In this document: piece after piece, positions 1 to 40,700 of the stretch
Position numbering within the stretch: position 1 is the stretch's first letter
Layout of the letters: each line of letters begins with the position of its first letter
DNA from: Calidithermus chliarophilus DSM 9957
Lineage (GTDB): Bacteria > Deinococcota > Deinococci > Deinococcales > Thermaceae
Assembly (NCBI RefSeq): GCF_000430045.1
Contig: NZ_KE387023.1
Coordinates: 1,611,391-1,652,090, forward strand
Length of the DNA stretch: 40,700 nt
Direction of reading: 5' to 3'
The notes under the pieces: model-generated
What the model saw: only the letters and a program-made list of their open reading frames with translations
Databases searched by the model: none
What the model was told of the DNA's origin: nothing
Made by a program: the position numbers and the translations under genes

Positions 1-104
1 CTTCCGATCTCGCCGCGCCCCGCCGCGACCGCGAAGACGGCCGTCCCCGCCGCCGCTCGGCCGTGCGCCGCAGCGGGGGTGGCACCCGTGAGGGGGGTGA
101 ATAA
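1..104 (+). CDS. rpsC: 30S ribosomal protein S3, C-terminal end (partial)
   Basis: The reading frame that starts at base 3 is open from the window edge to TAA at 102-104 and encodes an Arg/Gly-rich tail ending in REGGE. S3 normally precedes L16 in the S10 operon and has a basic, poorly conserved C-terminal tail, so position and composition both fit. The gene is cut by the window edge and only about 34 codons are visible. L16 starts three bases after the stop, so the two are co-transcribed. The call rests mainly on synteny, because the tail itself is not diagnostic. Confidence 0.8.
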   Translation, partial: SDLAAPRRDREDGRPRRRSAVRRSGGGTREGGE

Positions 105-107
105 GCC

Positions 108-533
108 ATGCTGATGCCCAAGCGCATGAAGTACCGCAAGGCCCACCGCGGCCGCATGGCCGGGGCCGCCAAGGGCGGCGACTACGTGGCCTTCGGCGAG
201 TGGGGCCTGGTGACCACCGAACCCGGGTGGATCACCGCCCAGCAGATCGAAGCCGCCCGTGTGGCCATGGTGCGCCACTTCCGCCGCGGCGGGAAGATCT
301 TCATCCGCATCTTCCCCGACAAGCCCTTCACCAAGAAGCCCCTGGAAGTCCGAATGGGTAAGGGTAAGGGTAACGTCGAAGGCTACGTGGCCGTGGTCAA
401 GCCCGGCCGGGTGATGTTCGAGGTGGCGGGCGTGACCGAGGAGCAGGCCCGCGAGGCGCTGCGCCTGGCCGGCCATAAGCTCCCGGTGCTGACGAAGGTG
501 GTGAGACGCGATGCCTACGATGAAGCTCAGTGA
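108..533 (+). CDS. rplP: 50S ribosomal protein L16
   Basis: This 141-residue protein begins [17 protein letters not shown], the conserved L16 N-terminus, and keeps the GKGKG segment near residues 83-87 that reaches the peptidyl-transferase/A-site region. L16 binds 23S rRNA late in 50S assembly and helps position A-site tRNA. The length is normal for the family. The start is fixed by homology and by the 3-nt gap to rpsC. The 3' end overlaps the next start by about 20 bases, which indicates translational coupling with L29. Confidence 0.97.
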
Positions 534-708
534 GATCCGCAAGCTCTCGGTGGCCGACCTGCAGAAGGAGGTGGCCGCCCGCAAGAAGGAGCTCATGGAG
601 CTGCGCTTCCAGGCTTCCATCGGCCAGCTCGACAAGAACCACCGCGTGCGGGAGACCAAGCGCGAGATCGCCCGGCTCCTCACCGTCCTGACGGAGAAGC
701 AGAAGTAG
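511..708 (+). CDS. rpmC: 50S ribosomal protein L29
   Basis: The short helical protein contains [12 protein letters not shown] followed by a basic helix, the L29 signature. L29 lies by the polypeptide exit tunnel, where it contacts signal recognition particle and trigger factor. Two starts are possible. ATG at 511 ([10 protein letters not shown]) has a purine-rich GGTGAG 8-9 bases upstream, while ATG at 520 (MKLSEIR) matches the N-terminus of Thermus L29. I give the longer form but consider 520 equally likely. The gene lies between rplP and an untranslated spacer, and is the last gene before a hairpin and an internal promoter. Confidence 0.95.
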
Positions 709-714
709 CTCGCG

Positions 715-733
715 GCCCCCGCCCAGCGGGGGC
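715..733 (+). terminator. GC hairpin after rpmC (possible attenuator)
   Basis: GCCCCCGC and GCGGGGGC form a perfect 8-bp stem around a 3-nt loop, starting six bases after the L29 stop. No T-run follows, so it is not a textbook intrinsic terminator. It could pause or partly stop transcription, or protect the upstream mRNA 3' end. A promoter-like pair begins eight bases downstream, so the two together may reset expression at this point in the operon. Confidence 0.45.
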
Positions 734-740
734 GCGGCCC

Positions 741-769
741 TTGGCGGCCAGGCAGCGTTGGTGTATACT
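741..769 (+). promoter_or_regulatory. Internal operon promoter upstream of rpsQ
   Basis: TTGGCG (741-746) and TATACT (764-769) are separated by exactly 17 bp and form a good housekeeping-type promoter. Transcription would begin near 776 and give a leader of about 77 nt before rpsQ, which has a strong AAAGGAG site. The neighbouring ribosomal genes mostly abut or overlap, so this 144-nt spacer is unusual. The promoter call is sequence-based inference. Confidence 0.55.
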
Positions 770-852
770 CGCCATTTGGACTGCTTGGGTCGCCCCTTTC
801 CTGCAGGGCAGAGTGCGGCCTGTGGCTCTTGAAATAAAGGAGAAGATCGAGG

Positions 853-1146
853 ATGCCGAAGAAAAGCCTGACCGGCGTGGTGGTCAGCGACAAGATGGAG
901 AAGACCGTCGCTGTCCTGGTGGAGCGCCAGTTCCCCCACCCCATTTACGGCAAGGTGATCAAGCGCTCCAAGAAGTACCTCGCCCACGACGAAAAGGGCG
1001 AGTACAAGCTGGGCGACGTGGTCGAGATCCGGGAGTCCCGCCCGATGTCGGCCCGCAAGCGCTTCACCGTGGTCAAGAAGGTCGAGGAAGGCCGGATGGA
1101 CCTGATCGAGCGTTACCTGCTGCGCAAGGAGCGTGGTAAGGCATGA
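853..1146 (+). CDS. rpsQ: 30S ribosomal protein S17
   Basis: This 97-residue protein begins [18 protein letters not shown] and contains [19 protein letters not shown], both diagnostic of S17. S17 is an early-binding OB-fold protein that organises the 5' domain of 16S rRNA. The start at 853 follows AAAGGAGAAG at suitable distance. It is the first gene after the internal promoter, and its last four bases (ATGA) overlap the start of rplN. It carries a C-terminal helix, as Thermus S17 does, and is longer than the E. coli protein. Confidence 0.97.
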
Positions 1147-1511
1147 TCCAGAACGAGACCGTACTCGACGTAGCCGACAACACCGGAGCCCGCAAGATCG
1201 CGGCCATCCGCATCATGGGGGGCTCCAACCGCAAGTACGCCAGCGTGGGCGACATCATCGTGGCTTCGGTCAAGGAGGCCATCCCGCGCGGCATGGTCAA
1301 GGAGGGCGAGGTGGTCAAGGCCGTGGTGGTGCGCACCGCCAAGGAGATCCGCCGCGCCGACGGCAGCACCATCCGCTTCGACACCAACGCTGCCGTGATC
1401 ATCAACAACCAGAACGAGCCCCGCGGCACGCGCGTGTTCGGCCCGGTGGCCCGTGAGCTGCGCGAGCGCGGCTTCATGAAGATCGTCTCCTTGGCCCCCG
1501 AGGTGCTGTGA
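1143..1511 (+). CDS. rplN: 50S ribosomal protein L14
   Basis: The 122-residue sequence begins [18 protein letters not shown] and contains [14 protein letters not shown] and a C-terminal SLAPEVL, the classic L14 pattern and exact usual length. L14 binds 23S rRNA at the subunit interface, near L19 and bridges to 16S rRNA. The start overlaps the rpsQ stop in ATGA, and the stop overlaps the rplX start in TGATG, so expression is coupled on both sides. Nothing unusual is visible. Confidence 0.98.
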
Positions 1512-1900
1512 TGGAAAAGGCCAAGCTTCATGTGAAGAAGGGGGACACCGTCCTGGTGATCTCCGGCAGCAAGGACCGCACCGACCCCAAGACCGGCGAG
1601 TTCAAGCCCGGCATCAAGGGCAAGACCGGCAAGGTGCTGGCGGTCAACCCCAAGGAACAGACCGTGGTGGTGGAGGGGATCAACATCATCAAGCGCGCCG
1701 TGCGCCCCAACCCCCGCAACCCCCAGGGCGGCTTCGTGGAGAAGGAAGGCCCGCTGCACGTCTCCAAGGTGATGCCGGTCTGCCCGAGCTGCGGCAAGCC
1801 CACCCGCGTGCGCAAGAAGGAAGTCACCGAGAACGGCAAGACCCGCCGCGTCCGCGTGTGCGTGAGCTGCGGGGGCGCCTTGGACGTGAAGGAGAAGTGA
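1511..1900 (+). CDS. rplX: 50S ribosomal protein L24 with zinc-ribbon-like C-terminus
   Basis: L24 initiates 50S assembly by binding the 5' end of 23S rRNA. I chose ATG 1511 in the TGATG overlap with rplN rather than the GTG just before it. The protein (129 residues) has the KOW-type start [13 protein letters not shown] and the [21 protein letters not shown] segment. An insert near residues 21-35 (acidic/basic, [11 protein letters not shown]) is absent from T. thermophilus L24 as I recall it. The C-terminus has paired cysteines (C91, C94, C117, C120), as in Thermus L24, and so may bind zinc. This contrasts with the cysteine-poor S14 and S4 encoded nearby. Confidence 0.96.
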
Positions 1901-1901
1901 G

Positions 1902-2450
1902 ATGGCGCTCGAGGTTTACCTGCGCAACAAGTACAAGACCGAGGTCGTCCCCGAGCTGATGAAGCGCTTCGGCTACGACAACGTGATGGCGGTGCCGCGC
2001 CTGGTGAAGGTCGTGGTCAACCAGGCCCTGGGCGAAGCCAAGGAGGACAGCCGCATCCTGGAGAAGGCCGGGCAGGAGCTCGCGCTCATCACCGGCCAGA
2101 AGCCGGCCATCACCCGCGCCAAGAAGTCGATCTCCAACTTCAAGCTGCGCCAGGGCATGCCCATCGGCCTGCGGGTGACGCTGCGCAACGACCGCATGTG
2201 GATCTTCCTCGAGAAGCTCCTCACCGTCGGCCTGCCCCGCATCCGCGACTTCCGCGGCATCAACCCGGGCGGCTTCGACGGGCGCGGCAACTACAACCTG
2301 GGGCTGCGCGAACAGGCGATTTTCCCCGAGATCACCTTCGACATGGTCGACGCCGTGCGCGGCATGGACATCGCCGTCGTGACCACCGCCAAGACCGACG
2401 AAGAGGCGCGGGCGCTGCTCGAGCTGCTGGGCTTCCCGTTCCGCAAGTGA
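1902..2450 (+). CDS. rplE: 50S ribosomal protein L5
   Basis: The 182-residue protein has the L5 blocks [20 protein letters not shown] and [20 protein letters not shown]5 binds 5S rRNA with L18 and contacts the P-site tRNA and the small subunit (bridge B1b). The start follows the rplX stop by one base. Length matches Thermus L5 (182). It is followed by a strong GAGAGGAGG site and then rpsN, so it lies in the tightly packed part of the cluster. Confidence 0.98.
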
Positions 2451-2466
2451 GAGAGGAGGTGAGTTA

Positions 2467-2736
2467 ATGGCGAAGAAATCGCAAGTCGAGAAGATGAAGC
2501 GCAAGCAGAAGACCGTCGCCAAGTACGCCGCCAAGCGGGCCGCGCTCAAGGCCGCCGGGGACTGGGCCGCGCTGGCCGAGCTGCCCCGCGACGCCAGCCC
2601 CACCCGCCACAAGAACCGCTGCGCGTTCACCGGCCGGGCCAAGGGCTACATCCGCTACTTCGGCATCAGCCGCATCCAGCTGCGGGAGATGGCCCACAGG
2701 GGGCTCCTGCCCGGCGTGAAGAAGGCTAGCTGGTAA
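2467..2736 (+). CDS. rpsN: 30S ribosomal protein S14, zinc-independent 89-residue form
   Basis: The protein ends [11 protein letters not shown]-like ([11 protein letters not shown]) and contains [13 protein letters not shown] and [15 protein letters not shown], so it is S14, which binds the 3' head domain of 16S rRNA. It is 89 residues with a single cysteine. The T. thermophilus S14 has 61 residues and a four-cysteine zinc site. This one matches the longer cysteine-poor class, like the zinc-independent S14 paralogue of Bacillus. It sits at the normal operon position, so it appears to have replaced the zinc form rather than supplement it, unless a second copy lies elsewhere. Start has GAGGTGAG upstream. 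Confidence 0.96.
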
Positions 2737-2904
2737 AGGTGGTCTGGCCGGTCGGAGGCTTTGCTCCGAAACCGCAGGCCAACCAAGCCCACGAGCCGGA
2801 GGGGTTACCCAAGTCGCACGGTTGAGCGCAAACGGCTCAAGACCTGACTTGCGGGGCAGACCCGCCAAGACAAGCTCCGCTCGGGGTGTAAGAGGAGAGG
2901 AAGA
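2737..2904 (+). other. Structured spacer between rpsN and rpsH
   Basis: This 168-nt spacer has no gene. It contains TCGGAG/CTCCGA (2752-2769) and TTGAGC/GCTCAA (2822-2840) hairpins, a weaker CTTG-CGGG type stem around 2849-2866, and then a purine-rich GAGGAGAGG site for rpsH. It could be a leader for translational control or an mRNA-processing site. I see no good promoter pair in it, and no known r-protein binding motif that I can name with confidence. Confidence 0.4.
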
Positions 2905-3300
2905 ATGTACAGCGATCCTATTGCCGACATGTTGACCCGGATCCGCAACGGTCTGACGGTCCACAAGGAGAGCGTGGAGGTGCCTGCTTCGAAGTTCAAG
3001 GAGCAGATCGCCCAGCTCCTGGTGCGCGAGGGCTACCTCAAGGGCCTCGAGCGCGTCGAGGTCGAGGGCAAGCCCTACCTGCGCCTGATCCTCAAGTACG
3101 GCCCCCGCCGTGAGAAGGTCATCCAGCACATCCAGCGCGTCAGCCGCCCCGGCCGGCGCGTCTACGTCAACGCCGAGAACGTGCCCGTGGTGCGCAAGGG
3201 CCTGGGCACGGCCATCATCTCGACCTCCAAGGGTGTGCTCGTGGACCGCGAAGCCCGCAGGCTGGGCGTGGGCGGCGAAATCATCTGCGAGGTGTGGTAA
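2905..3300 (+). CDS. rpsH: 30S ribosomal protein S8
   Basis: The 131-residue protein starts MYSDPIADMLTRIRNG and ends GVLVDREARRLGVGGEIICEVW, both nearly invariant in S8. S8 binds helix 21 of 16S rRNA and, in E. coli, represses the spc operon by binding the rplE mRNA region. It has a well-placed GAGGAGAGG upstream. It is isolated between two structured spacers instead of abutting its neighbours, which is atypical for spc operons. Confidence 0.98.
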   Translation: MYSDPIADMLTRIRNGLTVHKESVEVPASKFKEQIAQLLVREGYLKGLERVEVEGKPYLRLILKYGPRREKVIQHIQRVSRPGRRVYVNAENVPVVRKGLGTAIISTSKGVLVDREARRLGVGGEIICEVW

Positions 3301-3406
3301 TCGAGACCCCAAACCAGCTGATTTGGGGCCGGCCCGAAGTTGACACCAACTGCCGAACGAGACCGTCGCGCTTGTTCGGGGGCCCCCAGAAGGAGAAATA
3401 AAAGCC
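3301..3406 (+). other. Structured spacer between rpsH and rplF
   Basis: Three perfect stems lie in 106 nt: CCCCAAA/TTTGGGG (3307-3328), AGTTG/CAACT with a four-base loop (3338-3351), and CCGAAC/GTTCGG (3353-3379). None is followed by a T-run, so terminators are unlikely. An AGAAGGAGAAA ribosome site precedes rplF. A role in mRNA stability or translational control is inferred only from structure. Confidence 0.45.
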
Positions 3407-3946
3407 ATGTCTCGAATTGGTAAACAAGCCATCCCCCTGCCCAAGGGCGTGACCGTGGAAGTGGCCTATGCCAACGTCAAGGTCAAGGGCCCCAAGGGCG
3501 AGAACACCGTTGCCGTCGACCCCGAGCTCAAGGTGAGCGTCGCAGACGGCAGCGTCAAGGTCGAGCGCCCCACCGACCAGCGCCGCCACAGGAGCCTGCA
3601 CGGCCTCACCCGCACCCTCATCGCCAACGCGGTCAAGGGCGTGGCCGAGGGCTACAGCCGCGAGATGCTGATCAAGGGCATCGGTTACCGCGCCAAGCTC
3701 GCCGGCAAGAACCTCGAGCTCACCGTCGGCTACAGCCACCCGGTGGTCGTCGAGCCCCCGCAGGGCATCACCTTCGAGGTGCCCGAGCCCACCAAGGTGG
3801 TCATCCGCGGCATCGACAAGCAGCTCGTGGGCCAGACTGCGGCCAACCTGCGCTCGATCCGCAAGCCCAGCGCCTACCACGAGAAGGGCATCTACTACGC
3901 CGACGAGCCCATCAAGCTCAAGCCCGGCAAGACCGGCACCAAGTAA
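3407..3946 (+). CDS. rplF: 50S ribosomal protein L6
   Basis: The 179-residue protein begins MSRIGKQAIPLPKGV and has LHGLTRTLIANAVKGV and VGQTAANLRSIRKP near the C-terminus, typical of L6 with its two tandem alpha/beta domains. L6 lies near the L7/L12 stalk base and the sarcin-ricin loop. Its start is supported by AGAAGGAGAA. Twelve bases separate it from rplR, where a GGAGGATGAG site lies. Confidence 0.98.
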   Translation: MSRIGKQAIPLPKGVTVEVAYANVKVKGPKGENTVAVDPELKVSVADGSVKVERPTDQRRHRSLHGLTRTLIANAVKGVAEGYSREMLIKGIGYRAKLAGKNLELTVGYSHPVVVEPPQGITFEVPEPTKVVIRGIDKQLVGQTAANLRSIRKPSAYHEKGIYYADEPIKLKPGKTGTK

Positions 3947-3958
3947 GGAGGATGAGCC

Positions 3959-4297
3959 ATGTCCAAACTCTCCACTGCTGATCGCCGCAAGTTCCGCGTG
4001 CGCAATGCGGTCAAGGCTTCGGGACGGCTCCGCCTGTCGGTCTTCCGCAGCCTCCAGCACATCTACGCGCAGATCATCGACGACTCCAAGGGCGTGACCC
4101 TGGCCTCGGCCTCGAGCAAGGCCCTGGGCCTCACCGGCAACAAGACCGAGGTGGCCAAGAAGGTGGGCGAGGCCCTCGCCAAGGCCGCCAAGGAGAAAGG
4201 CATCACCCAGGTGGTCTTCGACCGCGGCGCTTACAAGTACCACGGCCGGGTCAAGGCGCTGGCCGACGGCGCCCGCGAGGGCGGTTTGGAGTTCTAA
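3959..4297 (+). CDS. rplR: 50S ribosomal protein L18
   Basis: This 112-residue protein has [18 protein letters not shown] and [24 protein letters not shown], the L18 signatures. L18 carries 5S rRNA into the large subunit together with L5. Start ATG at 3959 follows AAGGAGGATGAG. Its stop is followed at once by a heptad-repeat spacer before rpsE. Length is close to Thermus L18. Confidence 0.97.
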
Positions 4298-4298
4298 C

Positions 4299-4368
4299 GC
4301 CGAGGGTCGAGCGTCCAGGGTTAACGGCCGACGGAAGGCGCTAGACCCCAGACCCTCGACACCCGACG
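4299..4368 (+). repeat. Heptad-repeat spacer with long stem (rplR-rpsE)
   Basis: The spacer parses into ten consecutive 7-mers, including GTCGAGC, GTCCAGG, GCCGACG, CTAGACC, CCAGACC and CTCGACA. CGAGGGTC near the 5' end and GACCCTCG near 4353-4360 form an 8-bp stem that encloses most of it. It is the same kind of array that fills the intergenic gaps after 11.9 kb, here inside the spc operon. The function is unknown. Confidence 0.6.
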
Positions 4369-4385
4369 CGCTGAAGGAGCAGATA

Positions 4386-4859
4386 ATGCCCGAGACCGAT
4401 TTCGAAGAAAAAATGATCGTGGTACGCCGCACCGCCAAGACCTACCAGGGCGGCCGCCGCTTCCGCTTCGGGGCGCTGGTCGTGGTGGGCGACCGCCAGG
4501 GCCGGGTGGGCCTGGGCCTGGGCAAGGCCAAGGAAGTGCCCATCGCGGTGCAGAAGGCCCAGAACTACGCCCGTCGCTCGCTGGTCGAGGTCCCCCTGCA
4601 GGGCGGCACCATCCCCCACGAGATCCAGGTGACCCACGGCTCCTCCACCATCCTGCTGCGCCCGGCGGCCCCCGGCACCGGCGTGATCGCAGGCATGGTG
4701 CCCCGCGCCATCCTCGAGCTCGCCGGCGTCACCGACGTGCTCACCAAGGAGCTGGGCTCGCGCAACCCCGTCAACATCGCCTACGCCACCATGGAGGCGC
4801 TGCGCCAGCTCCAGACCTGGCAGGACGTCAAGCGCCTGCGCAAGGAGGAGGTGGCCTGA
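4386..4859 (+). CDS. rpsE: 30S ribosomal protein S5
   Basis: The 157-residue protein has [21 protein letters not shown] and the [19 protein letters not shown] segment, typical of S5, which sits at the mRNA entry side and affects decoding fidelity. An AAGGAGCAG site precedes the start. The stop overlaps the rpmD start in TGATG. The C-terminus is short compared with some homologues but in the normal range. Confidence 0.97.
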
Positions 4860-5038
4860 TGGCGATCCGCGTCAAGCTGACCAAGAGCCCCATCGGCTAC
4901 CCCAAGGACCAGAAGGCCGCCCTCAAGGCCCTGGGCCTGACCAAGATGCACCGGGTGCGCGAGCTGGCCGACAACCCCGCCGTGCGGGGCCAGATCGCCA
5001 AGGTCGCCCACCTGGTCACTGTTGAGGAGGCCAAGTAA
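4859..5038 (+). CDS. rpmD: 50S ribosomal protein L30
   Basis: A 59-codon gene lies between overlapping starts and stops: ATG at 4859 overlaps the rpsE stop and TAA at 5036-5038 overlaps the rplO start. The product begins [18 protein letters not shown] and contains [20 protein letters not shown], the L30 signature. L30 binds 23S rRNA near the 5S-associated region. Length is usual for bacterial L30. Confidence 0.96.
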
Positions 5039-5514
5039 TGAAACTCTCCGACCTGCGCCCCAACCCGGGGGCCAACAAGAAGCGCAAGCGCGTCGCCCGC
5101 GGCCCCGGCTCCGGCCACGGCAAGACCGCCGGGCGCGGCCACAAGGGCCAGAAGTCCCGCTCGGGCGGCCTGAAGAACTCCAACCGCTTCGAGGGCGGGC
5201 GCTCGACCCTGCTCATGCGGCTGCCCAAGCGCGGCATGAGCGGCCAGGTGCCCGGCGAGATCAAGCGCGTGGAGTACCAGGTGGTCAACGTCGGCGCCAT
5301 CGCCAAGGCCTTTACCCAGGGCGAAGTCACCCCCGAGGCCCTGGCCGACGCCGGGCTGGTGCGCCCCGGCTACCCGGTGAAGGTGCTCGCCAACGGCGAG
5401 ATCGGCACCGCCCTGAAGGTGACGGCCCACAAGTTCTCCGCCGCCGCGGCCGAGAAGATCAAGGCCGCCGGGGGTGAGGCCATCGCCCTCGAGGGCAACA
5501 GCGAGGGAGCCTAA
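5038..5514 (+). CDS. rplO: 50S ribosomal protein L15
   Basis: The 158-residue product starts [18 protein letters not shown] and contains [21 protein letters not shown], the extended glycine/basic arm typical of L15, which threads into 23S rRNA. The start overlaps the rpmD stop by one base (TAATG). It ends one base before the secY start, the normal spc gene order. Confidence 0.97.
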
Positions 5515-5515
5515 C

Positions 5516-6841
<1,326 letters not shown>

Positions 6842-6845
6842 GTCT

Positions 6846-6876
6846 CCCGGCGGCGGGCGTGTAGTCCGCCGCCGGG
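6846..6876 (+). terminator. Strong GC stem-loop after secY
   Basis: CCCGGCGGCGG (6846-6856) and CCGCCGCCGGG (6866-6876) form a perfect 11-bp stem with a nine-base loop, four bases after the secY stop. It lacks a T-run, so it is either a Rho-assisted or partial terminator or an mRNA 3'-end stabiliser separating secY from adk-map. Confidence 0.5.
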
Positions 6877-6938
6877 GGCCCCGGGGCACGAGCTCGGGGA
6901 AGACCGGAGGCCGCACACTTTTCAGGGGAACATTCACT

Positions 6939-7517
6939 ATGGGCGAAGCGGTTATCTTCCTGGGACCGCCTGGGGCCGGAAAAGGCACCCAGGCCAAACG
7001 TCTGGCTGCCGAGAAGGGCTACCGCCAGCTCTCCACCGGCGATATCCTGCGCAGCCACATCGCCCGCGACACCGAGCTGGGCCGGAAGGTCGGGCCGATC
7101 CTGGACCGGGGCGATCTGGTGCCCGACGACCTGATCCTCGAGCTCGTCAAGGAAGAGATCGCCGCCATGCCCACCCCCAGGATCATCTTCGACGGCTTCC
7201 CGCGCACCTACGCCCAGGCCGAGGCCCTGGACCGGCTGCTGAAGGAGCTGGGCGTCGAGCTGCGCGGTGTGCTGCTGGTGGACGTGCCGCGCGAGGAGCT
7301 CATCAAGCGCCTGCTGGGCCGTGCCGAGGCCGAGGGGCGCTCCGACGACAACGAGGCCACCATCCGCAACCGCCTGGCGGTGTACGAGGAGAAGACCCAA
7401 CCCCTGGTCGAGTACTACGCCCGCACCGGCAGCCTCAAGGCCATCGACGGCCTGGGCAGCATGGACGAGGTGTGGGCCCGCATCCAGAGCGCCCTGAACA
7501 ACGGGCGCCTGCACTGA
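6939..7517 (+). CDS. adk: Adenylate kinase, short form
   Basis: Adenylate kinase interconverts ATP + AMP and 2 ADP. The 192-residue product has the P-loop GPPGAGKGT at 9-17, the AMP-site segment LSTGDILR, FDGFPRTYAQAEAL, and a short lid of the LLGRAEAEGRSDDNEATIRNRL type without the four-cysteine zinc lid. Thermus adenylate kinase is also of this short kind. It lies in the usual secY-adk-map order. A CAGGGGAA precedes the start with moderate spacing. Confidence 0.97.
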   Translation: MGEAVIFLGPPGAGKGTQAKRLAAEKGYRQLSTGDILRSHIARDTELGRKVGPILDRGDLVPDDLILELVKEEIAAMPTPRIIFDGFPRTYAQAEALDRLLKELGVELRGVLLVDVPREELIKRLLGRAEAEGRSDDNEATIRNRLAVYEEKTQPLVEYYARTGSLKAIDGLGSMDEVWARIQSALNNGRLH

Positions 7518-7530
7518 AGGAGACGGCGGC

Positions 7531-8304
7531 GTGGCGATCGTGATCAAAAGCCCCTGGGAGCTCGAGCGCATGGCCGAGACTGGCCGGCTGCACACCGAGA
7601 TCTTCGCCGAGCTCGAGCCCCTGATCCGCCCCGGCGTGACCACCCTGGAGCTCGAGCAGTTCGTCGCCCGGGCCATCAAGGAGCGCGGCGGGGTGGCCCC
7701 GCAGATGGGCTACCAGGGCACCTACCCCTTCGCCACCTGCATGTCGCTCAACGAGGTGGTGGTCCACGGCTTCCCCGGCAAGCGCCCGCTGAAGGAAGGC
7801 GACGTGCTCAAGGTGGACTTCGCCTTCACCTACCAGGGCTTCACCACCGACATGGCCCGCACCTACGCCATCGGCAAGGTCTCGCCCGAGGCCGAGAAGC
7901 TCATCCGCGTCACCGAGGAGGCCTTCTGGGCGGGGCTCGAGGTCATGAAGGCGGGCAACCGCACCGGCGACGTGGCGGCCACCGTGCAGCAGTACGTCGA
8001 GGGCCACGGCTTCTGGGTGGTGCGCGAGATGGTGGGCCACGGCGTGGGCCGTTCGATGCACGAAGACCCCCAGGTGCCCAACTTCGGCAAGGCCGGGCAG
8101 GGCCCCAAGCTGCGCCCGGGCATGACCCTGGCCTTCGAGCCAATGGTTACGCAATTCCCGGCCAAGGTGGTAATATTGGAGGATGGTTGGACGGCCAGCG
8201 CCGGCAAGGGCAACCTGGCCGCCCACTATGAAAACACCGTAGCGATCACCGAGGCCGGCCCAAGGCTCCTCACCGGGAGCCCGCGGTCGGTTGCGGCACG
8301 CTGA
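7531..8304 (+). CDS. map: Methionine aminopeptidase, type I
   Basis: The enzyme removes the initiator methionine from nascent proteins. GTG is the start, preceded by GAAGGAGAC. In the 257-residue product all catalytic residues of the E. coli enzyme are present at matching positions: H79 (VVVHGF), D96 and D107 (KVDFAF, TTDMAR), H170 ([11 protein letters not shown]), E203 (AFEPM) and E234 (HYENTVAIT), which hold two metal ions. It sits between adk and infA as in most bacteria. Its last codons run into a purine-rich stretch that supplies the infA ribosome site. Confidence 0.98.
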
Positions 8305-8326
8305 GGGTGAGGGGAAGGAGAGGCGC

Positions 8327-8545
8327 TTGGCGAAGGACAAAGACACGATTCGGATGGAAGGGGTCATCTCGGAGGCCCTGCCCAACACCACCTTTAGGGT
8401 TCAGCTCGACAGCGGCCCCGAAATCCTGTGCTACATCTCGGGCAAGATGCGCATGAACTACATCCGCATCCTGCCGGGCGACCGGGTGGTGGTCGAGGTC
8501 ACCCCCTACGACCCGAGCCGGGGCAGGATCGTTTACAGGAAGTAG
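8327..8545 (+). CDS. infA: Translation initiation factor IF-1
   Basis: IF-1 occupies the A site of the 30S subunit during initiation. I choose TTG 8327 because it follows GGAAGGAGAG at five bases and gives 72 residues, the exact usual length; the longer in-frame ATG at 8291 would add 12 unconserved residues inside map. The product has [18 protein letters not shown] and [20 protein letters not shown], an OB-fold, and ends GRIVYRK. The order map-infA-rpmJ-rpsM is canonical. Confidence 0.97.
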
Positions 8546-8562
8546 CCCACGGAGGAGAGAGC

Positions 8563-8676
8563 ATGAAGGTCAGAGCGTCGGTCAAGAAAATCTGCGACAA
8601 GTGCAAGATCGTGAAGCGCCACGGTCGGGTCTTCGTGATCTGCGAGGAGCCCAAGCACAAGCAGCGGCAAGGTTAA
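8563..8676 (+). CDS. rpmJ: 50S ribosomal protein L36, zinc-binding form
   Basis: A 37-codon gene with GGAGGAGAG upstream encodes [21 protein letters not shown] and ends QRQG, the smallest ribosomal protein L36. C11, C14, C27 and H32 form the classic Cys3His zinc site, so the zinc form is retained here, unlike S14 and S4. It lies between infA and rpsM as usual. Confidence 0.97.
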
Positions 8677-8690
8677 AGGAGAGAAGAGGA

Positions 8691-9071
8691 ATGGCTCGTA
8701 TTGCAGGCGTCGAAATCCCCCGCAACAAGCGCGTGGACATCGCCCTCACCTACATCTACGGCGTGGGCCCCCACCGCGCGAAGGAAGCCCTCGAGGCCAC
8801 CCAGATCGACCCCTCGGTGCGCGTGAAGGACCTCAGCGAGGCCGACGTGGCCAAGCTGCGCGAGCACATCGAGAACAGCTACAAGACCGAGGGCGAGCTG
8901 CGCGCCGAGGTCGCGGGCAACATCAAGCGCCTCATGGACATCGGCTGCTTCCGCGGCCTGCGTCACCGCCGCGGTCTGCCCGTGCGCGGCCAGCGCACCC
9001 GCACCAACGCCCGCACCCGCAAGGGCCCGCGCAAGACCGTGGCCGGCAAGAAGAAGGCCCCGCGCAAGTAA
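8691..9071 (+). CDS. rpsM: 30S ribosomal protein S13
   Basis: The start is ATG 8691 ([24 protein letters not shown]) after AAAGGAGAGAAGAGG; longer in-frame readings run into rpmJ. The 126-residue protein has [25 protein letters not shown]-type sequence and a lysine-rich tail. S13 lies in the 30S head and contacts P-site tRNA and L5. It is the first gene of the alpha-operon segment. A 215-nt spacer follows. Confidence 0.97.
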
Positions 9072-9286
9072 CCGTCAGGGCTTCCGGGACCCGCTTGGGG
9101 TTTTGGAGGCGAGGCAATTAGGAAGTACAAAGCTGGAATGAAGTCCCACTTTGGGCCAGCAGAGACTCCTAGCTAGCGTTGAGCCCCCGGTTTCGGGGTT
9201 TCCGCCCCGGGCGCGACCAGGCGCACCCAAGTCGCAGTAACCCCCAGCGGAAGAACTCGCTCAACGTGGGTGCAACCGAGGAGAGT
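9072..9286 (+). other. Long leader-like spacer between rpsM and rpsK
   Basis: Alpha operons usually have rpsM and rpsK adjacent, so 215 nt is unusual. Within it, GCTGG/CCAGC encloses AAGT/ACTT near 9132-9160, and CCCCG/CGGGG forms a stem near 9183-9198. A weak promoter-like pair, TTGGAG (9103-9108) and TACAAA (9126-9131), has 17-bp spacing. A 12-codon reading frame starts at 9138 but has no support. The end of the spacer gives GAGGAGAG for rpsK. It could host autogenous control, as S4 does upstream of rpsM in E. coli, but I see no recognisable S4 target. Confidence 0.4.
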
Positions 9287-9682
9287 ATGGCCGCACCGAA
9301 GAAGGCAACCAAGAAGAAAGTCAAGCGTCACGTGACCAGTGGGCGGGCGTTCATCCACGCCTCCTACAACAACACCATCGTCACCATCACCGACGCCGAC
9401 GGCAACCCCGTGACCTGGTCGTCGGGCGGGGTGATCGGCTACAAGGGCAGCCGCAAGGGCACCCCCTACGCCGCCCAGCTCGCCGCCATGGACGCCGCCA
9501 AGAAGGCCCAGGGCTTCGGCATGACCAGCGTGGACGTGGTGGTGCGCGGCACCGGCGCGGGCCGCGAGCAGGCCATCCGCGCCCTGCAGGCTTCGGGGAT
9601 CCAGGTGCGCTCCATCGTCGACGACACCCCCGCCCCCCACAACGGCTGCCGCCCGCGCAAGAAGTTCCGCAAGATTGCTTAA
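9287..9682 (+). CDS. rpsK: 30S ribosomal protein S11
   Basis: The start at 9287 ([21 protein letters not shown]) is fixed by GAGGAGAG and by Thermus S11; an upstream in-frame ATG at 9179 adds unconserved residues. The 131-residue product has [18 protein letters not shown] and [18 protein letters not shown], invariant S11 blocks. S11 sits on the 30S platform near the Shine-Dalgarno/anti-Shine-Dalgarno helix. Fourteen bases separate it from rpsD. Confidence 0.97.
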
Positions 9683-9696
9683 GGAGTGATTGAACG

Positions 9697-10314
9697 ATGG
9701 GTCGTTACGCTGGTCCTGTTGTCAAAGTCGCCCGCCGGCTGGGCATCAACATAGCCGAAACCGAGAAGGTACAGAAGTACCTCGACCGCCGCCCCTACTC
9801 GCCCGGCCAGCACGGGCAGAAGAAGACCCGCCGCCCCTCCGACTACGCGGTGCGCCTGCGTGAGAAGCAGAAGCTGCGCTTCATCTACGAGGTCGGCGAG
9901 CGCCAGTTCCGCAACCTCTTCGAGGAGGCCAGCCGCAAGAAGGGCGTCACCGGCACCATCTTCCTCCAGCTCCTCGAGTCCCGCCTCGACAACGTCGTCT
10001 TCCGCATGGGCATCGCCTCCACCCGCCGCCAGGCCCGCCAGTTCGTGCGCCACGGCCACATCCTGGTCAACGGCAAGAAGGTGGACCTGCCCGGCTACCG
10101 CGTGCAGCAGGGCGACGAGATCGCCGTGAGCGAGAAGGGCAAGAAGCTGGCCTTCATCCAGGCCAACGTCGAGCGCTTCAAGGGCCGCAAGTCCTTCCCC
10201 TGGGTCGAGTTCAACCCCGAGACCATGAAGGGCCGCTTCCTGCGCGTCCCCGAGCGCGAGGCCCTCTCCATCCCGGTCAACGAGCAGCTCGTGATCGAGT
10301 TCTACTCGAGGTAA
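9697..10314 (+). CDS. rpsD: 30S ribosomal protein S4, cysteine-free form
   Basis: S4 nucleates 16S 5'-domain assembly and forms part of the mRNA entry tunnel. The 205-residue product has [34 protein letters not shown] and [13 protein letters not shown] (S4 domain) and ends [12 protein letters not shown]. The N-terminus, [16 protein letters not shown], lacks every cysteine; T. thermophilus S4 has a four-cysteine zinc site there. So this is the zinc-independent class. It lies at the normal place between rpsK and rpoA. Confidence 0.97.
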
Positions 10315-10316
10315 AG

Positions 10317-10374
10317 CGTCGGGTGTCTGGGGTCGGAGCCTCGGACTGAGGATGCCCCAGACCCCAGACGCCTC
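10317..10374 (+). repeat. Heptad-like spacer with 10-bp stem before rpoA
   Basis: GTCTGGGGTC (10325-10334) and GACCCCAGAC (10360-10369) are a perfect 10-bp stem, extendable by a wobble pair, and enclose a CCTC/GAGG hairpin. The stretch parses into 7-mers such as GCGTCGG, GTGTCTG, GGGTCGG, CAGACCC and CAGACGC. There is no T-run. It may limit or stabilise transcripts between rpsD and rpoA. Confidence 0.5.
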
Positions 10375-10388
10375 CGTAGGAGGAAACT

Positions 10389-11366
10389 TTGGAAACCACC
10401 AAGACCAAAGCTCCGGTGTTCAACGCCCGAATTGACGGGAACTACGGCGAGTTCGTGCTCGAGCCCCTGGAGCGGGGCTTTGGCGTGACCCTCGGGAACC
10501 CGCTGCGGCGCATTCTGCTGTCCTCGATCCCCGGCACCGCCGTCACCAGCGTCTACATCGAGGACGTGCTGCACGAATTCTCCACCATCAACGGCGTCAA
10601 GGAGGACGTCGTCCAGCTCATCCTCAACCTCAAGGAGCTGGTGGTGAAGTTCCACACCCCCGGCACCAAGACCCTCACCCTGCGCGCCCAGGGGCCGCGC
10701 GAGGTGTACGCCCGCGACCTCGAGGTGCCCTCCGACGCCGAGATCGTCAACCCCGACCTCTACATCGCGACGCTGGGCGCGGGGGCCAAGCTGGTGCTCG
10801 AGGTGCGCGTGGACGAGGGCGTGGGCTACGTGCCCGCCGAGCGCCACGGCATCAAGGACCGCATCTCCTCGATCCCCGTGGACGCGCACTACTCGCCCGT
10901 GCGGCGCGTGGCCTACCAGGTTGAGGACACCCGCCTGGGCCAGCGCACCGACCTGGACAAGCTCACCCTGCGGGTGTGGACCGACGGTTCGGTCTCCCCC
11001 ATGGAAGTCCTCCAGCAGGCGGTGGGGATCCTGCGCGAGCAGCTCGGCTTCTTCGACCAGTCCCCGGTGATCCGCGCGCAGGAGAAGCCCGTGACCCCCT
11101 CGCTCAGCAGCTCGAGCTTCGCCCCCCCCGCCCGCGAGGTGGGCGTTCCCAGCAAGCCGGCGGTGGCCTCCACCGGCCTGACCCTCGACGAGCTGGGCCT
11201 CACCACCCGCGTGCTGCACAACCTCAAGGAAGAAGGCATCGAGTCGGTGGAGAGCCTGCTGGCCCTCTCCGAGCGCGAACTCAAGAAAGTGCCCGGCATC
11301 GGCGACCGCAGCCTCGACGAGATCAAGGCGGTGCTGATGCAACACGGGCTCGACCTCAAAGAGTAG
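10389..11366 (+). CDS. rpoA: RNA polymerase alpha subunit
   Basis: The alpha dimer nucleates RNA polymerase assembly and its C-terminal domain contacts promoter DNA and activators. The start is TTG 10389, five bases after AGGAGGA. The product (325 residues) has the N-terminal core [25 protein letters not shown] split by usual loops, and the C-terminal helix-hairpin-helix domain from about residue 255 ([31 protein letters not shown]). A serine/alanine-rich linker lies near residues 233-260. It is about ten residues longer than Thermus alpha as I recall it. Confidence 0.98.
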
Positions 11367-11376
11367 GAGTCAGAAC

Positions 11377-11856
11377 ATGCGTCACCTGAAGTCCGGACGG
11401 AAGCTCAACCGCAGCTCCTCGCACCGCGTGGCCCTGGCGCGCAACCAGGCCAAGGCGCTGCTCGAGCACGGCCGCATCACCACCACCATCCCCAAGGCCA
11501 AGGAACTCGTCGGTTTCGTCGACGGCCTGATCAACACCGCCAAGAAGGCGCCCACCGTCAGCGTCCCCGAGGGCGTGCGCTTCACCAAGCCCCTCGACAA
11601 GGACGGCAAGCCCCGCGCCCTGAAGGAAGGCGAGCGCATGGCCACCCCCGAGGAACTCAAGGCCGTCTCGCAGCGCAACCACCTGCGCCGCCTGCTGCTG
11701 CGCGACCTGCACGACCCCAAGCTCGTGCGCAAGCTCTTCGACGAGATCGCCCCCAAGTACGCCTCCCGCCCGGGCGGCTACACCCGCGTGCTCAAGCTGG
11801 CCGAGCGCCGCCGCGGCGACGGCACCCAGCTCGCGCTCGTGGAGCTGGTGGACTGA
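11377..11856 (+). CDS. rplQ: 50S ribosomal protein L17 with internal insertion
   Basis: The ends match Thermus L17 closely: [17 protein letters not shown] at the start and [17 protein letters not shown] near the end. L17 lies by the exit tunnel. The protein has 159 residues against about 118 in T. thermophilus; the extra piece lies at roughly residues 57-100 (charged, containing [20 protein letters not shown]). The reading frame is intact, so it is an insertion, not a fusion error. It is the last gene of the supercluster and precedes an intrinsic terminator. Confidence 0.96.
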
Positions 11857-11884
11857 TCCGCCCAGCGCCCGACGTTCAACATCC

Positions 11885-11918
11885 AACGCCGAAGGCCGAA
11901 AACCTTTGGCGTTTTTTT
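11885..11918 (+). terminator. Intrinsic terminator of the ribosomal supercluster
   Basis: AACGCCGAAGG (11885-11895) pairs with CCTTTGGCGTT (11903-11913) in an 11-bp stem with one G-T pair, followed directly by five more T residues. This is a canonical Rho-independent terminator 28 bases after rplQ. The surrounding bases also parse into 7-mers (GCCCGAC, GTTCAAC, ATCCAAC), like the heptad arrays downstream. Confidence 0.85.
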
Positions 11919-11936
11919 CGCTCCGAAGGTGAAAGC

Positions 11937-12875
11937 GTGTTGCTGTTACGTCCCGGAACCCTGAATTTTCCCCTTTCCCCCGCCGAGGTCTGGGGCCGGG
12001 AGGGGGAGCTGGTGCTCGAGGTCGGCCACGGCGACGGCCGCTTCACCGCCGAGATCGCCCGCCGCCACCCGGGGTGGAACATCCTGGGCGTGGAGGTCTC
12101 GGCGGCCAGCGTGGCGCGCGCCCTCAAGCGCATGCGGCGGGAGGGCGTGACCAGCGTGCGGCTCTACCACGGCGAGGCAGCCTTTGCCCTGCGCAACCTC
12201 GTCGCCCCGCGCAGCCTGAGCCGGGTCTACGTCAACTTCCCCGACCCCTGGCCCAAGGCCAAGCACGAGGAGAACCGCCTGCTGCAACGCTCCTTCTTCC
12301 GCCGCCTCTCCACCCGGCTCGCGGGAGGCGGCGCCCTGCTCCTCACCACCGACCACGAGGAGTACTGGCGGTTCGCCCAGGCCGAGGCCCGCGCCAGCGG
12401 CCTCTTCGCCGTCGAAACCCCGCCCCCGCCCGAACACCACCTGCAGACCAAGTACGCCCTGAAGTGGAAGGAACAGGGCCGCGACTTCTACCACGCGGTC
12501 TTCACCAAGACCGGCGAAGACCCCCAGCCCTGGCCCGTGCTCGAGAGGTTTGAGATGGCCCACGCCCTGATGAGCGGCACCCTGCCCGAACTCACGTCCT
12601 TCGACAAGCAGATCATCCGCTTCGACGGCGGCACCGCCGTGCTGCTCGAGGCCACCCGCGACCTCGGCGGCGGCTACTTCTTCCTCACCCACGTCGAGGA
12701 GGAAGACCTCACCCAGGACGTCCTGCTCGAGGCCCGCCCCAGCGCCCGCGGCCTCTACGTCGGCATCAGCCGCTTCGGCGCCCCCCTGGTCACGAAGGGG
12801 GTCCAGCAGGCGGTGGCCTGGCTGGTCGGCTGGCTCGAGGGGCAGGGGTTGGAGACGGTGCAGCGCTCGTATTGA
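11937..12875 (+). CDS. trmB: tRNA (guanine-N7-)-methyltransferase with C-terminal extension
   Basis: TrmB uses S-adenosylmethionine to make m7G46 in tRNA variable loops. The 312-residue product has the SAM motif EVGHGDGRF at 28-36 and the family signature [14 protein letters not shown] at 101-114, which holds the catalytic Asp (D103). [19 protein letters not shown] corresponds to the conserved motif after the fold. It is about 70-100 residues longer than E. coli TrmB; a C-terminal extension is known in some thermophile homologues. The start is GTG 11937 (GAAGGTG upstream) or the TTG right after it. Confidence 0.92.
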
Positions 12876-12884
12876 GGCTGAGCG

Positions 12885-13109
12885 GTCAGCTATCAGCGGA
12901 AGGCCCGTGGCTCCTGGCCTGTGGTGGACCCCACCCCGTCCCTCCCCGCACGCGGGGAGGGTTTATCCCCCCTAACCCCCCTTGCTAAGGGGGGTAAAGA
13001 AGGGGCGTTTTGCGTTTTGCGTCTTGCGTTTGGCGTATTGCGTATTGCGTACGGCGTAGGACGTACGACCCGCGCCCGGCGCCCGGCTATCGACCATCGA
13101 CCACCCACA
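12885..13109 (+). repeat. Heptad island A (trmB-aminotransferase)
   Basis: A clean array of fifteen 7-mers runs from 13,005 to 13,109 in one register: GCGTTTT, GCGTCTT, GCGTATT, GCGTACG, ACGTACG, CCCGGCG, ATCGACC and others. Upstream of it lie GCTATCA, GCTCCTG, GCCTGTG words, a CCCTCCCC/GGGGAGGG palindrome (about 12,940-12,961) and a CCCCCCTT-like/AAGGGGGG hairpin (about 12,976-12,995). Module order is the reverse of islands F, K and L, so this copy is inverted. No gene is visible. Confidence 0.85.
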
Positions 13110-13126
13110 TGCAATAAGCTATCCCC

Positions 13127-14293
13127 ATGCCGCACCCGTTCGACGAGCTGAACCTCGAGGAAGTAAAAGGCTCCCACTCGGTGAAGTGGAGCCTTTTTCC
13201 TGAAGACGTGCTGCCCCTTTGGGTGGCCGACATGGATTATCCCGTTGCCGAGCCCATCTTAGAGGCCATCCGGGAGAGGCTTTCCCGGCGCATCGGTTAT
13301 CCGCAGGGTGCGGGCGACCCCGAGTTGCTCGAGGCGATCATCGAGAAGCAGGAGCGGTTGGGGCTGAAGGGCTTGCAGCCTGAGAACCTGTGGCTCACCA
13401 GCAGCGTGGTGCCGGGCATCTGCGCCAGCATCCTGGCGCTGAGCAGCCCGGGCGACGAGGTGATCACGCAGGTGCCGGTCTATCACCCCTTCCTGATCGC
13501 GCTGAAGGAGTTCAACCGGGTCACCCGGGTCAACCCCATGCAGCCGGGGGAGACCCGCTGGGAGATCGACTTCGAGCAGCTCGAGTCCCTCGTGACCCCG
13601 GGCACCCGGATGCTGATGCTGTGCAACCCGCAGAACCCCACCGGGCGCGTGTTCACCCGGGCTGAGCTGGAGAAGCTGGCCGAGTTCGCCCTCCGGCACC
13701 GCCTGTGGGTCATGGTCGATGAGCTGTGGTCCGACCTGATCTACGAGGGGCAGCACGTCCCCTTCGCCTCGCTCTCGGAGGAGGTCGCCCAGCGCACCGT
13801 CACGCTCACCGGCCCCTGCAAGGCCTTCAACACCGCCGGGCTGGGGGGCGGGGTCGCCATCAGCCACAACAAGGAGATCCTGGCCCGCATGCAGAAGGTC
13901 AGCCTGGGCATCGGCGGCCACCCCAACGTGCTCTCCATGGCCGCCTGGCTCGGTGCCCTGCGGCACGGCCAGCCCTGGCTCGAGCAGACCCTGGCCTACC
14001 TCAAGGCCAACCGCGACTTCCTGACCCGCTTCCTCGCCGAGCGCCTCCCCGAGGTGCGCTACACCCCGCCCGAGGCTACCTACCTCGCCTGGCTCGACTT
14101 CCGGGCGCTGGGCCTCGAGGACCCCCACGCCTTCGCGCTCGAGCAGGCCAGGGTGGGCCTCAACGACGGCGCGATCTTCGGGGAGGGCTTCAAGGGCTAC
14201 CTGCGGCTCAACTTCGCCACCAGCCGCCCGCTGTTGCAGGAGGCGCTCGAGCGCCTGGCGTCGGCGCTGAAGATGTCGATGGTCGATAGCTGA
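13127..14293 (+). CDS. PLP-dependent aminotransferase, MalY/PatB type (probable cystathionine beta-lyase)
   Basis: Fold-type I pyridoxal-phosphate enzyme of 388 residues. The N-terminal KWSLFPEDVLPLWVADMDYP is characteristic of the MalY/PatB group, which cleaves C-S bonds of cystathionine-like substrates. Other residues: Y119, NPQNPTGRV at 167-175, D198 and the Schiff-base lysine K232 in GPCKAFNTAGL. The ribosome site is weak. The last codons (MSMVDS) are written in heptad-array words and the stop TGA belongs to a GCTGATA unit, so the 3' end runs into the repeat. The substrate is inferred from family only. Confidence 0.88.
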   Translation: MPHPFDELNLEEVKGSHSVKWSLFPEDVLPLWVADMDYPVAEPILEAIRERLSRRIGYPQGAGDPELLEAIIEKQERLGLKGLQPENLWLTSSVVPGICASILALSSPGDEVITQVPVYHPFLIALKEFNRVTRVNPMQPGETRWEIDFEQLESLVTPGTRMLMLCNPQNPTGRVFTRAELEKLAEFALRHRLWVMVDELWSDLIYEGQHVPFASLSEEVAQRTVTLTGPCKAFNTAGLGGGVAISHNKEILARMQKVSLGIGGHPNVLSMAAWLGALRHGQPWLEQTLAYLKANRDFLTRFLAERLPEVRYTPPEATYLAWLDFRALGLEDPHAFALEQARVGLNDGAIFGEGFKGYLRLNFATSRPLLQEALERLASALKMSMVDS

Positions 14294-14372
14294 TAGCTCA
14301 TAGCCGGACGCCGGGCGCGGGTCGTACGCCGTACGCCAAACGCCAAACGCCAAACGCCAAACGCAATACGCT
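14275..14372 (+). repeat. Heptad island B, left arm
   Basis: Fourteen consecutive 7-mers in one register: GTCGATG, GTCGATA, GCTGATA, GCTCATA, GCCGGAC, GCCGGGC, GCGGGTC, two GTACGCC, three AAACGCC, AAACGCA, ATACGCT. The first units overlap the end of the aminotransferase gene. Orientation is the same as islands F, K and L. Confidence 0.88.
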
Positions 14373-14402
14373 GGTTGTAGTGGTGGGCATGGGGAAGCGG
14401 TA

Positions 14403-14529
14403 ATACCAGATTCGGTTGGTCCGTCACCGTTCGGTGACGGACCAACCCGACCGAAGGGAGTGCTCTAGGATTCAAAAAGATAGCCTCCGGGCTCTTCGGA
14501 TCGGATGATTATCTTTTTGAATCCGGTAT
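14403..14529. mobile_element. MITE-like element with terminal and internal inverted repeats
   Basis: ATACCAGATTC (14403-14413) and GAATCCGGTAT (14519-14529) are 11-bp imperfect terminal inverted repeats with one mismatch. Inside are a 34-bp near-perfect palindrome (14414-14447, arms GGTTGGTCCGTCACCG) and a perfect 14-bp inverted repeat GGATTCAAAAAGAT / ATCTTTTTGAATCC (14468-14481, 14511-14524). It encodes nothing and is less GC-rich than its surroundings. It sits between two oppositely oriented heptad arrays. It may be a non-autonomous transposon or solo insertion-sequence ends; no obvious target duplication was seen. Confidence 0.6.
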
Positions 14530-14531
14530 AA

Positions 14532-14655
14532 GCTCTCAGCCCTCAGCTATCAGCTTTCCCAACCCCTTCCCCTCCCTCCGGTCGGAGGGAGGGGTGTTCA
14601 GCGTCTTGCGTTTGGCTATCGACTATCGACGTTTGGCCATCAGCTATCAGCGTCC
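14532..14655 (-). repeat. Heptad island B, right arm
   Basis: Words GCTCTCA, GCCCTCA, GCTATCA, then a perfect 11-bp stem CCCCTCCCTCC / GGAGGGAGGGG with a four-base loop (14569-14594), then GCGTCTT, GCGTTTG, GCTATCG, ACTATCG, ACGTTTG, GCCATCA, GCTATCA, GCGTCCG. This is the reverse orientation of the left arm. Its end overlaps the last codons and stop of the GNAT gene. Confidence 0.82.
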
Positions 14656-15246
14656 GGCGCCCTCCAAGCCCTTGACCCAGAACACCATCGGCTTGGGGCT
14701 CTCCTGGGCCTCGTCCAGGTCCTGCCAGCTAAAGTGGGCGAGGAGGTCGGGGCGCTTGCGGTAACCCTGGCGCTCCCAGAAGGCGTCGAGCGGGCGGTAG
14801 TCGGGGGGGCGGAGGGGGTGGTTCTCGGGGCGCGCCACCGCGCAGAAGGTGGTGTTGGCGTAGCCCAGCGCCCTGGCCCGCGCCTCGCGCTGCTTGAAGA
14901 ACTCCACCCCTAAGCCCCGGCCCCGGTAGGGGCGCTCGAGCACGCTCTCCCCGAAGTAGTACCACTCGGCGGGCTCGAGCCCGGCCTCCCGGAAGGGCTC
15001 CTGGAACTCGGCCTCGGCCTGGGCCAAAGGGAGGGCGGTGGAAGCCCCCACCACCCGGTCCGCGTCCTGCACGACGACGAGGGTGCTCTCGGGGAGGTGG
15101 AGGAACTTCTTTAGGTAGCGCTGCTCGTACTCGAGGCTCCCCGCGTAGAGGTAGGGGAACTCGCGGAACACCTCGATGCGCAGCCGGGCCAGCTCGGGGA
15201 TGAATCCTATGGACTCGCTCCCGCTCAAAACCTGAACCTTTAGCAT
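14647..15246 (-). CDS. GNAT-family N-acetyltransferase
   Basis: The start ATG at 15246 (MLKVQVLSGSESIGF) follows AGGAG at five bases; a further upstream start would add 16 unsupported residues. The product (199 residues) has the acetyl-CoA binding pattern RPYRGRGLGVEFFKQREARA (motif A, R-G-R-G-x-G) and VVVQDADRVVGAS before it. Acceptor substrate cannot be told from sequence. It is divergent from the lipoprotein gene. Its last residues (GAGR) and stop are made of heptad-array sequence. Confidence 0.85.
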   Translation of the reverse strand: MLKVQVLSGSESIGFIPELARLRIEVFREFPYLYAGSLEYEQRYLKKFLHLPESTLVVVQDADRVVGASTALPLAQAEAEFQEPFREAGLEPAEWYYFGESVLERPYRGRGLGVEFFKQREARARALGYANTTFCAVARPENHPLRPPDYRPLDAFWERQGYRKRPDLLAHFSWQDLDEAQESPKPMVFWVKGLEGAGR

Positions 15247-15300
15247 CGGAACTCCTGGGCCTGCGGGCATGCTGGGATGGAATTGCTCCGGCAAGCGTGC

Positions 15301-15306
15301 TACTGT
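15301..15306 (+). promoter_or_regulatory. Leaderless -10 (TACTGT) before lipoprotein gene
   Basis: TACTGT fits the TANNNT -10 pattern and lies exactly six bases before ATG 15313, with no Shine-Dalgarno sequence. This arrangement is typical of leaderless transcripts in Deinococcus-Thermus. Confidence 0.5.
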
Positions 15307-15312
15307 CAGAGC

Positions 15313-15984
15313 ATGAGAATATTATCCCGCGACGTGCTTATCGGCTGTGGCCTGTTGCTGCTTTCCGCGTGCGCGCCCTCGTCGGTCACCCCGGCGCCGG
15401 GCGGGCCGGGGTACGGGCCCGCGATCCCGGCCTTCCTGCCGACCTCGGCCTCGGCGCGGGTGTCCAAGCCCGAGGGGACGGCCCTGGGCATCAAGCTCGA
15501 CTCGGTCGGGCTGGGCTTCGAGGTCACCGACGGCCCCTTCGGCTTCGAGCTCAAGGTGCCGCCGCGCTCGGGGGTGTTCGCCCGCGGCTCGTTCGTGCAG
15601 GGCAACCTGGCGGCCTCGCTGAGCCTGGGTTGGGATACCTACGGCGAATACGGCGGCTACCCCGACTACCGCTACCGGGTCTACAACCGCGGCGGCCTCG
15701 GCCTGGACGCGGGCTATTACTTCCCCATCCCCCTGGAGTCGGGGCAGGGCTACGTCGGGCCGCGCCTGTACACCTACTTCTTCTGCGAGAGCGTCGACAA
15801 CAGCCCCCTCGAGTGCGTCGGCCCCCGCTTCAACCCCGGCGCGACCATCGGCGTCAACCTCCGCTTCGGCGACCGCTTCAGCGTCTCGCCCGAGATCTCC
15901 GTCTTCCTGCTCCCGCCCGACGAGTACTTCGTGAACCCCAGGGGCACCACGCTGTTCAGCCTCTCGCTCTCCTACCGCTTCTGA
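15313..15984 (+). CDS. Lipoprotein with outer-membrane-barrel-like body
   Basis: The start at 15313 gives MRILSRDVLIGCGLLLLSAC, a signal peptide with lipobox LLSAC, so export and lipidation are likely. The 223-residue product alternates hydrophobic and polar residues in short strands (GLGFEVTDGPFGFELKV, GNLAASLSLGWD, TIGVNLRFGDRFSVSPEISVFL) and ends SLSYRF, with a terminal Phe as in outer-membrane beta-barrels. Two cysteines (near CESVDNSPLEC) could form a disulphide. I do not recognise a specific family. It is convergent with the SnoaL-like gene 29 bases away. Confidence 0.75.
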   Translation: MRILSRDVLIGCGLLLLSACAPSSVTPAPGGPGYGPAIPAFLPTSASARVSKPEGTALGIKLDSVGLGFEVTDGPFGFELKVPPRSGVFARGSFVQGNLAASLSLGWDTYGEYGGYPDYRYRVYNRGGLGLDAGYYFPIPLESGQGYVGPRLYTYFFCESVDNSPLECVGPRFNPGATIGVNLRFGDRFSVSPEISVFLLPPDEYFVNPRGTTLFSLSLSYRF

Positions 15985-16013
15985 CGGGGGTTGCCCTCAG
16001 GCTCCGGCGGCGC

Positions 16014-16421
16014 TCACGCGACCTGCCGGATCCAGTCCTGGAGGTTGTAGTGGTTGGAGACGCGGGCGATCTTGCCGCCCCGGATTTCGAAGAAGGCCCC
16101 CACCCGCAGGGTGTACCTCTGGCCGCGGGCCGGGGGGAGGCTCCCGTCGGTCTCGAGGTACTCCCCCTCGAGCATGAACTCCGCGGCGGCGCGGCGCCCG
16201 TCGGCGCTGACCATGACGGCGAGGTCGTAGACCCGCTCGAGGTAGCAGCGGTTCATGCGCTCGAGGAAGGCCCGGAAGGCCTCCTTGCCGCGCTCGACGG
16301 GCCCCTGGCTGATCTCGTGAACCACGTCGTTGCTCAAGAGCTGGAGGAAGCCCTCCACGTCGCGGGCGTTGAAGCGGTCGTAGTACACGCGCAAGAGCGT
16401 TTCTGCGGGGGTGGCGTTCAC
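16014..16421 (-). CDS. SnoaL-like / nuclear transport factor 2 family protein
   Basis: The 135-residue product begins VNATPAETLLRVYYDRFNARDVEGFLQLL (GTG start) and continues DVVHEISQGPVERGKEAFRAFLERM, then ends FFEIRGGKIARVSNHYNLQDWIRQV. This is the cone-shaped NTF2-like fold seen in SnoaL-type hydrolases or isomerases and in many proteins of unknown role. The ligand is unknown. The GTG start lies six bases after TAAACT, with no ribosome site. Confidence 0.85.
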   Translation of the reverse strand: MNATPAETLLRVYYDRFNARDVEGFLQLLSNDVVHEISQGPVERGKEAFRAFLERMNRCYLERVYDLAVMVSADGRRAAAEFMLEGEYLETDGSLPPARGQRYTLRVGAFFEIRGGKIARVSNHYNLQDWIRQVA

Positions 16422-16427
16422 GGGACT

Positions 16428-16433
16428 AGTTTA
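16428..16433 (-). promoter_or_regulatory. Leaderless -10 (TAAACT) before SnoaL-like gene
   Basis: On the minus strand TAAACT is followed by AGTCCC and then the GTG start, a six-base gap without Shine-Dalgarno, as in leaderless genes. No clear -35 is seen. Confidence 0.5.
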
Positions 16434-16485
16434 TCTGGGCCAAACGCCCCGGCTCCCGTATCCTGAGGGGCGAGGGAGGAAAATC

Positions 16486-17442
16486 ATGCTAACCCTGATC
16501 GGAATTGCCCTACTGCTGCTTGGCATCGTCCTGCTGGTCCAACCGGGGCGGCGCAGCCTGGGGGGCTTGGTAGCCATCATCGGCCTGGGGGTCGCCGTGC
16601 TGTCGCAGAGCTTCGTGGTGATCCCCGCCGGGCACGTGGGCGTGGTGTTCAACGTCTTCGGCGGGGTGCAGTCCACGCCGCTGGGCGAGGGATTCCGCAT
16701 CGTGCTCCCCGGCATCCAGAACGTGGTGCTCTACGACGCTCGCCTCAAGGAGGTGACGCTGGCGGTGCCCACCCCGGGCACGCGGCAGCCCGGCCCCAGC
16801 GAGGAAGCCATCACCGCCCGCAGCAAGGAGGGTTTGGAGATCGGGGTGGACGTGACCGTGCAGTACCGCATCAAGCGCGGCGCGGCCGCCCAACTGCACC
16901 AGAACGTGGGGCCGGGCTACGTAGACACCCTGGTGGTGCCGCAGATCCGCAGCAAGGTGCGCGACGCGGTGGGCTTGTTCAACGCCGCCGACCTCATCAG
17001 CACCCAGCGCACCCAGCTCGAGGCCGCCGTCACCCGTGAACTCTCCGAGGACCTGAACGCCCAGCACGTCGAGCTGATCTCGGTGCTGCTGCGCCGCATC
17101 GACATCCCGCAGTCGGTCGCCAAGGTCATCGAGGAGAAGCAGACCGCCGAGCAGCAGGTCCAGGTCGCGGAGAACCGCCGCCGCCAGGCCGAGATCGACG
17201 CCCAGCGCGCGGTGGTACAGGCCAAGGGCGAGCGCGACGCGGCCATCCTCAAGGCCGAGGGCGAGGCCCGCGCCATCCAATTGCGCGGCGAGGCCCTGCG
17301 CCGCTCCCCCGAGGTCATCCAGCTCACCGTGGCCGAGAAGCTCTCGCCCGGCATCAACACCGTGCTGCTGCCCTCGGACGGCAACTTCCTGCTCGACCTG
17401 CGGAACCTGCAGACGCTCAACCGGGCGGCTCCGGCGCGGTGA
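16486..17442 (+). CDS. SPFH/Band 7 (prohibitin-like) membrane protein
   Basis: ATG 16486 follows GAGGGAGGAAAA. The 318-residue product has two N-terminal hydrophobic segments (MLTLIGIALLLLGIVLL and LGGLVAIIGLGVAVL), then a prohibitin-type SPFH domain (IPAGHVGVVFNVFGGVQ; EGLEIGVDVTVQYRIK) and a charged helical region rich in Ala/Glu/Gln/Arg from about residue 220 to 280 (coiled coil). Such proteins form ring-like membrane scaffolds and are linked to membrane protein turnover. No NfeD or protease partner lies adjacent, so its client is unknown. Confidence 0.9.
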   Translation: MLTLIGIALLLLGIVLLVQPGRRSLGGLVAIIGLGVAVLSQSFVVIPAGHVGVVFNVFGGVQSTPLGEGFRIVLPGIQNVVLYDARLKEVTLAVPTPGTRQPGPSEEAITARSKEGLEIGVDVTVQYRIKRGAAAQLHQNVGPGYVDTLVVPQIRSKVRDAVGLFNAADLISTQRTQLEAAVTRELSEDLNAQHVELISVLLRRIDIPQSVAKVIEEKQTAEQQVQVAENRRRQAEIDAQRAVVQAKGERDAAILKAEGEARAIQLRGEALRRSPEVIQLTVAEKLSPGINTVLLPSDGNFLLDLRNLQTLNRAAPAR

Positions 17443-17454
17443 GGGGTGCTGGTG

Positions 17455-17572
17455 GCCGAACGCTGAACGTCGATAGCCGATAGCCGATAGCTCAACGCTT
17501 TTGAAGACAGGGCCCCTCCCCACCGGCGGGGAGGGGTGTTCTTTTCACCCCACACCACAGGCCACGAGCTGT
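17455..17572 (+). repeat. Heptad island C with terminator-like hairpin
   Basis: Units GCCGAAC, GCTGAAC, GTCGATA, GCCGATA, GCCGATA, GCTCAAC run in register from 17455. Then a 9-bp stem CCCCTCCCC / GGGGAGGGG is followed by TGTTCTTTT, so here the GC hairpin could act as an intrinsic terminator for the SPFH gene. CCACAGG- and CCACGAG-type words follow. Confidence 0.78.
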
Positions 17573-17615
17573 CGGCCTCCTGCTTCCGGCTCATGCGCAA
17601 TGTGAGGGAGTGTAC

Positions 17616-17646
17616 TTGTGAGTCCTTGGGGCTGAAGCGGTAAACT
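17616..17646 (+). promoter_or_regulatory. Possible promoter for ABC sugar-importer genes
   Basis: TTGTGA (17616-17621) and TAAACT (17641-17646) are 19 bp apart, longer than ideal, in the gap upstream of the binding-protein gene. A leader of about 45 nt with AAGGAGG would result. Spacing makes this tentative. Confidence 0.35.
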
Positions 17647-17698
17647 GGGCACGCAGGTTTCGATCTAAAGCTTCTGGTTGTGCAAGGAGGAATTCCTC

Positions 17699-18961
17699 AT
17701 GCTCAGATCTTTCGTTCGCGCTCGAGCGTTGTGGGCGGGCTTGCTGGCTTTCGGGCTGATGAGCGCTCAGGCCCAGGTGACCATCACCTACTGGCAGTAC
17801 GATTTCAAGAGCAAGATCGAGGCCATCGACGAACTGATCAAGCGCTTCGAGGCGGCTAACCCGGGCATCAAGGTCGTGCACCAGACCTTCCCCTACGACG
17901 CCTACCAGCAGAAGGTGGGCTCCTCCATCCCCGCCGGGCAGGGCCCGGACGTGGTCAACCTTTTCTACGGCTGGCTGCCCACCTGGGTCAAAGCCGGTTA
18001 CCTGGTCCCGCTGCCGGAGAACCTGGTTAGCCCCAAGCAGGTCGATAACGACTTCGTGAGCATGGCCCAGAGCGCCAAGATGGGCGGCAAGTACTACGGC
18101 CTGCCCACCGCCGTGCGCAGCCTGGCGCTGTTTTACAACAAGGACCTCTTCCAGCAGGCCGGGATTAGCAAGCCGCCCAGGACCTGGGCCGAGTTCTTCG
18201 AGGCCGGCAAGAAGCTCACCGTCAAGCAGGGCGACCGCTACACCCAGATCGGCTACGGCATCTCGCCCGACGGGCAGGACCACCACCTCGTGCGCGAGGT
18301 GCTGCTGCGCCAGATGGGCGGGCGGCCCTACTCCGACGACGGGCGCAAGGTGCTCTTCGGCGGGGCCGAGGGGCTCAAGGCCTTCACCATGTACACCGAC
18401 TGGGTGAAGAAGCACGGCATCGGCATCCCCAGCTTCTTCCCCGGCAACAACGGCTACCGCGACGGCTTCATCGCCGGCAAGATCGGCATGATCATCGATG
18501 GCTCCTTCGCCATCGGCACCATCCGCAGCGGGGCCAAGTTCAACTGGGGCGTGGCCGAGCTGCCGGTGGAGAAGGTCGGGGGGCGCAAGGCCAACTTCGG
18601 CTCCTTCTGGCTCCACGGCATCACCCCGCTGGCCAAGGGGCCCAAGCTCGAGGCCAGCGTCAAGCTCCTCAACTTCATCACCTCGGCGGAGGCCCAGCGC
18701 TACTGGCTCGAGAAGGTGGGCGAGCTCCCCGCCCGCAAGGACCTCATCAAAGACCCCAAGCTCTCCCTTGACCCCGTCTACGGGCCCTTCATCCTCAGCC
18801 TCTCCTACGCCAAGGCCACCCCCTTCGTGGACGAGGCCGCCCAGCGCACGGTGATCGTCAACGCGATCAACCGGGTGCTCCTGCAGAACATGGACCCCGC
18901 GCAGTCGTGGAAGATCGCGGTGGAGGAGGAGCAGAAGATCCTCGACAGCTTCTACAAGTAG
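17699..18961 (+). CDS. ABC transporter sugar-type substrate-binding protein
   Basis: ATG 17699 follows AAGGAGG at about eight bases. The 420-residue product has a signal peptide ending near SAQAQ (residues 1-25) and a family 1 extracellular solute-binding fold: VTITYWQYDFKSKIEAIDELIKRFEAANPGIKV, AGQGPDVVNLF, and later NNGYRDGFIAGKIGMIIDGSF. These bind oligosaccharides, sugars or glycerol phosphates and deliver them to MalF/MalG-type permeases, which follow. The exact ligand cannot be told. No lipobox is evident. No ATPase gene is present; such importers often share an MsmX-type ATPase. Confidence 0.92.
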   Translation: MLRSFVRARALWAGLLAFGLMSAQAQVTITYWQYDFKSKIEAIDELIKRFEAANPGIKVVHQTFPYDAYQQKVGSSIPAGQGPDVVNLFYGWLPTWVKAGYLVPLPENLVSPKQVDNDFVSMAQSAKMGGKYYGLPTAVRSLALFYNKDLFQQAGISKPPRTWAEFFEAGKKLTVKQGDRYTQIGYGISPDGQDHHLVREVLLRQMGGRPYSDDGRKVLFGGAEGLKAFTMYTDWVKKHGIGIPSFFPGNNGYRDGFIAGKIGMIIDGSFAIGTIRSGAKFNWGVAELPVEKVGGRKANFGSFWLHGITPLAKGPKLEASVKLLNFITSAEAQRYWLEKVGELPARKDLIKDPKLSLDPVYGPFILSLSYAKATPFVDEAAQRTVIVNAINRVLLQNMDPAQSWKIAVEEEQKILDSFYK

Positions 18962-18973
18962 CGGGGCAGGGCT

Positions 18974-19028
18974 CAGGGGGCCGGGGTTTGGGTAGGGCTC
19001 TTCCCGTCCCCCTTTCCCCGTCCCCCTG
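18974..19028 (+). terminator. Stem-loop between binding-protein and permease genes
   Basis: CAGGGGG (18974-18980) and CCCCCTG (19022-19028) close a GC-rich structure with internal pairing. Such hairpins after binding-protein genes commonly stabilise the upstream mRNA or reduce read-through so that the binding protein is made in excess. The 3' part also reads as 7-mers (GTCCCCC, TTTCCCC, GTCCCCC, TGAACCC). Confidence 0.5.
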
Positions 19029-19060
19029 AACCCGCCTCCCACGCGCCCTGAAGCCCCCTT

Positions 19061-19966
19061 ATGAAGCGATCCCGGCTCAGCCTGGCCACCCGTGAAGCCC
19101 TGTGGGCTTATGCCTTCCTGCTCATCCCGCTGGCCTTCTTCCTCTTCATCCGCATCTGGCCCGCCTTCCAGGCGCTGTGGCTGTCGCTGTACGACTGGAA
19201 CGCCGACCCGGCCAAGCGGGCCTTCGTGGGGCTCGAGCACTACGCCCAGATGGCCCAGGACCCCCTCATTGCCCGCTCGCTGCGTAACACCCTGCTCTAC
19301 ACCCTCATCGGGGTGCCCGCCCAGTTGGTGCTGGGGCTGGGCATCGCCCTGCTGCTCAACGCCGTGACCCGCGAGCGGCTGCGCGATGTGTTCCGCGCCA
19401 TCTACTTCGCGCCCTACGTGACCCCGGCGGTGGCGGTGGCCTGGGTGTTTAGCTGGATGCTCTCGGCCAACTTCGGCGTCGTCAACGAGATGCTGCGGGC
19501 CGTCGGGCTCCCCGCGCAGGACTTCCTGCGCAACCCCAGCCTGGCGCTGCCCACCGTGACGGCGGTGGTGGTGTGGCAGAACCTGGGCTTCCAGGTGGTG
19601 CTCTTCCTGGCGGGCCTGCAGAACATCCCCCGCGACTACTACGAGGCCGCCCGCATCGACGGGGCCGACGGGCGGCAGCTTTTCCGCCACATCACGCTGC
19701 CGCTGCTGAACCCGGTGATGGTCTTCTCGGCGGTGATCGGCACCATCGCCTTCCTGCAGCTTTTCACCCAGGTCGTCAACCTCAGCTTCACCGACCAGGG
19801 CGGGCCCCTCCACAGCACGCTCACGGTGGCGCTGTACATCTACCAGGTGGCCTTCGGGCGCTTCGACCTAGGCTACGCGGCGGCCATCACGGTGCTGCTG
19901 TTCGCGATCATCCTGCTCATCACCCTGGTCCAACTGCGGCTGCTGTCGCGGCGGGTGGAGTACTGA
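19061..19966 (+). CDS. ABC sugar transporter permease, MalF/UgpA type
   Basis: The 301-residue membrane protein has about six transmembrane segments and the coupling loop (EAA motif) EAARIDGADGRQLFRHITLPLL, which docks to the ATPase. N-terminal YAFLLIPLAFFLFIRIWPAF is typical for MalF/UgpA-like permeases. It pairs with the second permease downstream. No good ribosome site precedes ATG 19061. The next gene is separated by a short heptad-containing spacer, but same direction suggests one operon. Confidence 0.93.
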   Translation: MKRSRLSLATREALWAYAFLLIPLAFFLFIRIWPAFQALWLSLYDWNADPAKRAFVGLEHYAQMAQDPLIARSLRNTLLYTLIGVPAQLVLGLGIALLLNAVTRERLRDVFRAIYFAPYVTPAVAVAWVFSWMLSANFGVVNEMLRAVGLPAQDFLRNPSLALPTVTAVVVWQNLGFQVVLFLAGLQNIPRDYYEAARIDGADGRQLFRHITLPLLNPVMVFSAVIGTIAFLQLFTQVVNLSFTDQGGPLHSTLTVALYIYQVAFGRFDLGYAAAITVLLFAIILLITLVQLRLLSRRVEY

Positions 19967-19974
19967 TGCTTGAA

Positions 19975-20016
19975 GCCGAACGCCCAACGCCCGACGCCAA
20001 CCCGGCAGGCGGCCAG
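19975..20016 (+). repeat. Heptad island D (short, inside operon)
   Basis: Six units: GCCGAAC, GCCCAAC, GCCCGAC, GCCAACC, CGGCAGG, CGGCCAG. It begins eight bases after the first permease stop. It shows that the arrays also occur within co-directional operons. Confidence 0.6.
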
Positions 20017-20053
20017 GTAGGGGAGGGGAAAGGGCCGGCGCAGGGTATCCGAG

Positions 20054-20869
20054 ATGAATAAACGCCTTTCCTCCTTCTTCGTCTACACCCTGCTGACGCT
20101 GGGTGCGTTGGCGATGGTCTTTCCCTTCGTCTGGATGGTGCTGACCTCGCTCAAGAGCTTCCAGGAGCTCTTCGACCTGCGCTGGCTGCCGCAGGAGCCG
20201 ACGCTCGAGAACTACCGCGAGGTGCTCTTCGGCACCCAGTTCCCCCGCTGGTTCCTCAACAGCCTGGTCGTGGCGGGCGTCACCACCGTCTCGGTGTTGT
20301 TCTTCGACAGCCTGGTCGGCTACACCCTGGCCAAGCTGCGCTTCCCCGGCAAGAACCTGATCTTCGTGCTGATCCTGGCCACGCTGATGGTGCCCACCGA
20401 GATGCTCATCATCCCCTGGTACGTCATGAGCGTGGACTACGGCTGGGTCAACACCTTCTGGGGCATCCTGTTCCCCGGCCTCATCAGCGCCTTCGGCGTC
20501 TTCCTCATGCGCCAGTTCTTCGAGTCGCTGCCCAGCGACCTGCTCGACGCGGGCCGCATCGACGGCCTGAGCGAGTTCGGGGTGTTCTGGCGGGTGGCCT
20601 TCCCGCTGGTGCGCCCGGCGCTGGCGGCGCTGGGCATCTTCACCTTTTTGGGCAACTGGAACGCCTTCTTGTGGCCGCTGGTGATCATCCAGACCCCCGA
20701 AATGCGCACCCTGCCCGTGGGGGTCGCGCTCTTCTCGGGCGAGGCGGGCACCGCCTGGCACCTGATCATGGCGGCCAGCAGCCTCGCGGTGATCCCGGTG
20801 CTCATCGTGTTCTTCATCTTCCAGCGCCAGATCATCGAGGGCGTGGTGCTCACCGGGGTCAAGGGGTAA
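20054..20869 (+). CDS. ABC sugar transporter permease, MalG/UgpE type
   Basis: The 271-residue product has six predicted membrane helices beginning VYTLLTLGALAMVFPFVWMVLTSLK, and the coupling motif DAGRIDGLSEFGVFWRVAFPLV. It forms the translocation channel with the upstream permease. The start ATG lies after a GGGAGGGGAAAGGG region 20 or more bases away, so the ribosome site is unclear. The importer lacks its own ATPase gene here. Confidence 0.93.
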   Translation: MNKRLSSFFVYTLLTLGALAMVFPFVWMVLTSLKSFQELFDLRWLPQEPTLENYREVLFGTQFPRWFLNSLVVAGVTTVSVLFFDSLVGYTLAKLRFPGKNLIFVLILATLMVPTEMLIIPWYVMSVDYGWVNTFWGILFPGLISAFGVFLMRQFFESLPSDLLDAGRIDGLSEFGVFWRVAFPLVRPALAALGIFTFLGNWNAFLWPLVIIQTPEMRTLPVGVALFSGEAGTAWHLIMAASSLAVIPVLIVFFIFQRQIIEGVVLTGVKG

Positions 20870-20873
20870 TTTC

Positions 20874-20957
20874 GCTGATAGCCCATAGCTCATAGCCGAT
20901 AGCTACTGAACGGTTAAGTTCCTTAGCCATCGACTATCGACTATCGACTATCGCCCC
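20874..20957 (+). repeat. Heptad island E
   Basis: Twelve consecutive 7-mers fill almost the whole gap between convergent genes: GCTGATA, GCCCATA, GCTCATA, GCCGATA, GCTACTG, AACGGTT, AAGTTCC, TTAGCCA, three TCGACTA, TCGCCCC. No hairpin module and no G-run module are present, so this is a minimal island. Confidence 0.85.
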
Positions 20958-20962
20958 CCCAC

Positions 20963-23470
<2,508 letters not shown>

Positions 23471-23474
<4 letters not shown>

Positions 23475-24217
23475 AGCCCCGTGGGGTGCTCGAGGAAGAC
23501 CCAGGGCAGGCCGAACTCGCGCTCGATGCGCTCGGCCAGGGCCTTCACGCCAAAGGTCTCGGTGTCGTAGTGCCCGGCGTAGATGGCGTTCATGCCCAGC
23601 TCGAAGGTGGGGTGGAAGTTCTGGTGCTTGGGCTCGCCGGTGATGAGCAACTCGGCCCCGGCGGCCTTGGCCTCGGCCACGTAGTCGGAGGCCGAGCCCG
23701 ACACCACCGCCACCCGCGTGACCTCGTTGGGGCCGCCCTGGTGGATGAGGCACTGCATCCCGGTCATCTGGCCCAGCCGGTCGCCGATCTCGGAGAGGGT
23801 GTGGGCCCGGAAGAGCGTGCCGATGAACCCCGCCTCGAAGGGCTCGAGGTTTTGCAGCCCCAAAGCCTGCGCGATCACCGCGTTGTTGCCCACCTCGGGG
23901 TGGACGTCGAGCGGCAGGTGCGAGGCGTAGAGGCTGATGCCGCCCTGGAAGAGGGCCTCGAGGCGCCGCTTGTGAATCCCCACCACCGGCATGACCCCGC
24001 CCCAGAACAGCCCGTGGTGCACGATCATGAAGTCCACGCCCTGCTCGCGGGCCTGCTCGATGGTGGACTGCGCGGCGTCCACCGCCGCGCCCACTTTCGT
24101 CACCCGCTCGGCCCCCTCCACCTGGAGCCCGTTGAGCGAGAGGTCGCGCATCTGCCTTGTGATCTCCTGGGTCTTGAGGAATTCGTCCAGCCAGCGGACG
24201 AGGGTGTCGCGGTGCAT
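23471..24217 (-). CDS. Nif3-like dinuclear metal-centre protein (DUF34)
   Basis: The 248-residue product (start ATG 24217) has VDFMIVHHGLFWGG (His 67-68), YASHLPLDVHPEVGNN, ITGEPKHQNF and AGHYDTETFG, the metal-binding blocks of the NIF3/YbgI family, sometimes named GTP cyclohydrolase 1 type 2 although the function is unproven. Upstream in-frame codons lie inside a heptad array and are not coding. ATG lies seven bases after TAGACT without a ribosome site. First gene of a four-gene coupled operon. Confidence 0.92.
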
Positions 24218-24224
24218 GGGTACA

Positions 24225-24230
24225 AGTCTA
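24225..24230 (-). promoter_or_regulatory. Leaderless -10 (TAGACT) before nif3-like gene
   Basis: On the minus strand TAGACT is followed by seven bases and ATG 24217. The heptad array begins only three bases further upstream, so any -35 element would have to be built from repeat sequence. Confidence 0.5.
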
Positions 24231-24232
24231 CT

Positions 24233-24490
24233 GCTGAACGTCGAACGCTGGACGCCGGGCGCTGATAGCCGATAGCCCATAGCTGATAGCTGGGCACGGG
24301 TCGTGCGGCGTACGTCGTACGTCGTACGCAAGACGCCAAACGCCAAACGCGAAACGCAAGACGCAAAACGCAAAACGCAAAACGTAAAACGTAAAACGCA
24401 AAACGCCTTGTCACCCCCCTATAACAAGGGGGGCTCCTCCCCGCTGGCGGGGAGGGAAGGGGAGGGGCCCACCACAGGCCACACGCCTCC
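24233..24490 (+). repeat. Heptad island F (longest uninterrupted array)
   Basis: Twenty-five 7-mers stay in one register from 24,233 to 24,407: GCTGAAC, GTCGAAC, GCTGATA, GCCGATA, GTACGTC (two in a row), GTACGCA, AAACGCC, AAACGCA, AGACGCA, AAACGTA and variants. Then come a CCCCCCTATAAC-AAGGGGGG hairpin, a CCTCCCCGC-GCGGGGAGG stem and a four-G-run motif at 24,449-24,467. Reverse-strand words GTGGCCT, GAGGCGT, GTGAAGG reach the end of murE. Confidence 0.92.
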
Positions 24491-24492
24491 CT

Positions 24493-25947
24493 TCACCCGT
24501 CTCCCTGAACCCGATGCCCGCGCAGGGCGGTCTGCACCTCCTCCACCTCGTTCCAGGGGATCGCCTCGGTGCCGCGCTCGAGCGTGCGCTCGTGTCCCTT
24601 GCCCGAGAAGAGGACGGTGTCGCCGGGGCGGGCGGTCTCGACGGCGTAGCGGATGGCCTCGCGCCGGTCGCCGAGGCAGACGTGGCGGCGGGGGTCGCCG
24701 TGGGCCTGGGCCATGGTTTGCAGGATGGCCTCGAGGCTCTCGGTGCGGTGGTCCTCCTCGGTGAAGACGGCGAAGTCGGCGAGCTCGGCGGCGACCTGGC
24801 CGATGCCGGTGCGGCGGCTGGGGTCCTGGTTGCCGGCTGCGCCGATCACCACGACCAGGCGGCCGCGGGTGGTGGGGCGCAGGGTCTCGAGCGCCGCCCG
24901 CAGGCTGGCGCCGGTGTGGGCGAAGTCCACGATGGCCCGGAAGGGCTCGGCCTGCAGGAGTTGCATGCGGCCTGGGACGCCCGGGAAGCTGGCGAGGCCC
25001 TGCTGGAGCTCCTCGACCGGGAGGCCCAGCCGGGCGGCGGCGGCCATCGCCGCCAGGGCGTTGTCGGCGTTGAAGCGGCCGACCATGGGGAGTTGAACCT
25101 CGAAGGCGCCGACGGGGGAGCGCACCTCGAACTCGAGCCCCCCCGCGTGCTCGCGCAGCTTCGCGGCGCGCCAATCCCCGGCCGCGCCGTAGCTCCAGGT
25201 GCCGGGCTCCGCGGCCAGGGTGCGGGTCCAGGGGTTGTCGCTGTTGACCACGCGCCAGCGGGAGCGCTCGAGCAGCTTCTTCTTCTCGGCGAAGTAGTTC
25301 TCCATGCTGCCGTGCAGGTCGAGGTGGTCCTCGAAGAGGTTGGTGAAGATGCCCACCGCGTATTCCAGGCCGCGCACCCGCTCGAGCTGCAGCGCGTGGC
25401 TGGAGACCTCGAGCACCGCCCGCCGGCACCCGGCCTCCACGAAGCGGTGGAGCATCTCCTGCACCTGCGGGGCCTCGGGGGTGGTGAAGTGGCCGGGGAG
25501 GAACAGCTCTTCCGCGCCGATCTTGACGCCCACCGTCGAGAGCCGCCCCACCGGGGGCTGCGCCGACTGGAGCAGGTGGTGCAGCAGCACCGCCACGGTG
25601 GTCTTGCCCTTCGATCCCGTCACCCCGGCGAGCTCGAGCCGCCGCGCGGGGTAGCCCCAGAAGGCCGCGGCTAAGTCGGCCAGGGCGGCCCGGTCGTCGT
25701 CCACCTTGCAGTAGGGGACGGGCAGAACCAGCTCCCGGGTGCCCACTACCGCGACGGCGCCGCGCTCGAGCGCCTGCGGGATGAAGTCGTGGCCGTCGAG
25801 GGGCGGGCGGCTCTTGAGGGGGACGCCCCGGACGGCCACGAACACGAAGCCGGGCTCCACCTGCCTCGAGTCGTGGGTCACCCCCCGCACCGGCAGGGCA
25901 GGGGCTTCGCGGCCGAGCAGGGCGAACAGGTCGCGCAGCGTGGTCAC
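24493..25947 (-). CDS. murE: UDP-N-acetylmuramoyl-tripeptide synthetase (MurE), atypical specificity motif
   Basis: Mur ligase of 484 residues adding the third amino acid to UDP-MurNAc-dipeptide. It has DSRQVEPGFVFVAVRG, the ATP loop GVTGSKGKTT (108-117), VLEVSSHAL, FTNLFEDHLDLHG and SMENYFAEKKKL (carbamylated-lysine region). The specificity site that reads DNPR in meso-diaminopimelate enzymes reads EDHR here (398-401, in EEDHRTES). Deinococcus-Thermus murein contains L-ornithine, so Orn is the likely substrate. GTG start lies six bases after TAGAAT. The C-terminal RVQGDG is encoded in heptad words. Confidence 0.92.
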   Translation of the reverse strand: MTTLRDLFALLGREAPALPVRGVTHDSRQVEPGFVFVAVRGVPLKSRPPLDGHDFIPQALERGAVAVVGTRELVLPVPYCKVDDDRAALADLAAAFWGYPARRLELAGVTGSKGKTTVAVLLHHLLQSAQPPVGRLSTVGVKIGAEELFLPGHFTTPEAPQVQEMLHRFVEAGCRRAVLEVSSHALQLERVRGLEYAVGIFTNLFEDHLDLHGSMENYFAEKKKLLERSRWRVVNSDNPWTRTLAAEPGTWSYGAAGDWRAAKLREHAGGLEFEVRSPVGAFEVQLPMVGRFNADNALAAMAAAARLGLPVEELQQGLASFPGVPGRMQLLQAEPFRAIVDFAHTGASLRAALETLRPTTRGRLVVVIGAAGNQDPSRRTGIGQVAAELADFAVFTEEDHRTESLEAILQTMAQAHGDPRRHVCLGDRREAIRYAVETARPGDTVLFSGKGHERTLERGTEAIPWNEVEEVQTALRGHRVQGDG

Positions 25948-25953
25948 GTTCGC

Positions 25954-25959
25954 ATTCTA
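25954..25959 (-). promoter_or_regulatory. Leaderless -10 (TAGAAT) before murE
   Basis: Minus strand TAGAAT, then GCGAAC, then the GTG start. No Shine-Dalgarno sequence is present, as expected for a leaderless mRNA. Confidence 0.55.
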
Positions 25960-26203
25960 TCGGCGGCTCGAGGTGGACGGCCCCGCCCATCGAAAGGTGG
26001 ACGCCGTTCCATCCCGAAGCCGACCACCGTTCGCCCAATGCCGGGCGGAGGGTGCCGCCGGGTAGGCTCAGAAGAACAACCCCCAGGCATGTTCCGGAAG
26101 GAGGCTACCGACCCCGAAGCAACGCTTCACCGGCCCGGATCGCGTCAGGGAGCCGATCCCCGGTTTCCCTCAGCCAAGCCTCAGGAAATAATCAACATAT
26201 CTA
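25960..26203. other. Divergent intergenic region murE / sdrP
   Basis: About 240 nt between the divergent promoters. A GGATCG / CGATCC inverted repeat lies near 26,137-26,160. The rest shows no gene, known riboswitch or heptad array. The 3' 50 bases are AT-rich and lead into the sdrP promoter. Confidence 0.4.
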
Positions 26204-26232
26204 TTTACAAAATCACAATTAAAGACTAGACT
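26204..26232 (+). promoter_or_regulatory. Promoter of the SdrP-like regulator gene
   Basis: TTTACA (26204-26209) and TAGACT (26227-26232) are 17 bp apart in a locally AT-rich stretch. The predicted start of transcription is about ten bases before ATG 26249, leaving a short leader with AAGGAGG. Confidence 0.7.
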
Positions 26233-26248
26233 GGGGAGCAAGGAGGCG

Positions 26249-26866
26249 ATGACCAAAATGCAAAACAGCATCATCGACACCATCGGCTTCCACGCCGGAG
26301 AAATCATCCTCTACCCGGGCAAGCCTGGCCCCAAGGACAAGCTCTACCGGGTGCGCGAGGGGTTGGTGCGCCTCCAGAGCGTGGACGAAGAGGGCAACGC
26401 CCTGACGCTGCGCTTCGCCCGTCCGGGGGAATACTTCGGCGAGGAAGTGCTCTCCGGTGACGAGCGCACCTACTTCGCGGAGGCGGTCACTCGCACCCGC
26501 GTCGATATCGTCTCGCCCGAGGAGCTCACCCCCGAGGAAACGGTCAAGCTCGCCCGCCACCTCGTCAACGCGCTCACCCAGACCTACCGCACCATCCAGC
26601 GCCTGTCGGGCCAGCGCCTGAAGAACCGCATCGCCGCCACCCTGCTCGAGCTCTCCAACACCCCCATCGCCTTCCGCGAGAGCAGTGGCCGCGTAGGCGT
26701 GCGCGCCACCCACGACGAGATCGCTTCGGCCGTCGGTTCGGTGCGCGAGACCGTGACCAAGGTCATCGGCGAGCTCTCGCGCGAGGGCTACATCAAGTCC
26801 GGCTACGGCAAGCTGGTGCTCGAGAACATCCGCGGCCTCGAGGACCTCGCCCAGCAGGCTGCATAA
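26249..26866 (+). CDS. sdrP: CRP/FNR-family transcription regulator, SdrP-like
   Basis: The 205-residue product has an N-terminal cyclic-nucleotide-like barrel (FHAGEIILYPGKPGPKDKLYRVREGLV) and a C-terminal winged helix, with recognition region GSVRETVTKVIGELSREGYI (163-182). It closely resembles T. thermophilus SdrP, an effector-independent activator of stress and redox genes in stationary phase. No FNR-type N-terminal cysteine cluster is present. It precedes a flavoprotein reductase gene, a plausible target. It is followed by a strong bidirectional-looking terminator. Confidence 0.9.
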   Translation: MTKMQNSIIDTIGFHAGEIILYPGKPGPKDKLYRVREGLVRLQSVDEEGNALTLRFARPGEYFGEEVLSGDERTYFAEAVTRTRVDIVSPEELTPEETVKLARHLVNALTQTYRTIQRLSGQRLKNRIAATLLELSNTPIAFRESSGRVGVRATHDEIASAVGSVRETVTKVIGELSREGYIKSGYGKLVLENIRGLEDLAQQAA

Positions 26867-26882
26867 ACTCTCAGCATTTGGG

Positions 26883-26914
26883 AATAAAGGACGGCCTTCG
26901 AGCCGTCCTTTATT
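26883..26914 (+). terminator. Intrinsic terminator after sdrP
   Basis: AATAAAGGACGGC (26883-26895) and GCCGTCCTTTATT (26902-26914) form a perfect 13-bp stem with a six-base loop. The 3' arm ends in TTTATT, so the AT-rich outer pairs substitute for the T-run. It separates sdrP from the reductase gene. Confidence 0.8.
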
Positions 26915-26942
26915 CGTGGCGGGGGAGCGCCGCCGGAAGGGT

Positions 26943-26972
26943 TTGCATTCCCGGCATGCCGGGCGATACACT
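26943..26972 (+). promoter_or_regulatory. Promoter with 14-bp palindrome in its spacer
   Basis: TTGCAT (26943-26948) and TACACT (26967-26972) have 18-bp spacing, and the spacer holds the perfect palindrome CCCGGCATGCCGGG (26950-26963). A regulator bound there would cover the promoter. It lies about 75 bases before the reductase start. A GGAGGAAA follows with no start codon near, so it would give an untranslated leader. Confidence 0.45.
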
Positions 26973-27047
26973 GGAGGAAACAGCTGAGCGGAACCGGGCG
27001 GGACTTACGGTATACCAAAACCGGGGTTCTGTGTTATCTTATTCACC

Positions 27048-28067
27048 ATGTTGCGGACCGACGTGACGGTGATCGGGGCGGGGCCTGCAGGGCTGTTTGC
27101 GGCGTTCTACGTGGGTATGCGTGACCTCACGGTGCGCATCCTCGACCCTCTGCCTGAGCCCGGGGGCCAGCTCATGGCGCTGTACCCCGAGAAGTACATC
27201 TACGACATCGCCGGCTTCCCCAAGATCCTCGCCAAGGACCTGGTGAACAACCTGGTCGAGCAGCTCGAGCCCTTCAAGCCCGTCTACACCCTGGGCGAGC
27301 GGGCGGAGAAGCTCGAGGAGGTCGACGGCGACTTCCACATCACCACCTCCAGCGGCAACACCTACGTCACCGGCGCGGTCATCATCGCCGCCGGCGTGGG
27401 CGCGTTCGAGCCGCGCAAGGTGGGCTGCACGGGCGAGGCCGAGTTCACCGGCCGGGGCGTGTACTACGCGGTCAAGAGCAAGGCCGAGTTCGCCGGCAAG
27501 CGCGTGCTGATCGTAGGCGGGGGCGATAGCGCCGCCGACTGGACGCTCGGCCTGAAGGACATCGCCGACGTGACGCTGATCCACCGCCGCGAGCAGTTCC
27601 GCGCGCACGCCGCCACCGTCAACCAGATGATCGCCGCCGCCGAGGCGGACGAGGTGCGCATCCTCACCCCCTACGAGCTCAAGGAGATCCGGGGCGACGA
27701 GCGGGTGCGCGAGGTGGTGATCTTCAACAACGCCACCAAGGAAGAGACCGTGATGGGCGTGGACGCGGTGGTCATCCTCGCCGGCTACCTCTCCAAGCTG
27801 GGCCCCCTGGCGACGTGGGGCCTCGAGATGGAGGGCAACAAGAAGATCAAGGTGCTCGACGGCACCATGCGCACCAGCCGCCCCGGCATCTTCGCCTGCG
27901 GCGACGTGGCGAGCTACGCCGGCAAGCTCCCCCTGATCTGCCTGGGCTTCGGCGAAGCCTCCATCGCCGCCAACTACGCCGCCGCCTACGCCCACCCCGA
28001 GCTCAAGGTCAACCCAGGCCACTCCTCCGAGCGCGACGAGTCGCCGACCCCGGCCCCGGCGCACTGA
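27048..28067 (+). CDS. Ferredoxin/flavodoxin-NADP+ reductase, thioredoxin-reductase-like
   Basis: The 339-residue flavoprotein has the FAD motif GAGPAG (10-15), PGGQL (38-42), the NADPH motif VGGGDSA (156-162) and CGDVA (284-288). The CxxC pair of thioredoxin reductase is missing where it should lie (around AVKSKAEF), so it belongs to the thioredoxin-reductase-like ferredoxin-NADP+ reductases. It moves electrons between NADPH and ferredoxin or flavodoxin. ATG lies seven bases after TATCTT with no clear ribosome site. The C-terminal 20 residues are Ser/Pro-rich and variable. Confidence 0.92.
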
Positions 28068-28082
28068 AGCGGGAAACGGCGA

Positions 28083-28236
28083 GCTGACAGCCTTCAGCCG
28101 TCAGCGGTAAGCGTGTGGCTCGTGGTTCGTCGGGGGTCGGGGGCCAAAGCTTTTTGCGGTTGGCGTAGGGCGTAGGACGTACGACGTACGACCCGCGACC
28201 CGCGCCCGGCACCCGGCGCGGCATCCGGCGTCCGAC
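28083..28236 (+). repeat. Heptad island G
   Basis: About 22 consecutive 7-mers: GCTGACA, GCCTTCA, GCCGTCA, GCGTGTG, GCTCGTG, GGGGGTC, GGGGGCC, TTGGCGT, AGGGCGT, ACGACGT, GCGACCC, GCGCCCG, GCACCCG and others, in unbroken register. No strong hairpin module is present. It fills the gap between the reductase and Nudix genes. Confidence 0.85.
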
Positions 28237-28280
28237 CGGCCCTCGACCTCCGCCCTCCTCTCACGGCACAATGGCAACGT

Positions 28281-28703
28281 ATGCGCACGCGCCGCAGGGC
28301 CTTCGTCTACATCACCCGGGAGACGCCGCATGGGAGGCAACTCCTGGTGTTCACCCAGGACGACCCCGCCGCCGGGGTCCAGACCCCGGGCGGGACCATC
28401 GAGGCCCACGAGTCGGCGCTCGAGGGCGCCCTACGCGAGGCTTACGAGGAGACCGGGCTGAGCCACTTCGGGGAGCCGCGTGAGGTCGCCTTCCAGGTCT
28501 TCGATGGGCCCGATGAGGCCGTGGAGTGCCGCTACGTGCACCTGCCGCTGGCGGGGACGGCCGCGGAGAGCTGGACGCACGTCGTCACCAGCGGCACGGA
28601 CGACGAGGGGATGACCTTCCGCTGCTTCTGGTTCTCGCTCGAGGAGGCCCGCGCCCGGGTGTGGCCGCACATGGTCTACGGGCTCGAGGCGCTGGGGGGC
28701 TGA
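28281..28703 (+). CDS. Nudix hydrolase
   Basis: The 140-residue product carries a perfect Nudix box, G38 to L60 (G-x5-E-x7-REAYEE-TGL), which binds divalent metal and hydrolyses nucleoside diphosphates linked to another moiety. The rest of the sequence does not tell the substrate. The stop TGA is followed directly by the ATG of the DUF402 gene; DUF402 proteins are also predicted nucleotide phosphatases, so the two may act on related compounds. Confidence 0.92.
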   Translation: MRTRRRAFVYITRETPHGRQLLVFTQDDPAAGVQTPGGTIEAHESALEGALREAYEETGLSHFGEPREVAFQVFDGPDEAVECRYVHLPLAGTAAESWTHVVTSGTDDEGMTFRCFWFSLEEARARVWPHMVYGLEALGG

Positions 28704-29222
28704 ATGTACGCGCTCGGCCAGCAGGTGCGCGTGGAGTTCTGGAAGTACCCCGAGGAGCGGCTGCACTACTGGTGGGAGGCCGAGGTGCGCGAGGTGCGCG
28801 AGGGCGCGGTGCTGCTGTACATGCCGCCGGGCTTCGAGTTCCACCACGAGAGCAAGCAGCGGGTGCTGCGGGTGGACCACCAGGCCTACGTCGCCTTCTT
28901 CGAGGGGCGCTGGTACTCCGGCGGCCCCGACCTCGACGCCCAGGGGCGGGTGCTCGAGTACTACTGGAACGTCCAGACCCCCCCGCGCTTCGAGCCCGGG
29001 GCCATCCGGCAGTACGACCTCGAGCTCGACGTGAAGTGCAGGGCCGACCACCGCTGCCAGACCTTCGACCTCGAGGAGTTCGCCGCCAAGGTGAACCACT
29101 ACCCCGCCGAATGGGTGGAGCAAGCCCGACGGGCCGTCGCCGAGGTCGAGCGCCACATGCGCCAGCGGGAGTGGCCCGTCCTGCCGCCGGGAAAGGCGGG
29201 GGACTGGCTCGAGCGGGTTTGA
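28704..29222 (+). CDS. DUF402-family (FomD-like) predicted phosphohydrolase
   Basis: The 172-residue product has the DUF402 order: basic N-terminal barrel strands, then FFEGRWYSGGPDLD, YYWNVQTPPRF, QYDLELDVKC and TFDLEEFAAKVNHYP, with acidic residues that bind metal in FomD and related nucleoside diphosphatases. The DEDEF-type core is somewhat degenerate (DLEEF). It starts at the base after the Nudix stop. Confidence 0.82.
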   Translation: MYALGQQVRVEFWKYPEERLHYWWEAEVREVREGAVLLYMPPGFEFHHESKQRVLRVDHQAYVAFFEGRWYSGGPDLDAQGRVLEYYWNVQTPPRFEPGAIRQYDLELDVKCRADHRCQTFDLEEFAAKVNHYPAEWVEQARRAVAEVERHMRQREWPVLPPGKAGDWLERV

Positions 29223-29233
29223 GCGAGGGATGA

Positions 29234-29409
29234 GCGGTCAGCGATCAGCCTTAGCCCTCAGCTCGTGGCTCGTGGTTCACCCCTTCCTCCCCGCGTGCGG
29301 GGAGGGTTTATCCCCCCAGCCCCCCTTGCTAAGGGGGGTGAAGAAGGGGCGTCTCGCGTTTTGCGTTTGGCTATCGGCTATGGGCTATCAACCATCGACC
29401 ATCGACATC
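29234..29409 (-). repeat. Heptad island H
   Basis: In island-A orientation: GCGGTCA, GCGATCA, GCCTTAG, CTCGTGG twice, then a CCTCCCCGC-GCGGGGAGG palindrome, a CCCCCCTTGC-AAGGGGGG-type hairpin, then GCGTCTC, GCGTTTT, GCGTTTG, GCTATCG, GCTATGG, GCTATCA, ACCATCG twice, and ACATCCT. It ends exactly at the Pho-box-like promoter. Confidence 0.85.
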
Positions 29410-29444
29410 CTGTAACGCTCCTGTAACGGTCCCCGCGCTAGGAT
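29410..29444 (+). promoter_or_regulatory. Pho-box-like promoter
   Basis: Two copies of CTGTAACGNTC lie in direct tandem with an 11-bp period (29410-29420, 29421-29431), followed at the usual activator distance by TAGGAT (29439-29444). The 11-bp direct repeat with CTGT at its head is the layout of PhoB-type boxes. No coding gene follows for more than 250 nt. Confidence 0.5.
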
Positions 29445-29450
29445 TTTCCT

Positions 29451-29670
29451 CGAAGTTCAGCAGCCCCTGCGGCAGCGAGGGCAGGCGAGGCTTCGAGGAA
29501 GGGTGCGGGTCGGCTTTGGATTTTCAGCTATTCGGCAAGCGCTTATTCGGCGGATGCGAGGGAGCAGAGCCACCGTTATTGTAGCCCCCAGCGTTGGGCT
29601 AAAAGCCGGGAGCCGGGTCCCGCCCTTCCAAAGGACGACAACTGCCGAAGGACGGCAGTTGTTCGTTTTT
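29451..29670 (+). ncRNA. Candidate phosphate-regulated small RNA
   Basis: A promoter-like element ending at 29444 and an intrinsic terminator at 29638-29670 bracket about 220 nt with no convincing reading frame. A predicted internal stem AGCCC/GGGCT lies near 29583-29600. The frame at 29503 has no ribosome site or family match and looks spurious. Existence of the RNA is inference from the flanking signals. Confidence 0.4.
29638..29670 (+). terminator. Intrinsic terminator before zinc-ribbon gene
   Basis: ACAACTGCCG (29638-29647) and CGGCAGTTGT (29653-29662) form a perfect 10-bp stem with loop AAGGA, followed by TCGTTTTT. Confidence 0.8.
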
Positions 29671-29687
29671 GTGGGGCGGCGTAGTGT
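29659..29687 (+). promoter_or_regulatory. Promoter of zinc-ribbon gene, overlapping terminator
   Basis: TTGTTC (29659-29664) and TAGTGT (29682-29687) have 17-bp spacing. The -35 hexamer lies within the 3' arm of the preceding terminator. The leader would be very short, with GGGAGG before ATG 29700. Confidence 0.5.
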
Positions 29688-29699
29688 AGGGAGGTAGCC

Positions 29700-29936
29700 A
29701 TGAAAATCGACGAGCAGTTGGCCCAGCGGTTCGTCTGCCCCAAGTGCCAGTCGGCGGGCGCTGCCGTCAAGCGCTTCGCCGCGACGGGGACCGGCCTCTC
29801 GCGCATGTTCGACATCGAGCACAACGTGTTCATCGTGGCCTCGTGCCGCAACTGCGGCTACACCGAGGTCTACAACCCGGAGATCCTCGAGGGCAAGGAC
29901 GACGTAGGCGCCGTGCTGGACCTGATCTTCGGCTAG
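29700..29936 (+). CDS. Zinc-ribbon nucleic-acid-binding-like protein (DUF2082 type)
   Basis: The 78-residue product has two CxxC pairs: VCPKCQ near residue 13 and CRNCGYTEVYN near residue 49, with LSRMFDIEHNVFIVASC between them. This matches small zinc-ribbon proteins of the DUF2082 type, of unknown function. GGGAGG precedes the start. The next gene follows after 11 bases. Confidence 0.82.
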   Translation: MKIDEQLAQRFVCPKCQSAGAAVKRFAATGTGLSRMFDIEHNVFIVASCRNCGYTEVYNPEILEGKDDVGAVLDLIFG

Positions 29937-29947
29937 CGAGGTGGGCC

Positions 29948-30454
29948 ATGAGCACCAAGCCGCGCAGGCCCTTCGCCAAGATCCGGCGCTACACCCTGGC
30001 GACCATCGGGGTGGTCGCGGCGGTGGGCGGGGTGGCGGGCAACCTGGGCTCGATCGTGGACCTGTGGGACAAGTTCTTCGGCGGGGGCAAGGCCGCGGTG
30101 GAGGGTGAGCTGGCGCCCGTGACGGACGTCAGCGGCACCTGGTACGCCGAGGTGGGCTACGACTGGGGCGCGAAGCACCGGGAGGAGTTCGTGCTCGAGC
30201 TCGAGGGCAACGAGTTGCGCGGCACGGCCTCCTTCCTGGGGGTGCGGCGGGGGGTGCTCGAGGGGCGCATGAGCGGCGACCGCCTGAGCTTCGTCACCCG
30301 CACGTTAGAGACCTTGGGCAACGGGCCCTCCCGCGAGGTCGAGCACCGCTACGTGGGGCGGGTCTCGGGCTCGGAGATCCGCTTCAGCCTGCAGAGCACG
30401 GGGGGCTACTCCGAGCACGTCCCCGTGGAGTTCGTGGCCCGGCGCGGGCCCTAG
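29948..30454 (+). CDS. Uncharacterised membrane-anchored protein
   Basis: ATG 29948 follows GAGGTG. The 168-residue product has a basic N-terminus, one hydrophobic helix (residues 14-35, LATIGVVAAVGGVAGNLGSIV), then a soluble beta-rich part (SGTWYAEVGYDWG; FVLELEGNELRGTASFLG). The second part resembles lipocalin-like or METRICS-style beta proteins in pattern only; I do not assign a family. It is in one operon with the zinc-ribbon gene. Its stop overlaps the 3' end of the convergent regulator gene by four bases (CTAG). Confidence 0.65.
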   Translation: MSTKPRRPFAKIRRYTLATIGVVAAVGGVAGNLGSIVDLWDKFFGGGKAAVEGELAPVTDVSGTWYAEVGYDWGAKHREEFVLELEGNELRGTASFLGVRRGVLEGRMSGDRLSFVTRTLETLGNGPSREVEHRYVGRVSGSEIRFSLQSTGGYSEHVPVEFVARRGP

Positions 30455-31119
30455 CCGGCCAGCGGGAAGGCCCCGGGCTTTTCGAGCCGGATCAGGTTGC
30501 GCTGCAGCGCGACCACGATGGCCGCGGTGCGGTCTTGCACCTCGAGCTTGGCGAACAGCCGCACCAGGTGGGTCTTGACCGTGGACTCGGCGATGCCGAG
30601 CTCGCGGGCGATGCCCTGGTTGGAGAGGCCGCGGGCGACGAGGGTGAGGATCTGGCCCTCGCGGGCGGAGATGGGCTCGAGGGCGGGCTTGCGCAGGCTC
30701 TCCAGCAGCACCCCGGCGATAGGGGGGGAGAAGTAGGACTTCCCGGCGGCGGTGGCGAGGATGGCGTCGGTGAGCTCGGCCGCCGAGCTCTCCTTGAGCA
30801 GGAAGCTGCAAGCCCCCGCCTGCAGCACCCGCAGGACGGCGGCGGGATGGTGCAGGTCGCTGAAGACCAGGACCTGCGTCTGCGGAGAGCGCTCGCGGGC
30901 GGCGGCGACGAGCTCGGCCCCGTCCACGCCGGGGAAGTTGAGGTCGGTGACCAGCACCTGAGGGCGCAGCAGCCCCACCAGCGCCAGCAGCTCGTCGGCG
31001 CGGGTGGTGTGGCCGCGCACCTTGATGCGGGGGTTGCTGGCGATGAGGCGGCAGCAGCCGCTCAGGACCACCGGATAGGCGTCGGCAACCACGGCGCTGA
31101 CGGCTTCAATGGCTTTCAT
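30451..31119 (-). CDS. NarL/LuxR-type response regulator (orphan)
   Basis: The 222-residue product has a receiver domain with D13, phosphoacceptor D59 (LVTDLNFPGVDG), S87 and K109, and a C-terminal LuxR-type helix-turn-helix (SAREGQILTLVARGLSNQGIARELGIAESTVKTHLVRLF, split here only by reading, residues 151-190). Only one acidic residue is at the usual acidic pair (AD), so phosphorylation may be altered. No histidine kinase gene is adjacent. The function is unknown. Confidence 0.88.
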   Translation of the reverse strand: MKAIEAVSAVVADAYPVVLSGCCRLIASNPRIKVRGHTTRADELLALVGLLRPQVLVTDLNFPGVDGAELVAAARERSPQTQVLVFSDLHHPAAVLRVLQAGACSFLLKESSAAELTDAILATAAGKSYFSPPIAGVLLESLRKPALEPISAREGQILTLVARGLSNQGIARELGIAESTVKTHLVRLFAKLEVQDRTAAIVVALQRNLIRLEKPGAFPLAG

Positions 31120-31599
31120 AGTGTGCGTTCACCTGACCTTTCTCGAGGGCTGTGAGTTGGGGGAGCGGAATGCCGGGTACTAACTCTCCAACTTAGGAGG
31201 GGTCTACTCCAATCACAAGGGCCAATTCTATGTTGTGGACAGAGCCAATTCCCGCACCGGCGATCCGGTGTTCGCGTAAAGCGGCTGAGGCAAAGGGTAC
31301 TCGCCCCCCTCCGGCCCTTCTGGCTTACGCCATCGGCAAAACGGCTACTCCACGATCGGCTTACCCCCGACCCGCTCGGCCGTCCCAACCCTCACCGACC
31401 CACCAGCACCGATCGGGGGATAACCGGCTGGCCTCGAGCGGTTCGATACCGGGATTTTTCGTGCCGAGGCGGCCGGCTTGGCCCTGGGCTGTGACCTGCC
31501 GGGCGACGCCCTGGCCGGCAGCGCCGCTGCCGCCGGGCCTCCTTATGCTGTAAATTAACTTCGCACCATTCCTTCTGTGTTCAGGCAAGGAGGCCCCGG
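31120..31599. other. Gene-poor region with hairpins and a possible gene relic
   Basis: This 480-nt gap has no convincing gene. It contains a CACCGG/CCGGTG hairpin (31255-31270), a GCCAATTC direct repeat (near 31220 and 31243), and a short plus-strand open stretch ending at TAA near 31,556 whose 38 residues (DTGIFRAEAAGLALGCDLP..) look vaguely like the C-terminus of a sugar kinase. An in-frame stop precedes it. The end holds GGCAAGGAGG for the DinB-like gene. No heptad array is seen. Confidence 0.35.
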
Positions 31600-32061
31600 A
31601 TGAACCGGCTCATGCAGAACCAGCTCGAGATCCTCAAGCAGACCCTCAACCTCCGCGACGAGGTGCTGCAAAGCCTCGCCGACGCCGACCTGGCCTACCG
31701 CCTCCCCGGCAACCCCAGCCTGGGTGAGCTCGTCCGCGAGTTCGGCAGCGTAGAAGCGGCCTACACCCGCTCCTTCCGCGAGTTCAGCCTGCGCTTCACC
31801 GAGGCGCCGGCCGAACCGGGCACGCTCGAGGGCCTGCGGGAGTGGTTTGCCGGGCTCGACCGCGAGCTCGTCGAAGCACTCAGCGCCCTGCAGGACGCCG
31901 ACCTCGAGCGCCCCGTAGACCGCGGCGGCTGGAGCCTGCCGGCGGAGGTCAACTTCCACGTCTTCCGCGAGGCGGTGCTGATCTTCGCGGCCAAGGCAGT
32001 GGTCTACCTGCGGGCGCTGGGCAAGCCGCTGCCCGGGCAGCTCGAGGCCTGGATCGGCTAG
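31600..32061 (+). CDS. DinB-like four-helix protein
   Basis: The 153-residue product is all-helical by composition, begins MNRLMQNQLEILKQTLNLRDEVLQSL and contains NPSLGELVREFGSVEAAYTRSF and ADLERPVDRGGWSLPAEVNFHVFREAVL, matching the DinB/DUF664-like four-helix bundle. His residues for metal binding are few (one near FHVF), so it may be a degenerate member. AAGGAGG precedes ATG. It is tandem to a second DinB-like gene. Confidence 0.75.
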   Translation: MNRLMQNQLEILKQTLNLRDEVLQSLADADLAYRLPGNPSLGELVREFGSVEAAYTRSFREFSLRFTEAPAEPGTLEGLREWFAGLDRELVEALSALQDADLERPVDRGGWSLPAEVNFHVFREAVLIFAAKAVVYLRALGKPLPGQLEAWIG

Positions 32062-32070
32062 GAGCTTGCC

Positions 32071-32622
32071 GTGAGCTATCCCGACGACCTCTTCCTCATC
32101 GGGGAGCGTGAGGGCTACAGCCCCAAGGTCGGCGTGCTGGTGAGCATGCTGGCTAACTCGAGGCACTACCTCCTGCGCGCGGTGCGCGACCTCACCCCCG
32201 AGCAACTCGACGCCCCGCCCCAGGGGGCCATCAACTCCGTCGGCGCGCTGCTGGCCCACCTCGACGCCGCCGAGAACCTGTTCCAGCGCATCACCTTCGA
32301 GAGCCGCCGCTTCGACGAGGCCGAGGCCGCCCGCTACAACCCCGCCTTCCGCTTCGAGCCGGGGCCGCACTCGAGGGGGCGAACGCTGGAGTCCTACCTC
32401 CACGACCTCGCCGAGACCCGCGCCCGCACCCTGGCCGCGCTGAAGCAGCGCGACGACGCCTGGCTACAAGAGCCCAAGACCTTCTCCGGCCAGCCCGCCA
32501 ACGTGCACTACTACTGGTTCCACTACCTGCAGGACGAGGTGCGCCACACCGGGCAGATCAGCCTCATCCGCAAGCACCTCATCCCCGGCGCCAGCCCCGA
32601 CTTCAACCCTTACGCGCTGTAG
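32071..32622 (+). CDS. DinB-family protein
   Basis: GTG start at 32071. The 183-residue product has GALLAHLDAAENLF with H63 and HYYWFHYLQDEVRHTGQISLIRKHL with H151 and H159, the His triad pattern of DinB-family metal-dependent bundles (related to bacillithiol S-transferases and mycothiol maleylpyruvate isomerase). Thermaceae make bacillithiol, so a thiol-transferase role is possible but unproven. It lies nine bases after the first DinB-like gene, so the pair likely forms an operon. Confidence 0.85.
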   Translation: MSYPDDLFLIGEREGYSPKVGVLVSMLANSRHYLLRAVRDLTPEQLDAPPQGAINSVGALLAHLDAAENLFQRITFESRRFDEAEAARYNPAFRFEPGPHSRGRTLESYLHDLAETRARTLAALKQRDDAWLQEPKTFSGQPANVHYYWFHYLQDEVRHTGQISLIRKHLIPGASPDFNPYAL

Positions 32623-32670
32623 GCCCAGGCCAGCCGCGCCACCCACGCCCGCTCCTCGGGCCTGAACCAG

Positions 32671-32761
32671 GCCGATAGCCCAACGCCGGGGGCGGGTCGT
32701 ACGTCGTACGTCTTACGTCGTACGCCTTGGCCCTCGACCCTAGACCCTGGACCCTCGACGG
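32671..32761 (+). repeat. Heptad island I
   Basis: Thirteen 7-mers: GCCGATA, GCCCAAC, GCCGGGG, GCGGGTC, GTACGTC twice, TTACGTC, GTACGCC, TTGGCCC, TCGACCC, TAGACCC, TGGACCC, TCGACGG. Lies between convergent DinB-like and gyrB genes. Confidence 0.85.
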
Positions 32762-32851
32762 CGGAGGGGAGGGAGGAAAAGGGAAGGGCGGGCACGAGGC
32801 CCGCCCCTACGTTTTGTGTCTTGCGTTCAGCACCCCGCGTATGCTCAAACC

Positions 32852-35020
<2,169 letters not shown>

Positions 35021-35175
35021 ATGGCTAAACGCGCAAAACGCAAGACGCAAGACGCCTTGGCCCCTCGAGCCTCGACGCTGGCGGGGAGAGTTGGGGAGGG
35101 GTTCCTTTTTCACCACGAGCCACACGCCACAGGCCAAGAACCTCACAAGCCACGTGAAAGCTCCCCTCGAGCCTT
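35021..35175 (+). repeat. Heptad island J
   Basis: GCCGATG, GCTAAAC, then ACGCAAG, ACGCAAG, ACGCCTT, CGAGCCT, CGACGCT, GCGGGGAG-rich stretch and CCACGAG, CCACACG, CCACAGG words. One or two phase shifts are present. It lacks the CCCCCCTT hairpin. Confidence 0.72.
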
Positions 35176-35205
35176 CCTCGAGGGGAGCAGGGTAGGGGCT
35201 TCGGT

Positions 35206-36741
<1,536 letters not shown>

Positions 36742-36783
36742 TACTACCTCCACTAAGGATTTGGGCTTTGAACCCTGCGCTGA

Positions 36784-36827
36784 ATCCTAACTGTTCGGTG
36801 GATGATAAATCAACCTTTAGGTTGATT
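36784..36827 (-). promoter_or_regulatory. Protease promoter with palindromic operator over the -35
   Basis: TTGATT (36808-36813 on the minus strand) and TAGGAT (36784-36789) have 18-bp spacing. The -35 lies in one arm of a perfect 9-bp inverted repeat, AATCAACCT / AGGTTGATT with a two-base centre (36808-36827). This is a good operator layout for a dimeric regulator. Confidence 0.6.
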
Positions 36828-36832
36828 AGTTC

Positions 36833-36863
36833 TTCTTTAGACTCGTTTCATGAGTTTAAAGAA
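36833..36863. other. Stem-loop after uncharacterised 301-residue gene
   Basis: TTCTTTAGACTC and GAGTTTAAAGAA form a 12-bp stem with one G-T pair and a seven-base loop, ten bases beyond the stop of the minus-strand gene. No T-run follows on either strand, so terminator function is uncertain. Confidence 0.45.
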
Positions 36864-36873
36864 TAATGAGACT

Positions 36874-37779
36874 TTACCGCTTGACCGAGCCCACCGCGCC
36901 GATGGCCTGGTCGTCGCTCAACGAGCGCAGGCGCTTGCCCAGGTCCTGCCACCACAGCAGGGGCGGGCTGTCGAGGCGGGGCATGGAGGCGATCTCGGGC
37001 TGCTTGCGCCACAGCTTGAAGCGCAGCAGCGCCAGGTTGAGGAAGAGCTCGCGGTACTCGGGCGGCGTGCGCTGGATGTGGAAGTGGAAGCGGATGCCGC
37101 GCGTTTGGGAGAAGGAGAGGATCATGGGGATCCCCTCGGGGCCCTGCAGGGGGATCTCTACGGTCTGGTCGGGGAAGGTGTAGGCGGTGGCCTCCTCCTC
37201 GCTCTGGATCATGCCGATCTCGATGAGGATCTGGGCGAAGGCGGAGAACTCGAGCCCGCTGATCTCGCGGTAGAGCCGGTCGAAGAGGAGGTAGGTCTGG
37301 CTGAGCTCGAAGCGCTCGCCGGGCTGCTCGGCCCACCACATCGCGTACTGCCCCTTGGGCGGCATGAGCGAGGCCTGGATGAACAGCCGGTCTTGCTGCG
37401 CCACCTCGCCCACGTCGTCGGGGTAGATGGCGAAGAGGTCGTCGGTGCTGTAGAAGACCGGCCTGAGCCGGCCGTACCGCTGCGCGATCTCGTGCACCGC
37501 CACGAAGTGCCCCGCGGCGCGTTCGTCGGCCTCGGGGTAGAAGAAGAGGTCGTACTCCCCGTCCGGGGCCTTCACCCGCAGCGGCACCACCAGCACGCCC
37601 TGCCGCGTCACCCGCACCACGTCGGCCTCGAGCACCTGTACGTGCGAGGTGCGAAAGCGCGTCTCGACGGCGGTGATGAAGTGCAGGGTGGGGGTGTGCG
37701 CGGTGAGGGGTCCCTCGAGGTAGACCTTGGGCCAATCCGGAGGGGCGTTGGTGACCAGTTCGACGGGCCCGGGCCGCAC
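36874..37779 (-). CDS. Uncharacterised 301-residue protein
   Basis: I do not recognise the family. I place the start at GTG 37779, seven bases after TAGCTT (leaderless style); longer readings run into a heptad array and are artefacts. The product is soluble, with no signal peptide or membrane helix. It mixes beta-rich (HVQVLEADVVRVTRQGVLVVPLRV) and helical parts and ends with a basic helix (LWWQDLGKRLRSLSDDQ). EEATAYTFPDQTVEIPL and FHFHIQRTPPEYRELFLNLAL could be conserved blocks. Stand-alone gene. Confidence 0.7.
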   Translation of the reverse strand: MRPGPVELVTNAPPDWPKVYLEGPLTAHTPTLHFITAVETRFRTSHVQVLEADVVRVTRQGVLVVPLRVKAPDGEYDLFFYPEADERAAGHFVAVHEIAQRYGRLRPVFYSTDDLFAIYPDDVGEVAQQDRLFIQASLMPPKGQYAMWWAEQPGERFELSQTYLLFDRLYREISGLEFSAFAQILIEIGMIQSEEEATAYTFPDQTVEIPLQGPEGIPMILSFSQTRGIRFHFHIQRTPPEYRELFLNLALLRFKLWRKQPEIASMPRLDSPPLLWWQDLGKRLRSLSDDQAIGAVGSVKR

Positions 37780-37786
37780 GAAGATT

Positions 37787-37792
37787 AAGCTA
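37787..37792 (-). promoter_or_regulatory. Leaderless -10 (TAGCTT) before 301-residue gene
   Basis: Minus strand TAGCTT, seven bases, then GTG 37779. No ribosome site is present. The upstream side is the heptad island. Confidence 0.4.
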
Positions 37793-37823
37793 CCGTAGGT
37801 CGGGCGGGAAACGCAAAATGCAC

Positions 37824-38085
37824 GTCGATAGTCGATGGTCGATAGCTGATAGCCAAACGCCAAACGCAAGACGCAAAACGCCAAACGCAAAACGCCAAAC
37901 GCAAGACGCAAGACGCAAAACGCAAGACGCGGGACGCCTTGTCACCCCCCTTAGCAAGGGGGGCAGGGGGGGATAAACCCTCCCCGCGCGCGGGGAGGGC
38001 TGGGGAGGGGTAAACCACGGGCCACAAGCTGACCGCTTACCGCTGACGGCTGATCGCTGAAAGCTTCCCGCTTCCTGCTTCCCTA
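37824..38085 (+). repeat. Heptad island K
   Basis: Sixteen 7-mers in unbroken register (37,824-37,935): GTCGATA, GTCGATG, GCTGATA, GCCAAAC, GCAAGAC, GCAAAAC and variants. Then CCCCCCTT-AGC-AAGGGGGG hairpin, a perfect 22-bp palindrome with arms CCCTCCCCGCG, four G-runs at 37,992-38,010, CCAC-type words, and a second array GCTGACC, GCTTACC, GCTGACG, GCTGATC, GCTGAAA, GCTTCCC, GCTTCCT, GCTTCCC ending on the stop codon of the next gene. The most complete island. Confidence 0.92.
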
Positions 38086-38469
38086 TCGCCCTGTTTCAAT
38101 GAATCGCCACCACAGCAGCAGGCCCACGAAGCTGGCCCAGAAGAAGTAGGGGCCGATGCGGTCGGGGGGTTGTGCGAGGCTTTGCCGCAGCCAGCCGCCG
38201 GGCTCGAGGCCGCTGACGGCGTAGAGGATTAAGGCGGTGAGGAGGCCGTAGATCGAGTGCAGCCAGGCTGAGCCGCCGCTGACGAAGAAGCGCAGCAGCA
38301 GCTCGAGCACGAAACCCGCTATCGCCAGCGCGGCCACAGCCTTGAAGAAACGGAACTGCCACGCGGCGGGCTCGCGCACCAGCAGGGGCAGGCTCAGCAG
38401 CGCGCTGATCGCCAGGACGGGCAGCAGCAGGAGCACCAGCAGGTCGCGCAGGAGGAACACGGCTTCCAT
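38083..38469 (-). CDS. Small integral membrane protein, uncharacterised
   Basis: The 128-residue product has about four hydrophobic helices: VFLLRDLLVLLLLPVLAISA, AVAALAIAGFVLELLLRFF, WLHSIYGLLTALILYAV and PYFFWASFVGLLLWW. I do not recognise it. It is a single gene between two heptad islands. ATG 38469 lies six bases after TAGATT (38476-38481), again leaderless in style. Its stop overlaps the end of island K. Confidence 0.7.
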   Translation of the reverse strand: MEAVFLLRDLLVLLLLPVLAISALLSLPLLVREPAAWQFRFFKAVAALAIAGFVLELLLRFFVSGGSAWLHSIYGLLTALILYAVSGLEPGGWLRQSLAQPPDRIGPYFFWASFVGLLLWWRFIETGR

Positions 38470-38475
38470 AGGCCT

Positions 38476-38481
38476 AATCTA
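38476..38481 (-). promoter_or_regulatory. Leaderless -10 (TAGATT) before membrane-protein gene
   Basis: Minus strand TAGATT, AGGCCT, ATG. Six-base spacing and no Shine-Dalgarno. Island L begins two bases upstream. Confidence 0.5.
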
Positions 38482-38482
38482 C

Positions 38483-38713
38483 GCTAGAAGCTGAACGCTG
38501 AACGCCGATTGCTGATAGCTGATAGCCGGGCGTGGGTCGTACGTCTTACGTCGCACGCGAGACGCCAAACGCTAAACGCCTTTTCTTCACCCCCCTTAAC
38601 AAGGGGGGCCAGGGGGGATACCCCCTCCCCGCGCGGGGAGGGTTGGGGAGGGGTTCCCACGAGCCACTAGTTCGTTGCTGGCGGCTGACGGCTACCTGCT
38701 TCCCCCCGGCCCT
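38483..38713 (+). repeat. Heptad island L
   Basis: Fourteen 7-mers in register (38,483-38,580): GCTAGAA, GCTGAAC, GCTGAAC, GCCGATT, GCTGATA, GCTGATA, GCCGGGC, GTGGGTC, GTACGTC, TTACGTC, GCACGCG, AGACGCC, AAACGCT, AAACGCC. Then the CCCCCCTTAAC-AAGGGGGG hairpin, a CCCTCCCCGCG-type palindrome, four G-runs at 38,635-38,653 and closing words GCTGACG, GCTACCT, GCTTCCC. Same order as islands F and K. Confidence 0.92.
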
Positions 38714-38717
38714 CAGC

Positions 38718-40319
38718 TCACAGCGGGGGCGGGCGGCGTGTGTCCAGGCGCTCTGAGATTGCCTGTGCCAGGGAGATGAGGTGGGCGTCCTCGAGCAGGT
38801 CTCCTACCAGCGAAACCCCCACCGGCTCGCCGGAGTCGCGGTAGCCGGCCGGGAAGTTGAGCACGGGGAAGCCGGAGGTCGAGGTGTAGAGCGAGAGGCT
38901 GTTGCTCACCGTCACGAGCAGCGAAACCCCGTTCTGGCTCATCAGGTCGCGCAGCGTCGCCATGCCCGTCCTGCGGTTGTGCTCGACCAGGGCGCGGTAA
39001 TCCTCGGCGCTCATGGGCTCGGCCTGGGAGGCCTGCAGCAGGTCCTGGCCGTAGGGGGCGGCGGCCGGGTTCTGGGCGTTGAAGGCGATGACCTGCTCGA
39101 GGCTTCGGACCGGGGCGCCGGTGGCCTCGAGGTAGGCGTTCACGCCCTGGCGCAGGCCGTAGCGCAGCACCGGCAGTATCTCGATCTTGGCTTCGGGGAA
39201 GGGTACGGGCACCAGCTTGGCCCCCAGTTCGCCCAAGGCCCGGGCGACGCGCTCGAGCACGGGAACGTCGCCCTCGCGCTGGACGTGCTGCACCCAGCCC
39301 ACCCGCACGCCCCGCAGCGAGAGGGGGGCCGGGGCCCTGGCGAACTCCCCGACCCTGGGGTGCAGCGCCCGCTGGGTGAGGGGGTCGTTGAGGTCGTGGG
39401 CAGCCAGGACGCTCATGAGCACGGCGAGGTCGGTGGCGTTCTTGGTGAGGGGGCCGGCGGTGTCCTGCGCGTCGGTGATGGGGATGATGCGGTCGCGGCT
39501 GACCAGGCCCAGGGTGGGCTTGAGGGTGAAGAGGCTGTTCTGGGCCGCCGGGTAGACCAGCGAGCCCGAGGTCTCGCTGCCGACCCCCGCCACCGCCAGG
39601 TTGGCCGCCACCGCCGCGGCCGTGCCGCTGCTGCTGCCCCCGACGTCGAAGGGGCCGTAAGGGTTGCGGGTGTGGCCCCCGAGGGCGCTGAAGCCGTTGA
39701 CCGAGGTGCTGGTCATGAAGTTGGCCCACTCCGAGAGGTTGTTCTTGCCCAGGATCACGGCGCCGGCCTCGAGCAGCCTCCGGGTCACGAAGGCGTCGCG
39801 GTCGGCGACGGCCTCGCGCAGGGCGGCGGCCCCGGCGGTGGTGTGCATGGGGGTAGCGGTGGCGATGTTGTCCTTGAGGCTTATGGGGATGCCGTGGAGG
39901 GGACCGCGCAGGCGGCCCTGCCGGCGCTCGAGGTCGAGGGCGCGGGCTTGCTCGAGCGCCAGGGGGTTGAGCTCGAGGTAGGCGCCCAGCCGGTCGTTGT
40001 AGCGGCGGATGCGCCCGAGGTAGAAGAGCGTGAGCTGTTCGGAGCTCGCCTCGCCGCGCTGCAGGGCGGCCTGGAGTTCGGGGATGCTCGAGGATTGGGT
40101 GAGGGCCTCGAGGCGCTCGAGGAGGGAGGGCTCGAGGGGGGCCAGGGCTTCCTCGAAGGGGGAAAAGTCCAGCTTCCGCCGTAGCGGGTATTCGTGCCGA
40201 GCCGTCTGCTCCTGCACCTGCCGGGCGACAAAGCTTTCCCAGTCGCGCTTGGGGCTGCTGGGTTTGTCGGCCTGTCCGGCTTGGGCGGCCGGGGCCGAAG
40301 GGGAGGATTGTTGGCTCAT
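38718..40319 (-). CDS. Amidase-signature family hydrolase
   Basis: The product (533 residues from ATG 40319) has the Ser-cisSer-Lys triad of amidase-signature enzymes: K149 (GIPISLKDN), cis-Ser 230 in GGSSSG, and nucleophile S253 in GSETSGSLVYPA. The order and long C-terminal part resemble peptide amidases and related amidases rather than GatA, but substrate is not determined. The N-terminal 25 residues are Ser/Ala/Pro-rich without a clear signal peptide. The stop lies in repeat-like sequence (GCTGTGAGCTGAG). Confidence 0.9.
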   Translation of the reverse strand: MSQQSSPSAPAAQAGQADKPSSPKRDWESFVARQVQEQTARHEYPLRRKLDFSPFEEALAPLEPSLLERLEALTQSSSIPELQAALQRGEASSEQLTLFYLGRIRRYNDRLGAYLELNPLALEQARALDLERRQGRLRGPLHGIPISLKDNIATATPMHTTAGAAALREAVADRDAFVTRRLLEAGAVILGKNNLSEWANFMTSTSVNGFSALGGHTRNPYGPFDVGGSSSGTAAAVAANLAVAGVGSETSGSLVYPAAQNSLFTLKPTLGLVSRDRIIPITDAQDTAGPLTKNATDLAVLMSVLAAHDLNDPLTQRALHPRVGEFARAPAPLSLRGVRVGWVQHVQREGDVPVLERVARALGELGAKLVPVPFPEAKIEILPVLRYGLRQGVNAYLEATGAPVRSLEQVIAFNAQNPAAAPYGQDLLQASQAEPMSAEDYRALVEHNRRTGMATLRDLMSQNGVSLLVTVSNSLSLYTSTSGFPVLNFPAGYRDSGEPVGVSLVGDLLEDAHLISLAQAISERLDTRRPPPL

Positions 40320-40700
40320 GACGCCCCACACTATCAGACCGGCCGGTGCGATGCTTGTAGACGGAGCTCTTTCTTTTCCCTCCTTGTTGGTGGAGGAGGG
40401 GCCGGTTTGCGGTGCTTCGATTTGGTGTCCCCCGCTCCGCCGTCAGGGGCCGGAGGGGGAGGCCATTCCACGTGGCGAGGGCATCGCGGTACGCGGTACG
40501 CGATCCGGCATACGCCGGAAACCTGCTCCCCCTGGCGGCCCCCGAGGGACTCCAGGTTACCGGCAAGGCCGGTATGGCCTGCGGCCACCCCCTAGCAGAC
40601 ATGCCGCCGGGCCTCAGTGCCCGCGTACGCGGGGGTGCGGGCCGCACCTTGACCCGGCGGCGTGCCCGGCTGCGCCACCCCGCCCACCCCCTCCCGCGTG
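40320..40700. other. Unassigned end of window
   Basis: No convincing gene. Short heptad-like words (GCATCGC, GGTACGC twice, GATCCGG, CATACGC) lie at 40,491-40,525. Small stems include CCGGC/GCCGG near 40,506-40,519 and ACCGGC/GCCGGT near 40,559-40,573. The last 100 bases are very GC-rich and could be the start or end of a gene that continues beyond the window. Confidence 0.35.

What the first reader, a model, noticed from the sequence alone, without database searches (positions are those of the whole stretch)
24233..24490. Composite element with conserved module order
Islands F, K and L read, in one direction: GCTGAAC words, GCTGATA words, a GGGC/GGGTC link, GTACGTC words (absent in K), AAACGCA words, a CCCCCCTT-AAGGGGGG hairpin, a CCCTCCCCGCG palindrome, a G-run motif, then CCAC and GCTGACG words. 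Islands A and H show the same order inverted. A shared order in two orientations suggests an element that is copied or moved as a unit, with unit numbers varying. There is no protein gene inside, so any mobilising enzyme would act in trans.
Basis: partly seen in the sequence, partly recalled or inferred. Interest (0 to 1): 0.72.

Follow-up and report, generated by a model that had tools for sequence, protein, structure and literature searches.

The report
Dispersed triplex-core repeat with 7-bp arrays
A hot-spring bacterium carries hundreds of copies of a gene-free DNA element, built from two triple-helix-type hairpins between ordered stretches of 7-letter repeats, that spread as one unit long ago and now changes mainly by gaining or losing whole 7-letter repeats or by deletion, giving a readable record of how non-coding repeats spread and decay in bacteria.

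Summary
The window is from a Calidithermus-like Thermaceae (4.69 Mb). Ordered pairs were 15/15, 22/22, 27/27, 17/17 and 18/18. The "hairpin", "palindrome" and "G-run" are two consecutive intrastrand triplex motifs, of the type known from E. coli box C. The whole left arm is in one 7-bp register.

In C. roseus (flanks 85-90% identical) all core-bearing window islands compared are absent. Conversely, 13 of 14 mapped C. roseus elements occupy the same site in this genome. Orthologous left arms differ by multiples of 7 bp in 9 of 13 pairs (p=1e-5). Copies found only here are as diverged as shared ones, near-identical pairs are rare, no target-site duplication was seen, and no REP-associated transposase passes its cut-off.

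Reading: an old, unit-wise dispersed repeat, now evolving by heptad slippage and deletion, rather than an element shown to be moving now. "Copied as a unit" is supported; a trans-acting enzyme is not. The composite appears new; its parts are known kinds.

The parts
24233..24488 (+). Composite element F (whole)
   Evidence: absent from the orthologous site in C. roseus
24233..24309 (+). F: outer left heptads (GCTGAAC/GCCGGGC, then GCTGATA words, then the GGGTC link)
   Evidence: continuous 7-bp register
24310..24407 (+). F: inner left heptads (GTACGTC, then AAACGCA/AAACGCC words)
   Evidence: period 7, 11.6 copies
24414..24433 (+). F: first triplex motif, hairpin only (CCCCCCTATAACAAGGGGGG); the third strand GGGGGGAT seen in other copies is lost here
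24436..24467 (+). F: second intrastrand triplex motif CCTCCCC-GCTGGC-GGGGAGGG-AA-GGGGAGGGG
   Evidence: same design as the E. coli motif in PMC4666352
24470..24488 (+). F: right arm, CCAC words only
12878..13126 (-). Composite element A, complete, inverted
14273..14371 (+). Left-arm-only island B; with A it brackets a gene that is inverted relative to C. roseus
14496..14653 (-). Island C, heptads with a variant triplex motif
17455..17569 (+). Island D, short left arm, second triplex motif and CCAC words
20860..20961 (.). Island E, heptads only
28081..28217 (-). Island G, heptads without triplex core
29224..29408 (-). Composite element H, inverted
32670..32760 (+). Island I, left heptads followed by GACCCTC-type words, no triplex core
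35015..35136 (+). Partial composite J
37807..38066 (+). Composite element K (complete core, no GTACGTC block)
37945..38011 (+). K: both triplex motifs, CCCCCCTT-AGC-AAGGGGGG-..GGGGGGGAT and CCCTCCCC-..-GGGGAGGG-CT-GGGGAGGGG
38488..38670 (+). Composite element L

Best explanation
A non-coding composite repeat of Calidithermus: left heptad array, two intrastrand triplex motifs, right heptad array. Shown: it is one unit with fixed module order; it is dispersed in hundreds of copies in both orientations; it sits between genes, mostly between convergent genes or genes in tandem; C. roseus lacks it at the core-bearing window sites compared and shares it at others; at a shared site the outer ends stay put while the arms change by whole heptads. 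Inferred: the unit spread in the Calidithermus lineage before or around the split from C. roseus and is now inherited mostly vertically. The G/C-rich triplex motifs hinder DNA polymerase, which promotes 7-bp slippage in the adjoining arrays and breakage or recombination at the element. That would explain the heptad gains and losses, the loss of copies from C. roseus and the inversion between A and B. The original route of dispersal is unknown. The element is probably selfish or neutral and tolerated at gene ends.
For: Unit and copy number: 208 palindromes vs 1 control; at least 150 double-motif cores in this genome (all 150 scored candidates matched), 22 in C. roseus, 4 and 1 in the sister genus, 0 in two Meiothermus-type genomes; 56 strong cores in 835 kb. 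Constant order. Triplex design: the second third strand has A 17, T 15, C 1 opposite the A-T pair; 49 exact first-motif matches, loop AGC in 34. The same three-block design is described for E. coli, with polymerase stops and local genome instability (PMC4666352). Register: lag-7 identity 0.71. Slippage: orthologous left arms differ by a multiple of 7 in 9 of 13 pairs. Old dispersal: 13 of 14 mapped C. roseus elements have a core at the same site here; unique copies are as diverged as shared ones; few near-identical pairs. Loss in C. roseus: gene remnant at site G, heptad remnants at L and A/B. Placement: 0 cores in genes, 21 of 53 between convergent genes (p=3e-5 by gap count, 3e-4 by length), 3 of 53 between divergent genes (p=0.02 and 4e-4).
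Against: Triplex formation is read from sequence only. Covariation gives no support, because the stems hardly vary. At F, G, H and J the C. roseus gap holds no recognisable heptad remnant, so insertion in this lineage fits those sites as well. The outgroup Meiothermus loci are empty at F, which also fits late gain. Core divergence may be a poor clock, because orthologous cores are only 83% identical while paralogous ones are 77%, and gene conversion among copies could blur ages. Four of 13 pairs do not differ by a multiple of 7. Only two Calidithermus genomes could be compared.
Confidence: 0.6

Rival explanations
1. A MITE-like element still being inserted by a transposase acting in trans (IS200/IS605 or another family); the copies found only in this genome are recent gains.
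For: About an order of magnitude more copies here than in C. roseus; empty sites in C. roseus and in Meiothermus at F; six Y1 transposase genes in the genome.
Against: No terminal inverted repeats or target-site duplication seen; no Y1 gene flanked by the element; no burst of near-identical copies; the hairpins are central, not subterminal as IS200/IS605 ends require (established knowledge of that family).
Confidence: 0.17
2. A REP/BIME/REPIN relative spread by a REP-associated tyrosine transposase.
For: Intergenic palindromes in high copy, mostly at gene 3' ends; the second motif is of the E. coli box C type; similar motifs occur as inverted pairs about 100 bp apart in a Verrucomicrobiaceae genome.
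Against: No protein in this genome or in C. roseus passes the REP-associated transposase cut-off (E. coli rings in the same control); the two IS200-type proteins tested score 30-38 bits against a cut-off of 80; no single-unit REP core with a tag was found.
Confidence: 0.08
3. A functional regulatory element kept by selection, for example a two-way transcription barrier between convergent genes or a protein-binding heptad array.
For: Enrichment between convergent genes and avoidance of divergent ones; strict core conservation across genera.
Against: Most window sites are empty in C. roseus with the same genes on both sides; orientation in tandem genes is random, 14 vs 15; placement may only show where insertions are tolerated.
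Confidence: 0.12
4. Independent local expansion of 7-bp words at each site, with no common unit.
For: Heptanucleotide repeats are common in bacteria and attributed to slippage (PMC4679880; PMC4692102).
Against: The same order of about ten unrelated modules in dozens of copies and in a sister genus.
Confidence: 0.02

Closest known systems
Intrastrand triplex motif (TM, E. coli box C type; Holder et al. 2015, PMC4666352)
   Same: Pyrimidine arm, purine arm and mirror third strand; intergenic; both strands; copy number differs greatly among relatives; linked to instability.
   Different: Here two such motifs in tandem form the core of a 150-300 bp composite with heptad arrays on both sides. No such flanks were mentioned in the parts of the paper read.
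Intergenic heptanucleotide repeats (Xanthomonas/Nostoc GGGNATC, PMC4692102; Beggiatoaceae TAACTGA, PMC4679880; cyanobacterial STRR, from memory)
   Same: Period 7, intergenic, variable unit number at conserved sites.
   Different: There one word is repeated per array. Here about ten words come in fixed order and one register around a structured core.
Mosaic small noncoding repeats (SNR) of Deinococcus radiodurans (PMC1978522)
   Same: Same phylum; about 300 mosaic intergenic repeats; absent from a congener.
   Different: Sequence relation not tested; heptad arrays and triplex cores are not mentioned in the passages read.
REP/BIME/REPIN
   Same: High-copy intergenic palindromes, preferring gene 3' ends.
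   Different: No REP-associated transposase; longer composite; tandem arrays.

Membership tests
Intrastrand triplex motif (TM) | Three consecutive blocks: pyrimidine arm, complementary purine arm, mirror-symmetric third strand, stem 8 or more, short loops | tested here: met
   third-strand base opposite the A-T pair is A or T in 32 of 33
Intrastrand triplex motif (TM) | Always intergenic, no strand bias | tested here: met
   0 cores in genes; tandem orientation 14 vs 15
Intrastrand triplex motif (TM) | Forms a stable triplex and stops polymerase | not testable with these tools
   Only hairpin folding was run
Heptanucleotide tandem repeat | Head-to-tail 7-bp units, number variable between relatives | tested here: met
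REP/REPIN with RAYT | REP-associated tyrosine transposase in the genome | tested here: not met
   No match over cut-off in G000 or G003
MITE | Terminal inverted repeats | tested here: not met
   By inspection, left ends (GTCGATR or GCTGAAC words) and right ends (GCTGACG/GCTTCC words) are not complementary
MITE | Target-site duplication | tested here: inconclusive
   None at F, G, H, K, L against C. roseus, but junctions lie in fast-evolving spacers
Deinococcus SNR | Sequence membership of one of the SNR types | not tested
   No SNR sequences at hand

The most novel reading that the evidence does not exclude
The element needs no transposase: polymerase stalling at the double triplex core frees a heptad-bearing strand that re-primes elsewhere by 7-bp microhomology, so that a structured core with slippable arms is itself a self-spreading unit, a transposase-free class of mobile repeat.
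Probability: 0.12. Interest if true: 0.85.

Novelty: new variant of a known kind. Interest (0 to 1): 0.55.

Why it matters
Triplex-forming motifs and 7-bp repeats have been described separately as sources of instability. Here they are joined in one unit present in hundreds of copies, with a related species that keeps a small shared subset. Gain, loss and slippage can therefore be read copy by copy, and the question of whether triplex motifs drive slippage and rearrangement becomes testable in one genus.

Tried and rejected
Rfam gave no match. A DNA pattern over the right half of the core found nothing in genome contigs outside this genome, so that collection gave no named carriers. Y1 transposases as the autonomous partner: none flanked by the element, none over the RAYT cut-off. 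Covariation as a test of the stems: uninformative, the columns are nearly invariant. Automatic definition of element ends by 7-bp periodicity: ends overrun, no fixed terminal motif. The query of C. roseus flanks was cut short when pasted (3,379 of 4,680 bases), so 5 of the C. roseus elements were not mapped. Random module order and chance origin are refuted.

Full report
OBSERVATION. Island F and its fellows are real. F runs from 24233 to about 24488 between a Nif3-like gene (23471-24217, minus) and a Mur ligase gene (24493-25947, minus). It is a train of 7-bp words, a C/G hairpin, a CCTCCCC..GGGGAGGG palindrome, GGGGAGGGG and CCAC words. K and L read the same way; A and H are inverted.

GENOME SCALE. 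The window is contig 3, 1611391-1652090, of a 4.69 Mb genome. Its Mur ligase is 85% identical to that of Calidithermus roseus. The palindrome pattern has 208 places against 1 for the reversed control. Thirty loci show nearly the same composite. In 835 kb of sampled sequence I find 56 strong cores (67 per Mb), hence about 300 genome-wide, and about 139 heptad islands per Mb at a strict threshold against 8 per Mb in reversed sequence. A 74-position model finds at least 150 in this genome (cap reached), 22 in C. roseus, 4 and 1 in two genomes of a sister genus and none in two Meiothermus-type genomes. Over 111 genomes of the phylum the stricter core-to-CCAC pattern is found in only four.

ORDER. 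In 33 core-bearing copies the module order is constant. A sister-genus copy has the same order (L266).

ANATOMY. The core is best read as two intrastrand triplex motifs in a row: CCCCCCTT-AGC-AAGGGGGG-(2-3)-GGGGGGAT and CCCTCCCC-GCNNGC-GGGGAGGG-NN-GGGG[A/T]GGGG. Each has a pyrimidine arm, a purine arm and a mirror third strand. The third-strand base opposite the single A-T pair is A 17, T 15, C 1, and 49 distinct first-motif matches were counted. This is the design of the E. coli motif of Holder et al. 2015 (PMC4666352), which is intergenic, stops polymerase in primer extension and marks unstable loci. Similar motifs occur in other phyla. Identity at lag 7 in the left arm is 0.71, against 0.27 in flanks. 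Triplex formation itself is not shown here.

PLACEMENT. No core lies in a predicted gene. 21 of 53 lie between convergent genes (expected 16-18%) and 3 between divergent genes (expected 17-24%). The gene calls are from a simple codon-usage script.

COMPARISON WITH C. ROSEUS. Alignment of the window gives conserved flanks and missing islands: F 280 vs 49 bp, G 612 vs 11, H 188 vs 40, J 308 vs 210, K 238 vs 20, L 215 vs 9, and both junctions of A/B. In the other direction, of 15 C. roseus elements taken, 14 map; at 13 the core is present at the same site in this genome, and at one the spacer is longer but no core was found. So nearly all C. roseus elements tested are shared, while the window's are not. 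Either this lineage gained many or C. roseus lost many. Three facts lean to old dispersal with loss: unique copies are as diverged as shared ones (0.773 vs 0.780); near-identical pairs are rare; and some empty sites carry scars. Site G keeps only the end of a Nudix-type gene in C. roseus, and L and A/B keep heptad words that few random C. roseus windows match (0.7-1.2%). F, G, H and J show no heptad remnant, so gain here remains possible at those sites.

CHANGE IN PLACE. At shared sites the outer ends agree while the arms differ by whole heptads: 9 of 13 left-arm length differences are multiples of 7 (p=1e-5). Two of the exceptions (3 and 32 bp) are complex exchanges that include the 4-bp-offset GGGTC link.

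REARRANGEMENT. The aminotransferase gene 13111-14287 is inverted relative to C. roseus and is bracketed by the oppositely oriented islands A and B. A 1.1-kb duplication in L145 has an element in each copy, next to an assembly gap. In a Meiothermus-type genome the element is cut near the palindrome centre.

MECHANISM. Shown: unit structure, order, dispersal, empty and shared sites, heptad-wise change. Inferred: polymerase stalling at the core and slippage in the arms; deletion and recombination at the element; an old, unknown dispersal route. Not found: terminal inverted repeats, target-site duplications, a RAYT, or an element-flanked Y1 gene.

NOVELTY. The parts are known kinds (triplex motifs; heptanucleotide repeats; mosaic SNR in Deinococcus). 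The ordered composite of two triplex motifs between two heptad arrays is, as far as the papers searched show, not described. I rate it a new variant of a known kind.

Noticed in passing
window 13111-14287 with islands A (12878-13126) and B (14273-14371): The aminotransferase gene is inverted relative to C. roseus and is bracketed by oppositely oriented islands, as expected from recombination between inverted copies.
   Followed up: partly
window about 14400-14530; also L014, L021, L026, L243, L246: A second repeat, ATACCRGATTC...GAATCCGGTAT, about 130 bp with inverted ends, lies next to or inside the islands; it looks like an ordinary MITE and is also near a Y1 transposase gene (L031).
   Followed up: no
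L246 (G012) against L243 (G002): About 1.5 kb with coaBC, the MITE and the right half of the element is 92% identical between two genera; in G012 the element is cut near the centre of the palindrome.
   Followed up: partly
L145 7712-8953: Two copies 1.1 kb apart, 99% identical over 434 bp, with a 100-N assembly gap between them; possibly a segmental duplication or an assembly artefact.
   Followed up: no
genome of L061 (Verrucomicrobiaceae, G121): 87 triplex motifs of the CCCTCTCCC..GGGAGAGGGCTGGGGTGAGGG type, many as inverted pairs about 100 bp apart.
   Followed up: no
islands G (28081-28217) and I (32670-32760): The triplex core is absent or replaced by words such as CGACCCC or GACCCTC between the arms, so the middle of the element is exchangeable.
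   Followed up: no
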